Assembly: GCA_021838635.1 (NCBI GenBank)
Contig: JAKCDC010000004.1
Span: 1-64,000, forward strand
Direction: 5' to 3'
Length of the DNA: 64,000 nucleotides
Origin: Pseudomonadota bacterium
GTDB taxonomy: Bacteria > Pseudomonadota > Gammaproteobacteria > Steroidobacterales > Steroidobacteraceae
Shown here: piece by piece, positions 1-64,000 of the stretch
Layout: every line of letters begins with the position of its first letter
Position numbering within the stretch: position 1 is the first letter of the stretch
Translations under genes and position numbers: made by a program
The notes under the pieces: generated by a model
What the model saw: only the letters and a program-made list of their open reading frames with translations
What the model was told of the DNA's origin: nothing
The model's database searches: none

Positions 1-102
1 CTCCAGCACTGACGCCCAAATCAATTCGCACCCGAGAGGCCCCCGGGGAGAGTGCCCGCCGTTAAACGGACAGTCTCCCCGAGCTGACCGTAGCGAACGG
101 TC

Positions 103-849
103 TCAGAACAGTCCGCTGATCTCTCCGGCGACTTCGTGAGTCAGTGCTGGAGTCGCATAGGAGAACTTCAGGTCGAGTCCGTGAGCCTGGGCAACAATGC
201 GATCTCGATAGATCATCCAGTTCTTTACCCCACTCGTGCTCGTCGTGGTGGTCCCTCCAATGCCCTGCTGCGCATTCGTCTGACTACTCGTGTAAACACC
301 TGTCTGACGTTGCTCCAGCTGAATGTCCACCACCATCATGTACGCCTTCTGGCTCAGGAAATGGCCGACGACACCTCCCACCAGCGCGCCGGCGAGTCCG
401 AAGGCGGCGGTGGTGCCGCCATTGCCACCGAACGCCGCAGAGCCAATCGCTCCTCCGAAGCCACCCGCGAGTACGCCTGCCGCCGTGTTACTGGTTCGCT
501 GTACCCCGATGTATCGCACGTTGTACATGACCATGTATTCCGCGCGGTTCGGATTATTGGTGATTTGATACCCTCGGCGCATCAGATCCCCGTTGACTAG
601 GGACTGAAAGCCGAGATTCTGCGCGCTCGAGGTATTGTGTCCCTCGACGAATATGATGCGTTTACTCGGCGCGACGGGCTGCAGGAAGATGCTGCTGCTC
701 ATCTGTGCGGATAGATGCATGTTGCCCGCGCTGAGTCCGCTGGCGCTCGTCGCCTGAGGGGCGGGGCCGGTTGCGCAACCCGCCAAGCCGAGCGCGCCGG
801 CTGCAGCGACGGCTACCGTTCCGATCCGAATCTTCTGCGTGTAAGACAT
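103..849 (-). CDS. TraT-like outer-membrane lipoprotein (complement resistance / surface exclusion family)
   Basis: Lipobox-like LGLAGC at N-terminus, glycine-zipper segment (GGFGGAIGSAAFGG...GALVGGVVGHF), and TraT-like motifs (AEYMVMYNVRY, MMVVDIQLEQR, YRDRIVAQAHGLDLKF). Confidence 0.8.
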   Translation of the reverse strand: MSYTQKIRIGTVAVAAAGALGLAGCATGPAPQATSASGLSAGNMHLSAQMSSSIFLQPVAPSKRIIFVEGHNTSSAQNLGFQSLVNGDLMRRGYQITNNPNRAEYMVMYNVRYIGVQRTSNTAAGVLAGGFGGAIGSAAFGGNGGTTAAFGLAGALVGGVVGHFLSQKAYMMVVDIQLEQRQTGVYTSSQTNAQQGIGGTTTTSTSGVKNWMIYRDRIVAQAHGLDLKFSYATPALTHEVAGEISGLF

Positions 850-1930
850 TTGTCATCCTCTATTATTTTGAAATCCGTGCCGACCTATTCGATAGGTGGC
901 TCTAAGAGCCGTATCACGTAACAGTGGACGCCTCGCGTGTTTTCCTTGAGCTGTTCTCTTGAGTGAGACCCGATGCGCCAATTGCCTATAGCATCGACAA
1001 CTGGTTGAAAAAGGAAAGTGCGGTAGCGGTGATTACGGCAGAACTGAGAGCTGCATCACGCGTGTCCAGGGTCTTGGTCACTGCATACGCAGGGCACGCA
1101 CCTGAGCATCTGTGCGAAAAGGGGGGCGATAGTCGAAACGCTGTCCTGCGAAGTTGTTTTCCGGAGCGCGCTGTTTGACGCGGCGTTATGGCGCGGTAGA
1201 TCATGGTTGAGAACGATCTTGAGCCGCACTGAGGCGACGGTGATCGAGCGGATCGTCGCTGGTTGCCCTTCAGCGCCTCCGGCAGGCACAGGTGTCAGCG
1301 ACTCTGCTGTAACTCGGTAGTTGGGTGGCGGCAATGGGAGGATGCCAAATCTCTCGTCTAACACGGCAATGCCGCGAGGTGTCCTCGGGGCGCGAATCGG
1401 TGCGCGCTGACGCCGGCTTGGCTGCGATTAGCCGAGTGATATCCAAGAGGCAGTGCGACAGTCGATGGGATCAGAGAGCGGCCGCGAACGGCGGTCCGAG
1501 CTGAGGGCCCTCTGCGAGGAGTTCCTGCGACAAGAGAGCGGCAGCCTGTGCGCGGCGCTTGCGGATATTCGCGGTGCTTTCGTGATTTCCGGGCGGATCG
1601 ACCCGAAAAATTGATCTAGCGCAATTTATGGCGAACAGCGGGCGATATTGTGCATGATCGGGCGGGCACCCATGCTGCCAAGGCCCGCGGCAGCCTACCG
1701 AATATGACCTATTCAAATCAGAGAGAAGACCTGGGCCCGAGAGTCAAGTGCTTTGCGCATGGCTCCGGATTTGACTCAAATAAAAGACTTCGCGCGGTAC
1801 GGGCGCAGGAGGGTGTGGGGCATGAATGGGCGCAAAGGCGCTTAAGTCACAACCTCAGGTTACCGCATGCCCAGTCCGTAAACGCACTGGCCGATTTTCC
1901 TGGATGCATTCGCGTGCCGAGCATGAATTC

Positions 1931-3100
1931 ATGATCAATACTCCGTTTCCGCGACTTCGAATTCGGGACCACGACTTGCTACCGGTCATCCAAGGGGGCA
2001 TGGGCGTCGGCGTTTCGGGTCACCGGCTTGCTGGCACCGTAGCTAAGCACGGTGCGGTCGGCACCGTGGCCAGCGTCGACCTGCGACGTCTGTATCCCGA
2101 CATTATGACCCGGTTGCGCAAGTGCAAAGACGCGGCGTCACATGGCGCCGCCAACGTCGAGGCGCTCGATCGTGAGATAAACGCCGCGCGAGCGCTCGCC
2201 GGACCGAATGGCTTCATCGCTGTGAACGTCATGCGTGCCCTTTCAAACTACGCCGAATTGGTCGTCCAGGCGTGCAAGAGCGGTGCAAACGCCATTGTGT
2301 CGGGCGCTGGACTTCCGTTCGATCTTCCGGATCTCACGGAATGCTTTCCAAACGTGGCGCTGATCCCAATCCTGTCGGAAGAGCGGGGTGTCCGTGCGGT
2401 ATTGAAGCGTTGGAGTCGGAAAGGCCGGACTCCCGATGCGGTGATCATCGAACATCCGCGTTACGCCGGCGGCCACCTCGGCGCGACGCGTATCGAGGAC
2501 GTGAGCGATGCGCGCTTCGATTTCTCGCGCGTGATCGAGGGCATCCGCAAGGTATTTGAAGAGATCGGGATTGCGTTCGAGCGCATTCCGCTGATTCCCT
2601 CCGGAGGGATCAATTCGTTCCAGAAAATATCGACGGCGTTCGAGTTGGGAGCGAGTGGCGTGCAGATTGGTACGCCGTTCGCTGTGACGCAGGAGTGTGA
2701 CGCGCATCCGAATTTCAAGAAGGTGCTCGCTGAGGCCGGACCGCAGGATATTGTCACGTTCATGAGTTCCGCGGGCCTGCCGGCCCGCGCCGTGCTGACC
2801 CCATGGCTGAAGCGATACCTTGCCAAGGAGGGGAGGCTGCGCGCCAGCGCGTGTCCGCATCCGGCGGGGAATCACTGCCCCAACAAAGTGGAATGCCTCG
2901 CTTTCTGTGGATTCAAGGACGGCAACCAAACGGCGGGTCAGTTCTGCATCGAGAGCCAGCTGGCGGCGGCTCAACGGGGCAACATCGAGAAGGGTCTGTT
3001 TTTCCGAGGCAGTGAATCATTGCCGTTCGGTTCCGAGATTCGAACCGTCCTGGACCTGCTGCAGCGGCTGCTCACGGATCCGTGCGAAATCACCGCCTGA
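1931..3100 (+). CDS. Nitronate monooxygenase / 2-nitropropane dioxygenase family protein
   Basis: PVIQGGMGVGVSGHRLAGTVA N-terminus, IPSGGINS and GASGVQIGTPFAVTQE FMN-barrel motifs; ATG at 1931 preferred over the longer 1826 ORF. Confidence 0.85.
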   Translation: MINTPFPRLRIRDHDLLPVIQGGMGVGVSGHRLAGTVAKHGAVGTVASVDLRRLYPDIMTRLRKCKDAASHGAANVEALDREINAARALAGPNGFIAVNVMRALSNYAELVVQACKSGANAIVSGAGLPFDLPDLTECFPNVALIPILSEERGVRAVLKRWSRKGRTPDAVIIEHPRYAGGHLGATRIEDVSDARFDFSRVIEGIRKVFEEIGIAFERIPLIPSGGINSFQKISTAFELGASGVQIGTPFAVTQECDAHPNFKKVLAEAGPQDIVTFMSSAGLPARAVLTPWLKRYLAKEGRLRASACPHPAGNHCPNKVECLAFCGFKDGNQTAGQFCIESQLAAAQRGNIEKGLFFRGSESLPFGSEIRTVLDLLQRLLTDPCEITA

Positions 3101-3713
3101 CTCGCACTGCTGGACGCATGGCAGCACGGATGCCAAGGGTAGGTGTGACGCCGGTGTGAGGCGCGTCAAGGGGCCGACTTTCCGTCCAATCTCAAGAATG
3201 AGAATGAATCGGCTGGCAATTGGCCCCGTTGACGGGCGGAACGCGTAGGGGGCCCGACCTGGAAGTGCCGGACAGGATGGGTGATACGTCTCGCCGGTCC
3301 AGTGGCGATTCGGATGGTGTGGGCAGCGAGCGGAAATCCCGCGGTGATGGTGTCCGTCCCCCCAACCTCAAAGTAGGCACCGGCTTTTGAGGACAGCGCG
3401 GAAGGGATCGGCGTTCTGCATCCCTGCTCCGAGCGGGTCAACGGGATCGCCGATGACCGGCCCTTAGGCGCGATGACCGCTGTGCGGTACTGGCGCATCG
3501 TGCCGAGCGCAGTGTGGGTGTGGCGCACGTGTGCCCTGGAGGGATGGAGTGCAATGCAAGGTCCTGCGCACCTTCGGGTGAGATGAGGTTCTCAGCCCAG
3601 GGTTGCATAGTGGTATACGTACCCGTGAGGGGTCTGGCATGCCTGCCGCCTCTGGAAACCCTGCCCACAATCCGCTGGAATACCCCCCGGTGGGGCTTCC
3701 GGGAGGCAGAGGG

Positions 3714-4808
3714 ATGCGATTCATTCATACGGCGGACTGGCAGCTCGGCTTGAAGCTGCGCTACCTGAGTGCAGAGCGGGCCGCGCAGCTGCGCCTGCTG
3801 CGGTTCCAGACGGTACGCGCCATTGGTGCGCTTGCACGCGAAGTGCGTGCCGATGCGGTGCTCGTCGCCGGCGATGTACTCGATGACAATGCGCTTGGCC
3901 GCGATGCGTTGCAGCAGACCTCGGATGCGCTCGGCAGCTTCGGGGACATTCCGGTCGGCCTCCTACCGGGGAACCACGATGCGGCGACCGAGGACGGCGC
4001 GCTGAGCCGGCTCGAATTGCCCCCGAACGTGCGGCTCCTGGTCACCCGTGAGCCCATCCAGATCGGCGAGGCGTTGATCTACCCGTGCCCTCTGTATCGC
4101 CGGCATGAGACCGATGACCCGACCGGATGGTTGCCGGAGCGCGCTGCCGGTGAGGGCATCCGGATCGCCGTGGCGCACGGGGGAGTCATCAATTTCTCCG
4201 GCGATGCGGAGCGCGTCGTGCCGAACCTCATCGACGCGAACCGGGTGATCGCGAAAGGCTTCGACTACCTGGCCCTTGGGGATTGGCACAGTGCCTTCTG
4301 CTACAGCACGCGTGCGTGGTACCCGGGCGCCCCGGAACCGACTCGTTTCAAGGAAACCGATCCGGGCGCAGTGCTGGTGGTGGACATCGACGGGCCGGGC
4401 AGCGAGCCGCGGGTGCAGCGTCGGCAGGTTGCGCAGACGCATTGGCTGACTCTCGATCGCGACCTCACCGAGGATGTGCAGGTCGCCGAGCTGCGTTCGG
4501 AACTTGAAGCTCTGCCGGAACGCTCCCAGACCCTGGTGCATCTGCGGGTGCGAGGAACAGTGTCTATGGCGGCACGGGATGCGTTGGACGAACTCGTGCA
4601 CGAGTACCGCGAGCGGCTCGCGTACCTCGACGCCGATCTCGATGCCCTGCTTGCGCAGCCCCGCCCGCAAGACCTGGCCGCTATGACCGCCGAGGGTTTC
4701 ATGGCGGCGGGCGTTCAGCGCCTGCAGTCTGGAACGGACGCGGTTGACGCGGATGCCCTACAGCTGTTCTATCGGCTCCAGCGGGAGACATCCGATGCGG
4801 CTGCTTGA
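3714..4808 (+). CDS. SbcD-like metallophosphoesterase (DNA repair exonuclease family)
   Basis: MRFIHTADWQLG, VAGDVLDD, LPGNHDA, VAHGG, LALGDWHS phosphoesterase motifs; stop overlaps start of the ATPase gene by 14 bp. Confidence 0.85.
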   Translation: MRFIHTADWQLGLKLRYLSAERAAQLRLLRFQTVRAIGALAREVRADAVLVAGDVLDDNALGRDALQQTSDALGSFGDIPVGLLPGNHDAATEDGALSRLELPPNVRLLVTREPIQIGEALIYPCPLYRRHETDDPTGWLPERAAGEGIRIAVAHGGVINFSGDAERVVPNLIDANRVIAKGFDYLALGDWHSAFCYSTRAWYPGAPEPTRFKETDPGAVLVVDIDGPGSEPRVQRRQVAQTHWLTLDRDLTEDVQVAELRSELEALPERSQTLVHLRVRGTVSMAARDALDELVHEYRERLAYLDADLDALLAQPRPQDLAAMTAEGFMAAGVQRLQSGTDAVDADALQLFYRLQRETSDAAA

Positions 4809-7422
4809 GCTGGAGACCCGTCACTGGCGCGGACTCTCGCGCCGCCTTGGCCCCTTCTCACCCCGGCTCAACCTGGTGCTCGGCCCCAATGAAGCGGGCA
4901 AGAGCCGACTGTTTCAGGCCATTCAGTTCGCGCTGTTCGAATCCCACAAGGGTTCGGCGCAGCACAAGCAGCGGCTGCAGAGCTGGAGTTCCTCCGACGC
5001 CCCGTCGGTCCGGCTGGTGTTCGAGGTCGAGGGTCGTCAGTACGAACTGCAGAAGCAGTTCCTCAAGGCTGCTACGGCTCAGCTCGCTGGCGGGGGTGCG
5101 ACTCTGCGCGCTGAGGATGCCGAGGCCGAGCTGCGTGACCTGCTCGGCACCCGGGCGAATAGCTCACGCACGCCACACGCGGAGGAGCTCGGCATCTGGC
5201 CGCTGCTGATGGTGGCGCAAGGAGCATCGCGGCGCGGCACGGGCGAGGATCTCAACGAAGACAGCCGCGCACGGCTCCAGCAGCGCCTGTCTGCGGAAAT
5301 CGGTGTGGCCGCCGTCTCGGCGAAGGGCCAGCAGCTGATGGCTCGTGTGCAAGAGGCCTACGAGCACTACTACACCCCGACCGGCCAGGAGACGATGCCG
5401 CTGCGCAATGCGCGCAAGGCACTCACGCAAGCTGAGGACGCACGGCAGATGGCGCAAAACGCCCATGAGGCGCGCGAGCGGACTGCAGAGGAGCTGCGGA
5501 TCGCGCGCGAGGAATTGGCCTCGCTGTCCGCTCGACTGGAAAATGCCAAGCGGGAGACGGCCGTGGCAGATGAGCGCGCCGCGGCGGCGCGGCGCGCGGG
5601 AACGCAGCTGGCCGCCGCCGAAGGCGCGCTCAATACCGCGGTTGTGACGACCGCCAGTGCCGAACACGAACTGAGGTCACGGCAGCAGGCGGATGAGACG
5701 CTTCGGCGACTGGACGAGGAGCGCGGTGAGCTGGACGCGCAGCTGGAAGGGTTGACAGCACGCCAGCAAGCCCTTGAGGCGGACGCCGAAGGCGCTGTGC
5801 GCAGAGCATCATCCGCAGAACAAGCACTCAAGGCAGCCGGTGTCGCTCTGGAACAGGCGCGTCGGGAAGCCCGCCGAGGTGAATTGAGCGAACGGCGCCG
5901 AGAGCTGCAGGAGAAGCTCGGGGCACTCGAGCGTATCGATCGGGAGCTGCAAGAGGCGCATCAGCAGCGCGCCCGCGAGCCCGACATTGGGGCGCAGGCA
6001 CTGGTGCAGTTGCAGCGTCTTGACCAGGCAGTACGCACGACGGAAGCCCATCTGCACGGCGCGGCGGTCAGTGTCGTGATCACGCTCGAACAGGCTTCGA
6101 ACATCGATGGGACGGCGCACCCTGCCGGGGCGAGACTGGCATTTGACGTGATCGAGAACCGCACGGTGCGCCTCGGCGATCTGGCCACGATCGAGGTGCG
6201 GCCGGGCCGAGGCACGCTGGATGCGCTTCGCGATGCGAAAACGCAGGCCGACGCCGAACTCGCGGACGCGCTGAATCAACTCGGGGTGCCTACGGTGCAG
6301 GCAGCGCGCGCAGTGTACGAACGTATCCAGCGGTTCACCCAGCAGATCGAACAGCTGACCAGCCAGGCGCGCGCCACGTGGTCCAAGCCACGGGAGGGCT
6401 TGCGCGAGGATCTGCTGCGCGCCGAGGCGGAGCTCGAGCGGCTCGGACCGCAGCGGCCGGTGACCGACAGTGCACAAGCGCTGGAGGCGGCGCTCGCCAT
6501 AGCCGACAGCGAGGCCAATTCCGCGCGGGGCGCGCGCGATGCGGTGAATTTGGCGTTGACCATCATCCGCGAGCAGATCGCAGCGCAGAGCGCGGTTCGA
6601 TGCGACAAGCAGGCGGAGCGGGAGCGTTTGGCGGGGAACTGGGCTGCTCAGCCGACCGCGCAGGCGCTGCAGCAGACGCTGCAGGAGCACATCGGCCACC
6701 GGGCGCTTGCGCAGCAGGCGGTGGAGCAATGCCGACGGGTGTTCACGGACTTAGGGGGTGAGGGCGCCGAGCAGGATGCGCGGCGGCTCGCTCAGTCTCT
6801 GCACACTCTGCAGGAACGTGTCCAGGAGATCCGCGACCGGGTGCAGCAGCTCACCGGTGCATTGCACGCCGCCTTGGGCGTTGGAACATATGATGCGTTG
6901 CAGGATGCGCAGGTACTCGCTGAGTCGGCGCACGTGCAGCTGCGGCGTCTGGAGCGGCAGGCCGTGGCGGCGAAGCGCCTATGGGAGGTGCTCTCCCAGG
7001 AGCGTAAACGCGTCGTCGAGCGCCTCACGGCACCGGTCATGCAGCGGGTCAGGCCGTACCTCGTGAGCCTGTTCCCCGGCTGCGATCTCGATTTGGGCGA
7101 GGAGTTGGGGATGGTGGGCCTGCGCGGTGACGCGCTGAGCGAGCCGTTCGAAGCGCTCTCCGGCGGCGCGCAGGAGCAGCTGGCGTTGCTGACCCGAATC
7201 GGACTCGCCGAGGTGCTGGCCGGGGAGGGCACGCTGCCGCTGGTGCTGGATGACTCCCTGGTGAACACCGATCCGCTGCGGATCCGGCAGATTCATCGGG
7301 TCCTGTTCCGGGCCGCGGACCGACTGCAGCTGCTGGTCTTCAGTTGCCACGACGTGCTCTTCGATGGGTCGGGTGCCGAGCAGGTCTTCCGGTTGAGCGG
7401 GTCGCGGCGCGCCGCCGGATAA
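4795..7422 (+). CDS. SMC/SbcC/YhaN-like AAA ATPase, partner of the phosphoesterase
   Basis: Walker A GPNEAGKS, long coiled-coil, signature LSGGAQEQLALL, Walker B LPLVLDDSLVNTD. Confidence 0.85.
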   Translation: MRLLELETRHWRGLSRRLGPFSPRLNLVLGPNEAGKSRLFQAIQFALFESHKGSAQHKQRLQSWSSSDAPSVRLVFEVEGRQYELQKQFLKAATAQLAGGGATLRAEDAEAELRDLLGTRANSSRTPHAEELGIWPLLMVAQGASRRGTGEDLNEDSRARLQQRLSAEIGVAAVSAKGQQLMARVQEAYEHYYTPTGQETMPLRNARKALTQAEDARQMAQNAHEARERTAEELRIAREELASLSARLENAKRETAVADERAAAARRAGTQLAAAEGALNTAVVTTASAEHELRSRQQADETLRRLDEERGELDAQLEGLTARQQALEADAEGAVRRASSAEQALKAAGVALEQARREARRGELSERRRELQEKLGALERIDRELQEAHQQRAREPDIGAQALVQLQRLDQAVRTTEAHLHGAAVSVVITLEQASNIDGTAHPAGARLAFDVIENRTVRLGDLATIEVRPGRGTLDALRDAKTQADAELADALNQLGVPTVQAARAVYERIQRFTQQIEQLTSQARATWSKPREGLREDLLRAEAELERLGPQRPVTDSAQALEAALAIADSEANSARGARDAVNLALTIIREQIAAQSAVRCDKQAERERLAGNWAAQPTAQALQQTLQEHIGHRALAQQAVEQCRRVFTDLGGEGAEQDARRLAQSLHTLQERVQEIRDRVQQLTGALHAALGVGTYDALQDAQVLAESAHVQLRRLERQAVAAKRLWEVLSQERKRVVERLTAPVMQRVRPYLVSLFPGCDLDLGEELGMVGLRGDALSEPFEALSGGAQEQLALLTRIGLAEVLAGEGTLPLVLDDSLVNTDPLRIRQIHRVLFRAADRLQLLVFSCHDVLFDGSGAEQVFRLSGSRRAAG

Positions 7423-7443
7423 GCGGGAGGGTCGGGGACGTAA

Positions 7444-7468
7444 GTCCGCCCCTGACCCATCGGCGGAC
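7444..7468. terminator. Hairpin between convergent genes (possible terminator)
   Basis: GTCCGCC - 11 nt - GGCGGAC inverted repeat in the 73-bp gap between convergent stops; no U-tract. Confidence 0.4.
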
Positions 7469-7495
7469 TGCGCGCATCGCGCTGCGCGGCGGCCC

Positions 7496-9358
7496 TCAAG
7501 GGCGGCCGCTGCGCCGCCGCAGGTATTCCCGCACACCCGGATCCGTCGCATACACATAACACCCTTTCATGCCGCGGGTCATGAGCGTCCGGTACGTGTT
7601 CTTGATGATCCGATCGATTTTCTCAACAGCGCTCCTCGGATCGATGGCCATATCCTTCTTGTATCCCTTGATCGACTTGTCGAACCGGTCGCGAGCCTGC
7701 GGGACCGTCTGCAGTCGACCGTCCTTCATCACCAGGTCAGGCCCGATGATGACTCCGATGTATTCGACTTCAAGGCCCTGGCAGGTGTGGATGCAGCCGA
7801 CTTCACGGACCGACTCCGGGGCGATGATCCACAGACTCCCGTCCTCGGTCAGATTCCAACGGCGGGCGTACTCGCCGATGACGATGTCGTATGCGGCAGG
7901 ATTACGCTTGCTCCTCCACGGCCAACAATACCCGGCGACCACGCGGGCCTTGTTGCGAGTATTCTTGGTCTCGATTGCAGCGTGCATCGCGCTGACGTCG
8001 TCGAATACGCAGAATTCGAGCGGGATGCCCGCGAGCGTCTGGTTTGCGGTCGGGCGGATCTCGAGCACCTCGTCGATCCACGCCAGGTAGCCGTCGGATC
8101 CGGCACACCGGAATTGAGAGGCCAGCTGAAGGACTTCGAGCTGCGCGCCGTGCTCGGCGGCAAAGCGGCTGATGACAGCCTTTGAGCCAACGTCCTTCCA
8201 GGTCACCTGCTGGCTCTCGTCCAGGAAAAAGATTGAGCAGGGTGCTGCCCGGAGGAGATCTTTGATGGAGTGCTCGCCCTTGTTGCCGAAGAAGCCCACT
8301 TTTTCCGTGAGCCGGTGTGCCTCGTCCACGATCAGCGTACCGACGGCGTTCGCCGGTGCATCCAGGAACCGGTCGGGGCCCGTGAACAGGCCCGCCAGTT
8401 TGACCTTGTCTTGCTTCAGGCGGCCGAGCTGCTCGACGAAGACGTGCCGGGGGGCGGCGTTCTTCGATACGTACATCGCGAAGATCTTCTTCGCCAGCAG
8501 CGCCGCCAGCAGATGCACGGCAACCACGGACTTGCCCGTGCCCGGCCCGCCCTCAACGATCACAACGCGCGGGGCGCCTGGACTCGCGGTACGTGCAGCT
8601 TCCAGACAGGCCTCGAAGACTTCTTTCTGGTCATCAAGCAGGATGAACTCCTGACGACCCTGAACGATTCCCGTGACGGCATCCGCGAGGGCCCGGGAGG
8701 GCCTGATGCGGCCGCTTTCAAGGGCCACCAGGACTTCGTTGCCCCGTCCGCGGGGAATGTGTCTGCGAATGAAGTCCCGGAGCTTCTCGCCTTCTCCCTT
8801 GGCGAAGAGCGGCGCCTCGCGCAGGTAGGGCTCGTAATGCGTCGAGTCAATGACGCTGTCGCGTTTGTAATTGTGCAGAAACGCGCAGGGCTGCAGGCCG
8901 ATGCCCGGACTCTCCTCGTAAACCGCTTCGTTGAAGCCGCGCAGGAATGCCGCGTAGGACCACGCCTGGTAGGAGGGGTGAACTTCCGGGCGTTCTGTGC
9001 CCCCGACATGGGTGAGGACGATCGCATCTCGGGGCGATGCGCGGGCAGTTTCCCACTGCTTCAGTTCAATGATGATGGCGCGACGCTTGCCGGTGTCGGT
9101 GTGACCGGCGACGGTTACGTCGATTCGTTTCAAGGACAGCGGGAGCAGGAACTCGACCGCGATACCGAGATCATCGGGAACCGAGGCGTCATCGAGCACA
9201 TTGGCAACGTGCTGGAGGGAATTGCCCCAGGAGCGCTGTTCAGCCCTGGCGACGGAGCGCCCCGTTGCGGCCTTGAATTGCTCCAGGATCACCTCGTCGA
9301 TGTCGCCGCGCCGGACATCGCGCAGAAAGGCATTCTTCTCCGATCGATAGACGATCAT
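7496..9358 (-). CDS. DUF2075 / Schlafen-type helicase domain protein with N-terminal PD-(D/E)xK-like nuclease region
   Basis: Walker A EGGPGTGKS, Walker B LIVDEAHR, FLDESQQV, CQGLEVEYIGVIIG helicase motifs; N-terminal RIDVTVAG...AIIIELKQWE resembles a PD-(D/E)xK core. Confidence 0.8.
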   Translation of the reverse strand: MIVYRSEKNAFLRDVRRGDIDEVILEQFKAATGRSVARAEQRSWGNSLQHVANVLDDASVPDDLGIAVEFLLPLSLKRIDVTVAGHTDTGKRRAIIIELKQWETARASPRDAIVLTHVGGTERPEVHPSYQAWSYAAFLRGFNEAVYEESPGIGLQPCAFLHNYKRDSVIDSTHYEPYLREAPLFAKGEGEKLRDFIRRHIPRGRGNEVLVALESGRIRPSRALADAVTGIVQGRQEFILLDDQKEVFEACLEAARTASPGAPRVVIVEGGPGTGKSVVAVHLLAALLAKKIFAMYVSKNAAPRHVFVEQLGRLKQDKVKLAGLFTGPDRFLDAPANAVGTLIVDEAHRLTEKVGFFGNKGEHSIKDLLRAAPCSIFFLDESQQVTWKDVGSKAVISRFAAEHGAQLEVLQLASQFRCAGSDGYLAWIDEVLEIRPTANQTLAGIPLEFCVFDDVSAMHAAIETKNTRNKARVVAGYCWPWRSKRNPAAYDIVIGEYARRWNLTEDGSLWIIAPESVREVGCIHTCQGLEVEYIGVIIGPDLVMKDGRLQTVPQARDRFDKSIKGYKKDMAIDPRSAVEKIDRIIKNTYRTLMTRGMKGCYVYATDPGVREYLRRRSGRP

Positions 9359-9382
9359 CGGGCTCAGCCCCCGGCCGGTTGC

Positions 9383-9766
9383 TTAGAGATCCGTATATTT
9401 CTTGCTGCTTCCGCGCGCCGCCTGGACCGGGTATTTTTCGGCGTTCACACGTAATTTCTCGGCCACGGCGGCGTCAAGGTCCACGCCGAGAACATCGGCG
9501 AGGCGCACGACGTAGAGCAGGACGTCCGCCAATTCGTGGCGGACGGCGGTGGCGGTGGCGGGGTCCCGGGCCGCCTCGTACGAGGCTTCGACGCTCATCC
9601 ACTGGAATACTTCCGACAACTCCCCGACTTCACCGGTCAGCGCCATGACGAGGTTCTTCGGCGCATGAAACGGGTCCCACTCTCGTTCTGCCGCGAACCG
9701 CCGCAGTGCTGCGATGAGTCTGCTCGCATCGATGAGCGGATCGGAAGACGTGTCGTGATCGTTCAT
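9383..9766 (-). CDS. MazG-like nucleotide pyrophosphohydrolase (RS21-C6/DCTPP-like)
   Basis: EVGELSEVFQW and RHELADVLLYVVRLADVLGVDL match the ExxE / ExxD metal-binding motifs; ATG at 9766. Confidence 0.85.
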   Translation of the reverse strand: MNDHDTSSDPLIDASRLIAALRRFAAEREWDPFHAPKNLVMALTGEVGELSEVFQWMSVEASYEAARDPATATAVRHELADVLLYVVRLADVLGVDLDAAVAEKLRVNAEKYPVQAARGSSKKYTDL

Positions 9767-10124
9767 GTGGGCGGGTGCGATCTGTGGCCAAAGGGCCCAA
9801 GTTTCTCGGTACGCTGCTGCGAGTTTACGGGGTTTTGTGCGCAACGGTTCGCTGCCCTCGCGGCAAAGTAATGACGGGCTGAGTTTCCCGTGCAGCGCGG
9901 CCCCGGTCTTCGGCGGCGCCGACCCGTGCATTGCGGCGAAGCGGGCGCTGCTGGGTTTCGCCGCGGTCGCACTGAACGAAGGCTGAACGGCGGCCTGCTC
10001 GTCATGCTCACCGGCGTTCGATCATCATAAAGGTGTGTGTGCCCGCAGACGGAGCGCCTGCACGCCCGGCACGCCGGTGCAAAAGGGCTATTTCGGCCCC
10101 CGTCCGCCCCCGTACAATGTCGCC

Positions 10125-13022
10125 ATGCGCGTCCCTCGTCTGCTGGCGCTCAGCGCCACCCTCTCCATGTTCCTCAGTGTGGCCGTTCGAGCGGGGGTGG
10201 CGCCGTTCGATCTCGCCGGACCCAATCTTGAGGTGACCGTCAGCCGTCACCACGAGACGCTGCCGATTTCCGATGTGCCCAATCTCTCGGTGGGGGATCG
10301 CCTGTGGATCCGTGCCGACCTGCCCGCGACGCAGTCGGAGCGCTACCTGCTGATCGTGGCCTTCCTGCGTGGTGCGACCAACCCGCCGCCAGAGCGCTGG
10401 TTCCACGGCTGCTCGACCTGGGAGCCGCAGTGTGCGCGGCAGGGTCTGACGCTCACCGTGCCGCGCGGGGCCGAGCAGGTGCTGGTGTTCCTCGCGCCGG
10501 AGACGAGCGGGGACTTCAGAACGCTGGTCGGCGCGGTGCGTGGTCGGCCCGGGGCGTTCGTCCGGACCTCGCAGGACCTGAACCAGGCGACGCTGGACAT
10601 TGCCCGACTGGATCGCTACCTGGATGCCATCCAGTCCCTGGAGGTGAACGCCCCGGAGCGCCTGAAGGACGTCGCCCCGAAGCTCGCCCGCAGCCTGGCG
10701 ATCAAAGTGAACACGAAGTGCCTGCAGCGCATTACCCAATTGCAGGCTCCCTGCCTGATGCGCGGCGGGCAGTCGCTCATTCTCAATGATGGGCACAGCA
10801 CGTCGATTGTCGATGCGCTGACATCGGGTCCGGCCTCGGCTTTGGCCATGGAAGCGAGCTATACCCCGCAGCTGAGCTACGGCTATTACAGCCCTTATAT
10901 CGCCTCGGTCATCGATATCGCGCGCATCTTCAGTTCGTTCACTACGGCGCAGTACGAGTACATTCCGGCGCTCGCAGCCCAGCACGGCGACGTGCTGGCC
11001 CTCACGCTCAATACCCCGCCGTCCTTCCACGATCCGAAATCAGTGCTGGTAACGGCGCTGCCGGCAATCGAGGCGCCTGAGCTGCCGCCGCTGCATGCGG
11101 TCAACCCTAAACAAAGCTTCTGCATCCGTCGCAAGCGCTTGATTCTGCCGGTCGAGGGCGCTCCACTGGTCTTCTCGACGAACTATGCGCACCGCATGCG
11201 GCTACGGCTGACCGAAGCGAACGGTCACACGATCGACCTGCCGGCGTGGGCGGATGCTGAGGTCGGCGGCTTCGTCGTTGACACCCACCCCATTCGCGGA
11301 ATGCAGTTCCGCGCCGCCGCGGATGGGGTGCTCTACGGGGACTGGGGGTTCTCGCGCTACCAGGGTCCGCGTTTCCAGTTGAAAAACACCACTGCTGCGG
11401 GATGGTCGGTGGCGACGCCGAGCGATGCGGCCGTCATCGTTGGCCGGGAAGACTCGATCCGCCTCACGGCACCGAGTCTCAGCTGCCTCAAGAGCATCGC
11501 GGTGCGCGATTCGACCGGTACCGAACGGTCCGCACACTGGACGGCGGTGTATCCGAATCAGGTGAAGGTGCAGTTACCGCTGAAGGATACGCCGCCGGGC
11601 CCGGTGACGTTGCTGCTGAACCAGTTCGGCACCGCGGCACCGGTTCGCGTGCCGCTGGATGCCTACTCGGTGCCCGCCAGCCTGGATAGCTTCGTGCTCC
11701 ATGCGGGGGACACCCAGGGAATGCTGAAGGGCAGCCGCCTCGACGAGGTGGCCCGCCTGACGATCGATCGTGTCGTCTTTGTCCCGGGCGCGTTGAAGAC
11801 GCGTCATGGCGTAGATCATCTCGCCGTGACTGCCGAGGAGCCGAAGGCCGCGGCGCGTCTGAAGGCGGGCGAGGCCGGCGTGGTGCGAGTGCGGCTGAAG
11901 GACGGTCGGGTCCTGACGCTCCAGGGGACGGTCGCCGCGCCGCGGCCGAGCGTCGTGCTCATGGCCAAGAGCGTGTATCTGTCGGATTCGGCGGCGCCCA
12001 GCCACATCCATCTCGGCAACGGCAACGAGCTGCCCCAGCTTGCACAGCTGACGTTCTCCGTGCGCGCCGTGGCGCCCATGGTCTTCGACCAGGACGAGTC
12101 GATCCAAGTGGCCACGACCGATGGGCTGTACTCGACCACGCTCAGCCTGACAAACGGCGGCATCACGCTGGAGAATCAGCAGGTGGCCATTGCGACCCTT
12201 GATCCGGCCCGCGCCTTCGGACCTTCGGCGTTCGGGCCGCTGCGCTTCAGGGTCATCGACGAGGGCGTCAAGGGCGGCTGGCAGCCGCTGGCCACACTGG
12301 TCCGGCTGCCGCAGCTGCACCGACTGGTCTGTCCCGCCACGCCGAAACTCGCCTGCAAGTTGACGGGTGCCGACCTGTTCCTGGTCGACGCCATTGCCAA
12401 TGACCCGGCGTTTCAACAGGCTGTGCAGGTGCCCGACGGATTTCCAGGCTACGCGCTGCCGGTGCCCCATCCGGCCAACGGAACGCTTTACGTGAAGCTC
12501 CGAGACGATCCCTCGGTCGTGAATATGGCGACGGTGGCGGTGGATCAGTTGCCGGCCCCGCACAAGGCTGCGCCTCGGAGCGCTCACCGTGGCGCACGCA
12601 AGAAGGCGCGGCGGACCACGGCGGCTCAGAAGACGCGGATGGACAACAAGTCTGTGGCGCAGAGGCTTCCGCCACCGCCGTCGGGGTCCGGGCGCTCCGG
12701 ATCCGAGCCGCCGCTGGATGCCGCCCATTTGCCGCTCAGTCTCCCGGCGGAACGCTCGGCGCAGGGCACGAACGCCGGTGACGGCGCGCACGCGCCGGCC
12801 GTCGCGGCACCTGGCACGCCTTCGGAGGCTCCCGCCAAAAAAAAGGTGGCGCCGAGTACTGCACCGACAGACAAGCGCCCTCTCAGTCCGTCGCCGCCGC
12901 ACTCCAGTCCAGCGGCTGCGCCGCGCTCGACGTCACCGCCACAGACGATCCCGTCGGCACCTCCGAGTGGAGCGGCAGTCGCCGCCGCATCGCTCGCGGC
13001 GCACCCCACCCCGAACAGGTAG
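10125..13022 (+). CDS. Large secreted protein of unknown function with Pro/Ala/Ser-rich C-terminus
   Basis: Signal peptide-like MRVPRLLALSATLSMFLSVAVRAG; uninterrupted 965-codon ORF; low-complexity tail from about 12540. Confidence 0.7.
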   Translation: MRVPRLLALSATLSMFLSVAVRAGVAPFDLAGPNLEVTVSRHHETLPISDVPNLSVGDRLWIRADLPATQSERYLLIVAFLRGATNPPPERWFHGCSTWEPQCARQGLTLTVPRGAEQVLVFLAPETSGDFRTLVGAVRGRPGAFVRTSQDLNQATLDIARLDRYLDAIQSLEVNAPERLKDVAPKLARSLAIKVNTKCLQRITQLQAPCLMRGGQSLILNDGHSTSIVDALTSGPASALAMEASYTPQLSYGYYSPYIASVIDIARIFSSFTTAQYEYIPALAAQHGDVLALTLNTPPSFHDPKSVLVTALPAIEAPELPPLHAVNPKQSFCIRRKRLILPVEGAPLVFSTNYAHRMRLRLTEANGHTIDLPAWADAEVGGFVVDTHPIRGMQFRAAADGVLYGDWGFSRYQGPRFQLKNTTAAGWSVATPSDAAVIVGREDSIRLTAPSLSCLKSIAVRDSTGTERSAHWTAVYPNQVKVQLPLKDTPPGPVTLLLNQFGTAAPVRVPLDAYSVPASLDSFVLHAGDTQGMLKGSRLDEVARLTIDRVVFVPGALKTRHGVDHLAVTAEEPKAAARLKAGEAGVVRVRLKDGRVLTLQGTVAAPRPSVVLMAKSVYLSDSAAPSHIHLGNGNELPQLAQLTFSVRAVAPMVFDQDESIQVATTDGLYSTTLSLTNGGITLENQQVAIATLDPARAFGPSAFGPLRFRVIDEGVKGGWQPLATLVRLPQLHRLVCPATPKLACKLTGADLFLVDAIANDPAFQQAVQVPDGFPGYALPVPHPANGTLYVKLRDDPSVVNMATVAVDQLPAPHKAAPRSAHRGARKKARRTTAAQKTRMDNKSVAQRLPPPPSGSGRSGSEPPLDAAHLPLSLPAERSAQGTNAGDGAHAPAVAAPGTPSEAPAKKKVAPSTAPTDKRPLSPSPPHSSPAAAPRSTSPPQTIPSAPPSGAAVAAASLAAHPTPNR

Positions 13023-13311
13023 CCTCCGGCCATAAGCGCGCGGATGCCGTAGTGCACTGCGCGAGTGACAAGCGGTGCCTGTGACCGGTCCACTGCGGGG
13101 GCGATTTGACCCGCGGTCACGGCGGATTGTCCAGGGTCCTGCAGTTTTGGCGACATGTCCATGATGATGAGAAATAAATGGACCGCCCGCGCCACCGGGT
13201 ATCCGCGCAGCGCCGCCGACGCGAACGGGCAACCGGCCGCGCGGTGCCGAACTCAGCCGCTCACTCGTCTTACCCTAGGACGATCCTGTCTGCAGCAGGT
13301 GTGATGATCCG

Positions 13312-13905
13312 ATGTTCAGGCGAATGCGCGGCAAGCCCAATCGGGCCCCCTCCGAAGATCCCGCGGACCGGGCCCAGGGGCACACGCATGCGCTCTCGCA
13401 CCTGTTTGAAGAGCACAACCGGACGCTGCAATCGTTTCTGGTGGCGCGGCTCGGCAATGAACAGGAGGCACGCGAAGTCGCGCAGGAAGCCTACGTCCGC
13501 CTCCTGCAATTGCACCAGCCAGGGACCGTCAGCTTTCTGCGTGCCTACCTGTTCAAAACGGCGGCCAATCTCGCGGTCGACCGGATCCGTCAGCGCGCCA
13601 ACCGGGACCGGCTCGATCGCAGCGGCCCGGAGCGGGACATCGTCGATCGGCTGAGTCCGGACCGTCGGCTCATGGCCGCTGAGGAGCTGGCCGTACTGGA
13701 GCAGGCGCTACGCGAGCTGCCTGCGGCCTACCGGCGCGCGTTCATCCTGCAGCGCTTCGAGGAGTGCTCGACAGCAGATGTGGCCCGCGCGCTCGGCGTG
13801 CAGGAACGGATGGCCCGCAATTACATCAGCCGTGCAGCGATCTACTGCAAGCTGCGTTTGGACGGCGTTCCGCCCTCCGAGGCTACTGCGAGGGTGAGAG
13901 CATGA
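13312..13905 (+). CDS. ECF-type RNA polymerase sigma factor (FecI-like)
   Basis: sigma2 region (LFEEHNRTLQSFLVARLGNEQEAREVAQEAYVRLLQL) and sigma4 HTH (ALRELPAAYRRAFILQRFEECSTADVARALGV). Confidence 0.9.
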   Translation: MFRRMRGKPNRAPSEDPADRAQGHTHALSHLFEEHNRTLQSFLVARLGNEQEAREVAQEAYVRLLQLHQPGTVSFLRAYLFKTAANLAVDRIRQRANRDRLDRSGPERDIVDRLSPDRRLMAAEELAVLEQALRELPAAYRRAFILQRFEECSTADVARALGVQERMARNYISRAAIYCKLRLDGVPPSEATARVRA

Positions 13906-14981
13906 CCGTGTTCGAGGGGCCGCGCGCCCGATCCGTCCGCGCGCGCATTCGCGCCCTGGACGAGGCAATGGGCTGGCTGCTGCGCATCCGGGACGGGGCG
14001 CTTTCGGAGCGCGACCTGGCACAGTGGACGCTCTGGTATGAGTCCGACGAGCGGCACAAACGCGCGTTCGACGACATGCAATCCTTCTGGCTCGCTTCCG
14101 GAGACCTCGCCACCGACGCGACGGCGCGGCAGCGCCTGTTGCGTCTGAGTGATAGCGGCGGCAAGCCGCGGCCGCACCGCCGCTTCCGCCCCTATGTTCA
14201 ACCGCTGGGCTGGGGGCTGGCACTGGCCGCGTCGATCGCGCTGCTTGCGGTCGGACTGCGCGCTCGAGCGCCGGAGCAGCCCGGCATATCGTCTCAGTCT
14301 CCACTGGCCGACGCCGCGCCTCTGTTCCGCAAGAAGGTACTGCCGGATGGCTCCATTGTGCAGTTGGCGCCTCGCTCCGCGGTGAGTGTCCATTACACGG
14401 CCGACCAACGTCTGGTGACGATGCGCTCTGGCGAGGCGTACTTCTCCGTAGTGCACAATCTTGCGCGGCCGTTCATTCTGACCGTCAACCACTTGACCAT
14501 CCGGGACGTCGGCACAGCCTTCAACATCCGCGACGCAGGGTCGTGTACGGTCGTCACCGTGGTTCGCGGCTCGCTTGAGGTCGTCGCCGATCCGCACTCC
14601 GGGCGTTCTCGCACACCGACGCGCCCACTGCGTGTGCATGTCCGTGCGGGTGAACAATTCCGCTGGGATCGGCGCGAAGTGCCGGTGCTGCGCAAAGCGA
14701 ATACCGAACGCGTACTGGCCTGGCGGCAAGGGCGCCTCGAGTATGTTGATCAGCCGCTCTCCAGCGTCATCGCTGACGTCAATCGTTATGCCAAACGCCC
14801 TGTGATCATCGGCGACCGCGCAGCCGGCCGCATCCGCTTTACCGGCACTGTCTTTACGCGTACCGCCGATGCGTGGGTGCAAGCGCTGCCGAACGAATTC
14901 CCAGTCGAACTGATCTCCACGGGCGGCAAGACCTTGATTCTGGCAAGCCGTCCCGCAGCCCGCGCCACGAGCGGTCGGTAG
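13902..14981 (+). CDS. FecR-family anti-sigma factor (DUF4880 + FecR)
   Basis: ATGA overlap with the sigma gene; WLLRIRDGALSERDLAQWTLWYESDERHKRAFDDM, one TM segment, LPDGSIVQLAPRSAVSVHYTADQRLVTMRSGEAYFSV. Confidence 0.88.
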   Translation: MTVFEGPRARSVRARIRALDEAMGWLLRIRDGALSERDLAQWTLWYESDERHKRAFDDMQSFWLASGDLATDATARQRLLRLSDSGGKPRPHRRFRPYVQPLGWGLALAASIALLAVGLRARAPEQPGISSQSPLADAAPLFRKKVLPDGSIVQLAPRSAVSVHYTADQRLVTMRSGEAYFSVVHNLARPFILTVNHLTIRDVGTAFNIRDAGSCTVVTVVRGSLEVVADPHSGRSRTPTRPLRVHVRAGEQFRWDRREVPVLRKANTERVLAWRQGRLEYVDQPLSSVIADVNRYAKRPVIIGDRAAGRIRFTGTVFTRTADAWVQALPNEFPVELISTGGKTLILASRPAARATSGR

Positions 14982-15083
14982 CAAGACGCAGGCGTTTCCG
15001 AGTGCCGGATCTGTCCGCTCACTCGTCTTGGTCTGCACAGGATCGGGTTTCACACGATCCGTTCAATTCAGGGGTCCTTTCGC

Positions 15084-17681
15084 ATGCGGAAATGGTGTTT
15101 GGCGTCCGCCGCACTGATGGCGGGATTGATGGGATGTGGCCCGTGGCCGACGGCCGCCCGCGCCGCAGTGGCCTCCTTGGCGAGCTTCCACCGCGATGTC
15201 CGCTTCGACATCGCGCCGCAAGCGCTGGCCACCGCGCTCATCGAGTTTTCGCGCCAGGCGAACGTGCAGATTGCCGCGCCGGCCTCTTTGCTCGAGCATC
15301 GGGCCACCCGCGGTGTACGCGGGCGCATGCCGATCGATGTGGCACTGCGGCGGCTGCTGTCCGGAACCCCTCTTGGATTTCATCCGGTCGGCGCCAATAC
15401 GCTCGGGATCGATCGGATCATCATCCGCGGCACAAAGCCCTCAATCGGTGGCGCGGAGACGCCGGCGCTCCGGGCGGCTACGGCGGCGCAGAGCGATGCC
15501 GCGGCCAGTGTTGCTGCGGGACCGGGCAGTTCCACGGACCTCAACGAGGTCATTGTGACGGCGACAAAGCGGCCCGAGCGCGCCGGAGACGTCGCGGCCG
15601 CTCTCACGGTGTTCAGCAGCGATGCGCTGCTCAACGAGGGCTACACGAGTTTCAAGGACTTTGCCGGCCTGACGCCGGGCATGCAGGTGATGGGGTCGTT
15701 CGGCTCCGGAGAGCCCGTGATCCGCGGGATCACCTCCGGGGCCGATACTGGGGCGCTGGTCGGCATCGTCGTCGACGGCGCCCCGATCGGCGCGAGTTCC
15801 TCGCTGACTTCGAGCGGCGCACTCGATGCGCTCGATCTTGATCCGATAGACTTCTCCAACGTCCAGATCCTCAAAGGGCCGCAGGGCACGCTCTACGGGG
15901 CGAACACGCTCGCTGGCATCATCTCCTACACGCTGCGCAAACCAAATCTGCATCGTGCCAACGCGGTTCTGCGCGGCGGGCGCGGTGCCACTGAGGACGG
16001 AGAGCCGAGCTACACCGTGCGCGGCGCCGCAAGCCTGCCGATCGTCACCGGCAAGTTTGCCATTCGCGTCTCCGCGTACCGAGACTTCAACGGTGGTTAC
16101 ATCGACAATGCGACGCGCGGCATCGCCAACCAGAACGTAGCCTCTCACTGGGGCGCGATGCTCTCGGCACTCTATCGGCCAACAGATGCACTCAGCATCA
16201 TGTTGACGGGGTTCTTCCAGAACTTCGATGCCATTGCAAACAAAGTGATCTACAACCCCAAGACGCATCAGCCCGTGGCCGGAGGATTGGCTTACGACGC
16301 ATATATCTATCCCACCTCGAACAAACAAATCCGTGTCGGCCTCCTCAACGCCCATTATCGAATGTCCGCGGCAACCGTGACCTCGGTGACTTCGTATCAG
16401 CGCATTCAGACGGCTGATGTTCTGAACGGGACCGGCGGTGGGCTCGCTGCTGTTCTTAGTCTGCTGCCGGCCTTTGGCGGGCAGCCGTTTCCGGCCCCTG
16501 GTGCACTGGCCATGGGGACCGGCGGCACCGTGCGCAAGTTCACCCAGGAGCTGCGGCTGAATTCCAGCGGTGCCGGTTCGTGGCGCTGGCTGGTTGGCGG
16601 TTATTACTCAGATGAGCGTGACGTCGACCAGGAACCCATGGTCGGGCGGGCCGCCTCTGGGGCCGTTCTGTCCGATCTGAATCCCGCCATCTATTTCGAC
16701 ATCCTCAGCCACTATCGCGAGTACTCCGGATTCGGCGATCTGACCTACGATATCACGCCGGCGTTCTCGCTCACCGGCGGGATCCGGCTCGGCCATATCC
16801 AGCAGGCGTACTCGCAGACCTTTGGCGGCAGCGATGCGGCTGCCTATAACTTCGTGTTGACCGCCCTCGGTGGCGCCGCCACACCTTACAGCATTCCGCT
16901 CGCCCGATCGAGCCAGAACATCACCAACTACCTGGCCACGGCTCGTTACCACTTCACGCCGAACACCATGCTCTACGCGCGGTTTGCCACCGGGTTCCGT
17001 CCGGGCGGGCCGAACGCCCGGATCAACGGCTTGCCGCCGGTTTTTCAGCCGGACACGACCAAGGATTACGAGGTCGGCCTGAAGTCCGGCTTCTGGCGTG
17101 GCAAAGGTGCGCTCGATCTGACTACGTATTACATGCAGTGGGACGGAATCCTGGTGCCAATTTCCGCGCACAGCGTTTCCGGACTCGGCAACGGCGGCAA
17201 TGCGGAGTCGTACGGCGTCGAGGCCGCCCTGACGCTCGTGCCGATCCACGCGCTGACCTTCAATCTGACACTCGCCGATGCTCGTGCGCAGATCACCCGG
17301 GCAGATCCGGCCGCGACCGGTGCGCTGGCCGTGGGGGATCCGTTGCCGTACGACCCGCATTGGAGCGGATCGTTGTCGGCCAATTACCAGGTACATGCCT
17401 GGGGCCGCTGGCGGGCGGACTTCGGTGCCACCGCGAAATATGACGGCGTGCGTCACTCAGGGTTCGCCTCGAGCGTGCAGATCCCCGATTACATTATGCC
17501 GTCTTATACGCTCCTCGATCTGCGCGCAGGTCTGGCCGACGGGGACACGGATGTCATGCTTTACGTTGACAACGTGACCAACGATCGGGCGCAGCTCGCA
17601 GCTACCACGGCGTTCGGACCCACGGAAATCACGATTCAGCGGCCTCGAACGATCGGTGCGCTCGTCACGTTGCACTTTTGA
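15084..17681 (+). CDS. TonB-dependent receptor with N-terminal STN signalling domain
   Basis: STN segment (FDIAPQALATALIEFSRQANVQIAAPASLLEHRATRGVRGRM), TonB-box region LNEVIVTATKR, plug (GEPVIRGITSG, ILKGPQGTLYGANTLAGIISY), C-terminal aromatic beta-strand ending in F. Confidence 0.92.
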   Translation: MRKWCLASAALMAGLMGCGPWPTAARAAVASLASFHRDVRFDIAPQALATALIEFSRQANVQIAAPASLLEHRATRGVRGRMPIDVALRRLLSGTPLGFHPVGANTLGIDRIIIRGTKPSIGGAETPALRAATAAQSDAAASVAAGPGSSTDLNEVIVTATKRPERAGDVAAALTVFSSDALLNEGYTSFKDFAGLTPGMQVMGSFGSGEPVIRGITSGADTGALVGIVVDGAPIGASSSLTSSGALDALDLDPIDFSNVQILKGPQGTLYGANTLAGIISYTLRKPNLHRANAVLRGGRGATEDGEPSYTVRGAASLPIVTGKFAIRVSAYRDFNGGYIDNATRGIANQNVASHWGAMLSALYRPTDALSIMLTGFFQNFDAIANKVIYNPKTHQPVAGGLAYDAYIYPTSNKQIRVGLLNAHYRMSAATVTSVTSYQRIQTADVLNGTGGGLAAVLSLLPAFGGQPFPAPGALAMGTGGTVRKFTQELRLNSSGAGSWRWLVGGYYSDERDVDQEPMVGRAASGAVLSDLNPAIYFDILSHYREYSGFGDLTYDITPAFSLTGGIRLGHIQQAYSQTFGGSDAAAYNFVLTALGGAATPYSIPLARSSQNITNYLATARYHFTPNTMLYARFATGFRPGGPNARINGLPPVFQPDTTKDYEVGLKSGFWRGKGALDLTTYYMQWDGILVPISAHSVSGLGNGGNAESYGVEAALTLVPIHALTFNLTLADARAQITRADPAATGALAVGDPLPYDPHWSGSLSANYQVHAWGRWRADFGATAKYDGVRHSGFASSVQIPDYIMPSYTLLDLRAGLADGDTDVMLYVDNVTNDRAQLAATTAFGPTEITIQRPRTIGALVTLHF

Positions 17682-18064
17682 GCGCCAAGCGGATGAGGCC
17701 CGCGGAGCATCTCAGGACGTACCCGCACCCCCGGTGTGGAGTGAATCAGGCCGTGAATCTGACCGGCGTGCAGCTAAGACTCTCCAATACGACCCCCGGG
17801 AGTCCCGACCCACGTACCGAACCAACTGCGCACCCCGCCATTCGGGCTGACAGGCCTCACGATGGCCGCCAGCAGCGCCTTCTTCCCCGCCCTTACGGTA
17901 CCGGTGAGTTCTCGCTGGGGCGCATACGCGGCGCTTGCCCCGATCGCTGCGGCGCTCGCCGTACCCTGTGTTCTGCCGCCCGCGTATTGCCTTGCCGAGT
18001 GCGGACGCGGCGGCGCGCCGATTCCGTGCGGCCACATCCACAATCGCGTCCGGCGGAGTAAGCG

Positions 18065-19648
18065 ATGAACCTGCGTACGCATCTTGCGGTCTGCGACCCG
18101 AAGGCACTCGATTCAATCTTCGCACCGTATGATCAATGCCAGTTCCCCGGTGTCGCTGTTGCCGTTGCCATCGACGGCCGGCCGGTCTATCGGCGTGGGT
18201 TCGGCTTGGCTAACATGGAACTTCCTGTGCTACTCACGCCGGGCACGCGCATGCGCATCGGCTCGACGACCAAGCATTTCGTCGCGCTCGCCTTTTTGCT
18301 TCTCTGCGAAGAGGGACTCGCCAGCCTCGAGGCACACATCGGGCAGTACGTTCCGCAGCTGCATTCGGTGAATGACGCCGTGACCATGGGTGCGTTGATG
18401 AGCCATACGAGCGGCCTGCGCGACGTGTTCCAGGTTTCCATGTTCATGCACGGAATCGGACGTACGATCACTGACGCGCAGCTCCTGGAATATTACCGAC
18501 AGATCGACGACAGAGAATTTCCGGCCGGAACGGGCTGGAGCTACAACAATGGAGGCTACCTCCTGTTGACGGCCGCCATCGAGCGGATCACCGGGCAGAG
18601 GCTCGATGAAGTGCTCGAACAGAGGATCTTCGCGCCGCTTGGCATGTACGACACGCGGCTGCGGCGCTGGGACAATGATTTCTTGCCAAACAGCGCTTCG
18701 CTGCACATGCTCGATCCGCGCTGCGGGTATACCAAAGTTACGACGGGCATGGAGCTGACGGGCGCCGGCGGCATCGTGTCGAGCATGGATGACATGCTGC
18801 GTTGGCTGCATCACATGGACGCCCCGCTGGTCGGCTCGGCGGCCACCTGGCGCGTGCTGCGCTCGCCCGTCCTGCTTGCTGACGGTACGCCCACATCGTA
18901 CGGACTCGGGCTTGTCGCCGACCGTTATTTGGGTCTCGCGACGCTCTCGCACGCCGGCGGAGTATTCGGCGGAAATTCGCAGATGATCAAGGTGCCCGCG
19001 GCGGGCCTCGACATCTCGATCGCGGTGAATCGCGCGGATGCAAATGCGATCGACTTAGCCTTTCGGGTCATCGATGCCTGCGTTCCCGGGCTTGAGGCGG
19101 TGGCGAACGAGCCCATCGATCCGAACGTCTGCGGCGTCTACCGCTCGCCCAGGTCCGGACGAGTTTTGGAGGTCACGGCACTCGACGGACGCGGCGTCTT
19201 GAGGGTCGATGGCGGTATGCCCATGGGTCTGAGTCCGGCGGGATCGGGTGCCTGGAAGATGTCCCCGATGTTCGCATTTCTCGGTCTGACCGTCCGCACC
19301 GAGAGTGGCGGCCTCGTGTTCGGCCAGTTCGGTAGCGAGGACGTGCTCGAGCGACTGGTGCCCGCGAGCGCCGCGGTGCTCGGTGCGTACTCGGGGCGGT
19401 ATCGATGCGACGGGGTCGCGGTGACGGCGTGGGTACGCGAGGAGGACGGGGAGGCGCGCCTGATCACCGAGGGCCGCTTTGGCGTCGCCCGGTATGCGCT
19501 GCGGCCGCTCGGTGCACAGGTCTGGCAGGCCCAGGCGCTTGATCCGCTCGCCCCGACGGGCGGTGTGTTGACGTTTGCAGAGCGCGCCGACGATTTCACG
19601 CTGAACGCCGATCGCATGCGGAACGTTCGGTTCCAGCGGGTGGCGTAG
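18065..19648 (+). CDS. S12-family serine hydrolase (class C beta-lactamase / D-aminopeptidase-like)
   Basis: SxxK in GSTTKHFVALA, YxN in YNNGGYLLL, HxG in LSHAGGVFGG; 527 aa with C-terminal beta domain. Confidence 0.85.
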   Translation: MNLRTHLAVCDPKALDSIFAPYDQCQFPGVAVAVAIDGRPVYRRGFGLANMELPVLLTPGTRMRIGSTTKHFVALAFLLLCEEGLASLEAHIGQYVPQLHSVNDAVTMGALMSHTSGLRDVFQVSMFMHGIGRTITDAQLLEYYRQIDDREFPAGTGWSYNNGGYLLLTAAIERITGQRLDEVLEQRIFAPLGMYDTRLRRWDNDFLPNSASLHMLDPRCGYTKVTTGMELTGAGGIVSSMDDMLRWLHHMDAPLVGSAATWRVLRSPVLLADGTPTSYGLGLVADRYLGLATLSHAGGVFGGNSQMIKVPAAGLDISIAVNRADANAIDLAFRVIDACVPGLEAVANEPIDPNVCGVYRSPRSGRVLEVTALDGRGVLRVDGGMPMGLSPAGSGAWKMSPMFAFLGLTVRTESGGLVFGQFGSEDVLERLVPASAAVLGAYSGRYRCDGVAVTAWVREEDGEARLITEGRFGVARYALRPLGAQVWQAQALDPLAPTGGVLTFAERADDFTLNADRMRNVRFQRVA

Positions 19649-19744
19649 GTGCCGTGCCCCGTCGTGCGCCGACGCCGGCCGCTCGCGGGCAGCTAGCCGC
19701 AGGTGTGTGTGCCGTCGGACTAATCGTTGATCGATGAGGTCTCG

Positions 19745-20746
19745 ATGTTGAAGATCACCGTCATTCCGGAGCGCTGGCCGATGAAAGAGCCAATACGCAT
19801 CTCGGGCTATGTGTTCACGCATTTCGACGTCTTGGTCGCCAATATCGAGCAGGACGGCATCCTTGGGTGCGGGGAAGCAAGCGGGGTGTACTACCACGAG
19901 GAGGATCCGCAGCGGATGGCCGCGCAGATCGAGCGGGTGCGCGCACAGCTCGAGTCCGGAATTTCCCGTACCACGCTGCGCGAGGTGCTGCCTCCCGGCG
20001 GAGCCCGGGCGGCGCTCGATGCCGCCCTGTGGGATCTCGAGGCCAAGCGCTCGGGTGTGTCGGTGTACGAGCGAGCGGGCGCTGGCGCTCCGCGCGCGCT
20101 CCCGACGACGTACACGGTCGGCGCCGACGCACCGGACCGCATGGCGCAGGCGGCGCGGGAATTCGCGACTGCGCCCCGCCTGAAACTGAAGCTCACCGGG
20201 GAGGATGACCTCGAGCGCCTGCGGGCCGTGCGCGCGGCCCGGCCCGAGGCGTGGATCGGCATCGACGCCAACCAGGGACTCACGCGCGCCTCGCTCGATG
20301 CGCTGCTGCCGGAGCTCGAGGCCTTGGGTGTGCAGCTGATCGAGCAGCCGTTGCCGGTGGGCCAGGAGGCGCAATTGCGCGGTCTGCGCTCGCCGATTCC
20401 GCTCGCGGCCGATGAAAGCGTCCAGGCGATGGGGGATCTCGCCCGTGCTCGGGGTATCTTCGACGTCGTCAATATCAAACTCGACAAATGCGGCGGACTC
20501 ACCGAGGCGTTGCTGATGGTGCACGAGATCCGTCGTCTCGGCATGCAGCCGATGGTCGGGTGCATGTCGAGCACCACGCTCGGGATCGCGCCGGCGTGCG
20601 TCGTCGGACAGCTGTGTGATCTGGTCGATCTCGACGCGCCGCTATTCCTGAGCGAGGACCGCAGTCCCGCGTCGGTCTACCGTGAAGGCTCGGTGCGCTG
20701 CCCGCAGGTGTGGGGGTTCCCCGCCCATCACGGTGCCCGAGGCTGA
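19745..20746 (+). CDS. Enolase-superfamily dipeptide epimerase-like enzyme (AEE-type)
   Basis: LKLKL (KxK), WIGIDANQG, LIEQPLP, PLAADES, NIKLDKCGGLTEAL, GCMSSTTLGI. Confidence 0.82.
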   Translation: MLKITVIPERWPMKEPIRISGYVFTHFDVLVANIEQDGILGCGEASGVYYHEEDPQRMAAQIERVRAQLESGISRTTLREVLPPGGARAALDAALWDLEAKRSGVSVYERAGAGAPRALPTTYTVGADAPDRMAQAAREFATAPRLKLKLTGEDDLERLRAVRAARPEAWIGIDANQGLTRASLDALLPELEALGVQLIEQPLPVGQEAQLRGLRSPIPLAADESVQAMGDLARARGIFDVVNIKLDKCGGLTEALLMVHEIRRLGMQPMVGCMSSTTLGIAPACVVGQLCDLVDLDAPLFLSEDRSPASVYREGSVRCPQVWGFPAHHGARG

Positions 20747-20817
20747 GTTCCGGTGCCGTGCGCGCGCGGGACCCGAGCGCCGCCTTTTGCCAGACGGATC
20801 GGGAGCGCGTGATCTCC

Positions 20818-21096
20818 ATGATTACTGAGCACGGGGAAGCGGGGCGTTTCACAACGCTGTGCCTTCGCGTGCTCGCGCAGGCCGATCCTGCGGCGCTGGG
20901 GCGTGTGCTCAGCTATTTTCAGACCCTGAATGTCGTGCCGCGGCGGGTCGTGGCGGAACTGGACTCCTCCGGCGCACAGCACATCCGGGTCGAGACCCTG
21001 GGCGTTAGTGTTCAGCAGCTCGCCATGATCGGGGCGAAGCTCGCGCAGCATCCGACCGTGGAGCACGCTGATTGGCATGTCCTTTATCCCGGGTGA
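20818..21096 (+). CDS. Small ACT-like domain protein (IlvM-like)
   Basis: 92 aa; LCLRVLAQADPAALGRVLSYFQTLNVVPRRVVAEL resembles ACT regulatory domains. Confidence 0.5.
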   Translation: MITEHGEAGRFTTLCLRVLAQADPAALGRVLSYFQTLNVVPRRVVAELDSSGAQHIRVETLGVSVQQLAMIGAKLAQHPTVEHADWHVLYPG

Positions 21097-21137
21097 GGCA
21101 CGAGTTTGTCTTGACGGGGCGACCCGGCGCGGCCACC

Positions 21138-21170
21138 CGGCCGTCCGGCGCAAACCCCGCCGGACGGCCG
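21138..21170. terminator. Strong hairpin, likely bidirectional terminator
   Basis: 13-bp perfect stem CGGCCGTCCGGCG - CAAACCC - CGCCGGACGGCCG between convergent genes. Confidence 0.6.
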
Positions 21171-21182
21171 ATCTGCGCAGTC

Positions 21183-21701
21183 TCAGACCATCGTCATCGG
21201 AATACCGGCGAGATAGTCGCGCTTGCCGAGCTCCACGCCTGAGTGGCGCAGGATCCCGTATGCGGTGCTGATGTGGAAGTAGAAGTTTGCTAGCACGAAG
21301 TGGTTGAGGTAATCGACCCCGCGCATCTTCGCCTTGTTCTCACGACCCAGCGGGAAAATTATCTCGCGCTCGGCCGAGGCGTCGATTTTGGCCTTGTCGA
21401 GCGTCTTGACGAAGGTGATCGTCTTGGCGATCCGCGTCTTCAGCTCGGCAAACGACTGTTCGTTGTCTTCGTGTTTGGGAGGTTCGACGTCGGCGAGCCG
21501 TGCACCGCCGTTCTTGGCCGCATCGCAGGCGATTTGTACCTGACGGGTGAGCGGGAACATGTCCGGAAACAGCCGGGTGTTGAGCAGTATCGCCGCATCG
21601 AATTTCTTTGCCGCGGCATAGGCTTCCGCCTTGTCGAGCATCGAGGCGAGTGCGTTGAGTCCGATCTCGAACGATGAAATCGCTGCGTTTGACATCGACA
21701 T
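21183..21701 (-). CDS. DUF1993 family protein
   Basis: LNALASMLDKAEAYAAAKKFDAAILLNTRLFPDMFPLTRQVQIACDAAK...NFYFHISTAYGILRHSGVELGKRDYLAG. Confidence 0.85.
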   Translation of the reverse strand: MSMSNAAISSFEIGLNALASMLDKAEAYAAAKKFDAAILLNTRLFPDMFPLTRQVQIACDAAKNGGARLADVEPPKHEDNEQSFAELKTRIAKTITFVKTLDKAKIDASAEREIIFPLGRENKAKMRGVDYLNHFVLANFYFHISTAYGILRHSGVELGKRDYLAGIPMTMV

Positions 21702-22362
21702 GAAATGACCTCGTGGTGGTATGAATGATCCGGCGTGCCGCGGGTGCAGCCTGCGTTGGCGCATGAGCGCTGCTTGACTCGCTGCCGGCATGATGCCTCT
21801 GGAAACATGACGTTTCGTGCATCCTGCGACCAGCCGAGAGGCCGCTGCGACAGCGGTCGTCGTGGCGGCGCCTGAATTCTGGAACGGTCGGCATCCTGGT
21901 GCAGCGCCGTGCGGCAAGGGTACCGCTCGCGCGGTGTCCTTTTAGCAGGCTGCGGTAGGGGCGGGCGAGAAAATTCGATTCGGACGCGGTCCATGAGGCG
22001 CCGAGGCCGGTGCTGGCGGATGCGCTGCGGGGAGGCCGCCTCGGTCGGGGATGTGGTCGTTCATGTTCCCCTACGGCGCCTCGAGCAGTCGCCGCCGCAG
22101 GCGCTCGATGCCTTCTTCGGGGCTGTCGTGCAACGCTCCTTCGGCACGGGCAATCTGGGCCGCAGAGTCAGGGCCGCGCCCCTGGGGCTTCTCGTGCGGG
22201 TGAGTGAGTGTCCGCGGACGACCGGGCTTGGGGGGAGGCCCGCGCCGGTCCCGGCGCCTGCCATTCGGTTAGACTGCAAGCGCCTTGCCGGGCGACACAG
22301 GAGTTCGGGATGCGAGCGGCGCGCTACCATGCCGGCGTGCTGCGGCGCTCCGTTGAAGGTCC

Positions 22363-23445
22363 ATGAACCGATCGATCGATGCCGACGCGCTGCGCCGCCT
22401 CGGAGCGGACTTGCTGGTGCAGGCCGGAGTGCCGGCAGCGGATGCGCGGCTGCTGGCCGACACGCTGGTCACCGCGGAGCAGTGGGGCCACGCCTCGCAC
22501 GGCATGCTGCGTCTGCCGTGGTATCTGGCGCGGCTGCGCAGCGGTGCTATGACTGCGGTGACGCAATCGCAGCTTGTGCTCGACAACGGTGCGGTTGCGG
22601 TGATCGATGGTCGTGACGGCATTGGCCAGGTCCTGGCGCAGGAGGCGACCCGAGTGGGGATCGCTCGGGCGCAGGCACATGGCGTGAGTGTCGTGGCGGT
22701 ACGCAACTCCAATCATTTCGGTACCGCGGCGTACTTCACGCGTCAGTGCGCGCACCAGGGCTGCATCGGTGTGCTGGCGACGAACGCGAGTCCGGCTATG
22801 GCGCCGTGGGGCGGCCGGACAAAGGCGCTCGGCACCAATCCCTGGTCCATCGCTGCCCCGGCGGGGGCACGCGGGGTCGTCGTGATGGACATCGCCAACA
22901 CCGCGGTGGCGCGCGGCAAGATCTACGCGGCCGCGCAGCGCAACGAGGCGATTCCGGCTGGTTGGGCTGCGGATGGACGCGGCGTTCCGACCACCGATGC
23001 GCACACGGCATTGCAGGGTCTGATCCTGCCCATGGCCGGACACAAGGGCTACATCATCTCGTTCATGATGGACGTGCTCGCCGGGGTGTTGACTGGGAGC
23101 GCCTTCGGTGCGGGGGTGGCCGGGCCGTATGTCGCTGACCGCGCGAGCGGTTGCGGGCACCTGTTCATTACGATCCAGATCGACGCTCTGATGCCGCGCG
23201 CGCAGTTCGAGCAGCGCCTCGCGCGACTCATCGAGGAGGTGAAGGCAGTTCCGCGGGCGGCGGGCATCGAGGAGATCTTCTTTCCCGGGGAGATCGAGGC
23301 TCGGCGGTGCGCCGAGAGCAGGACGCGGGGCCTCTCGATCCCGGAACAGACGTGGAAGACGCTGTCGGAACTCGCGGCGCAATCCACTGTGGCGATGCCG
23401 GGGATTCGCGCGGCGGCAGGGCCGGCCGAGTGCGGGCCATCGTGA
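22363..23445 (+). CDS. Ldh2-family (malate/L-lactate dehydrogenase type) oxidoreductase
   Basis: GHASHGMLRLPWYL, VRNSNHFGTAAYF, NPWSIAAPAG, GHKGYIISFMMDVLAG. Confidence 0.9.
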   Translation: MNRSIDADALRRLGADLLVQAGVPAADARLLADTLVTAEQWGHASHGMLRLPWYLARLRSGAMTAVTQSQLVLDNGAVAVIDGRDGIGQVLAQEATRVGIARAQAHGVSVVAVRNSNHFGTAAYFTRQCAHQGCIGVLATNASPAMAPWGGRTKALGTNPWSIAAPAGARGVVVMDIANTAVARGKIYAAAQRNEAIPAGWAADGRGVPTTDAHTALQGLILPMAGHKGYIISFMMDVLAGVLTGSAFGAGVAGPYVADRASGCGHLFITIQIDALMPRAQFEQRLARLIEEVKAVPRAAGIEEIFFPGEIEARRCAESRTRGLSIPEQTWKTLSELAAQSTVAMPGIRAAAGPAECGPS

Positions 23446-23744
23446 TCGCACTCATCGTCACACTGGAAGTCCACGCCGACCAACTGGAGCGCTTTCTCGC
23501 CGCGATCCGCCAGAACGCGCAGCACAGCTTCACGCGCGAGCACGGCTGCAAGTATTTCGACGTCACGCAGGACGCGCAGCGGCCGACGCATTTCGTTTTT
23601 TACGAGCTCTACACCGATGAGGCGGCGCTCGAGGCACATCGTGCGGCTGCGCACGTTGCCGAATGGCGTCGGGCCGCCGAGGCCTGCGTCGTCCCGGGAA
23701 GCCAGATCAATACCGTCTGCCGCCAGCTGTTTCATTTCGCCTGA
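23430..23744 (+). CDS. Antibiotic biosynthesis monooxygenase (ABM) / quinol monooxygenase-like protein
   Basis: GTG start within preceding gene; IALIVTLEVHADQLERFLAAIRQNAQHSFTREHGCKYFDVTQD...HFVFYELYTDEAALEAHRAAAHVAEW. Confidence 0.8.
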   Translation: MRAIVIALIVTLEVHADQLERFLAAIRQNAQHSFTREHGCKYFDVTQDAQRPTHFVFYELYTDEAALEAHRAAAHVAEWRRAAEACVVPGSQINTVCRQLFHFA

Positions 23745-23950
23745 GCGTCCGCGACCGAGCCGCCCCCGGTGGCACTGGGCCTGCCCGTGCGTTGGGCGCG
23801 GGTCGGCGGCGCTCGGCATTGAGTCGCCAAGGCCATTACAATGACCGCGGGGAGAGTTTCTGGCGGCGGCTTGCGGCGAGGGTTTGCGCCGGCGTTTGAT
23901 CGTCCGGGCAGCATCGCTGCGGCGCGGCCACCTTTACAGAGGATGGCGAG

Positions 23951-25114
23951 ATGCGACACATGTATTACGCTGTGGCGGCCACGGCTCTCCTGGGGGCATT
24001 GGGGACGCAGACGAGTTACGCCGTGACGGCAACCAAGGCGGTATTCGGGCACCTGCCCGATGGCAGAGCCGTGTATGCGGTCACGCTGCGCAACCGGGCG
24101 GGAATCACGGTCCGGCTGCTGACCTACGGAGCACGGGTGCAGGAGATTCTCACGCCGGATCGCAACGGACACTTCGCGGACGTGGCGCTCGGCTACCCCA
24201 CGTTGCGCGGCTATCTCAGTAAGTCCGATCCGTACTTCGGTGCCACCGTCGGGCGATTCGCCAACCGGATCGCAAAGGGCCGCTTCACGCTGAATGGCCA
24301 CACGTATCAGTTGCCGATCAACGACGGACCGAACTCGCTGCACGGCGGCACGAAGGGGTTCGACCGGCGCTTATGGACGGTGCTCGGCGTGCACCGCGGA
24401 CGATCCCTGGGTAGCGTCACTCTGCGCTACGTCAGTCCGAACGGTCAGGAAGGCTATCCGGGTACGCTCACCGCGACCGTGACCTACGCGCTCTCGAACC
24501 GTAACCAGCTCTTTATCCGCTATCGGGCCACGACCAATGCCCCGACCATCGTGAATTTGAGCAACCACACCTACTGGAATCTCTCGGGCGAGGGCTCCGG
24601 CAGCATCCTTAATGAGCAGCTCATGATTCCGGCGGCGGACATCACGCCAACGGACGCGACGCAGATCCCGACGGGCGTGATCCGGCCGGTGGCCGGTACG
24701 CCGTTCGACTTCCGCACGCCCAAGCTCATCGGACGCGACATCCTCGACGGCCACTCGCGCCAGCTGGTCTTCGGTCGCGGCTACGACATGAACTGGGTGT
24801 TCGGCCGCGGACCTATTGCCGGACTGCGCCTGATGGCCCGGATCGTCGATCCGGTCTCCGGTCGGGTGCTTACGTTGCAGTCGAACCAGCCCGGCCTGCA
24901 GTTCTACAGCGGCAATTATCTCAACGGCACCATCGTTGGCATTTCCGGGCACATTTATCGGCAGGGTGATGCGTTCGTGCTCGAGCCGCAGGTCTTCCCG
25001 GATACGCCGAATCACCCGAACTTCGGCTCGGCGCGGCTGAATCCCGGTCAGGTCTACCGCAATAATATTGTGTATACCTTTTCGACGATGTCCGCCGGCG
25101 CGGCGAAGCGGTGA
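23951..25114 (+). CDS. galM: Aldose 1-epimerase (mutarotase), exported
   Basis: Signal peptide; TYGARVQEIL, GATVGRFANRIAKG, NDGPNSLHGGTKGFDRRLW, NLSNHTYWNLSGEG. Confidence 0.92.
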   Translation: MRHMYYAVAATALLGALGTQTSYAVTATKAVFGHLPDGRAVYAVTLRNRAGITVRLLTYGARVQEILTPDRNGHFADVALGYPTLRGYLSKSDPYFGATVGRFANRIAKGRFTLNGHTYQLPINDGPNSLHGGTKGFDRRLWTVLGVHRGRSLGSVTLRYVSPNGQEGYPGTLTATVTYALSNRNQLFIRYRATTNAPTIVNLSNHTYWNLSGEGSGSILNEQLMIPAADITPTDATQIPTGVIRPVAGTPFDFRTPKLIGRDILDGHSRQLVFGRGYDMNWVFGRGPIAGLRLMARIVDPVSGRVLTLQSNQPGLQFYSGNYLNGTIVGISGHIYRQGDAFVLEPQVFPDTPNHPNFGSARLNPGQVYRNNIVYTFSTMSAGAAKR

Positions 25115-25120
25115 TGCACG

Positions 25121-25152
25121 CGGGACGGCCGGGCGGTGGCCTGGCCGTCCCG
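25121..25152. terminator. Hairpin terminator downstream of mutarotase
   Basis: 10-bp perfect stem CGGGACGGCC - 12 nt - GGCCGTCCCG. Confidence 0.5.
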
Positions 25153-25369
25153 TTGCCGGGGCGCCGCGTTTGGCATGCAGAGGCAGACTTTTGCCGTCAA
25201 GCGGATTAATCTTATGAATAAGGCGAGATCAGGCCGATGGCGCACCGGAGCCTGTCTCTCATATCGACGCCGGATCGGCGGATCCTTGCGCTGAGTGCGC
25301 GTGGCCGGAGCGACACTGGCGCCAAGCGCCTTGCGCGCGTGGCGTTGTGGACATTTGGGGGGGCATGAG

Positions 25370-26014
25370 ATGACGATGAGACACGTGGTTGGCGCGGCGA
25401 CCCCGCCGGTGATCGCCATCCTTCGCGGCGTAACGCCGGCGGAGGCGATCGATATTGGTGGCGCGCTGATTGACGGCGGGATCCGCATGATGGAGGTGCC
25501 GCTGAACTCCCCTCAGCCGCTGGAGAGCATCGCGCGGTTGACCGGCAGGTTCGGCGAGCAGGCGTTGATTGGTGCCGGCACCGTGCTCACGGTGCAGGAT
25601 GTCGAGGAGGCTGCCGCAGCCGGGGCGCGGCTGGTGGTCTCGCCGCACACCGATCCGCAGGTGATCCGGCGTACGGTGGATCTCGGACTCGATAGCTTTC
25701 CGGGGTTCCTCTCCGCGAGCGAGGCGTTCTGCGCGCTCCAGGCCGGCGCCACGCAGCTGAAGCTCTTCCCGGCCCTCACTGTGGGGACGCTCTACCTGAA
25801 GGCCTTGCGCGAAGTGCTGCCCCGCACCGCCGGGGTCTGGGCGGTCGGCGGCACCGGTGCGCACGATCTTGCCAGCTGGCTTGAGGCCGGGGCTGCGGGC
25901 ATCGGGGTCGGCGGCTCACTCTATAAAGCCGCAGATGCCCCGTCTCTGGTGCGCGAGCGCGCACAGGCGCTGCATGCCGCATGGGCGCGCCACCTGGCGA
26001 CCCGGCGCGCCTGA
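25370..26014 (+). CDS. 2-dehydro-3-deoxy-6-phosphogalactonate (KDPGal/KDPG) aldolase
   Basis: PVIAILRGVTPAEA, EVPLNSPQPLESI, ALIGAGTVLTVQDV, QLKLFPALTVGTLYLKAL, VWAVGGTGAHDLASWLEAGAAGIGVGGSLYKA. Confidence 0.9.
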   Translation: MTMRHVVGAATPPVIAILRGVTPAEAIDIGGALIDGGIRMMEVPLNSPQPLESIARLTGRFGEQALIGAGTVLTVQDVEEAAAAGARLVVSPHTDPQVIRRTVDLGLDSFPGFLSASEAFCALQAGATQLKLFPALTVGTLYLKALREVLPRTAGVWAVGGTGAHDLASWLEAGAAGIGVGGSLYKAADAPSLVRERAQALHAAWARHLATRRA

Positions 26015-26024
26015 GAGGTCGAAC

Positions 26025-27728
26025 ATGCATCCGAAGGCAATCGACTGGATCATCATGGGGACGTACTTCGCGGTCGTGCTGGGCATCGGCGCGGCCCTGA
26101 AGCGCTCCATGCGCACCAGCACGGACTTCTTTCTCTCCGGGCGCGCCATACCGGCCTGGATCGCCGGACTTGCGTTCATCTCGGCGAACCTCGGCGCTCA
26201 AGAGGTCATCGGCATGGCCGCCTCGGGCGCCAAGTACGGCATGGCCACCGCCCAGTTCTACTGGGTGGGCGCGATTCCGGCGATGGTCTTTCTCGGGGTG
26301 TTCATGATGCCGTTCTACTACGGCTCGCGCGCCCGCTCGGTGCCGGAGTACCTGAAGCTGCGCTTTGATGAGAAGACCCGGGGGCTGAACGCCATCACCT
26401 TCGCGGTGATGACGGTGTTCTCTTCCGGGATCTCGCTGTACGCGCTCGCATTGCTGCTGCGGTTGCTGCTCGGCTGGGACTTCAACACCAGCGTATCGCT
26501 CTCGGCGCTGATCGTGCTGGTGTACATCTTCCTCGGCGGACTGACTTCGGCAATTTACAACGAAGTGTTGCAGTTTTTTCTCATCGTGTTCGGCTTCGCG
26601 CCGCTGGTGCTGATCGGTCTGAAAGACGTCGGTGGCTGGCAGGGGCTGGTTGCCGGCCTGCACACGGTGGCGCGTGCACGCGGCTTTGCGCCCGATGCGT
26701 GGCTGAGCACCTGGAGCGTGATGGGCAGCCCGCATGAGAACCCCATGGGCATCGACTGGTTCAGCATGGCCATGGGACTCGGGTTCGTGCTGTCCTTTGG
26801 CTATTGGTGTACCGACTTCCTGGTGGTTCAGCGGGCGCTCTCGGCCGAGTCGATGGACTCGGCGCGGCGCACACCGCTGATCGCCGCGATCCCGAAGATG
26901 CTCTTCCCGTTCCTGGTGATCCTGCCGGGCATGATCGCCATCGCCGCCACGGTGCACGGCGGGGCGAGCGGCCTGACGCTGCCGCGTCAGGCCGACGGGC
27001 ACCTCAACTACAACATGGTCGTGCCGTTGATGCTCGGGCGGTACTTCCCGAACGGCATGCTCGGACTTGGCCTGACGGCGCTGATGGCGAGCTTCATGAC
27101 CGGCATGGCGGGCAACGTCACGGCGTTCAACACGGTATGGACGTACGACATCTACCAGGCGTACATCCGCCGCGAGGCCTCCGATGCGCACTATCTCACC
27201 GTCGGTCGTGTGGCCACCGTGGTCGGCATCGCGCTCTCAGTGGCGGCCGCCTACGTCACCCATCGCTTCAACAACATCATGGATCTGCTGCAGCTGCTGT
27301 TCGCGTTCGTCAATGCACCGCTGTTCGCCACGTTCCTGCTCGGCATGTTCTGGAAGCGCACCAGCGGACACGGCGCGTTCGCAGGACTGCTGGCCGGTAC
27401 CGCCGCTGCGGCCGTGCATCACGGCCTGACGCTGCCGGCCGGCGCCTCACCGGGCATCAAGGGCGGCTGGATCGCCGTGATGCATCTGTACCCGAGCCCC
27501 ATGGCACAGAACTTCTGGACCGCGATCTATGCGTTCGGCGTGTGCTTCCTGGTGACCGTCGGCGTCAGTCTCCTCACCCAGCCGCGGCCCGAGGGGGAAC
27601 TGGTCGGGCTGGTCTATTCACTCACACCGCGCCAGGACTCGAGTGCCGCCCGCTGGTACCGCCGCCCGGCGGTGCTCGGCGTGTGCGTCCTCGCTGCCGC
27701 CGTGACCCTCAACTTCTTGTTCTGGTGA
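26025..27728 (+). CDS. SSS-family sodium/solute (sugar) symporter
   Basis: Multi-TM; TDFFLSGRAIPAWIAGLAFISANLGAQEVIGMAASGAKYGMATAQFYWVGAIPAMVFLG. Confidence 0.92.
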   Translation: MHPKAIDWIIMGTYFAVVLGIGAALKRSMRTSTDFFLSGRAIPAWIAGLAFISANLGAQEVIGMAASGAKYGMATAQFYWVGAIPAMVFLGVFMMPFYYGSRARSVPEYLKLRFDEKTRGLNAITFAVMTVFSSGISLYALALLLRLLLGWDFNTSVSLSALIVLVYIFLGGLTSAIYNEVLQFFLIVFGFAPLVLIGLKDVGGWQGLVAGLHTVARARGFAPDAWLSTWSVMGSPHENPMGIDWFSMAMGLGFVLSFGYWCTDFLVVQRALSAESMDSARRTPLIAAIPKMLFPFLVILPGMIAIAATVHGGASGLTLPRQADGHLNYNMVVPLMLGRYFPNGMLGLGLTALMASFMTGMAGNVTAFNTVWTYDIYQAYIRREASDAHYLTVGRVATVVGIALSVAAAYVTHRFNNIMDLLQLLFAFVNAPLFATFLLGMFWKRTSGHGAFAGLLAGTAAAAVHHGLTLPAGASPGIKGGWIAVMHLYPSPMAQNFWTAIYAFGVCFLVTVGVSLLTQPRPEGELVGLVYSLTPRQDSSAARWYRRPAVLGVCVLAAAVTLNFLFW

Positions 27729-27734
27729 TCACTC

Positions 27735-27938
27735 ATGGGACTTGATATCCGCATTCCGGTCGGTGCACTGTTCAGCCTGCTCGGCCTCCTGCTCGCCGGC
27801 TACGGTCTGCACGGCGGTGCGGCGCTCGCGAGACGCTCACTCGGCATCAACATCGACCTGTGGTGGGGCCTGGTGATGCTCGTGTTCGGCGTGGCCATGC
27901 TGTTGCTGGCGTGGCGCGCCCGCGCGCGCAACCGCTGA
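27735..27938 (+). CDS. Small two-TM membrane protein
   Basis: 67 aa starting 6 bp after the transporter stop; two hydrophobic segments. Confidence 0.6.
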   Translation: MGLDIRIPVGALFSLLGLLLAGYGLHGGAALARRSLGINIDLWWGLVMLVFGVAMLLLAWRARARNR

Positions 27939-27949
27939 GGCGCACTCTT

Positions 27950-28236
27950 CGGTGATCGGCGTGTCAGCGCGCCTCTTACGGGGATGCGCGAGGCCGTCGG
28001 TCCGGACGTAGACGCCGCGCGTCTGTCGGTGAACCGCAGCCGCTGACCGATGTGCGCGAGGCGCAGCCGCTCGGGTAACAGCACCTCGACGCTCTGGCCG
28101 CGCAGCGCCCGCGGGTCATGGCCGAGCAGTCGCTGCACCGGGTCGCTGGCGAACACGATGGTTCCCGATTCATCGACAATGAGCGCCGCGGCCTGGGGAT
28201 CCGGTAGCGCGCAGTCCAAGTGAGCCGGCGGTTGCA
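27950..28236 (-). pseudogene. Truncated PAS-domain gene remnant
   Basis: ALIVDESGTIVFASDPVQRLLGHDPRALRGQSVEVLLPERLRLAHIGQRLRFTD is PAS-like, then the reading frame becomes non-PAS-like low-complexity sequence; downstream boundary approximate. Confidence 0.5.
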
Positions 28237-28322
28237 TCACAGACCACGGTATTCGTCGTGATCGGGTCGCACAGAAGTCGGTACAAATGCGTATCCGCAT
28301 CCGGTGCGTTTGCCCGCCCCGC

Positions 28323-28646
28323 CTAGGGCGCGCGCAGTTGCTCGAGGCGCTGTAGCCGACGCTCCAGGCTCCGTTGCGCTTCCAACAGTTCCACGGCTAG
28401 TACTGCACCGCTCAGGTTTACGCCAAGATCGCGCATCAGCCGCCCGACGAGCGCCAGGCGCGGCAGCGCTGCCGCCGGCAGCAGCCACTCGGCCGGGGCG
28501 GCGCCCCGCGGCGCCACCAGCCCGAGGTCGGCCAGCTCGGCAATCGCCGTGAGATCGAGTCGGCACAGCGCGCAGATGTCACCGGCGCCGATCCAGTCGG
28601 TCTCGCCCATCAGGTGCACCTCGTATCGTTCGACGGCCTCGGTCAC
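28323..28646 (-). CDS. cbpM: Chaperone modulator CbpM-like (MerR-type) protein
   Basis: 107 aa, immediately downstream of cbpA on the same strand; MerR-like ICALCRLDLTAIAELADLGLVAPRG and C-terminal helix. Confidence 0.75.
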   Translation of the reverse strand: MTEAVERYEVHLMGETDWIGAGDICALCRLDLTAIAELADLGLVAPRGAAPAEWLLPAAALPRLALVGRLMRDLGVNLSGAVLAVELLEAQRSLERRLQRLEQLRAP

Positions 28647-28650
28647 GGCA

Positions 28651-29613
28651 TCACCTCTTGAGTTCGGCGCGCGGATCGAATGTCCCCAGCGTTGTGCGCA
28701 TCTGTTCGTATATCGCGCGCGCCTCTGGGGAATTCGCCGGTGGTGCGACGATCTTCAGCTGCACATAAGCGTCCCCCGGCGGCTGGCCCGGCAGACCGCG
28801 GCCGCGCAGACGGAGCTTTTGACCGGACTGCGCACCGCTTGGCACCTGCATGTCGACCGCGCCGCCGAGCGTCGGGACGGTGACCGTCGCGCCGAGTGCA
28901 GCTTCCCAGGGCGCGATCGGCAGCGTTAACGTAACGTCGCGGCCCTCCAGCTGGTAGAGACGATGCGGCCGGACGTGCACCTCGAGATACAGGTCGCCCG
29001 CCCGGGCGCCTCCTGCGCTGCGCTCGCCCTGGCCGGCGAGGCGGATGAGCTGGCCGTCGGTGACGCCCGCCGGAATGCTCACCCGCACCGTGTGGGCCCG
29101 TACGTCCAGCGAGCCGTCGGGCTTCATGTCGGGCCGCTTGAGTTCCAGCGTGCGCGTACCGCCGCCGAAGGCTTCCTCCAGGTCGAGGTCGATGCGTGCA
29201 TGGTGATCGCGGCCCTGGCGCGGCGCGCGCCGGGCGCCACCGCCGAACGGACTCGCCCCGCCGAACAGCGAGGAGAAGAAATCGCTGAAGCCCTCGCCGT
29301 CGAAGCCGGGCGCCCCGGTGGCCCCGGGGCGTGTCCCGCCGGTGAACTCGAAGCCGCTCGCCCAATCCGGTGGGGGGCGGAACTGCTGCCCGGACTTCCA
29401 CTCACTGCCGAGCTGATCGTAGGCGGCGCGCTTCTCCGGGTCCTTCAGGACCTCGTAGGCCTCCTGCACTTCCTTGAATTTCTGCTCGGCGTTCTTTTCC
29501 TTGCTCACATCGGGGTGATATTTGCGCGCGAGTCGCCGATAGGACTTCTTGATCTCCTCGGCCGTAGCCGTCCGGCCGACGCCGAGCAGCTGATAATAAT
29601 CCCGGTATTCCAT
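28651..29613 (-). CDS. cbpA: Curved DNA-binding protein CbpA / DnaJ-class chaperone
   Basis: J domain EYRDYYQLLGVGRTATAEEIKKSYRRLARKYHPDVSKE; C-terminal DnaJ domain DGSLDVRAHTVRVSIPAGVTDGQLIRLAGQGE. Confidence 0.9.
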   Translation of the reverse strand: MEYRDYYQLLGVGRTATAEEIKKSYRRLARKYHPDVSKEKNAEQKFKEVQEAYEVLKDPEKRAAYDQLGSEWKSGQQFRPPPDWASGFEFTGGTRPGATGAPGFDGEGFSDFFSSLFGGASPFGGGARRAPRQGRDHHARIDLDLEEAFGGGTRTLELKRPDMKPDGSLDVRAHTVRVSIPAGVTDGQLIRLAGQGERSAGGARAGDLYLEVHVRPHRLYQLEGRDVTLTLPIAPWEAALGATVTVPTLGGAVDMQVPSGAQSGQKLRLRGRGLPGQPPGDAYVQLKIVAPPANSPEARAIYEQMRTTLGTFDPRAELKR

Positions 29614-29734
29614 GTGCGATGCAGCCCTCGCGGAATCAATATAAGGAAGCGCTGAACGCAAAGATGGGGGCGATGGCGGCGAAGCCAAGGGTCGGGTGCT
29701 TGAACCGGGTCGGTGTCGACCCCATGTCCGGCTC

Positions 29735-30190
29735 ATGAACGCCGAAACTTCCGTGGCCGATGCGCTGCTGATTGCGTGCCCCCACTGCCACTCGCTGGTG
29801 CGAGTGCCCGAGGCACGCCTCGGAGAGCACCCGAAGTGTCCGCGCTGCAAGGCCGCGGTCCTCAGCGGGCAGACCGTTGCCCTCGATGCCGGTGGGTTCG
29901 CCGCACATGTCGAGCGGGCCTCGCTGCCGGTATTGGTGGATTTCTGGGCACCGTGGTGCGGTCCGTGCCGCATGATGGCGCCGGTGCTGGACCGCGTGGC
30001 CGCGCAGCGCGCCACCACGCTGCGCATCGGCAAGGTCAATACCGACGAGCAGCAGCAGCTGGCCGGTCGCTTTGGCATCCGCAGCATCCCAACCCTCATT
30101 CTCTTCCGCGGCGGTCAGGAACTGGCGCGCCATTCTGGCGCGGTGGACGCCGCCACGCTCGCACGCTGGCTCGATCAGGCGCTGCGCTGA
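29735..30190 (+). CDS. trxC: Thioredoxin TrxC (thioredoxin 2 with zinc-binding N-terminus)
   Basis: N-terminal CPHC...CPRC, active site WCGPCR, RFGIRSIPTLILFRGGQE. Confidence 0.93.
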   Translation: MNAETSVADALLIACPHCHSLVRVPEARLGEHPKCPRCKAAVLSGQTVALDAGGFAAHVERASLPVLVDFWAPWCGPCRMMAPVLDRVAAQRATTLRIGKVNTDEQQQLAGRFGIRSIPTLILFRGGQELARHSGAVDAATLARWLDQALR

Positions 30191-30224
30191 ACGCCCGGCG
30201 TGCCGGTGCGCAGCGGTCCTGCGG

Positions 30225-31028
30225 TCAGGACACGCTCTCGGCGCTGTAGCGGGCGAGCAGCCCGGTGCGCAGCGCGTAGCGGAACACCCGCACGAAGAAG
30301 TACCCGGCCAGGGCGACATCGAGCAGCGCGAACGCCGCACCCGGCAGCAGTGCCGCCGCCGGCAGGGCATGACCGGCGAGGATCGCGCGCATGCCCTGAA
30401 AGACGTACGCGGGTGGCAACCCTTTGGCGATGAGCTGCATCCAGCGCGGTAGCGTCGCGAGCGGATAGAACACCCCCACGAACGGTGAGATCAGCGCTGG
30501 TAGGGGCCACACAAGCCATTCCGACGCCGGACCCAGACGCAGCACCAGCGCGCTGGCGAGGATGCCGAGTGCGATGCCGAAGCAGAACAGCACGAGCAGG
30601 AACGGCAGCAGCATCGCACCAAGGGAGAAGAACGAGAGTCCGAACACCACGGTCGCCAGTACCAGCATCACCGCGAGCCCGATCGCACTGGTGCCGATGC
30701 TGCTGATGACCAGGCCGGTGATGTACTCCGGTGTGGTGAGTGGTGTTGCAAATAAGTTCAGGAAGTTTCGCGACCACACGTCCTCCAGGAACGCGGTGCT
30801 CACCCCTTGCATGATGCGCGTGAAAAAATCCCACAGCAGCACCGCGCCAAGCAGGCTCGGGACGTAGTTGAACCGGCCCGCGCTCATCGTGTTCAGGTAG
30901 CGGGTGATAAATCCCCACACCACGATGTCGATCGCCACCCAGGCGAACATCGGCAATGCGCGGACCGGACTGCCGCGGATCAGGTAGAACTGGCGCAGCA
31001 GGATCCCAGCGATCGGGCGCAGCTTCAT
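30225..31028 (-). CDS. ABC-2 type transporter permease
   Basis: Six TM-like segments; start overlaps ATPase stop by 4 bp. Confidence 0.85.
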   Translation of the reverse strand: MKLRPIAGILLRQFYLIRGSPVRALPMFAWVAIDIVVWGFITRYLNTMSAGRFNYVPSLLGAVLLWDFFTRIMQGVSTAFLEDVWSRNFLNLFATPLTTPEYITGLVISSIGTSAIGLAVMLVLATVVFGLSFFSLGAMLLPFLLVLFCFGIALGILASALVLRLGPASEWLVWPLPALISPFVGVFYPLATLPRWMQLIAKGLPPAYVFQGMRAILAGHALPAAALLPGAAFALLDVALAGYFFVRVFRYALRTGLLARYSAESVS

Positions 31029-31849
31029 TGCGTGCGCTCCACGGCGCTCAGCGGCTCGCGCGCCAGACGAATGAACAGCGCCTCCAGGGTCTCCGCGCCG
31101 TGCTCGGCCGGCAGCCGACGCGGATCGCCCTCCAGCAGGATGCGCCCGCGCGAGAGGAACAGCACCCGGTCGCAGACTGTCTCGACCTCGTACATGTTGT
31201 GCGAGGTCCAAAGAATGCCGCAGCCGTCGTCGCTCGCCAGGCCTCGGATGCGCTCGCGGACCGTTTGCGCCGCGGATGGGTCGAGGGACGCCGTCGGTTC
31301 ATCGAGCAGCAGCAGTTGCGGCCGGTTCAGTACCGCCTTGGCCAATGCGACCCGCGTCTGCTCGCCGGAGGACAGTACCCCGCACTTGGTGTTGCGCAGG
31401 TGCTCAAGATCGAACTGCTGTAGCAGCGCTTCGATGCGCGCGGCGAGACGCGCGATGCCGTAGATGAGGGCAAAGAACCGCAGGTTCTGCTCGACCGTGA
31501 GGTTGCCGGGCAGCGTGGCATACACAGCCGCAAAGTTTGCCTGGGCCAAGGCGCGCGAACGCTCCTGCGCCAGGTCGATTCCCGCAATTCGGATGTCACC
31601 CGCACTTGGGCTGAGCACGCCGAGAATCATGTTGATCGTCGTGGTCTTCCCGGCGCCGTTCGGTCCCAACAGGCCGACCACTTCACCGCGTTGCACCTCG
31701 AACGAGACGTCCTTAACTGCGACCAATGAGGCGTAGGTCTTGCATAGCAGCGCGACGCTGAGTGCCGCATGAATTTCACCGGACCGGCGAGTTCTGGTCC
31801 CGGCGGCCTGCGCCGAAGCGATGTCAGCGGTTCGATCGTGCATCGGCAT
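31025..31849 (-). CDS. ABC transporter ATP-binding protein
   Basis: Walker A GPNGAGKTTT, signature LSSGEQTRVALAKA, Walker B LLLLDEPTASLDP. Confidence 0.93.
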   Translation of the reverse strand: MPMHDRTADIASAQAAGTRTRRSGEIHAALSVALLCKTYASLVAVKDVSFEVQRGEVVGLLGPNGAGKTTTINMILGVLSPSAGDIRIAGIDLAQERSRALAQANFAAVYATLPGNLTVEQNLRFFALIYGIARLAARIEALLQQFDLEHLRNTKCGVLSSGEQTRVALAKAVLNRPQLLLLDEPTASLDPSAAQTVRERIRGLASDDGCGILWTSHNMYEVETVCDRVLFLSRGRILLEGDPRRLPAEHGAETLEALFIRLAREPLSAVERTQ

Positions 31850-32093
31850 CTGAGATGTCCAGGGTGCAGGCGGCGCGCTCGCGCCCGCTCAGTACGCGCA
31901 CGGGGTGCTGCGCGAGGCTGTAAATCTATCTAGGCCCCCGAGCCGAATCAAGCCGTGCGCTCACCCGCTGATCCGCGTACCCACCACCGCGCGGTGTGTA
32001 CGGTCCCGCGGTTGCGGCGTACGCCGCGTCGTGGTACATGATTTTATATCTAGGGAGCGGGCCTAACACTGTGAACGGGGCCCGAGCTGTGCC

Positions 32094-32969
32094 GTGCAGG
32101 AATCACCGAATCCGCGATCCGAGGTCATGAGCGAGGCGGCGCCGGGCGCTTACGGCCGGCTGCTGCCATTTCTGGCGCACCCGGTCTTGCGCGATCGCCC
32201 GCGGCGGCGGCTCACGGCGTGGACCTGGTTCGGCTGGCTGAGCCTGCTGCTGGTACTCGGCTTCCTCGGCGGCCGGTTGGATGACCTGCTGGTGCACTGG
32301 TTTGGCTGGCGCATCGCGCCGGACACGTTTCAGGCCTATCTGGTCATGCATCCATCCCTCGCCGCCGCCAGTATCGTGCTGGTCGCCCCGTTGCTCGAGG
32401 AACTTGCCTACCGTGCCTTCCTCTCCACCTCGCCGCCCGCGGTGTTCGTCGGACTCGCGTTCTTTCTCTGCTACATGTTCCTTGGCATTCGCATCAATCT
32501 CGAGCATCCGCGCGCGGTCAGCACCATCCGCCACTACTTTGCGCCGTTCTGGGCACTCGTGCCGGCCAGTCTGGTGAGCCTCGGACTGTACGTCTATGCG
32601 CGCGAGGCCGTGCTCGGGTTCTTCCGCCGCCACGGAATCTGGGTGTTTTGGGTGTCGTGTGTGCTGTTCGGCGTGGAGCACGCCGAGGTGTACTCCAACT
32701 CCCTGACCTGGTGGGCGCTCGTGCTGGTGCTGCCGCAGTTTCTGGTCGGCGTTGGACTTGCCTATATTCGCATCGCCTTCGGTCTGCGTTGGAGCATCGT
32801 GACGCACTTGGCCTATGACGGCTTGATCGTATCGGCCTCCTGGACCTACCTCTCGACGGCGAGCGGCACGCCGTTGCGCGAGGCCGTCGGGCTTGGTCTG
32901 ATGCTCCTGGTGGCATTAATCCTGGTGTACGGACTCGCCGTGACGTGGCGGGTGCTGCGCAACCGCTGA
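32094..32969 (+). CDS. CPBP-family (type II CAAX-like) intramembrane glutamic protease
   Basis: LLEELAYRAF (EExxxR-like), LFGVEH, IVTHLAYDG within multi-TM protein. Confidence 0.8.
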   Translation: MQESPNPRSEVMSEAAPGAYGRLLPFLAHPVLRDRPRRRLTAWTWFGWLSLLLVLGFLGGRLDDLLVHWFGWRIAPDTFQAYLVMHPSLAAASIVLVAPLLEELAYRAFLSTSPPAVFVGLAFFLCYMFLGIRINLEHPRAVSTIRHYFAPFWALVPASLVSLGLYVYAREAVLGFFRRHGIWVFWVSCVLFGVEHAEVYSNSLTWWALVLVLPQFLVGVGLAYIRIAFGLRWSIVTHLAYDGLIVSASWTYLSTASGTPLREAVGLGLMLLVALILVYGLAVTWRVLRNR

Positions 32970-33083
32970 GCGTGCGGGCGAGTCTGTGAACACATCGCAG
33001 TGCGCGGATGGGTGCGCGCGCCCCGCCCGGTCCGCCGCGCCGGACAGGGCGCAGCGGACCGGTTCCTGCCGGGCGAGGACGCC

Positions 33084-36000
33084 TCAGAGCAGGCGTCGAC
33101 CCGTGGCGCTTGCCGCCTGCAGTCGTTGCTCGCCCTGGCGCGCTTCATGTTCCAGGGTGTTGAATGCCGCGATCTGTGCCGGATCCGGCGCCCGATAGTC
33201 AAGACCGATGCTTGATTGCAAGTAGGCGAGGAAGCTGCGCAAGCGCATGTTGTGCATCACGTCCCCTTCGCTCGAGCGCACGTGCCGTTGCACCACGGCG
33301 TGCACCGCAGCATGCAGTGCCTGCATCGCCGGACCTGCGGCCGCGGCACTTAGTTTGTGCTCGGATACGGCTTTGGCCAGCTGCCGGCGCAGCAGGATCG
33401 CTGCGTTGATGTCCCGGTCGAGTACATCGACGCTGCGGTGCAGCGCAAGCTGCAGTGCCAGATGCTGCTTGAGAATTGCCGGCGTGGTGTGCAGGCGTGG
33501 ATCGAGCTTCACCGCGAACGATCGCCGGTATGCCTCGTTCCCGTATCGCAGGACCACGGTGTAGCGGCCGGGATTGACGAGCGGTCCGCGTGCACTTGCG
33601 GATAAGCCGTCGGTGACCTCCGGGGGCTCCCAGCCGATCACTTCCGTGGCATCCGCATAGCGCAGATTCCACTGGAAGCGGTTCAGTCCTGCGGTCACCG
33701 CAGTCATCTTCTCCAGGGCCCGATGCTTCACCTGTGAGGGCTGCAGGTTGTCGCGCACCGTGGCGGGCAGCTTGCGGCTGTGTGCGGGCTTCAGGTGCAG
33801 CGTGTAGCGCGCGATCTGCTGCCCCCGGGCACCGAGAAATGCCAGGCTCACCGGGGTCTGGCCGTGATAGCCGGCCGGGAGGTGGAAGAACACGGTTGCG
33901 CCGAACGGGGGGTTCGTGCCCACCGACTCGCGGTGTTCCGCGCCCGAGTCCTGTCCGTAGGCATGCGTCAGCCACGCGGTCTCGGGCGCGTACAGGTGCG
34001 TTGCGGTACCCGAGGGCTGCGCCGACTGCGTCATCTGCTCGAGCAGCGGCACGTCATCGAGAACCCAGAATGAGCGGCCGTGTGTCGCGGCGACAAGCTC
34101 GCCCTCGCGGCGGTTGAAGGCGAGATCTCGCACCTGCACGTGCGGCAGATTGACACCGAGCGCCGTCCAGTGCGCGCCGCCATCGAGGCTGGCATATACC
34201 GTGTTGCCGCTGCCTAAGACCAGGAGGCGGGCATCGGCGGGATCCTGCTTCACCACGAATACGTATTGATCGTTCGGCAGCCCCTGGGTGAGGGTCGTCC
34301 AGTGGCGCCCATAGTCGGTCGTTTTGAATACATAGGGATGATAATCATCCCACATGTAACGTGACGCGCTGAGATAGGCGGTCCCGGCCGCGACGTGCGA
34401 AGGCTCAATCGAGGTGATCTCGGCCCAATGGGTGAGCTGTGGCGGGGTGACCAGCTGCCAATGCTTGCCGCCGTCGACGGTGACATGCACCAGCCCGTCC
34501 TGCGAGCCTGCCCAGATCACGTGCGGGTTCAGCCGCGACACGGCCAGAGCCGAGATGTCCGGAAATACCTCGGCGCCGGTCTGATCAAGGTTGATCGGGC
34601 CGCCCGGCGGCCCCTCGGTGGCCGGATCGTTACGCGTCAGGTCCGGGCTGATGACCTTCCAGGTGCGTCCGTTGTCATGGCTGACCATGACGTACTGCGA
34701 GGCCAGAAACAGCTCGTGCGGATCGTCGGGGGAGAAGAAGATCGGATGGGTCCAGCCGAAGCGGTATTGCATCCGCGCGGCATCTCCGCCGTCCATATAG
34801 ATCGGCGAGGGACTCACTGACCGGCGCACCCCGGTCAGCCGGTTGTACCGTTGCATGATGGTGTAGTAATCGCTGCCGAAGGTGACGTAACGGCTGCCAG
34901 GCTTCGGCGCGACGAACGAGCTCTCCCCAAGTGCGACCGAGTGCCAGGCCGACACCGGGATTGCCCCGTCGATCGAGGCGCTGGGTCCCTCGAAGGAGCC
35001 TTCGTCCTGCTGCGCGCCGTACACATTGAACGGGAACGCATGATCGAGCGCAACGTGGTAGAACTGGCCCGTCGGCTGGTTGTGTTCGGTGCTCCAGGTC
35101 TTGCCGCCGTCGGTCGAGACCGTGGCGCCGCCGTCATTGCCGACCAGCAGGATCTTCGGGTGGTGCGGGTTGATCCAGACGATGTGATTGTCGCCGTGGC
35201 GCATATGCAGCAGCGAGAACGCCTTGCCGCCGTCGCGCGAGACCCAGACGCCGTCGACGTTCGGTGCATACACCGTGTTCGGATTGCTGGGGTCGGCGTA
35301 AATCGTCATGTAGTAGAAGGCTCTCTGGCGCAGACTCCAGCTGCGGTTGACGCGCTGCCAGGTCTTGCCGCCGTTGGCCGAGCGAAACACGCCGCCGTGC
35401 TTCGCCTGGATGATGGCGTAGACGATATTTGGATGACTGGCGGCGACTGACACGCCCATGCGTCCGAGCAGGCCGTGCGGCAGGCCCGGGTTGTGCGAGA
35501 GGTTCGTCCAGTGCGCGCCGCCGTCGGTGCTTTTGTACAAGCCGCTGCCCGGACCGCCGTCGATGAGTGTCCAGGGCGTGCGCTGCGCCTGCCACATCGT
35601 CGCATACAGCACGTTCGGGTCGCGCGGATCCATCACCAGATCGATCGCGCCGGTCTTGGGGTTGACGTAGAGCACCTTGTGCCAGGTCTTGCCGCCGTCG
35701 CTCGACTTGAAGATGCCGCGCTCGGCGTTGGGCTTGAAGACATGGCCCATGGAGGCAACGTACACGATGTCGGGATTGCGCGGATCGACCACGATGGCGC
35801 TGGTGGTGCGCGTGCCGGCAAGACCGGCGTACTTCCACGTCTTGCCGCCGTCGATCGACTTGAAGATGCCGTCGCCGGTGACCATGTCGTTGCGGATGTC
35901 CGCCTCGCCGGTGCCGACATAGATCACTTTTGGATTTGAAGTGGCCACGGCAACCGCGCCGACACTACCGCTTGCGGATGTCCACTTGCCGTCCGTGATG

Positions 36001-36269
36001 TTGTGCCACCGCACCCCGTAGTCGGTGCTCTTCCAGACACCACCGTCCACGGCGCCCATGTAGAACAGGTTGCGCTTGCCGGCAACGCCCGAGACCGCCA
36101 CGACGCGCCCGCCGATGTCAGGTCCAATGTTTCGCCAGGTGAGCTTGCCGTTGAGAAATTTCTGCAGCGCAGCGGCGTGCGCTGCGAGTGGCAGGCACAG
36201 CAATGCGGCGAGCGCGATGAACAGGGATTTGCGGCGGACGAGCCGCGGGTCGGCATCGGCGTGAAGCAT
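33084..36269 (-). CDS. Secreted VPS10/sortilin-like BNR-repeat (beta-propeller) protein
   Basis: Signal peptide; repeated Asp-box motifs (SIDGGKTWK, SSDGGKTWHK, STDGGAHWTNL, SHDNGRTWK, TTDYGRHWT). Confidence 0.88.
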   Translation of the reverse strand: MLHADADPRLVRRKSLFIALAALLCLPLAAHAAALQKFLNGKLTWRNIGPDIGGRVVAVSGVAGKRNLFYMGAVDGGVWKSTDYGVRWHNITDGKWTSASGSVGAVAVATSNPKVIYVGTGEADIRNDMVTGDGIFKSIDGGKTWKYAGLAGTRTTSAIVVDPRNPDIVYVASMGHVFKPNAERGIFKSSDGGKTWHKVLYVNPKTGAIDLVMDPRDPNVLYATMWQAQRTPWTLIDGGPGSGLYKSTDGGAHWTNLSHNPGLPHGLLGRMGVSVAASHPNIVYAIIQAKHGGVFRSANGGKTWQRVNRSWSLRQRAFYYMTIYADPSNPNTVYAPNVDGVWVSRDGGKAFSLLHMRHGDNHIVWINPHHPKILLVGNDGGATVSTDGGKTWSTEHNQPTGQFYHVALDHAFPFNVYGAQQDEGSFEGPSASIDGAIPVSAWHSVALGESSFVAPKPGSRYVTFGSDYYTIMQRYNRLTGVRRSVSPSPIYMDGGDAARMQYRFGWTHPIFFSPDDPHELFLASQYVMVSHDNGRTWKVISPDLTRNDPATEGPPGGPINLDQTGAEVFPDISALAVSRLNPHVIWAGSQDGLVHVTVDGGKHWQLVTPPQLTHWAEITSIEPSHVAAGTAYLSASRYMWDDYHPYVFKTTDYGRHWTTLTQGLPNDQYVFVVKQDPADARLLVLGSGNTVYASLDGGAHWTALGVNLPHVQVRDLAFNRREGELVAATHGRSFWVLDDVPLLEQMTQSAQPSGTATHLYAPETAWLTHAYGQDSGAEHRESVGTNPPFGATVFFHLPAGYHGQTPVSLAFLGARGQQIARYTLHLKPAHSRKLPATVRDNLQPSQVKHRALEKMTAVTAGLNRFQWNLRYADATEVIGWEPPEVTDGLSASARGPLVNPGRYTVVLRYGNEAYRRSFAVKLDPRLHTTPAILKQHLALQLALHRSVDVLDRDINAAILLRRQLAKAVSEHKLSAAAAGPAMQALHAAVHAVVQRHVRSSEGDVMHNMRLRSFLAYLQSSIGLDYRAPDPAQIAAFNTLEHEARQGEQRLQAASATGRRLL

Positions 36270-36457
36270 GCGCGATCACCTCTTGGGAGTGGGTGTACGG
36301 AATGCGGGCGAAGCGAATCGGGCCAGCTTAACGGACTGCCCAGGGACCCGCAACGAAGCGGCGGCCGGCGCCGTTCTCGGCGGTACCCGTCCTCCCGGCG
36401 GGACCGGGGGCGATACTGACCGGGTCCCAGGGTGCCCCTGTGTCGACCGCGAGGTCT

Positions 36458-37309
36458 GTGGTGAGCGCTCGGTACGGCATGTTCTGCCTGGTGGCGTCAT
36501 GGGCCATGCTTGGTTTGCCCGCCGCAGCGGGGATGACACAGACCCCGATGCCCGCGCCGCTGCCATTCGCCGCGCTTGCGGGACCCGGGCCTACCGAGCA
36601 GATCGTTTCGTTGTGGCCGTGCGTATCGACGGTGAGGGGCCGTTCCATTTTCTCCTCGATACCGGCGCGGACAGTTCGATGGTCTCCCCGGTGCTGGTGC
36701 GCGAACTCGCGCTCGCGCCGCATCGTGATGGCAGCGAGCGGGCACAGGGCACGACCGGTATCCATAGGCTCCGGTGGGTGCTGATCCGCCGTCTGCGGGT
36801 CGGGACCATCGTCAAGCACGGTTTGCGCGTGCCGGTGAGCGACAGCCCCGTGATGATCGGTCTCGACGGGATTCTCGGCATGGCCGGATTCGGTCCGGTA
36901 CGCGTGGTGGTCGATTTCCATCGTCGCGAGGTGACTATCGAGCAATCAAGCCGCCGTATCCTCGGCAGCTTCCTGGAGATCCCCGCCCGGCGCACCACGG
37001 GCGGGTTGCTCGTGATCCCCGCGCGCGTGGCGGATGCGCCGGTCCAGGCGGTGCTCGATGCCGGCTCGGCGGTCACGTCTGGCAACTTCGCGTTGCGCAA
37101 GGCGCTGCTGCGCGCGTCGAAACGCGCCGCGCTCGCGACGGTCTACGGCGTGACCGAGCAAGTCGCCGGTGGCCCAGTAGCGCGTGCGCCGCCTGTCTAC
37201 CTCGGGCCGCCCGCGCGCTGATCCTCGACTATCCGCGAGCCCGGGTTTACCTGCTGACAAAGTCCTCGTCGTCGGTGCGCATCACGCACGAGTTCTTCCC
37301 GATTCCTTA
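36458..37309 (+). pseudogene. Retropepsin-like aspartyl protease, apparently frameshifted twice
   Basis: Signal peptide (MFCLVASWAMLGLPAAAGM) in frame 2, DTGADSS catalytic motif in frame 1 (36268-37221), ALILDYPRARVYLL C-terminal motif in frame 3 (stop at 37308-37310 region). Confidence 0.6.
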
Positions 37310-37468
37310 AGATCCGCCAGGCGCCGGCGGTGTTCTGGTTCCGATACAGCCCACGCCGGGCCGCGCGCGCTGGCGGCGGCGCTGCGACGCGGTGGTTGTT
37401 GTGCGCCCGCCCGTGCCGCAGTATGCCGGGCACGCCCGAACCGACCGCTGTGGACCGAGGAGACGCCC

Positions 37469-37786
37469 GTGATCAAAGTCAGCGTGATGTATCCGAATCA
37501 GCCCGGTGCCCGCTTCGATCATGACTACTACCGCGAGCGCCACATGCCCCTGGTGCAGCGGCTGATGGGGTCACTGTGCCAGTACTACACGGTCGACAGA
37601 GGACTCTCTGGCGGCGGCGCCGACGCTCCGGCGGTCTATGTGGCGATGTGCCACATCTTCTGCGACTCGGTCGCGGCATTCGATGCCGGGTTCGGTCCGC
37701 ATGCCGAGGAGATCCTCGCGGATATCGCTAATTACACCGATCTTGCGCCGGTCATCCAGATCAGCGAGGTAGTGGTCGGTCACTGA
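37469..37786 (+). CDS. EthD-family protein
   Basis: KVSVMYPNQPGARFDHDYYRERHMPLVQRLMGSLCQYYTVDRGLSGG; GTG start. Confidence 0.85.
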   Translation: MIKVSVMYPNQPGARFDHDYYRERHMPLVQRLMGSLCQYYTVDRGLSGGGADAPAVYVAMCHIFCDSVAAFDAGFGPHAEEILADIANYTDLAPVIQISEVVVGH

Positions 37787-38067
37787 GTGGCGCGGGGTGC
37801 CCCGCGGCACCGTTCGCCGGCCGGCACCGGCTCGCGCCGTGGCGCAAATCCCCGCCTCACCGAAGTGGGCGAACCGGTGGCGCTGCGGGTGACATCCTTA
37901 AAGAGCCGCCGCGCCGCGAACCACGGCCCGCAAGGGGGCCGCGTCTGGGCGGTAGAAAAGACCGCTGTTCTGTGCAGCCTGCTAAACACGTGCGGAATCG
38001 GAACAATGTTCCCTTCCGCTGGCGGCACACTATCCGCTCTGCAGTTGCGTCCCCGGGGTATGTGCCG

Positions 38068-39243
38068 ATGAGCATCAGGGCGGAAGCGTTCGAGCACTGG
38101 ATCCGCACGGCCTTCGTTGACCTGAATACCGAGCTCGAAGAGCGCTACTTTGCGCAGGCCGATCGCAGCCAGGTGGCCGACATCGGCGCCTCGCTCAAGA
38201 GTGCGTTGCGCGATGAGGGACTTGTGTTCGTCCGGGCGCTGCTTCAGGAGGGTAATACAGGCGAGGGCTTCGAGAGTGCCTTCGCAGTCCTGGGCAATGT
38301 CGGGATGTATCTGGCCGCACTGCGCCGCCACGAGTTGACCCACCCTGCACGCGAGGAGCGTTCCCCGTTTCCGGAGGCTTCGGCGCTGGCGTTGCACGTC
38401 GGGGCATCGCTCGGAATGGCCCCACGGTTCGCCACCAGTCACCTTGCGACCCGCAATCGCGCCCGCGCCGGGATACGCAAGAGCTTCACTCGACTGCCCG
38501 ATGAGTTCTTGTTCATTGACGAGAACACCCGCGGCATTCTCAGTCTGCAGCTCACCGCCACGGCGCTGACGAACATCACGCACCTCGGGATTTCCAGTCC
38601 GGTCACCGACGGGATGTTCGCCGCGGCGCATCGCAGTCTCGAGGAAGTGCTTCTCATCAACGAGCGCTTAATGGCGCAGCTCGACGTCGAGCGATTTTTT
38701 TACTCCGTGCGACCGTATTACAAACCCTATCGGGTCGGGCGCCAGGAGTATCGGGGCGCCAATGCCGGTGATTTCTCCGGTATCAACGAACTCGATCTGC
38801 TGCTCGGGGTGTGCCGCGCCAACGATCCGTATTACGCGCAGCTGCTGGTAGACAAGATGCTGTTCATGCCGCCGGCCGACCAGGCGCGCCTGCGCGAGTG
38901 CATGACGCACCAGAGCTTGCTTGATGAGTTGCTCGAACTGCTGCCCGGGCATCGGCACACGGACTGGTTCCAGCGTAACGCGCGTGCTTACCTCGGGCTG
39001 TGTGACCTGTTCGCTCGCTACGCCGTGCAGCATCACGACGGCCTGGTCAGGCGGTTCATCACGGAGCCGGCTGCGCGGCTCGCTGCGCAGGGACTCGAGG
39101 ACCTCACCGCCAGCGGTCCGCCGCTGCCGGTGCTGCTGCGCGCACTGGAGGTGCTGCGCGACCTGCGCTGCGCGGCCGATCGGAGCGATATCGCTACGCG
39201 CCATGGGGATCTTGAGCGGCTGCGCGCCGCAGTGGGTGCGTAA
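38068..39243 (+). CDS. PrnB-like / DUF1864 protein of the indoleamine/tryptophan dioxygenase superfamily (putative heme protein)
   Basis: FFYSVRPYYKPYRVGRQEYRGANAGDFSGINELDLLLGVC resembles the IDO/PrnB substrate and heme pocket segment. Confidence 0.65.
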   Translation: MSIRAEAFEHWIRTAFVDLNTELEERYFAQADRSQVADIGASLKSALRDEGLVFVRALLQEGNTGEGFESAFAVLGNVGMYLAALRRHELTHPAREERSPFPEASALALHVGASLGMAPRFATSHLATRNRARAGIRKSFTRLPDEFLFIDENTRGILSLQLTATALTNITHLGISSPVTDGMFAAAHRSLEEVLLINERLMAQLDVERFFYSVRPYYKPYRVGRQEYRGANAGDFSGINELDLLLGVCRANDPYYAQLLVDKMLFMPPADQARLRECMTHQSLLDELLELLPGHRHTDWFQRNARAYLGLCDLFARYAVQHHDGLVRRFITEPAARLAAQGLEDLTASGPPLPVLLRALEVLRDLRCAADRSDIATRHGDLERLRAAVGA

Positions 39244-39515
39244 GAGACCAAGAGCGGTTCAGACGAGGTCCGCGCTTCGGGGCGCATAACGACTGGCCCC
39301 GCGCCGGTGGTTCCCGCCGCTGGCGCGCAAGACCTGACCGCGCCGGTAGGGCGGCGGATCAGCGAGTCGATACGGCAGGGCGCGTACCTGCTGGCAAGTG
39401 TTGGCGGCCGGAGGAGGCGGCCCGTACAATCCTCAGTGCCGCGCCGTGCTCGTATGGCGGTGGCGTATGGTGTGGCGCCCATTTGAGGAGGCGGATCTCG
39501 ATATCCGGATATGAG

Positions 39516-39788
39516 ATGGTCACTGCGATAATACTGATGAACGTCGAGCCGTCGCGCACCGTTGAGGTGGCGCAGACGCTGAGCGAAATGACTGGAGTGT
39601 CCGAGGTTTACTCGGTGGCTGGGCATTTCGACCTGGTGGCGGTCGTTCGTGTCCGGGAGAACGAGATGCTGGCCGAACTTGTGGCACAGCGCATCCGCAC
39701 TGTCTCGGGCGTGACGCGTACCGAGACGCTCATCGCCTTCCGCGCCTTCTCCCGCCACGACCTCGAGAGCTTGTTCAGTCTCGATTGA
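39516..39788 (+). CDS. Stand-alone Lrp/AsnC ligand-binding (RAM) domain protein
   Basis: TAIILMNVEPSRTVEVAQTLSEMTGVSEVYSVAGHFDLVAVVRVRENEML, no HTH. Confidence 0.85.
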   Translation: MVTAIILMNVEPSRTVEVAQTLSEMTGVSEVYSVAGHFDLVAVVRVRENEMLAELVAQRIRTVSGVTRTETLIAFRAFSRHDLESLFSLD

Positions 39789-39994
39789 ACAGGCCCGCGG
39801 GTCGGTTCTCGGGGGGCGCGCCCTTGGTGTTCGGTGCTGCCTGGCGGCTTGTCCTGTGCCTGTGCTTCTGCGCAGGACTTGGGTGTGCGGCGAATTGGCG
39901 CGCATCTGGCTGGCGCGTGTGCCCGATGTATTGGCTTATGGTAAGATCTGACGGCATTTGAGCCACTTCCCGCTACAGTCAGCCTCAAAGTCGC

Positions 39995-41089
39995 TCAGAG
40001 TGCGGTGGGATCCGCCGCGATGACTCGGTTGCGTCCGGAGTTCTTCGCCCGATACAGCGCGAAGTCGGCATCCTGGATGAGCAGTTCCGCAGTGCAACGC
40101 GGGTGAGATGCCGCACGGGTCGCAACACCGATGCTGATGGTGAGGTCGTGACGGCCCCAGCGTGCGGCCTGAACCTCAGCGCGCACACGCTCTGCGAGGG
40201 CGCGCGCGCCTACACCGTCCGTGGCGGGTAGGATGACCACGAACTCCTCGCCGCCGTAGCGGGCGACGATGTCCGACTCCCGAACCGCAGCCCGGATGAT
40301 CTGCGCCAGCTGACGCAGCGCATCATCGCCCACCTGGTGTCCGAAATTGTCGTTGAGCGATTTGAAGTGATCGGCATCGATGAGCAGCAGTGACAACCAT
40401 TCCTGTGCGCGCTGGCTGCGGGCGACCGCCTGGTTCAGCTGCTGGGTGAGTGCGAGACGATTGTAGAGGCCGGTGAGCGGATCGGTGATGGCTTGCGCGT
40501 GCAGTTGCATGTTCAGATGGCGCAACCGGCTCTGGTACTCCTCCAGCTCATGCTGATATGTCCGGGCGGATTCGAGAGCCTGCTGCAGCGCCCGGTGCAT
40601 CGAGCGCAATTTCAGCTGGACGGCTGCCTGGCGGGCGAGCGCCTGCAGCGCCGAGCGCTGACGCGGCTCCAGGCGCCGCGGCCGCTGATCCAGCACGCAC
40701 AGCGTACCGAGGGCATGGCCCTCCTCGGTGATGAGCGGGGCGCCGGCGTAGAAGCGGATCCGCGGCCCCTCGAGCACCAGGGGATTGTCGGCAAAACGCT
40801 CGTCCGCGGCGGTGTCCGGTACTTCCATGATCTGGTCCGGGACGAGAATGGCATGCGCGCAGAACGCCAGCTCGCGCGCCGTCTGCTCGAGCACCGTACC
40901 GAAGTGCGATTTGAACCACTGCCGATCCGTGTCGATCAGACTGACGAACGACAGTGGTGCATCGCACAGAGTCGCGGCGAGCAGCGTCAGGTCATCGAAC
41001 GCCTGCTCGGGGACGGAATCGAGAATCTCGAGGATGCGCAGCGACTTCAGGCGCTCGACCTCGTTGTCCGGGACCGCCGCGCCTTTCAT
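39995..41089 (-). CDS. GAF-GGDEF diguanylate cyclase
   Basis: GAF domain (LSFVSLIDTDRQWFKSHFG), RESD I-site and GGEEF active site (VARYGGEEFVVILPA). Confidence 0.9.
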   Translation of the reverse strand: MKGAAVPDNEVERLKSLRILEILDSVPEQAFDDLTLLAATLCDAPLSFVSLIDTDRQWFKSHFGTVLEQTARELAFCAHAILVPDQIMEVPDTAADERFADNPLVLEGPRIRFYAGAPLITEEGHALGTLCVLDQRPRRLEPRQRSALQALARQAAVQLKLRSMHRALQQALESARTYQHELEEYQSRLRHLNMQLHAQAITDPLTGLYNRLALTQQLNQAVARSQRAQEWLSLLLIDADHFKSLNDNFGHQVGDDALRQLAQIIRAAVRESDIVARYGGEEFVVILPATDGVGARALAERVRAEVQAARWGRHDLTISIGVATRAASHPRCTAELLIQDADFALYRAKNSGRNRVIAADPTAL

Positions 41090-41237
41090 CTCGTCGTGAC
41101 CGGTTCGTGCATGCGGACTCCTCCTGCCAGACACGCCTAGAATGCTAGCAAAGGCGTCTGCGACCAGGACAGTGTTGCCGGCCGCCGACGACTTGAGCGT
41201 TGGCTTGTGAGGTGGTGCGCGGCTCGCCCGCGCACGG

Positions 41238-43409
41238 TTAGTCGTCGTTCGAGGCCAGCAGCGGTCCCCCCCAGGCCGGACGTCGCAGTCGAGTGCTGGT
41301 GGCGGCGCTGTCGACGGTGCTGAGGGCGGCATGGGCGCGCAGCTTAGGTTCGATCACGGCGGCGCTCGCCGGTCGGCCGAATAGATAGCCCTGGTATTGG
41401 TCGCAACCGAGCGCGGCGAGGCGGGCCAGCTGTAGCGGCGTCTCGACCCCCTCGGCGATCACCTTCATGTGCAGGTTGTGCGCGAGGGAGATGATGGCGT
41501 GCACGATCAGTCCGGTTTGCGGATCGTCGTTCATCTCGCGCACGAAGCTGGCGTCGATCTTGAGCCGGTCGATCGGGAAGCGGCGCAGGTAACTCATGTT
41601 CGAATAGCCCGTGCCGAAGTCATCCACCGACACCAGCACGCCCATGCGGCTCAGCCGTTCGAGGATCGCCACCGAGGACTGCGCGTCGGTCATGACCGCA
41701 CTCTCGGTGATCTCCAGCTCCAGCAGCTTCGGGGCCAGCTGGTGCGCATCGAGCGCCGCAGCGATGGTCTGCAGCAGGCCGCTCTCGCGAAACTGCAGCG
41801 CCGAGAGGTTCACCGCCACGCGCATCAGCAGTCCGTCGTTCTGCCACAGGCGGGCTTGTCGGCAGGCCTCCTCTAGAACCCAGGCGCCGATCGGCAGAAT
41901 GAGGCCGGTTTCCTCGGCGATCGGTATGAAGGTGAGGGGTGGAAGGTAGCCGCGTTCCGGGTGGCGCCAGCGCAGCAGCGCCTCGACGCTGCTGACGCGC
42001 CCGCTCGTGACCTCGACGCGCGGCTGATAGTGCAGCTCGAACTGGCCGCGCTCGAGCGCCCGGTGCAGGTCGCTCTCCAGGCACAGACGCTCTTGCGTGA
42101 AACCGTTCATGTCTGCGGCGAAGCACTGCCAGGACCGCCCGCCACGCCGCTTCGCGCTGTACATTGCCTCATCCGCATGGGCCAGGAGTGTCTCCTGCGT
42201 ATCGGCATCGCCGGGGTGCAGACTGATGCCGATGCTGGTGGAGACCAGGACCTCCAGCGTCTGCAGGCGCAGCGGCTTGCTCAGCGCCGCGCTGATGCTC
42301 TCAGCGACGCGGCCGGCCTCGGCGGGGCTGCGGACGTGCCGCACGAGCACCAGAAATTCATCGCCGCTCATACGCGCAACGGTGTCGCCCGCGCGCACCG
42401 CGACGCGCAGCCGGCGCGCCACCTCGCGCAGTAGCTCATCGCCAGCGCTGTGGCCGAGCGAATCGTTGATCAGCTTAAAACGGTCGAGGTCAAGGGCGAG
42501 CACGGCGAACGGCCCGAGGCCGGCGCGCGCGTCCTTCAAGGCTGCCTCGAGGCGCCCGAGGAACGCGGTGTGGTTGGGCAGCCCGGTCAGCGCATCGTGC
42601 AGCGCCTGGTGGCGCAACTGCGCATTGATCTGCCGCAGCCGACTCGCGTGCGCCCGGGTGCGCGCCGCCAGTTCCGCGGTATACAGATCGCTGATCAGCG
42701 TGCAGGCGAGTACGCTGCCGGCGGCCAGCGCGATCGTAGCGGCGCACCAGAAGCTATTCAGAACCAGTCCGCCGCGGCTGACGGCGCCGGGGGCGAAGTG
42801 GGCGGCGGCGATGCCGAGGTAGTGGGTACCGCTGATGCCCAGGCCCATCAGCACCGCACCAGCGAGACGGGCCAGCGGGTGCGCCGTCGGGTCCCGCCGC
42901 GGCTGGAACGTCAGGTGCAGTGCCAGACCGGAGGTCAGGATGCTGAAAAGGATCGAAGCGGCGAGGAGCGCGGGCCGGTAGCGAATCGCCGGGGTGATGT
43001 CGATGGCGGCCATGCCGAGGTAGTGCATCGCGCCAATGCCGCCGCCCATCACCAGCGCGCCGAACATGAGCCGGCGCAGGCTCAGCCGCCCGGTGGCCGC
43101 GATGCGGATCGCACCCCAGGAGGTCAGGATCGCCACCAGCAGCGACAGCAGCGTCAGCGGCACGTCGTAGTGCAGTTGGATCGGCATCGCCATGGCGAGC
43201 ATGCCAATGAAGTGCATCGACCAGATGCCGATGCCGAGCACGCAAGCGCCGCCGAAGGTCCAGAAGCGACGCAGGGGGCGGCCCTCATCCACAACGCGTG
43301 CGGCGAGGCGAAACGCGGTGTAGGCGACGAAGACGGCGATCGTGACCGACAGCCCGACCAGCCAGCTATCGAAGGTGGTGTGCATGACGAACCGATTCCA
43401 TGCGCGCAT
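41238..43409 (-). CDS. MHYT-GGDEF-EAL membrane c-di-GMP protein
   Basis: Three MHYT-type motifs (SMHFIGM, AMHYLGM, GTHYLGI), SGDEF, and EAL domain (VEALLRWRHP, VDDFGTGYSNM, IAEGVET). Confidence 0.9.
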   Translation of the reverse strand: MRAWNRFVMHTTFDSWLVGLSVTIAVFVAYTAFRLAARVVDEGRPLRRFWTFGGACVLGIGIWSMHFIGMLAMAMPIQLHYDVPLTLLSLLVAILTSWGAIRIAATGRLSLRRLMFGALVMGGGIGAMHYLGMAAIDITPAIRYRPALLAASILFSILTSGLALHLTFQPRRDPTAHPLARLAGAVLMGLGISGTHYLGIAAAHFAPGAVSRGGLVLNSFWCAATIALAAGSVLACTLISDLYTAELAARTRAHASRLRQINAQLRHQALHDALTGLPNHTAFLGRLEAALKDARAGLGPFAVLALDLDRFKLINDSLGHSAGDELLREVARRLRVAVRAGDTVARMSGDEFLVLVRHVRSPAEAGRVAESISAALSKPLRLQTLEVLVSTSIGISLHPGDADTQETLLAHADEAMYSAKRRGGRSWQCFAADMNGFTQERLCLESDLHRALERGQFELHYQPRVEVTSGRVSSVEALLRWRHPERGYLPPLTFIPIAEETGLILPIGAWVLEEACRQARLWQNDGLLMRVAVNLSALQFRESGLLQTIAAALDAHQLAPKLLELEITESAVMTDAQSSVAILERLSRMGVLVSVDDFGTGYSNMSYLRRFPIDRLKIDASFVREMNDDPQTGLIVHAIISLAHNLHMKVIAEGVETPLQLARLAALGCDQYQGYLFGRPASAAVIEPKLRAHAALSTVDSAATSTRLRRPAWGGPLLASNDD

Positions 43410-43702
43410 CCTAATGAGGGCCTGCCGGCGAGCTGTGACTCGCGTCGCAGCAGCGCGCAGGCAGCCTGGCCCTGCCGCGGCGCCTGTGCGGCGGGCTAAC
43501 TCGTTCATCAGCCTAAGAATTTTTGCGATTTGTCACGGATTGGGGCGGGTTCGTATACGTACAAATCCCGATCCCCGCCGAGCGTGCGGGCCCGCGGGAG
43601 CGGGTGGGGCTAGGACATTTGCCGCGGTTGGCGCAAGACTTGTTGTGCGGCGGCCGATTGCGCATAGTGCGGCCTCCTTCGGCCGACCCCTCCCCACCGC
43701 TG

Positions 43703-46075
43703 ATGCTGTCCATCGAATCCCGTATCGCCGCGGAGCTCGCGGTCCGTCCGCCGCAGGTTCTCGCGGCCGTCGCGCTGCTCGACGGTGGCGCTACCGTCCC
43801 GTTCGTCGCCCGCTACCGCAAAGAGGCCACCGGCGGCCTCGATGATGTCCAGCTGCGCACGCTGCAAGAGCGCCTGGTCTATCTGCGCGAACTCGAGGAG
43901 CGGCGCGTGGTGGTGCTGAAGAGCATCGAGGAGCAGGGGAAGCTCACGCCGGAGCTGCGCGCGAGTCTCGAGGCCGCCGAGACCAAGCAGCGCCTGGAGG
44001 ATTTGTATCTGCCCTATAAGCCCAAGCGGCGTACCAAGGCACAGATTGCCCGCGAGGCGGGACTCGATGCGCTCGCCACGGCGCTGCTCGAAGACCCGCA
44101 GCTCGATCCGGAGCGCGAGGCCGCCAAATATCTGCGCGAGCCGTTCACTACGGAGCAGGGGGAGAACCCGGGCGTCCCGGACACCAAGGTGGCGCTGGAA
44201 GGTGCCCGCCAGGTGTTGATGGAGCGTTTCGCGGAGGATGCGGCGCTGGTCGGCTCGCTGCGCGAGCACCTGCACGAGACGGGCTGGGTGGTCGCGAAAA
44301 TCGAGCCGGGCAAGGAGGAGGCTGGCGCGAAGTTCCGCGACTACTTTGACTATCGCGAGCCCCTCAAGGCGATTCCCTCGCATCGGGCGCTCGCGCTGTT
44401 TCGCGGTCGCAAGGAGCAGGTGCTGCAGATCGTGCTGAAGCTGCCGGAGCAGTTGGAGACCGAAGGGGCGCCGGCGACCACCGAGGCCAACTCCTGCGAG
44501 CGCAAGATCGCCGCGCGCTTCGCAATCGCTGATCAGGGTCGCCCGGCCGATGCGTGGCTCGCCCAGACCGTGCGTTGGTCCTGGCAGGTGAAGCTCGCCT
44601 GGCAGCTCGAAGGCGAGCTGTTCGCCGCGCTGCGCGAGAGTGCCGAAACCGAGGCGATTTCCGTGTTTGCGCGCAACTTGCACGACCTGCTGCTCGCCGC
44701 GCCGGCCGGTCCGCGGGCGACCATGGGACTCGATCCGGGACTGCGCACGGGCGTGAAGGTGGCAGTCGTGGATCGTACCGGCAAGGTGCTCGATACCGCG
44801 ACGGTCTATCCGCACGTGCCGCGCAATGAATGGGAGGCGACACTGCAGGTGCTCGTGGCGCTGTGCCGCAAGCATTCGGTCGATCTGATCAGCATCGGCA
44901 ATGGCACCGCCTCGCGCGAAACAGACCGTCTGGCCGCCGACCTGATCAAGCGGTTCCCGGACTTGAAGCTCACCAAAATCGTGGTATCGGAGGCGGGAGC
45001 CTCGGTGTACTCGGCATCCGAGCTCGCATCGCGGGAGTTGCCGGAGCTCGACGTCAGCCTGCGTGGCGGTGTGTCCATTGCGCGCCGCTTGCAGGATCCG
45101 CTCGCGGAGCTGGTGAAAATCGATCCGAAATCGATCGGTGTGGGTCAGTACCAGCATGACGTCAACCAGAGCAAGCTGGCTCGCTCACTCGATGCGGTGG
45201 TCGAGGACTGCGTCAACGCCGTCGGCGTCGACGTCAACACCGCCTCCCCGGCGCTGCTGGCACGCATTTCCGGCCTGTCGGGGACGCTGGCCGAGGCGAT
45301 CGTGCGCCACCGCAACGAGCATGGGGCGTTTGGCAGCCGTGAGGCGCTGCTCGCCGTGCCCCGCCTGGGTGCAAAGACGTTCGAACAGGCCGCAGGATTC
45401 CTGCGCGTCAACGATGGCTCGAACCCGCTCGACCGCTCCGCGGTACACCCGGAGGCTTATCCGCTCGTCGAGCGCATCCTGGCCGATCTCGGCAAGCCGC
45501 TCGCCCAGGTGATGGGCGACGCTGGCGCCCTGAAGCGCCTCGATGCCGGGCGGTACACCGACGAGCGGTTCGGTCTGCCAACGGTGCGTGACATCCTGCG
45601 TGAGCTCGAGAAGCCCGGTCGCGATCCGCGCCCGGAGTTCAAGACCGCGGTGTTCCACGAGGGCGTGGAGGATCTGAAAGATCTGCAGCCGGGCATGCTG
45701 CTCGAGGGCGTGGTGACCAACGTCACCAACTTCGGCGCCTTTGTCGACATCGGTGTGCACCAGGATGGTCTGGTGCACATTTCCATGATGTCGCACCGGT
45801 TCGTGAAGGATCCGCGCGAACTCGTCAAGGCCGGCGACGTGGTCAAGATCAAAGTGCTCGAGGTGGATCTGCAGCGCCGGCGCGTCGCACTCACCATGCG
45901 GCTCGATGAGGCTCCCTCGCCTGAGCGCACCGGCGCCGCCCCGCGGCCGAGCGGGGAGAGCGAGCGAAACCGACGCAATCCGCGCCCCGCCCCGCGGGCG
46001 CATACCGCGCGTGCCAGCGAACCCGGTGGCAATGGAGTGATGGCGGAGGCATTGGCGCGCGCGCTGAAGCGCTAG
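43703..46075 (+). CDS. tex: Tex family transcription accessory RNA-binding protein
   Basis: [44 protein letters not shown]-type YqgF core, HhH ([23 protein letters not shown]), C-terminal S1 domain ([31 protein letters not shown]). Confidence 0.95.
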
Positions 46076-46096
46076 CGTCCAGCGCTTCAGCGCGCG
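46058..46096. terminator. Strong bidirectional hairpin terminator between tex and the MerR-B12 gene
   Basis: 16-bp perfect stem CGCGCGCTGAAGCGCT - AGCGTCC - AGCGCTTCAGCGCGCG overlapping the tex stop codon. Confidence 0.7.
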
Positions 46097-46102
46097 GATA
46101 TC

Positions 46103-47032
46103 TCATGCCGGGTCGTGTTCCGCCCGGTAATCGGATATCACCCGCGGCAACTCTTCGAGGCGGGCGATGAAGCGCACCCCGGGGATGCGGCGGCGTAGCC
46201 GGGCCCAGCGCGCGCCTCCGGCCCAGATTTCGATGTGCTGGGGTAACTGGGCGCGCAGGTCCTTGAGCATCTCGAGCGCGGCTTTTTGCCGCAGGGCCTC
46301 GCTGAAGGACAGGCCGACCACCTCCACGCCCTGCTGCCGCGCCGCCTCGCTGATATCCCAGGCGGGCGTCTGCACGCCCAGAGACACGCAGCGGATGCCT
46401 TCGACCGCCAAGCATGCCTGCGCCATCAGCAGCCCCAACTGATGCTCTTCGCCCGGCAGCGTCGTCAGCATGACGCTGGGGTGGCGCACGCCCGGGTAGA
46501 TGGCCCCGATGCCCTGGCGCAGCTGATGCTGCATCTGCTCGGTGTAGAGGTGCTCCTGGCTGATCGACAGCTGGCCGAGCGACCAGGCCTCCCCGACCCG
46601 CAGATTCATCCGGGCGGCGAAATCGATGACGAAGCGCTGCAGTCCGAGCCGCTGCAATGCCAGGGAAAGATGCGAGCGCAGGCCTGTTTCGTCGTAGGTC
46701 GCCAGGAGCCGCAGCGTGGTGTCGAACAGCTCCCCGTCCTCGGGCCGGGCGGCGGCGTGGGCAGGTTTGTCTTCGTCCCCCGATGCCCGCGCGATCAGCG
46801 CTTCCAGCGGCGTTGCGACCAGCTGTCCGGCACGTAACCCGCGGCCGAGCAAACGGCTGATCAGCCGCAGCTTGTGCACCTGGTCCTGCGGGTAAAGGCG
46901 CTCACCGTGCGCATCCCGCAGCGGTAGCGGAAACCCATAGCGTCGCTCCCAGATCCGCAGGGTGTCCTTGGACAGCCCTGTCTCGCGCTCCACGGCGCTG
47001 ATCGAGGCATCGGGCAACTGAGGCGTGGGCAC
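46103..47032 (-). CDS. MerR-family regulator with B12-binding domain (CarH/LitR-type putative photoreceptor)
   Basis: MerR HTH ([42 protein letters not shown]), W-x9-EH ([12 protein letters not shown]), ExHxxG (GEEHQLG); GTG at 47032 (ATG at 47086 also possible). Confidence 0.88.
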
Positions 47033-47033
47033 G

Positions 47034-47050
47034 TTTTGTCCTGGACAAAA
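47034..47050. promoter_or_regulatory. Operator-like palindrome 1
   Basis: TTTTGTCC-T-GGACAAAA, perfect 8-bp arms. Confidence 0.75.
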
Positions 47051-47051
47051 A

Positions 47052-47080
47052 TTGACAGATCTCAGCCCAGGCCATATTGT
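47052..47080 (+). promoter_or_regulatory. Putative sigma70 promoter for folE2
   Basis: TTGACA (47052-47057) - 17 bp - TATTGT (47075-47080), 1 bp after palindrome 1. Confidence 0.6.
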
Positions 47081-47096
47081 CCACACACACGTTCAA

Positions 47097-47111
47097 TTTG
47101 TCTAGGACAAA
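47097..47111. promoter_or_regulatory. Operator-like palindrome 2
   Basis: TTTGTC-TAG-GACAAA, same 6-bp arms and 3-bp spacing as palindrome 1. Confidence 0.7.
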
Positions 47112-47131
47112 ATAGCCTACGAGGACGCCCC

Positions 47132-47962
47132 ATGAATGCCGCCGCCCGTTCTGTTCTCGCCGATGTCCAAGCCAGTCCCGATACCCGCAATATCCGCATC
47201 AACCGGGTGGGCGTGAAAGGCTTGCGGACCCAGCTGCGGGTGCGCCAGGCCGATGGCAGCGAGCAGCACACGGTGGCGCGCCTGGATATGTCCGTAGGAC
47301 TCCCGGGCGAGGTGAAGGGGACGCACATGTCCCGCTTCGTCGAGGTCATCGAGGCCAATCCGACGGCGCTCGATCTGCCGGCGCTGCTGGCGCTGCTGCA
47401 ACGGATGCTCGCGCGGCTCGGCGCCGATCGCGGCGAGATCGCCGTGGCCTGCACGTATTTCATCCGAAAATCTGCCCCGGTCTCGGGCGTGGAGAGCCTG
47501 CTCGATTATGAAATCCTGATGCGCGCGGTACATGACCCGCAGGGCGGCACGCGCGCAACGCTGCAGGTGTGCGTGCCGGTGACGAGTCTGTGTCCCTGCT
47601 CGAAGGAGATTTCCGCGTACGGTGCGCACAACCAGCGCTCGCACGTGACCATTGAGGCGCAGCTGAATGCGCCGATGAGCATCGAGGAACTCGTCCGCAT
47701 CGCCGAGGAGGAAGCCTCGTGCGAGCTGTTCGGTCTGCTGAAGCGGCCGGATGAGAAATTCGTGACCGAGCGCGCCTACGAGAATCCGAAGTTCGCCGAG
47801 GACCTCGTGCGCGACATCGCGCTGCGTCTGAACGCCGAGGAGCGGGTGACGCGCTATCGTGTGACGGCCGAGAACTTCGAATCCATCCACAACCACTCCG
47901 CATTCGCTGAAATCGAGCGCGCGGCACACCCCGCGGCATCCGATCACCCGCACCTCGCCTGA
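47132..47962 (+). CDS. folE2: GTP cyclohydrolase FolE2
   Basis: [60 protein letters not shown]. Confidence 0.93.
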
Positions 47963-47996
47963 TCATCACGCTGCCCGTGCGAACACCGCCGCGCCT

Positions 47997-48022
47997 GATC
48001 GGGCGCTGGCGCGCGCCCGATC
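47997..48022. terminator. Hairpin downstream of folE2
   Basis: 10-bp stem GATCGGGCGC - TGGCGC - GCGCCCGATC. Confidence 0.5.
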
Positions 48023-48228
48023 GGGGGCGTAAGGTAAGCACACATGACGGAGGGGGCATGGACAACGTGCGCGCAGGCTAGCGCGGCGCCGGGTGGTGAT
48101 GCACACCGCGTCGGCGCCGCCCGCGCTGAGCGCCGCACTCGCACCGTGGTGCGCGGCCGCGGCCACCAACGGCGTACCCTGCGGGGACGCGCGTGTGATC
48201 TTCACGACTGAGCGGAGTGCAGGCGCCG

Positions 48229-51042
48229 ATGCGTTGGACGATGGAACGCAAAACGCAGCTCGCCTTCGCCTGTGCTTTGGCCTGTGTGGTGCTGATCGGA
48301 GTCGTCTCCGTGCTCAGCCTGCAGCGCCTGCGGCGCGACGCCGCCTGGGTCACGCACACCGTGATGGTGCTTGCGAATCTGCGCCAACTGCAGGGCGGCA
48401 TCGAGACGGCCGAGTCCGATGAGCGAGACTTCCTCATCACCGAGAGTCCGACCGACCTGCGCGGGTACCGACATGCCGCGCGTGCCATCGAGGGCGGCTA
48501 CGGCCGGCTGCAGCGCCAGACTGCCGATAATCCGCTCGAACAGCGCCGCCTGGTGCGGCTCGCACCGCTCCTGGCGGCCCGCATCGCCGGGCTGAGTGCG
48601 CTCATCACGCTGCGGCGTGAGCATGGCTTTCAGGCCGCACAGCGCCAGCAGGTGCTGGCGCGGGCGCATCGCACGCTCGCCCAGCAGATCGACCGGATCA
48701 TCCGCCGGATGCGCGTGACCGAGCGAGCGCTGCTGGCCAGTCGCGAGGCGGCCGCCGCGCAGCGCGCGCGCCTGACCGAACAGACCGTCGCGGTCGGTGG
48801 CGCACTGGCCTTCGTCATTACCGCCCTGGCGCTCGGGGCGCTGCGGCGGGATTTTGCCGGGCGCCGCCGGGCCGAGACCGCAGTGCGTCAGTTGAACGCC
48901 GACCTGGAAAACCGTGTCATCCAGCGCACCGATGAACTGGCTCGTGCCAACGCCTCGGTGCGAGCCAGTGAGCGGCGGCTGCGCGCGTTCGTCAGTACCA
49001 CCTCGGACGTCCTCTACCAGATCGCACCGGACTGGAGCGAACTGCGCACCCAGCGCCCGGACGGCGACGGTGGCGCAGCGTCGGTGCCGACCACGGACTG
49101 GCTTGAGCGCTTCGTGCATGCCGAGGACCGCGAGCGGGTGCGCGCCGCCGTTGCCGAAGCGCTGCGCACGGGAGGATTACTCGAACTTGAGCACCGCATT
49201 CGGCGAAGCGACGGCAGCGTCGGTTGGGTGGTGTCCCGAGCGGTACCGCTGAAGGACGACGCGGACCGGATTATCGAATGGTTCGGCGCCGCCAGCGACG
49301 TGACCGAGCGCAAAGAGGCGCGTCTGAAGCTCGAGGCGCAGCTTGCGCGGCTCAGCCTGCTCGGCAGCATCACCCGCGCCATGGGTGAACGCCAGGACGT
49401 GCACAGCATCTTCGAGGTCGTCATCCATACCCTCGAGGCGCACCTGGCGCTCGATTTATGCTCGATCAACCGGTACGACAGCGCCGCGCACCGTCTGATC
49501 GTCGCTCGCGTGGGCAGGCAGAGCGCCGCGCTCGCGCTCGAATTGGCGCTCACCGAGAACACCAGCATCGACATCGGTCAAAACGGTCTGTCGCGTTGTG
49601 TGCGCGGCGAGTTGGTGTACGAACCGGATCTGGCGGTGCTCGGCGCGGTGTTTCCCCGCCGTCTGGCCGCCGGCGGTCTCGGCTCGCTGGTGGCCGCGCC
49701 GCTGCGCTTCGAGAGCCAGGTGTTTGGCGTGCTGCTCGCGGCGCGGCGCGAGCCACGCGGTTTCTCCAGCGGAGAGTGCGAATTTCTGCGTCAACTTGCC
49801 GAGCACGTCGCGCTCGCGGCCCAGCAGACGCAGCTGCACGAGGCGCTGCAGCGCGCGTACGACGATTTGCGCCAGACCCAGCAGGCAGTGCTGCAGCAGG
49901 AGCGTCTGCTCGCCCTCGGTACGATGGCAAGTGGCATCGCGCACGACATCAACAATGCGATCTCCCCCATCATGTTGTATACGGACATGCTGCTCGAGGA
50001 CCCGGAGGTACCGCTCCGGGTCCACAAGTCGCTGCAGGTGATCCAGCGAGCGGTCGAGCAGGTGGCGCACACGGTGGCGCGCATGCGTGAGTTCTACCGA
50101 GCGCGCGAGCCACAGCAGCGGCTCGCGCCGGTCGATCTGAATCAACTGGTCGAGGACGTGATTGATCTGACCCGTGCGCGCTGGAGCGATATGCCGCAGC
50201 AGCGCGGCGTCGTGATCGAGCTGCAGACCGAGCTGCAGCCGCAGCTGCCCCTGGTGCCGGGCGTCGCCAGCGAGTTGCGCGATGCGCTCACCAATCTGGT
50301 GTTCAACGCCGTCGATGCCATGCCGCAGGGCGGGCGCCTGGCGCTGCGGACCCGGCTGCTCGCGCCGGCGGCCGCGAACGGCCCGGCGCGCGGGTACGTG
50401 CAGCTGGCGGTGGCCGACTCCGGGGTGGGCATGGACGAGGAGACGCGCAGCCGCTGCCTCGAACCTTTCTACACCACCAAGGGTGAGCGTGGCACTGGCC
50501 TCGGGCTGCCGATGGTCTACGGCACCCTGCAGCGACACGGCGGGGAAATCGAGGTTGCGAGCGTTCAGGGCGAGGGCACGTGCGTGACGCTGAGCTTTCC
50601 AGTGATGCGCGACGATGCGGGCAGTGTGACCGGGATCCGTCCGGTCGAGGTGGTGCCGCCTCGGCGCATCCTGCTCGTCGATGACGATCCGATCGTGATT
50701 CAATCGACCCGCGAGACGTTGAGCGCCGACGGCCATGCCGTGAGCGCCGCCGACGGTGGGCAGGCGGGAATCGATGCGTTTCGCCACGCGCTGAGCGCGG
50801 GGGAGCCTTATGAAGTCGTGATTACGGACCTGGGCATGCCGCAGGTCGACGGCCGCCAGGTTGCCGCGGCCGTCAAGGGCGCTCGCCCGCAGACGCTCGT
50901 TGTGCTGTTGACCGGCTGGGGGCGGCGGCTGGTAGAGGAGGGGGAGATTCCCCCATACGTCGATCGGGTGCTCACCAAGCCGCCACGGCTGCACGAGCTG
51001 CGGGCGGCATTGGTGCCCCCGGGGGATGCGCCCGCAGCCTGA
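48229..51042 (+). CDS. Hybrid sensor histidine kinase (CHASE3-like/PAS/GAF/HisKA/HATPase/REC)
   Basis: Two TM helices, PAS/PAC, GAF, GIAHDINNAISP H-box, GTGLGLPMVYG G2 box, C-terminal receiver (LLVDDDP, VVITDLGMPQVDG); GTG at 48217 also possible. Confidence 0.9.
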   Translation: MRWTMERKTQLAFACALACVVLIGVVSVLSLQRLRRDAAWVTHTVMVLANLRQLQGGIETAESDERDFLITESPTDLRGYRHAARAIEGGYGRLQRQTADNPLEQRRLVRLAPLLAARIAGLSALITLRREHGFQAAQRQQVLARAHRTLAQQIDRIIRRMRVTERALLASREAAAAQRARLTEQTVAVGGALAFVITALALGALRRDFAGRRRAETAVRQLNADLENRVIQRTDELARANASVRASERRLRAFVSTTSDVLYQIAPDWSELRTQRPDGDGGAASVPTTDWLERFVHAEDRERVRAAVAEALRTGGLLELEHRIRRSDGSVGWVVSRAVPLKDDADRIIEWFGAASDVTERKEARLKLEAQLARLSLLGSITRAMGERQDVHSIFEVVIHTLEAHLALDLCSINRYDSAAHRLIVARVGRQSAALALELALTENTSIDIGQNGLSRCVRGELVYEPDLAVLGAVFPRRLAAGGLGSLVAAPLRFESQVFGVLLAARREPRGFSSGECEFLRQLAEHVALAAQQTQLHEALQRAYDDLRQTQQAVLQQERLLALGTMASGIAHDINNAISPIMLYTDMLLEDPEVPLRVHKSLQVIQRAVEQVAHTVARMREFYRAREPQQRLAPVDLNQLVEDVIDLTRARWSDMPQQRGVVIELQTELQPQLPLVPGVASELRDALTNLVFNAVDAMPQGGRLALRTRLLAPAAANGPARGYVQLAVADSGVGMDEETRSRCLEPFYTTKGERGTGLGLPMVYGTLQRHGGEIEVASVQGEGTCVTLSFPVMRDDAGSVTGIRPVEVVPPRRILLVDDDPIVIQSTRETLSADGHAVSAADGGQAGIDAFRHALSAGEPYEVVITDLGMPQVDGRQVAAAVKGARPQTLVVLLTGWGRRLVEEGEIPPYVDRVLTKPPRLHELRAALVPPGDAPAA

Positions 51043-51046
51043 ACGA

Positions 51047-52159
51047 CTAGAGGTTCAGGGTCGGTCGCCCGAACAGATAGCCCTGCAGCAGATCGACTCC
51101 GAGCCGCCGCGCGGTGCCCGCCTCGGCCTCGGTCTCGATGCCCTCGAGCACCACGCGGCTGCCCGTGGCCTGGGCGAAGCGGGTGAGCAACTCGACCAGC
51201 CGTTGCTTGCGCTCCTCGCGGTCGATGTTGCGCACGATGCTCATGTCGACTTTCAGGAAGGCCGGCTGCAGCTCCGCCAGTACCGCGAGCGAGTTGTATC
51301 CAGAGCCCAGGTCGTCGATCGCGATGCGGAAACCGGCCTGCGAGAGCCAGAGGATCGCGGCCCGCCAGTCGGTTTCCTCCAACAGATTGCTGCGCTCGGT
51401 GATTTCAATCACCAGCCGATCTGCGGCCGCGCGCAGCGGTTCGAAACGCCGCTGCACGGCGGGCAGATCTGCCAGCTCGCGCGGGTGGGAGTTGATGAAC
51501 AGCAGAAGCCCCTGCGGCAGCTTGTTCAGCCAGTCGGCGGCGGCTTGCGCGATCCAATCGGCGAGCGGACCGAGCATGTCGTGCTGCTCGGCCGCCCCGA
51601 GTACCCGCAGCGGGGTGTTGAGCGTCGGGTGGCAGCTACGCAGCAGTGCCTCGTAGCCCTGCAGCGCCCCGCTGTCGGCCTCGATGAGCGGTTGCACGGC
51701 GAGCTGCAGCATGCAGCCGCCGAGGCACGCTTCCAGTTCGCGGCGCTGCTGTTCCAGCCCATCCTGTTGGGCGCGTCCGTAGATGCGCTCCAGCCGGCCG
51801 CGCTCGGCGAGTGCTTCCTCGAGTACGCTGAACAGCGCATCGAGATGAAATGGCTTGGCGACCAGGCGGGACACTTCGCCGCGGTTTACCGCCCCCATCA
51901 CCACCGGCAGGTCGAGTGCTCCGGATATCAGCACGCGCACGCAGCGCGGCTGGACCGTTCGCAACTGGCGCAGGACCTCCAGTCCATCCGGTGGCGGCAG
52001 CTGGTAATCGACCACTGCGGCATCGTATTGCTGCGAGCAAATACGGTTCAGCGCCTCGGCGCCATCACCGGCCTCCTCGACGTCGCAGCCCCTGCGCTCC
52101 ATTGCGGTCCGCAGGACCGCGCGGAGATTGTTGTCGTCTTCGACGACCAGAACGCGCAT
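51047..52159 (-). CDS. REC-EAL response regulator (putative c-di-GMP phosphodiesterase)
   Basis: VLVVEDDNN...VVDYQLPPPDG receiver; YEALLR, EITERS, IDDLGSGYNSL, KVDMS, LEGIETEAE. Confidence 0.9.
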   Translation of the reverse strand: MRVLVVEDDNNLRAVLRTAMERRGCDVEEAGDGAEALNRICSQQYDAAVVDYQLPPPDGLEVLRQLRTVQPRCVRVLISGALDLPVVMGAVNRGEVSRLVAKPFHLDALFSVLEEALAERGRLERIYGRAQQDGLEQQRRELEACLGGCMLQLAVQPLIEADSGALQGYEALLRSCHPTLNTPLRVLGAAEQHDMLGPLADWIAQAAADWLNKLPQGLLLFINSHPRELADLPAVQRRFEPLRAAADRLVIEITERSNLLEETDWRAAILWLSQAGFRIAIDDLGSGYNSLAVLAELQPAFLKVDMSIVRNIDREERKQRLVELLTRFAQATGSRVVLEGIETEAEAGTARRLGVDLLQGYLFGRPTLNL

Positions 52160-52273
52160 CGTGCTCTCCTAGTCCGTCGCCGCAAGTTATAGGCGTACGC
52201 CCACGGGGGCGTCAAATCGGTGCGCTGGCAGCCGTGACCCCGGTCGCGCTTTTCGCCCTGTCGCTGCGCGCCC

Positions 52274-52969
52274 TTACGCGCTGGTAGACATAAATACGCC
52301 GGATTTGCGGTTAAACAGGGCCGTCAGCAGCACCGCTCGTACGAGACAGCCCTTGTCGCTCGGTTGCGTCTTGATGACATGGGCGACCAAGTCCATGCCG
52401 AGCGCTTCGATGCGGATGTTGCGCCCCGGCCGCAGGGCCACGGCCGTATACAGGCTCACGCCGCTCGCCGATAGATCACGCAGCACCGCTGAGACCGGCG
52501 CCTCATCGGGTGCGGCATGCACGGTGACCCGACTGTTTTTCTCCACTCGCGGCGCGGCGCGCCTGCCGAACGGCTCACGGGCGGTGGCCAGTTCAGAGGC
52601 CACGGGCGCCAGTGGACTGGCGCAGCGGCGGCAGCGAGTTTCTGCCTCGATGCGTGTCGGGACGGGTGCAGTACAAAATGGACAGGTGCCTGCGGTGGCC
52701 GCGGCCGTCCGGCGCACTTCGCCGTCGGTCGGGCGGGTCCGGGAGGAGAGAGGACGGCGTCGGCTCTCGTCATACGCCTTCCGTTTGACCGGGTCGCGCA
52801 GTACTTGGTACGCCTGGTTGATGCGCGCGGCCAACTCGGTATTGCCGCCGAGATCCGGGTGGGCGCGCAGCTGGCTCATCAGGCAGCGGTACACCGCCGT
52901 GATCACCTCGGGCGGGGCCTCGGGTTGAACGTAGAGGATCCGGTACAGATTGCGTCGTTCGTGCGTCAT
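52274..52969 (-). CDS. J-domain / zinc-ribbon / PilZ fusion protein
   Basis: J domain with HPD (NLYRILYVQPEAPPEVITAVYRCLMSQLRAHPDLGG), CPFC-x~17-CRRC ribbon, PilZ RxxxR (RAAPR) and DLSASG. Confidence 0.75.
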   Translation of the reverse strand: MTHERRNLYRILYVQPEAPPEVITAVYRCLMSQLRAHPDLGGNTELAARINQAYQVLRDPVKRKAYDESRRRPLSSRTRPTDGEVRRTAAATAGTCPFCTAPVPTRIEAETRCRRCASPLAPVASELATAREPFGRRAAPRVEKNSRVTVHAAPDEAPVSAVLRDLSASGVSLYTAVALRPGRNIRIEALGMDLVAHVIKTQPSDKGCLVRAVLLTALFNRKSGVFMSTSA

Positions 52970-53222
52970 TCGGCATTAAATCGGCTGCCGCGCTCGGGAC
53001 TTAAGGCCGGTGCCCGGGACGTTCCCCGGGGAGGTGGCGGCCCCTGGGCTCCCAGCCTGCCGGCCGTCGCCGGCGATCATGACTATCGCACAGAACGGGC
53101 CTCTTGGGGGGGTGTGTCCCGGACGCCCCAATCGCATATTCTTGCCGGACGGCCGGCGGGGGCGAGGTGCGGTTGCCTCGGGGGGAGGCGGCCGCGGATC
53201 CAAAACGCAGACGGAGTGCACC

Positions 53223-54068
53223 ATGACCACAAGCGCCGCTGAACGCTTCAACGGCAAAGTCGTGCTGATCACCGGAGCCTCCTCGGGCATCGGTGAGGAG
53301 ATGGCGCTGCAGCTCGCGCGCGCAGGGGCGCGCCTGGCGCTCGCGGCGCGTCGTACCGAGCGGCTGGAGCAACTGCGCGGGCAGATCCTGTCGGTCGGCG
53401 GCGCTGAGCCGTTGATCATCGCCTGCGACGTCACTCGGGATGAAGATCCGCTGCGCGCGGTGGCCGAGACGATCGCGCGCTGGGGTCGGCTCGACATCGT
53501 TATTGCGAACGCTGGCTTCGGTGTCGTCGGTTCCTTCGCACAGCTGTCGGTCGAGGACTACCGCCGGCAGTTCGAGACAAACGTATTTGGTGTCTTGCGC
53601 ACGCTGCGGGCCGCGCTGCCGGCGGTGCTTGAATCCCACGGTCAACTTGTCCTGCTCGGCAGCGTAGCGGGGTGGACGGCCTCCCCCGGCACCTCGCCCT
53701 ACGCCATGAGCAAGTTCGCCGTGCGTGCGCTCGCCAACGCCATGACCCCGGAGCTGGCGCTGCAGGGTGTACGTGTGACGCTGATCAGTCCGGGGTTCGT
53801 CGAGAGCGACATCCGCCGCGTGGACAATCAGGGGCATCTGCATGCCGAGGCGGCCGAGCCCATTCCGCGCTGGCTGGTGATGGCGCGTACTGAGGCGGTG
53901 CGCATCATGCTGCACGCCATCGCGCGGGGGCAGCGCGAAGTGATCGTCACCGGGCATGGCAAGCTGTTCGTCTTTCTTGAGCGGTTTTTTCCCTGGGTGT
54001 TGCGTGCCGCGGCGCGCCGCATGGCCGCGACACGCGGTGGGTATCGGACGGAGCCGAAGACCGAGTGA
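53223..54068 (+). CDS. Short-chain dehydrogenase/reductase
   Basis: VLITGASSGIGEEMA, NAGFGVVG, YAMSKFA. Confidence 0.93.
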   Translation: MTTSAAERFNGKVVLITGASSGIGEEMALQLARAGARLALAARRTERLEQLRGQILSVGGAEPLIIACDVTRDEDPLRAVAETIARWGRLDIVIANAGFGVVGSFAQLSVEDYRRQFETNVFGVLRTLRAALPAVLESHGQLVLLGSVAGWTASPGTSPYAMSKFAVRALANAMTPELALQGVRVTLISPGFVESDIRRVDNQGHLHAEAAEPIPRWLVMARTEAVRIMLHAIARGQREVIVTGHGKLFVFLERFFPWVLRAAARRMAATRGGYRTEPKTE

Positions 54069-54772
54069 GCCGGACCGCCCGGCTGTTCGAACTCCTGGAT
54101 GCGCTGCGCGCGCGCCGGCGGCCGGTCACGGCAGCGCAGCTCGCCGAGGGGCTCTCGGTGTCCGTGCGCACCATCTACCGAGACGTGCAGACGCTGATCG
54201 GACTCGGCGCGCCGATCGACGGCGGCGCCGGTATGGGTTACGTGCTGCGTAGCGGCTTTTTTCTGCCCCCATTGATGTTCAGCGAAGAGGAGCTCGAGGC
54301 GCTGGTGCTCGGGGCGCGCTGGGTGCGTGCGCAGGGGGATGCGGGACTTGCCCGCGCCGGGGACTCGGTGCTGGCGAAAATCGCCACGGTATCGCCGCGC
54401 GAGCTGCGCGAGCGGATGGCCGAGACCGGATTGTGGGCGCCGCGCATCGCAGCCGACGCCGGCGGGGAAGCGCCCCTCGGTGCGCTGCGCGAGGCGATCC
54501 GCCGCGAGCACAAACTGCGGTTCCGATACGTGGATGCCGCCGGCGCAGCGAGCGAGCGGCAGGTCTGGCCCATTGCGCTCGCCTTCTTCGAAGGGGTGCG
54601 CGTGCTGGCCGCCTGGTGCGAGTTGCGCGCCGGCTTTCGCCATTTCCGCACTGATCGGATCGGGCAGCTCGAGTCTTTGCACGAACCTTACCCGCGGCCG
54701 CGGCGTGATCTGGTGAGCCAGTGGCGCGGACAGCTCCGTCAGCGCGGCCCGGCGCCTGCGGAGGGCTGCTGA
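54065..54772 (+). CDS. HTH/WYL-domain transcriptional regulator (YafY-like)
   Basis: GTGA overlap with SDR stop; RLFELLDALRARRRPVTAAQLAEGLSVSVRTIYRDVQTL; WYL-like KLRFRYVDAAG...VWPIALAFFEGVRVLAAWCELR. Confidence 0.9.
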   Translation: MSRTARLFELLDALRARRRPVTAAQLAEGLSVSVRTIYRDVQTLIGLGAPIDGGAGMGYVLRSGFFLPPLMFSEEELEALVLGARWVRAQGDAGLARAGDSVLAKIATVSPRELRERMAETGLWAPRIAADAGGEAPLGALREAIRREHKLRFRYVDAAGAASERQVWPIALAFFEGVRVLAAWCELRAGFRHFRTDRIGQLESLHEPYPRPRRDLVSQWRGQLRQRGPAPAEGC

Positions 54773-54835
54773 CGGAATCTGTCACGGCCCGGGCGCATCT
54801 TCAGGCTCCGATGCACACACTCAACGAGTCCTCTG

Positions 54836-55453
54836 ATGCGCCTCTATTACCACCCCCTCGCTTTCAATGCCCGCCGTGCCGTCATGACCGCCGTCGAACT
54901 CGGCGCGCCCGTCGAGCTCATCGTCGTCGATCTGAAGAATGGTGAGCAGCGCCAGCCGCCGTTCCTGCGGCTCAATCCCAACCATCGCGTGCCCGTGCTG
55001 CAGGATGGGGAGTTCGTGCTGTGGGAATCTCATGCCATCATGCAGTACTTGGCGGAGATCACCCCGGGCCAGCGGCTCTATCCGTCCCAGCCGCAACCGC
55101 GAGCTGACGTTAATCGGTGGCTTTTCTGGAGCGCGTACCATCTCTCCCCGGCGGTGCGCGACCTGAATTTTGAGCGCGTGATCAAGCCCCTGCTGGGGCG
55201 CGGAGGGCCTGACGCGGGCATCGTTGCGCGTGCCGATCTGCAGGTGCGCGAACTTGTCGCGGTGCTCGATGAACACCTTGCGCAGCGGCAGTGGCTCAGT
55301 GGGACGGCACTGACGCTGGCTGACCTGGCGATCGCAGCGCCATTGGGCGCAGGAGCCGAGGCCGAGCTGCCCCTCGGTGAGTGCGCTCATCTGCGGGCAT
55401 GGTTAGAGCGCGTGCAGACGCTCGACTCCTGGCGCAGGAGCGCTGCCGCCTGA
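54836..55453 (+). CDS. Glutathione S-transferase family protein
   Basis: FNARRAVMTAVELGAPVELI, LNPNHRVPVLQDGEFVLWESHAIMQYLAE. Confidence 0.9.
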   Translation: MRLYYHPLAFNARRAVMTAVELGAPVELIVVDLKNGEQRQPPFLRLNPNHRVPVLQDGEFVLWESHAIMQYLAEITPGQRLYPSQPQPRADVNRWLFWSAYHLSPAVRDLNFERVIKPLLGRGGPDAGIVARADLQVRELVAVLDEHLAQRQWLSGTALTLADLAIAAPLGAGAEAELPLGECAHLRAWLERVQTLDSWRRSAAA

Positions 55454-55457
55454 GTTC

Positions 55458-55488
55458 AGGTGCACCGGCGCGCGGCGCCGGTGCACCT
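55458..55488. terminator. Strong hairpin between convergent GST genes
   Basis: 14-bp perfect stem AGGTGCACCGGCGC - GCG - GCGCCGGTGCACCT. Confidence 0.6.
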
Positions 55489-55490
55489 CC

Positions 55491-56111
55491 TCATACGTGA
55501 AGTGTGGTGTCGTCGAACGGCGCGGCGATGAACTCAGGCTGCGCCTCCGCCCACTGTGACAGCGCGCGCAACCGAGGATGTGCACCCGCCGCGAGCGCCT
55601 CCGGCACCTTCTCCTGAGTGAATCTCCAGCTCACCGCCGCGGCGATGGTCGCGGCGGTGAGTCTCGGCGCGGCATCCCTCGCGCAGACCTCGGTCTCAAG
55701 CGCCCGGTAGGCGGCTTGCAGCTGCTCGGTCACCCGCTGCATCCAGGGCTCGTATTGCTTCTCGCTCGGGCGCAGTTGGCGCTCGTAGACGATTTGCACG
55801 GATTTCTCGCAGGCCGCGAGTGCCAGTCCCACGATGCGCAGCGCCGTGGCGCGCGCGGCCGGTTCGGCCGGGAGGAGTGAGCGCGGACGCGCGAGAGTCT
55901 CGGCGTAATCGAGGATGAGCGTCGAGTCGAGCAGCATCGTCCCATCGTCGCACACGAATGTCGGCGCCTTGACGACCGGGTTGATGGCTTTGAACTGCTC
56001 GTAGGTGCGGAACACCGAGAGGGAGCGGTGCGTGTAAGGCAACCCGAGCGCCTGCAGCGAAACTGCCACGCGTCGCACGTAGGGTGAATCGAGCATGCCG
56101 ATGAGCTGCAT
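55491..56111 (-). CDS. Glutathione S-transferase family protein
   Basis: MQLIGMLDSPYVRRVAVSLQALGLPYTHRSLSVFRTYEQFKAINPVVKAPTFVCDDGTMLLDSTLILDYAE. Confidence 0.9.
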   Translation of the reverse strand: MQLIGMLDSPYVRRVAVSLQALGLPYTHRSLSVFRTYEQFKAINPVVKAPTFVCDDGTMLLDSTLILDYAETLARPRSLLPAEPAARATALRIVGLALAACEKSVQIVYERQLRPSEKQYEPWMQRVTEQLQAAYRALETEVCARDAAPRLTAATIAAAVSWRFTQEKVPEALAAGAHPRLRALSQWAEAQPEFIAAPFDDTTLHV

Positions 56112-56130
56112 CAGGGCGCTCCGCGTGCGT

Positions 56131-56538
56131 CTACTGAATGGGCACGACGCGCAGACCGGAGATCTGGTGCGCGTGATTGAAGAACACGGCCAGGCCCACC
56201 GTCTGCTTCTTGAACATGGTATGGACGATCACCATAGGGTGGCCCTTGAAGCTCATCTGGTCGCTGCCGAGGGTCTTGGCGTACGGTCCGAAACGCTTCT
56301 CCATGAACTGCCAGAGCTTCTGCAGCTTTGCCGGTGTCGCGTGCGCGCGCATGGTGGCGTTGAAATGCGTCTGCGCCTGGGGGAACTGGCCGGCGGCCAG
56401 TTGATGGATGAAGGCGGTGGCTTCGGTGCGTCTGCCGGCAGGCGTTGCAGCCCGGGCCCCGGTCAGCGCCAGCGGCGCCAGCAGAGCAAGTGCACAGGCG
56501 CTGCGCAGGGCATTCAGTTTTCGGGTCGTACGAAACAT
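56131..56538 (-). CDS. Secreted DUF3887-like protein
   Basis: Signal peptide; ATAFIHQLAAGQFPQAQTHFNATMRAHATPAKLQKLWQFMEKRFG. Confidence 0.65.
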   Translation of the reverse strand: MFRTTRKLNALRSACALALLAPLALTGARAATPAGRRTEATAFIHQLAAGQFPQAQTHFNATMRAHATPAKLQKLWQFMEKRFGPYAKTLGSDQMSFKGHPMVIVHTMFKKQTVGLAVFFNHAHQISGLRVVPIQ

Positions 56539-56563
56539 GGCATGTCCTCTCTTGGTCGAGGGG

Positions 56564-57853
56564 TCAAATCCGCCGCTCGCGGCGGAAGCGTTGATAGGCA
56601 TCGAGCACTGCGCGGTCGAGCTGCTCGGGTCGCTCGATGAGCGCAGCGGCTCCCATCGCCCGCAGCGCCCGCACGTTGCCCGTCAGGGTGCGATGGTACT
56701 CGGCGGCGGCCAGTGCGCGATAGGGCGCAAGCGCATCGGCGGGCACCGCCGAGGGCAGGGCCGTGATCGCCGGATTCTCCACGGCGCATATCAGCGTGAA
56801 ATGCTTCGGGCTGAGCAGCCGCACCGCCTCGCTCAGCTCATCGAGCGCCGTATCGAGCAGATCGGTCAGCAGCACCACCAGCAGGCGCCGCGGCGCCGCG
56901 GCGCGGATACGGGCGGCGGCGAGCGCGGGATTGGCTTGGCCGGCGTGCACGGTACACTCGGTGAGCAGGCGGCGGATGCGAGTCACGGCGGCCGCGCCGC
57001 GCGTCGGCGCGAGCAGAGTCAGCGGTCGTTCGGCAAACAGCAGCAGTCCGACCGCATCATCGAGCTCCACGGCGCGCTGGGCCAACCGGGCCGCGACGTT
57101 GACGTACAAGCCAAGCCGGTCGATCGGGCCCGTCGCCAGCGCCGAGGTGCGCCCGACATCCACCGCGAGCACAATCTCCAGGCGGCGCTCCTCTGCGAGC
57201 TCGCGGCTGACGAGTCGGCCGCGTCGGGCGCTCGCCTTCCAGTCGATGGCGTGCAGGGAGTCCCCGTGGCGATACTCACGCAGTTGCAGGATCTCCGTGC
57301 TGCCGCCGCCGAAGTGGGTCGCCGTCCCTTCGCCCGATGCATTGCCACCGATGCGTTCCGAGCGGCCGATCAGATCGGGAATCACCGTCGCGATGTACTC
57401 CGCGGCCGGGTGCGCCGGCCACCAGGCCAGTTGCAGCGGTCCGGCCACGCGCAGCGCGGGCACGGGCCAACGGTAACGGCCGAGCCGGCGCGGTTCGGCG
57501 CGTAGTTCGAGCGCAACGGTTTGCCCGCGCGCCAGCCGCAGCGGCGCGATACGGGTCTCGGCGGCGAACTGGGCCGGTGCCTGCAGCGCCGCTTGAATCC
57601 TCAGCTGCGCGCGCCGATCCTGGACGAAGAGAAACTGAATGGTACGTTCGCGCCCGAGTGGCCAGCGTTCGGGTCCGAGCAGGCGCAGCCCGACCGACTC
57701 GCGGCGCACCCACAGGCTCTCGTAGATCAGCCCGAGCAGCACCAGCGCGCCCGGTAGGCTCCACAGCCGCCCGAACACCGCAGTCCATTGTGCGAGGATG
57801 CCGAGCAGCCCCGTCAGCAGGATCAACAGCAGGGCATTGCGCTGCAGGCTCAT
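56564..57853 (-). CDS. DUF58 domain protein (VWA-like)
   Basis: LREYRHGDSLHAIDWKASARRGRLVSRELAEERRLEIVLAVDVGR. Confidence 0.9.
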   Translation of the reverse strand: MSLQRNALLLILLTGLLGILAQWTAVFGRLWSLPGALVLLGLIYESLWVRRESVGLRLLGPERWPLGRERTIQFLFVQDRRAQLRIQAALQAPAQFAAETRIAPLRLARGQTVALELRAEPRRLGRYRWPVPALRVAGPLQLAWWPAHPAAEYIATVIPDLIGRSERIGGNASGEGTATHFGGGSTEILQLREYRHGDSLHAIDWKASARRGRLVSRELAEERRLEIVLAVDVGRTSALATGPIDRLGLYVNVAARLAQRAVELDDAVGLLLFAERPLTLLAPTRGAAAVTRIRRLLTECTVHAGQANPALAAARIRAAAPRRLLVVLLTDLLDTALDELSEAVRLLSPKHFTLICAVENPAITALPSAVPADALAPYRALAAAEYHRTLTGNVRALRAMGAAALIERPEQLDRAVLDAYQRFRRERRI

Positions 57854-57869
57854 GGGACGTCGGGCTGCC

Positions 57870-58820
57870 TCAGCGCGGTACCGGCACCCGCTCGAGCAGC
57901 GTGCGCACCAGCTCGCGTCCGTTGCGGCCTTCGAGCAGTGCCTCGGGCGTCAGTGCCAGCCGGTGTGCGCTGACCCAGGGCGCGACCCGCTTCAGGTCAT
58001 CGGGGGCGACGAAGTCGCCCCCGCGCAGGCCCGCCGCGACACGCGCGGCACGCAGCAGAGCGAGCGCGCCGCGGGTGGAAAGACCGAGTGCGATCTGCGG
58101 ATGCTCGCGCGAGGCCTGCGTCAGAGCGAGTGCGTAATCGCGCAGCTCCGCTGAGACGTGCACGGCATCGGCGCATGCGCGCGCTGCGGCGAGGAGCGGG
58201 GCGTCGATTGCCGCGACGGTGTTGGCTTCCTGCGCCGCGGCTGCGGCGGCCACGGTGCCGTATCGCTCGAGCACTGTGCGCTCATCATTCGCGGCCGGAT
58301 ATGTGACATCCACACGCATCATGAACCGGTCGAGCTGCGACTCCGGCAGCGGGAAAGTGCCCTCGAACTCGTGCGGGTTCTGCGTGGCAATCACCACGAA
58401 CTCCGCGGGCAGGCGGTAGGTCTGCCGGTCAATGCTCACCTGGCGCTCCTCCATGGCCTCGAGCAGTGCCGATTGCGTCTTCGGACCGGCGCGGTTGATC
58501 TCATCGATCAGCAGCACTTCGGTGAACACCGGTCCGGGCCGCAGCGCGAACTTGCGGTTTGTCTCATCGAATACGTGTACGCCGGTGACATCCGCCGGCA
58601 TCAGATCGGCGGTGCCTTGGATGCGGCTGAACCGGCCGGCGAGCGTGCGCGCGAGACTCTTGCCGAGCAGCGTTTTGCCGAGCCCGGGTGGGCCCTCGAC
58701 CAGAATGTGGCCGCGCGCCACTACGCAGATCACGACCGCGGCGATCAGTTCCCGCAATCCGACCACCGTGCCGGCGAGCCGCTGCTCGATCTGCCCGGCG
58801 AATTCCTCAAGCGCATTCAT
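57870..58820 (-). CDS. MoxR-family AAA+ ATPase
   Basis: LVEGPPGLGKTLLGKSLA, VLLIDEINRAGPKTQSALLEAMEERQVS, ATQNPHEFEGTFPLPESQLDRFMM. Confidence 0.95.
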   Translation of the reverse strand: MNALEEFAGQIEQRLAGTVVGLRELIAAVVICVVARGHILVEGPPGLGKTLLGKSLARTLAGRFSRIQGTADLMPADVTGVHVFDETNRKFALRPGPVFTEVLLIDEINRAGPKTQSALLEAMEERQVSIDRQTYRLPAEFVVIATQNPHEFEGTFPLPESQLDRFMMRVDVTYPAANDERTVLERYGTVAAAAAAQEANTVAAIDAPLLAAARACADAVHVSAELRDYALALTQASREHPQIALGLSTRGALALLRAARVAAGLRGGDFVAPDDLKRVAPWVSAHRLALTPEALLEGRNGRELVRTLLERVPVPR

Positions 58821-60046
58821 GTCAGTTGCCTTCGAAGTCGAGCCAGAATGGATTGCAGCCGCAACAGGTTGATGCGCTTGCCGGCCGTGGTGCGCTCGCG
58901 CAGCTGCTCGAGTGCATGCCAGTCGCGCCGCGCCGCGCCGCTGCTCGAGCGCAGCCACCGCCACGGGTCCTCGTTCGGCACGCGTGCCTGAATCTCCGCG
59001 GCGAAGCCCGCAATCAGCCGCGGTGCGATGTCCTCGGGTTGCACCACTGCCGCCAGATAGCGCGCGCTACCCTCAATGTACGCCGTTTCATCGATTGCCT
59101 GCCAGCGGCTGCGCGTCGCGCGCAGCGGTTGGGTGCCAAACACGAAGACCAGCCACAGCGCGAGTAGCCACAGCAGTGTATCGTGCAGCCTCGGATCGGC
59201 AAAAAAGGCCTTGGCATCGTAGAACGCAGTCAGACCCTGGTGTGCGTCATCGAAGATGACCGCACCGCGCGGACTGCGTGACCAGGCGAGCACGTTGGCG
59301 AGAAATCGGGCATTGCCGCGCCGCACGAGTCCGGCGTTGGCGAATGGGCTCGCCACGGCCGACACGATGATCTGTCCGCCACCGAGACGCTCAAGCCACA
59401 CTGCCGGCGCTCCGTCGCGCGCCAGTGTGGCGAGCACGAGCGGTATCCGGTGCCCCGTCGCATGTGCCACCCAGGGCCGTTCGATGAGGGAGTCGACTGG
59501 GTGCAAAGTGCCGATCCCGCGCATCAAGGGCTGCGCGCTGCGCACCTGGAGCGTCTCGGAACGCGAGCCTGGCGTGTGCACTGCTGCGTGTAGCGTCGTG
59601 CTCCGCGGCGCCGGCGTGAACTGCAGTCCGCTCAACCGCCTGAGGTTCTTCAGCTCCAGAGGATCGTACGTGCTGAGGGTCCACGTTGGGGTGTCATCGA
59701 GCGCTGCCGCCACGAGCAGCGTGTTGCCGCGCATCACCCAGCGGCGTAGATACGCAAGCTCCTCGGCCTGCATCGGAACACGCTGCGGCAGAGTCAGGAG
59801 CAGTACATTGCCACGCGGACGCGGCGCGAGACGCGCCAGAGCAGTGTAGCGCTCGCGCAGACTTAGCCGGGGTACGTGCGCTGCGCCGAGCCAGCGCCAG
59901 ATGCTGAGGTAGCCGGCCGGGCGGGCGCTGTCCGAGACCGGCGCCCCGCTTGCGGGCACGCGATGCTGCGGTTTGGGGACCAACAGCGCGTAGAAGAGCA
60001 GCAGCGCCCCGGCCGCCAGTGCCGCGGTGATGAGCCGATCCTTCAC
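58817..60046 (-). CDS. DUF4350 domain membrane protein
   Basis: ATGA overlap with moxR start; DUF4350-like (YTALARLAPRPRGNVLLLTLPQRVPMQAEELAYLRRWVMRGNTLLVAA), GTG start at 60046. Confidence 0.75.
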   Translation of the reverse strand: MKDRLITAALAAGALLLFYALLVPKPQHRVPASGAPVSDSARPAGYLSIWRWLGAAHVPRLSLRERYTALARLAPRPRGNVLLLTLPQRVPMQAEELAYLRRWVMRGNTLLVAAALDDTPTWTLSTYDPLELKNLRRLSGLQFTPAPRSTTLHAAVHTPGSRSETLQVRSAQPLMRGIGTLHPVDSLIERPWVAHATGHRIPLVLATLARDGAPAVWLERLGGGQIIVSAVASPFANAGLVRRGNARFLANVLAWSRSPRGAVIFDDAHQGLTAFYDAKAFFADPRLHDTLLWLLALWLVFVFGTQPLRATRSRWQAIDETAYIEGSARYLAAVVQPEDIAPRLIAGFAAEIQARVPNEDPWRWLRSSSGAARRDWHALEQLRERTTAGKRINLLRLQSILARLRRQLT

Positions 60047-60975
60047 AACGGCGCTCGGCGGCCGACGGTGCGGGCGGTGCGGCACTGCGCGTAGAGCGCA
60101 GGGATGCTCTGCAGAACCGGCTCCGGCACGCGGGCCACAGCGGGCGGACCGTAGCGTTCACGCTCGGCCAACAGCGCCACCTGCGCGAACTCCTCGCGCT
60201 GTGCGCCGGTGTCAAAACGTGCCTGTGTCGCCAGTTCCCGGCAGGTCAGGTGCTGCGCACGCTCCAGACGCCCGCTTTCGACCAATGCTTCGATGAGTAC
60301 TCGCAGGATGCGCGAGGGCTGACTGCCGAGCGTGCTCCAGTCCGGGGAGGGTGGGGCGGGGGCTGCCGTCTTCCCCCTTGGCGCCCTGGGGTGCCGCGCG
60401 GGGTGAGGCGTTCGGGGTTTGAACAGGCCGGCACGCAGGCCGAAGTACACGCCAACCAGCGCAAGGGCGAACAGCAGCGCCACGAGGCACCACAATAGCG
60501 TATGCAGCAGCTGTACGCCGCCGCGTCCGCGCAGCAGTGCGCGCAGGTGCTCGCGCACGAAGGTCGTCAGCGGCGCGCTCCAGTGCCTGAGCCATGTGCG
60601 TATTCGGTCCCACTCGCTCGGTGCCGGTGTAGGGGCGGCGAGCGCCTCGGCGGTGTCCTGCAGCACTGCGGGGTTGGGTGCGGGCGACCGGGGTGCGCCG
60701 GCGTAGTGGCGCGCCAGCGCCGCGAGCTCACCGAGACCGGCCGACTGCAGTGTCGTGCGCCACGCTGGCGGCAGCAGCCCCCGCAGTCCGAGCTGCTTCA
60801 GTGCGTGGCCGAGTGCCGGACACTGCGCGTGCAGTGCCGGCCAGCCCTTGAGCACCGGGGAGTGGGCCGCGCACTGCGCGAGCACGGTCTGCGGCGGTGG
60901 TACCGCGGCGCGCAGCGGCGTCACGGCGCTCCAGAGCGTCACGAGCGCCAATGCCAAGAGCGGCCGGCCCGGCAT
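60043..60975 (-). CDS. DUF4129 domain membrane protein
   Basis: Signal peptide, central TM, C-terminal LIEALVESGRLERAQHLTCRELATQARF...VALLAERERYG; GTGA overlap with next gene. Confidence 0.75.
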   Translation of the reverse strand: MPGRPLLALALVTLWSAVTPLRAAVPPPQTVLAQCAAHSPVLKGWPALHAQCPALGHALKQLGLRGLLPPAWRTTLQSAGLGELAALARHYAGAPRSPAPNPAVLQDTAEALAAPTPAPSEWDRIRTWLRHWSAPLTTFVREHLRALLRGRGGVQLLHTLLWCLVALLFALALVGVYFGLRAGLFKPRTPHPARHPRAPRGKTAAPAPPSPDWSTLGSQPSRILRVLIEALVESGRLERAQHLTCRELATQARFDTGAQREEFAQVALLAERERYGPPAVARVPEPVLQSIPALYAQCRTARTVGRRAPL

Positions 60976-60978
60976 GGC

Positions 60979-61905
60979 TCAGGGGGCGCTGAGTGCCTCC
61001 GCCCGTGCGGCCAAGTCGGCGCCTTCAACCCGCAGCGTCAGGTCTCGGAAGATCACCAGCGAGATGGCAGAACTGAGCGGCAGGGTCAAAAGATGTGTGG
61101 TCTGCGAAATCATCTGCGCGATGCGCAGGTGGGTGCCGAGCTGCGTTTGCGATGCGGCGTGCAGCGAGAACAGTCCGAACGCGCCGCTGAGCGCCCAGGG
61201 TACGATGAAGCCGAGGATGCCGATGACGATGTTCGCCACAAACAGAATGGCCGTGACACGCCACCAGTGGCCCTTGACCAGGCGCCAGCTGCGCCCGATG
61301 GCGGCGGCGGCCCCGGTGTCCTCGACGAACATGGCGGCCTGCCACAGCAACAGCCGCAGCGACACATAGATGAACACGCAGGCAGATGCGATTCCCACCA
61401 CTGCGATGAGCACCCAGGGCAGCGGGTGCATGAGAGTGGCGCGGTCGGCGTGGAAGATCGCCACAACGGCGACCACGACGATGATCATGGGGATCGCGAT
61501 GGCGAACATGATCAGCCCCTGCAGGATCACCCCTGCGATCAGGCGCAGCAATCGGTGCAGACCGACGTTCAGTGCCGCACCGGTTTCGAGCGATCCCCCT
61601 TGCATCGTGCGAATCTGCGTCGCGAACAGTGCGCCGGTGACCACCATGATGATCAGCAGCAGCGCGATGGTCGCCAGCGCATTCTGCGGTCCGTTCATCA
61701 ATGTCCACATGATCATCTCGTGCTGCCACGCCGAGACGTTCAGCGGCGGTAGTGTCGGCGTCACGGCAAATACCGCGATTGCGCCGGCAACAATGGTGAT
61801 CAGTGCCAGAATCCAGCAACGGCTGAACGATGCGCTGAACAGCCGTAGCCAATCGTCGAGTACACCGCCGATCGACTGAGGTGCGGAGGATGCCTGGTAT
61901 GTCAT
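60979..61905 (-). CDS. Multi-TM membrane protein, first gene of the MoxR cluster
   Basis: About six hydrophobic segments; AAMFVEDTGAAAAIGRSWRLVKGHWWRV. Confidence 0.7.
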   Translation of the reverse strand: MTYQASSAPQSIGGVLDDWLRLFSASFSRCWILALITIVAGAIAVFAVTPTLPPLNVSAWQHEMIMWTLMNGPQNALATIALLLIIMVVTGALFATQIRTMQGGSLETGAALNVGLHRLLRLIAGVILQGLIMFAIAIPMIIVVVAVVAIFHADRATLMHPLPWVLIAVVGIASACVFIYVSLRLLLWQAAMFVEDTGAAAAIGRSWRLVKGHWWRVTAILFVANIVIGILGFIVPWALSGAFGLFSLHAASQTQLGTHLRIAQMISQTTHLLTLPLSSAISLVIFRDLTLRVEGADLAARAEALSAP

Positions 61906-62014
61906 GATCGCTCCGATGCAGTTGCGGGTCGGCGGCCGCCGGGCCGGCGTCTTGCCGCCATCGGGCAGAATAGCTAAGCTGAACCTTGACCGGCAACCCT
62001 TTTCATCGTACGGG

Positions 62015-62752
62015 ATGGCGATGGCCGAGGCTGTACTCACCGTCAGGAGTCTTACGGGCGTCGAGATGACGCTGCCGGTTGCAGGACCGGGAATGCGCAG
62101 CTACGCATTTCTCATCGATTGGCAGATCCGCCTGCTCGGCGCGCTCGCCGTCCTGCTCATTGTCGTGCTGCTGCGCCTCCTGCCGGGGCTGCCTAAGCCG
62201 TTTGCCGCGCATCTGCTGCTGGGCGGCGGCATCGTCTCGGTGCTGATTTATCTGCTATATCAGCCGGTTGCTGAAATCGTGACGCGAGGCCGCACCCCGG
62301 GGCTACGCTCGGCCGGGGCACGGATCGTGACGCTGGAGGGCACCACGCCGGGTATAGGGCCGTTGCTGGTTCGCAACATTTTTAGACTGATCGATGCTCT
62401 GCCGCTGTGTTATGTCGTCGGGCTGGTCACCTGCATGCTGACCGAGCAGCACGTCCGTCTCGGGGACATCGTGGCCGGCACGGTGATGGTGTGCGCGGCC
62501 GAGGAGGCGGGGGGGCCGCTCGATCGGCTCGCGCTGCATGCCCAGCACAGCGCGCTGCCGCCCGATACCGCCGAGCTCGTGCATGACTTGCTTGGGCGCT
62601 TCAATACTTTGGCGCCGGCGCAGCGCACCGCGCTCGCGCTCACAGTGCTGCGCAAGGTCGATCCGGACTTCGGCGCATCCGCGACGCCGCCCGAGGAGAG
62701 TGTGCTGCGGGCGAGGCTGGAGGCGTTGCTTGGGCGTATCGAACGATCCTGA
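62015..62752 (+). CDS. RDD-family membrane protein
   Basis: AGPGMRSYAFLIDWQIRLLGAL, TRGRTPGLRSAGARIVTLEGTTPGIGPLLVRNIFRLID. Confidence 0.85.
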   Translation: MAMAEAVLTVRSLTGVEMTLPVAGPGMRSYAFLIDWQIRLLGALAVLLIVVLLRLLPGLPKPFAAHLLLGGGIVSVLIYLLYQPVAEIVTRGRTPGLRSAGARIVTLEGTTPGIGPLLVRNIFRLIDALPLCYVVGLVTCMLTEQHVRLGDIVAGTVMVCAAEEAGGPLDRLALHAQHSALPPDTAELVHDLLGRFNTLAPAQRTALALTVLRKVDPDFGASATPPEESVLRARLEALLGRIERS

Positions 62753-63722
62753 GGCGGCGCTTTGGGTGCGCAAGCACGCCCCGCAGTGGCAGCAGCTCGC
62801 GGCTGAAACCGCGGCGGCCGCGCACCACGCGCACCCGAGCGTCGAGCAAGCGCTGCGCACGCTCGGGGCCTACCGCACGCTCGCGCGTCATCTGGCCACG
62901 GTACGCTCGCTGATGCCGGGCAGTCTGCCGGCGGCCGCGCTGGAGCGAACGTGCGCGCAGTTGCATACCGCCGTGAATCGCCCGAGGCACTTCGGTCGTG
63001 CCGAATGGCTGCGGATGGTGCGGGAGGACGTGCCCGCCGCGGCCGCGACCGTGCGGGTCACGACCCTGTGGCTCGCGGCGTTGCTCGTGGCGAGCGCAGG
63101 TGCCGGGTGGTGGCTGGTGAGCCGCTATCCGGAGCTCGTCAGCCTGATCGCCAGTCCGCAGATGATCGATGGTGTCGAGCATGGGCACCTGTGGACCTAC
63201 CAGATCCTCAACCTCGGGCCGCCAGCGCTGCTTTCGGCGCGGATTTTCTCCAACAACGTCATGGTCACGCTCGCAGCGTTCTGCTTCGGCACGCTGGTCG
63301 GCCTCGGGGCGTTCTACATGATCGCCTTCAATGGTCTGATGCTGGGAGGACTGCTCGCTTTTACGCACCAGCACGGCCTCGGACTCGGCCTGCTCAAATT
63401 CACCCTTGCGCACGGACCTGTGGAGCTGTCGGTGATGTGCCTGGCAGCCGCGGCCGGCACGGCACTCGGCGAGGCGCTCATCCGCCCCGGCGAGTTCACG
63501 CGCAGCGAGGCGCTGCGCCAGCGCGCCGCGCAGCTCGGCCCGCTGTTGCTGGCCTGTGCGCTGCTGTTGCTCGGGTCGGGGCTGATCGAAGGGTTCATCT
63601 CACCGCGGCCGCAGATCTCGATCCCGGTGCGCATCGGGATTGGCCTCGGCTACTGGACGCTGATGATGCTGTGGCTCACGGGGCGACTCTTCCGGCGCAC
63701 CCGACGGCCGGTCATTTCCTGA
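62730..63722 (+). CDS. SpoIIM-like (stage II sporulation protein M family) membrane protein
   Basis: Likely TTG start overlapping RDD gene; SARIFSNNVMVTLAAFCFGTLVGLGAFYMIAFNGLMLGGLLAF...LAHGPVELSVMCLAAAAGTALGEALI. Confidence 0.8.
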   Translation: MGVSNDPEAALWVRKHAPQWQQLAAETAAAAHHAHPSVEQALRTLGAYRTLARHLATVRSLMPGSLPAAALERTCAQLHTAVNRPRHFGRAEWLRMVREDVPAAAATVRVTTLWLAALLVASAGAGWWLVSRYPELVSLIASPQMIDGVEHGHLWTYQILNLGPPALLSARIFSNNVMVTLAAFCFGTLVGLGAFYMIAFNGLMLGGLLAFTHQHGLGLGLLKFTLAHGPVELSVMCLAAAAGTALGEALIRPGEFTRSEALRQRAAQLGPLLLACALLLLGSGLIEGFISPRPQISIPVRIGIGLGYWTLMMLWLTGRLFRRTRRPVIS

Positions 63723-63724
63723 TG

Positions 63725-63749
63725 CGACACGCCGCGTGGCGGCGTGTCG
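63725..63749. terminator. Hairpin terminator downstream of SpoIIM-like gene
   Basis: 11-bp perfect stem CGACACGCCGC - GTG - GCGGCGTGTCG. Confidence 0.6.
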
Positions 63750-64000
63750 GCGCTGTCTCGCTGGATGCACGCGGGGAACGCGGTCCTGAGGTCCGGCCAC
63801 CCGCCGGGGGCCATTGAGCCGGGCTGCGGCCGCGTGCTCAAGGGCGTAACGCAGACTTGCTCCATTGGCGAGCACCATCTGCCCGCGCGGGTCATGTTGC
63901 GTGTTGACGGCTACACCACCGTGGCGCAGTACGCCTGCTACGATGTGCCGGTGAGTATCCAGGTGCCGGCGGCCTGAGAGCCGCCGCGCGCATTTACACC

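Follow-up and report, generated by a model that had tools for sequence, protein, structure and literature searches.

Can a bacterial second messenger act on the Hsp70 chaperone system through a single protein? The question is raised by a polypeptide of 231 residues, encoded from an ATG start on the minus strand at 52274..52969 of the 64,000 nucleotides of DNA analyzed here (the window). An earlier note on this DNA had described a J domain, a zinc ribbon and a PilZ domain in the one chain, and had suggested that c-di-GMP gates its recruitment of an Hsp70. We refer to it as JZP, the J-ribbon-PilZ protein.

The three modules of JZP and their conservation

The three-module architecture is real, and each of the parts originally described is found. 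Residues 7-67 (52769..52951, on the minus strand like all parts of the protein) match the Pfam DnaJ model with E 4.5e-10 and 39.9 bits against a cut-off of 27.8, and the sequence and family alignment place the HPD tripeptide at residues 37-39 (52853..52861), next to a helix II located by residue spacing and the AlphaFold model at residues 20-36 (52862..52912). Residues 136-207 (52349..52564) match PilZ with E 2e-6 and 28.5 bits against a cut-off of 22.5, and retain both c-di-GMP motifs, R137xxxR141 (52547..52561) and DxSxxG in the form D165LSASG170 (52460..52477). Between the two domains lies a four-cysteine ribbon, CPFC...CRRC at residues 96-99 and 113-116 (C96, C99, C113 and C116; 52622..52684), with a conserved SPL behind it. 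JZP exceeds the cut-off of no single Pfam ribbon model, the best being DZR_2 at E 0.04; the support for the ribbon comes instead from its invariant cysteines and from the structural model, in which the two CxxC knuckles form a folded unit with pLDDT of about 92-95 over residues 101-120.

That model, computed with AlphaFold2 from a 60-member alignment, has a mean pLDDT of 81; confidence is mostly high in the J domain, ribbon and barrel and low at residues 73-88 and 131-135. When it was compared with the PDB using Foldseek, the matches were DnaJ-type J domains and the PilZ domains of BcsA, Alg44, PA0012, YcgR and VCA0042, many of them c-di-GMP-bound. JZP thus has the fold and the RxxxR and [D/N]xSxxG residues by which c-di-GMP-binding PilZ domains are recognized, and shares them with the YcgR, BcsA, Alg44 and PA0012 receptors that are its best fold matches, but the output of those receptors is a YcgR-N, synthase or membrane domain, whereas that of JZP is a J domain with a ribbon. 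With DnaJ, CbpA and the class C J proteins it has in common the J fold (by family model and by structure), the HPD tripeptide (in the copy of the window) and a helix IV KR..YD. It differs from them in a helix II that is two residues longer, in the added PilZ domain and in the loss of HPD from some members. It also lacks the G/F region and, by Pfam, any DnaJ_C match, the combination that marks class A and the CbpA type of class B. The canonical length and basic face of helix II, which are not strictly required for membership of class C, are likewise missing.

The minus-strand frame is the selected one, as judged from a dN/dS of 0.07-0.10 against close relatives. A plus-strand reading of the same stretch could be rejected on this value and on its in-frame stops, and a chance domain match on the existence of 131 homologues with invariant motifs. 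Scans of the locus for terminators, promoters and Rfam families gave nothing exceeding chance. Beyond the PilZ barrel, a tail of the form G.F.S..A (residues about 221-231) is kept in most of the family, though modelled at low confidence, and is missing from the clade with HPG in place of HPD described below.

The family alignments have a mean column identity of just 41-45%, and no more than 18 columns reach 97% identity. These include all four ribbon cysteines (kept in 131, 131, 131 and 130 of the 131 non-redundant homologues) together with R137, R141 and G170, each invariant in all 131. Position 165 holds D in 123 members and N in another 5, hence D or N in 128 of 131, and position 167 is S in 125. 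Given these invariant ligand residues, c-di-GMP binding is the safest functional inference about JZP, and we consider it very probable.

How widely is the protein distributed? With the window's own genome counted each time, homologues are found in 24 of the 217 genomes of the window's family (with a protein query; in one of the 24, G188, the match is in the J domain alone), in 53 of 196 genomes drawn from the order and in 18 of 369 drawn from the class. A draw of 399 Pseudomonadota genomes contains only two, the window's own and one other of its class, so the JZP family is patchy rather than universal. No plasmid match was found. A scan of GTDB species genomes with two patterns, one of which contained HPD, gave 217 JZP loci. 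The best 80 of these include Legionella waltersii, Ideonella benzenivorans, Methyloglobulus morosus and Pseudohalioglobus lutimaris as well as MAGs labelled Acidobacteria, Nitrospirae, Thermodesulfovibrio, Caldithrix, KSB1, Deltaproteobacteria and Scalindua. A profile search found a family member encoded at all 80, and the whole J-ribbon-PilZ layout was seen in those of them that were inspected. The homologue set used above (n = 131) likewise combines scattered Gammaproteobacteria with records labelled Acidobacteria, Nitrospirae, KSB1/Caldithrix, Deltaproteobacteria and Planctomycetes, where MAG labels are given as deposited and some, such as Bordetella and Klebsiella, look wrong. In four records (L153, L154, L161 and L223) the deposited names (Bordetella parapertussis, Klebsiella pneumoniae, Rheinheimera) misfit an environmental gammaproteobacterial placement, and these are probably mislabelled. 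JZP is thus a member of a scattered, strongly conserved and apparently unstudied family.

Loss of HPD and retention of the J domain

Replacing the H or the D of HPD abolishes stimulation of Hsp70 in every tested system (PMC8215388). The tripeptide is present in 120 of the 130 assessable homologues; because one of the GTDB patterns itself held HPD, the profile-found members give the fairer figure outside the window's genus, 59 of 61. When the HPD columns are left out of a FastTree tree, parsimony infers about four independent losses. Two fall within the genus, one to DPD (L081-L083) and one to HPG (L084, L085 and L087-L089, with HPG also in the fragment L022), so that HPD is gone from 8 of 19 same-genus members, and two lie outside it, to HPK (L093) and SAT (L134). 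The HPD-losing lineages keep their ribbon and ligand residues unharmed. In the HPD-less genes of the genus the J segment is still constrained: dN/dS over it is 0.00-0.19 in eight pairs, and L084 and L085, for example, differ there by 12 synonymous changes and 0 non-synonymous ones. This purifying selection indicates that the J fold has an HPD-independent role in the HPD-less proteins of the genus.

Other features of the J domain also depart from DnaJ. The distance from the helix II Tyr to HPD is 9 residues in all 126 parsed homologues against 7 in DnaJ, and it is 7 in this genome's own DnaJ, CbpA-like protein and third J protein. Counting from the Tyr aligns position 24 with DnaJ R22. A basic residue (K or R) stands there in 97 of 112 homologues outside the genus, but the 19 genus members all have T or A (T in the JZP of the window). 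Ten members (L105, L106, L108, L109, L138, L139, L141, L142, L143 and L145) carry a second J domain in tandem, and in all ten the first J domain has HPD and the second has no HPD loop. The arrangement resembles the mitochondrial Pam18/Pam16 (Tim14/Tim16) pair of an HPD J domain with an HPD-less J-like domain, but that pair consists of two polypeptides and has no PilZ domain, and the likeness is one of resemblance only. That all ten tandem members keep exactly one HPD, in the first domain, suggests that the tripeptide does work.

We can therefore ask whether the J domain needs DnaK at all. It could mainly be a protein-interaction surface, as in Pam16-type J-like domains, with JZP acting as a c-di-GMP-dependent adaptor or dimeriser and HPD residual or restricted to some lineages. 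The selection on the J segment of the DPD and HPG proteins is what this would predict, and the HPD-less second domain of the tandem members, the elongated helix II and the lost R22-equivalent of the genus fit it as well. It is strained by the retention of HPD in nearly all profile-found homologues outside the genus and in the first domain of every tandem member, which is hard to explain without DnaK, and we rate it as possible but doubtful. That nearly every member outside the genus has one and only one HPD in its chain argues for recruitment of DnaK as the usual output.

Gene neighbourhood

Directly downstream of JZP on the same strand, after a gap of 114 bp and just as the earlier note had placed it, lies a gene for a REC-EAL response regulator (51047..52159, minus strand). 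Pfam and orthologues identify it as a probable c-di-GMP phosphodiesterase, and its sequence has the EAL-family residues EALLR, N, EITE, DD, K, E and Q. It shares the REC-EAL layout of PvrR (E 4e-30), but with 104.6 bits against an NCBIfam cut-off of 580 it is not a PvrR equivalog. Convergent with it is a CHASE3-PAS-GAF-HisKA-HATPase-REC hybrid histidine kinase (48217..51042, plus strand; Pfam, synteny), by position its probable partner. On the other side, divergent from JZP, is a short-chain dehydrogenase (SDR; 53223..54068, plus strand), recognized by its domain, for which no evidence of a functional link to JZP was found beyond synteny in the genus. Synteny in the genus covers the whole run of SDR, JZP, REC-EAL and hybrid kinase.

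The pairing of a c-di-GMP effector with a degrading enzyme, which the earlier note had read from this adjacency, holds as far as the genus reaches and no further. A conserved co-occurrence with REC-EAL genes was searched for, but among 112 JZP loci outside the genus EAL is nearby at 3 and GGDEF at 10, and there is no enrichment of either (GGDEF-bearing loci come to about 6 per Mb, and this genome as a whole has 7 GGDEF matches per Mb). Even within the genus each gene also occurs alone: L086 keeps HPD with REC-EAL absent, and G021 and G024 have the SDR and REC-EAL with JZP absent. An obligate JZP/REC-EAL operon was rejected on these grounds. Nor was a conserved client gene or operon found next to JZP outside the genus, where neighbour clustering (gene calls lacking at 24 of 131 loci) recovered lineage synteny only.

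The state of the REC-EAL gene can also be compared with that of the J domain, over a search of 58 genus genomes, many of them incomplete. REC-EAL is intact beside most HPD-bearing JZPs of the genus. Of the three DPD members, L081 and L082 have a frameshifted or broken copy, while in the third the frame is open (L083:8993-10102) with EAL changed to EGL. The HPG clade is without REC-EAL, and in L084, L085 and L089 the kinase gene directly follows JZP. The coincidence of J-domain decay with phosphodiesterase decay in two lineages hints at a functional link, though the sample is small and L086 and L083 are exceptions.

Elsewhere in the window, a GAF-GGDEF gene overlaps an MHYT-GGDEF-EAL gene (39995-43508, minus strand), so that with REC-EAL and JZP four c-di-GMP genes lie in 13 kb. 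The window also encodes the CbpA-like J protein, with DnaJ and DnaJ_C domains (28651-30099, minus strand), whose ORF has a long non-homologous N-terminal extension and probably a wrong start, and a MerR-type regulator with a B12-binding domain in a CarH/LitR-like layout (46103-47086, minus strand), which is syntenic in several genus members.

A possible link between c-di-GMP and Hsp70

How might the modules work together? Both halves of such a pathway exist in this genome, which has one full-length DnaK, four J-domain proteins and 25 GGDEF matches. We infer c-di-GMP binding, DnaK stimulation, gating and a client for JZP. In the mechanism we propose, JZP would be a c-di-GMP receptor with the J domain as its output module. 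The ligand would occupy the RxxxR/DxSxxG site, directly past the ribbon in the chain, and its binding would order the N-terminal RxxxR arm and thereby alter how the ribbon and J domain are presented. As this arm begins about 20 residues past the last ribbon cysteine, its ordering would be a natural way to produce such a change. The ribbon/PilZ part would hold a target, and DnaK would then be either brought to it or kept away. In the lineage of the window the kinase-controlled REC-EAL neighbour would probably lower c-di-GMP near JZP, and in some lineages HPD would have been lost, with the J fold kept as a binding surface that does not stimulate DnaK.

This combined reading, a receptor with a J output that recruits DnaK in most members and is reused without HPD in some, we regard as about evenly poised. 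In its favour are the Pfam and fold matches for both functional domains, the invariance of the ligand residues and cysteines in a divergent family, the HPD of 59 of 61 profile-found homologues outside the genus, the single HPD of each tandem member, the DnaK, J proteins and GGDEF matches of the genome and the CsdK2 precedent described below. Against it count the roughly four HPD losses, the helix II insertion in 126 of 126 homologues, the missing R22-equivalent of the genus and the lack of a conserved client gene outside the genus. There is also the precedent of M. xanthus PlpA, which has all conserved PilZ residues yet does not bind c-di-GMP in vitro (PMC8316039). The proposal of c-di-GMP-gated Hsp70 recruitment thus survives in part: the ligands are intact and HPD is present in the JZP of the window, but recruitment is not fixed, given the HPD-less and T/A-bearing members of the genus and the two extra residues of helix II, and gating would be a further step that we infer.

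Other assignments of the modules fare less well. The ribbon might bind nucleic acid or the ribosome, making JZP a c-di-GMP-responsive regulator of transcription or translation whose J domain would direct DnaK to a regulator. Invariant cysteines and weak matches of individual members to several zinc-ribbon families would suit this idea, but no ribbon family is consistent across members (the best covers 3 of 60) and the Foldseek search found no DNA-binding fold beside the J and PilZ domains, and we think it unlikely. That the PilZ domain is merely structural and JZP an ordinary class C J protein is more unlikely still, since the few near-invariant columns include RxxxR and the glycine of DxSxxG and c-di-GMP-bound PilZ structures are the best fold matches, even though the PilZ Pfam scores are modest (E < 0.01 in 44 of 60 members) and non-binders that bear the motif, such as PlpA, exist.

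For the receptor with a J output, the nearest studied precedent is provided by the PilZ-DnaK chaperones CsdK1 and CsdK2 of M. xanthus, which stabilise the PilZ protein CdbS; CsdK2 has a full c-di-GMP binding motif (PMC10313047). Like JZP they fuse PilZ to the Hsp70 system, a precedent for coupling it to c-di-GMP, but there PilZ is joined to Hsp70 itself, and neither a J domain nor a ribbon is reported, whereas in JZP the fusion is on the co-chaperone side. An M. xanthus catalogue lists 24 PilZ proteins, of which four have a DnaK or DnaJ domain; deletion of these four gave no motility, EPS or development phenotype (PMC8316039). These four presumably include CsdK1 and CsdK2. A PilZ domain combined with a DnaK or DnaJ domain has thus been catalogued before, though the text describes no ribbon and no family. 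The view that no member of this architecture has been characterized stands insofar as we found no paper naming a J-PilZ protein in the open-access literature (a J-protein survey behind subscription might describe the family), but must be qualified by these Myxococcus entries.

A bolder form of the proposal is that the second messenger gates Hsp70 directly through a dedicated J-protein family, and that within the genus this co-chaperone is being turned into a DnaK-independent c-di-GMP adaptor. The conversion is suggested by the changed HPD, the degraded or missing phosphodiesterase gene in most members of two lineages and the continued selection on the J fold, but we hold the whole only tentatively and think it rather improbable.

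Should both c-di-GMP binding and DnaK stimulation prove true, JZP would tie protein quality control directly, at the molecular level, to the lifestyle switch governed by c-di-GMP, and would do so in a family found in several phyla. With all three modules in one chain of 231 residues, c-di-GMP-dependent stimulation of DnaK is directly testable in vitro, and the siblings without HPD and the tandem J-J' forms offer a natural test of whether a J domain can persist in a role other than stimulating Hsp70. Through JZP, the second messenger c-di-GMP may control the Hsp70 chaperone directly.
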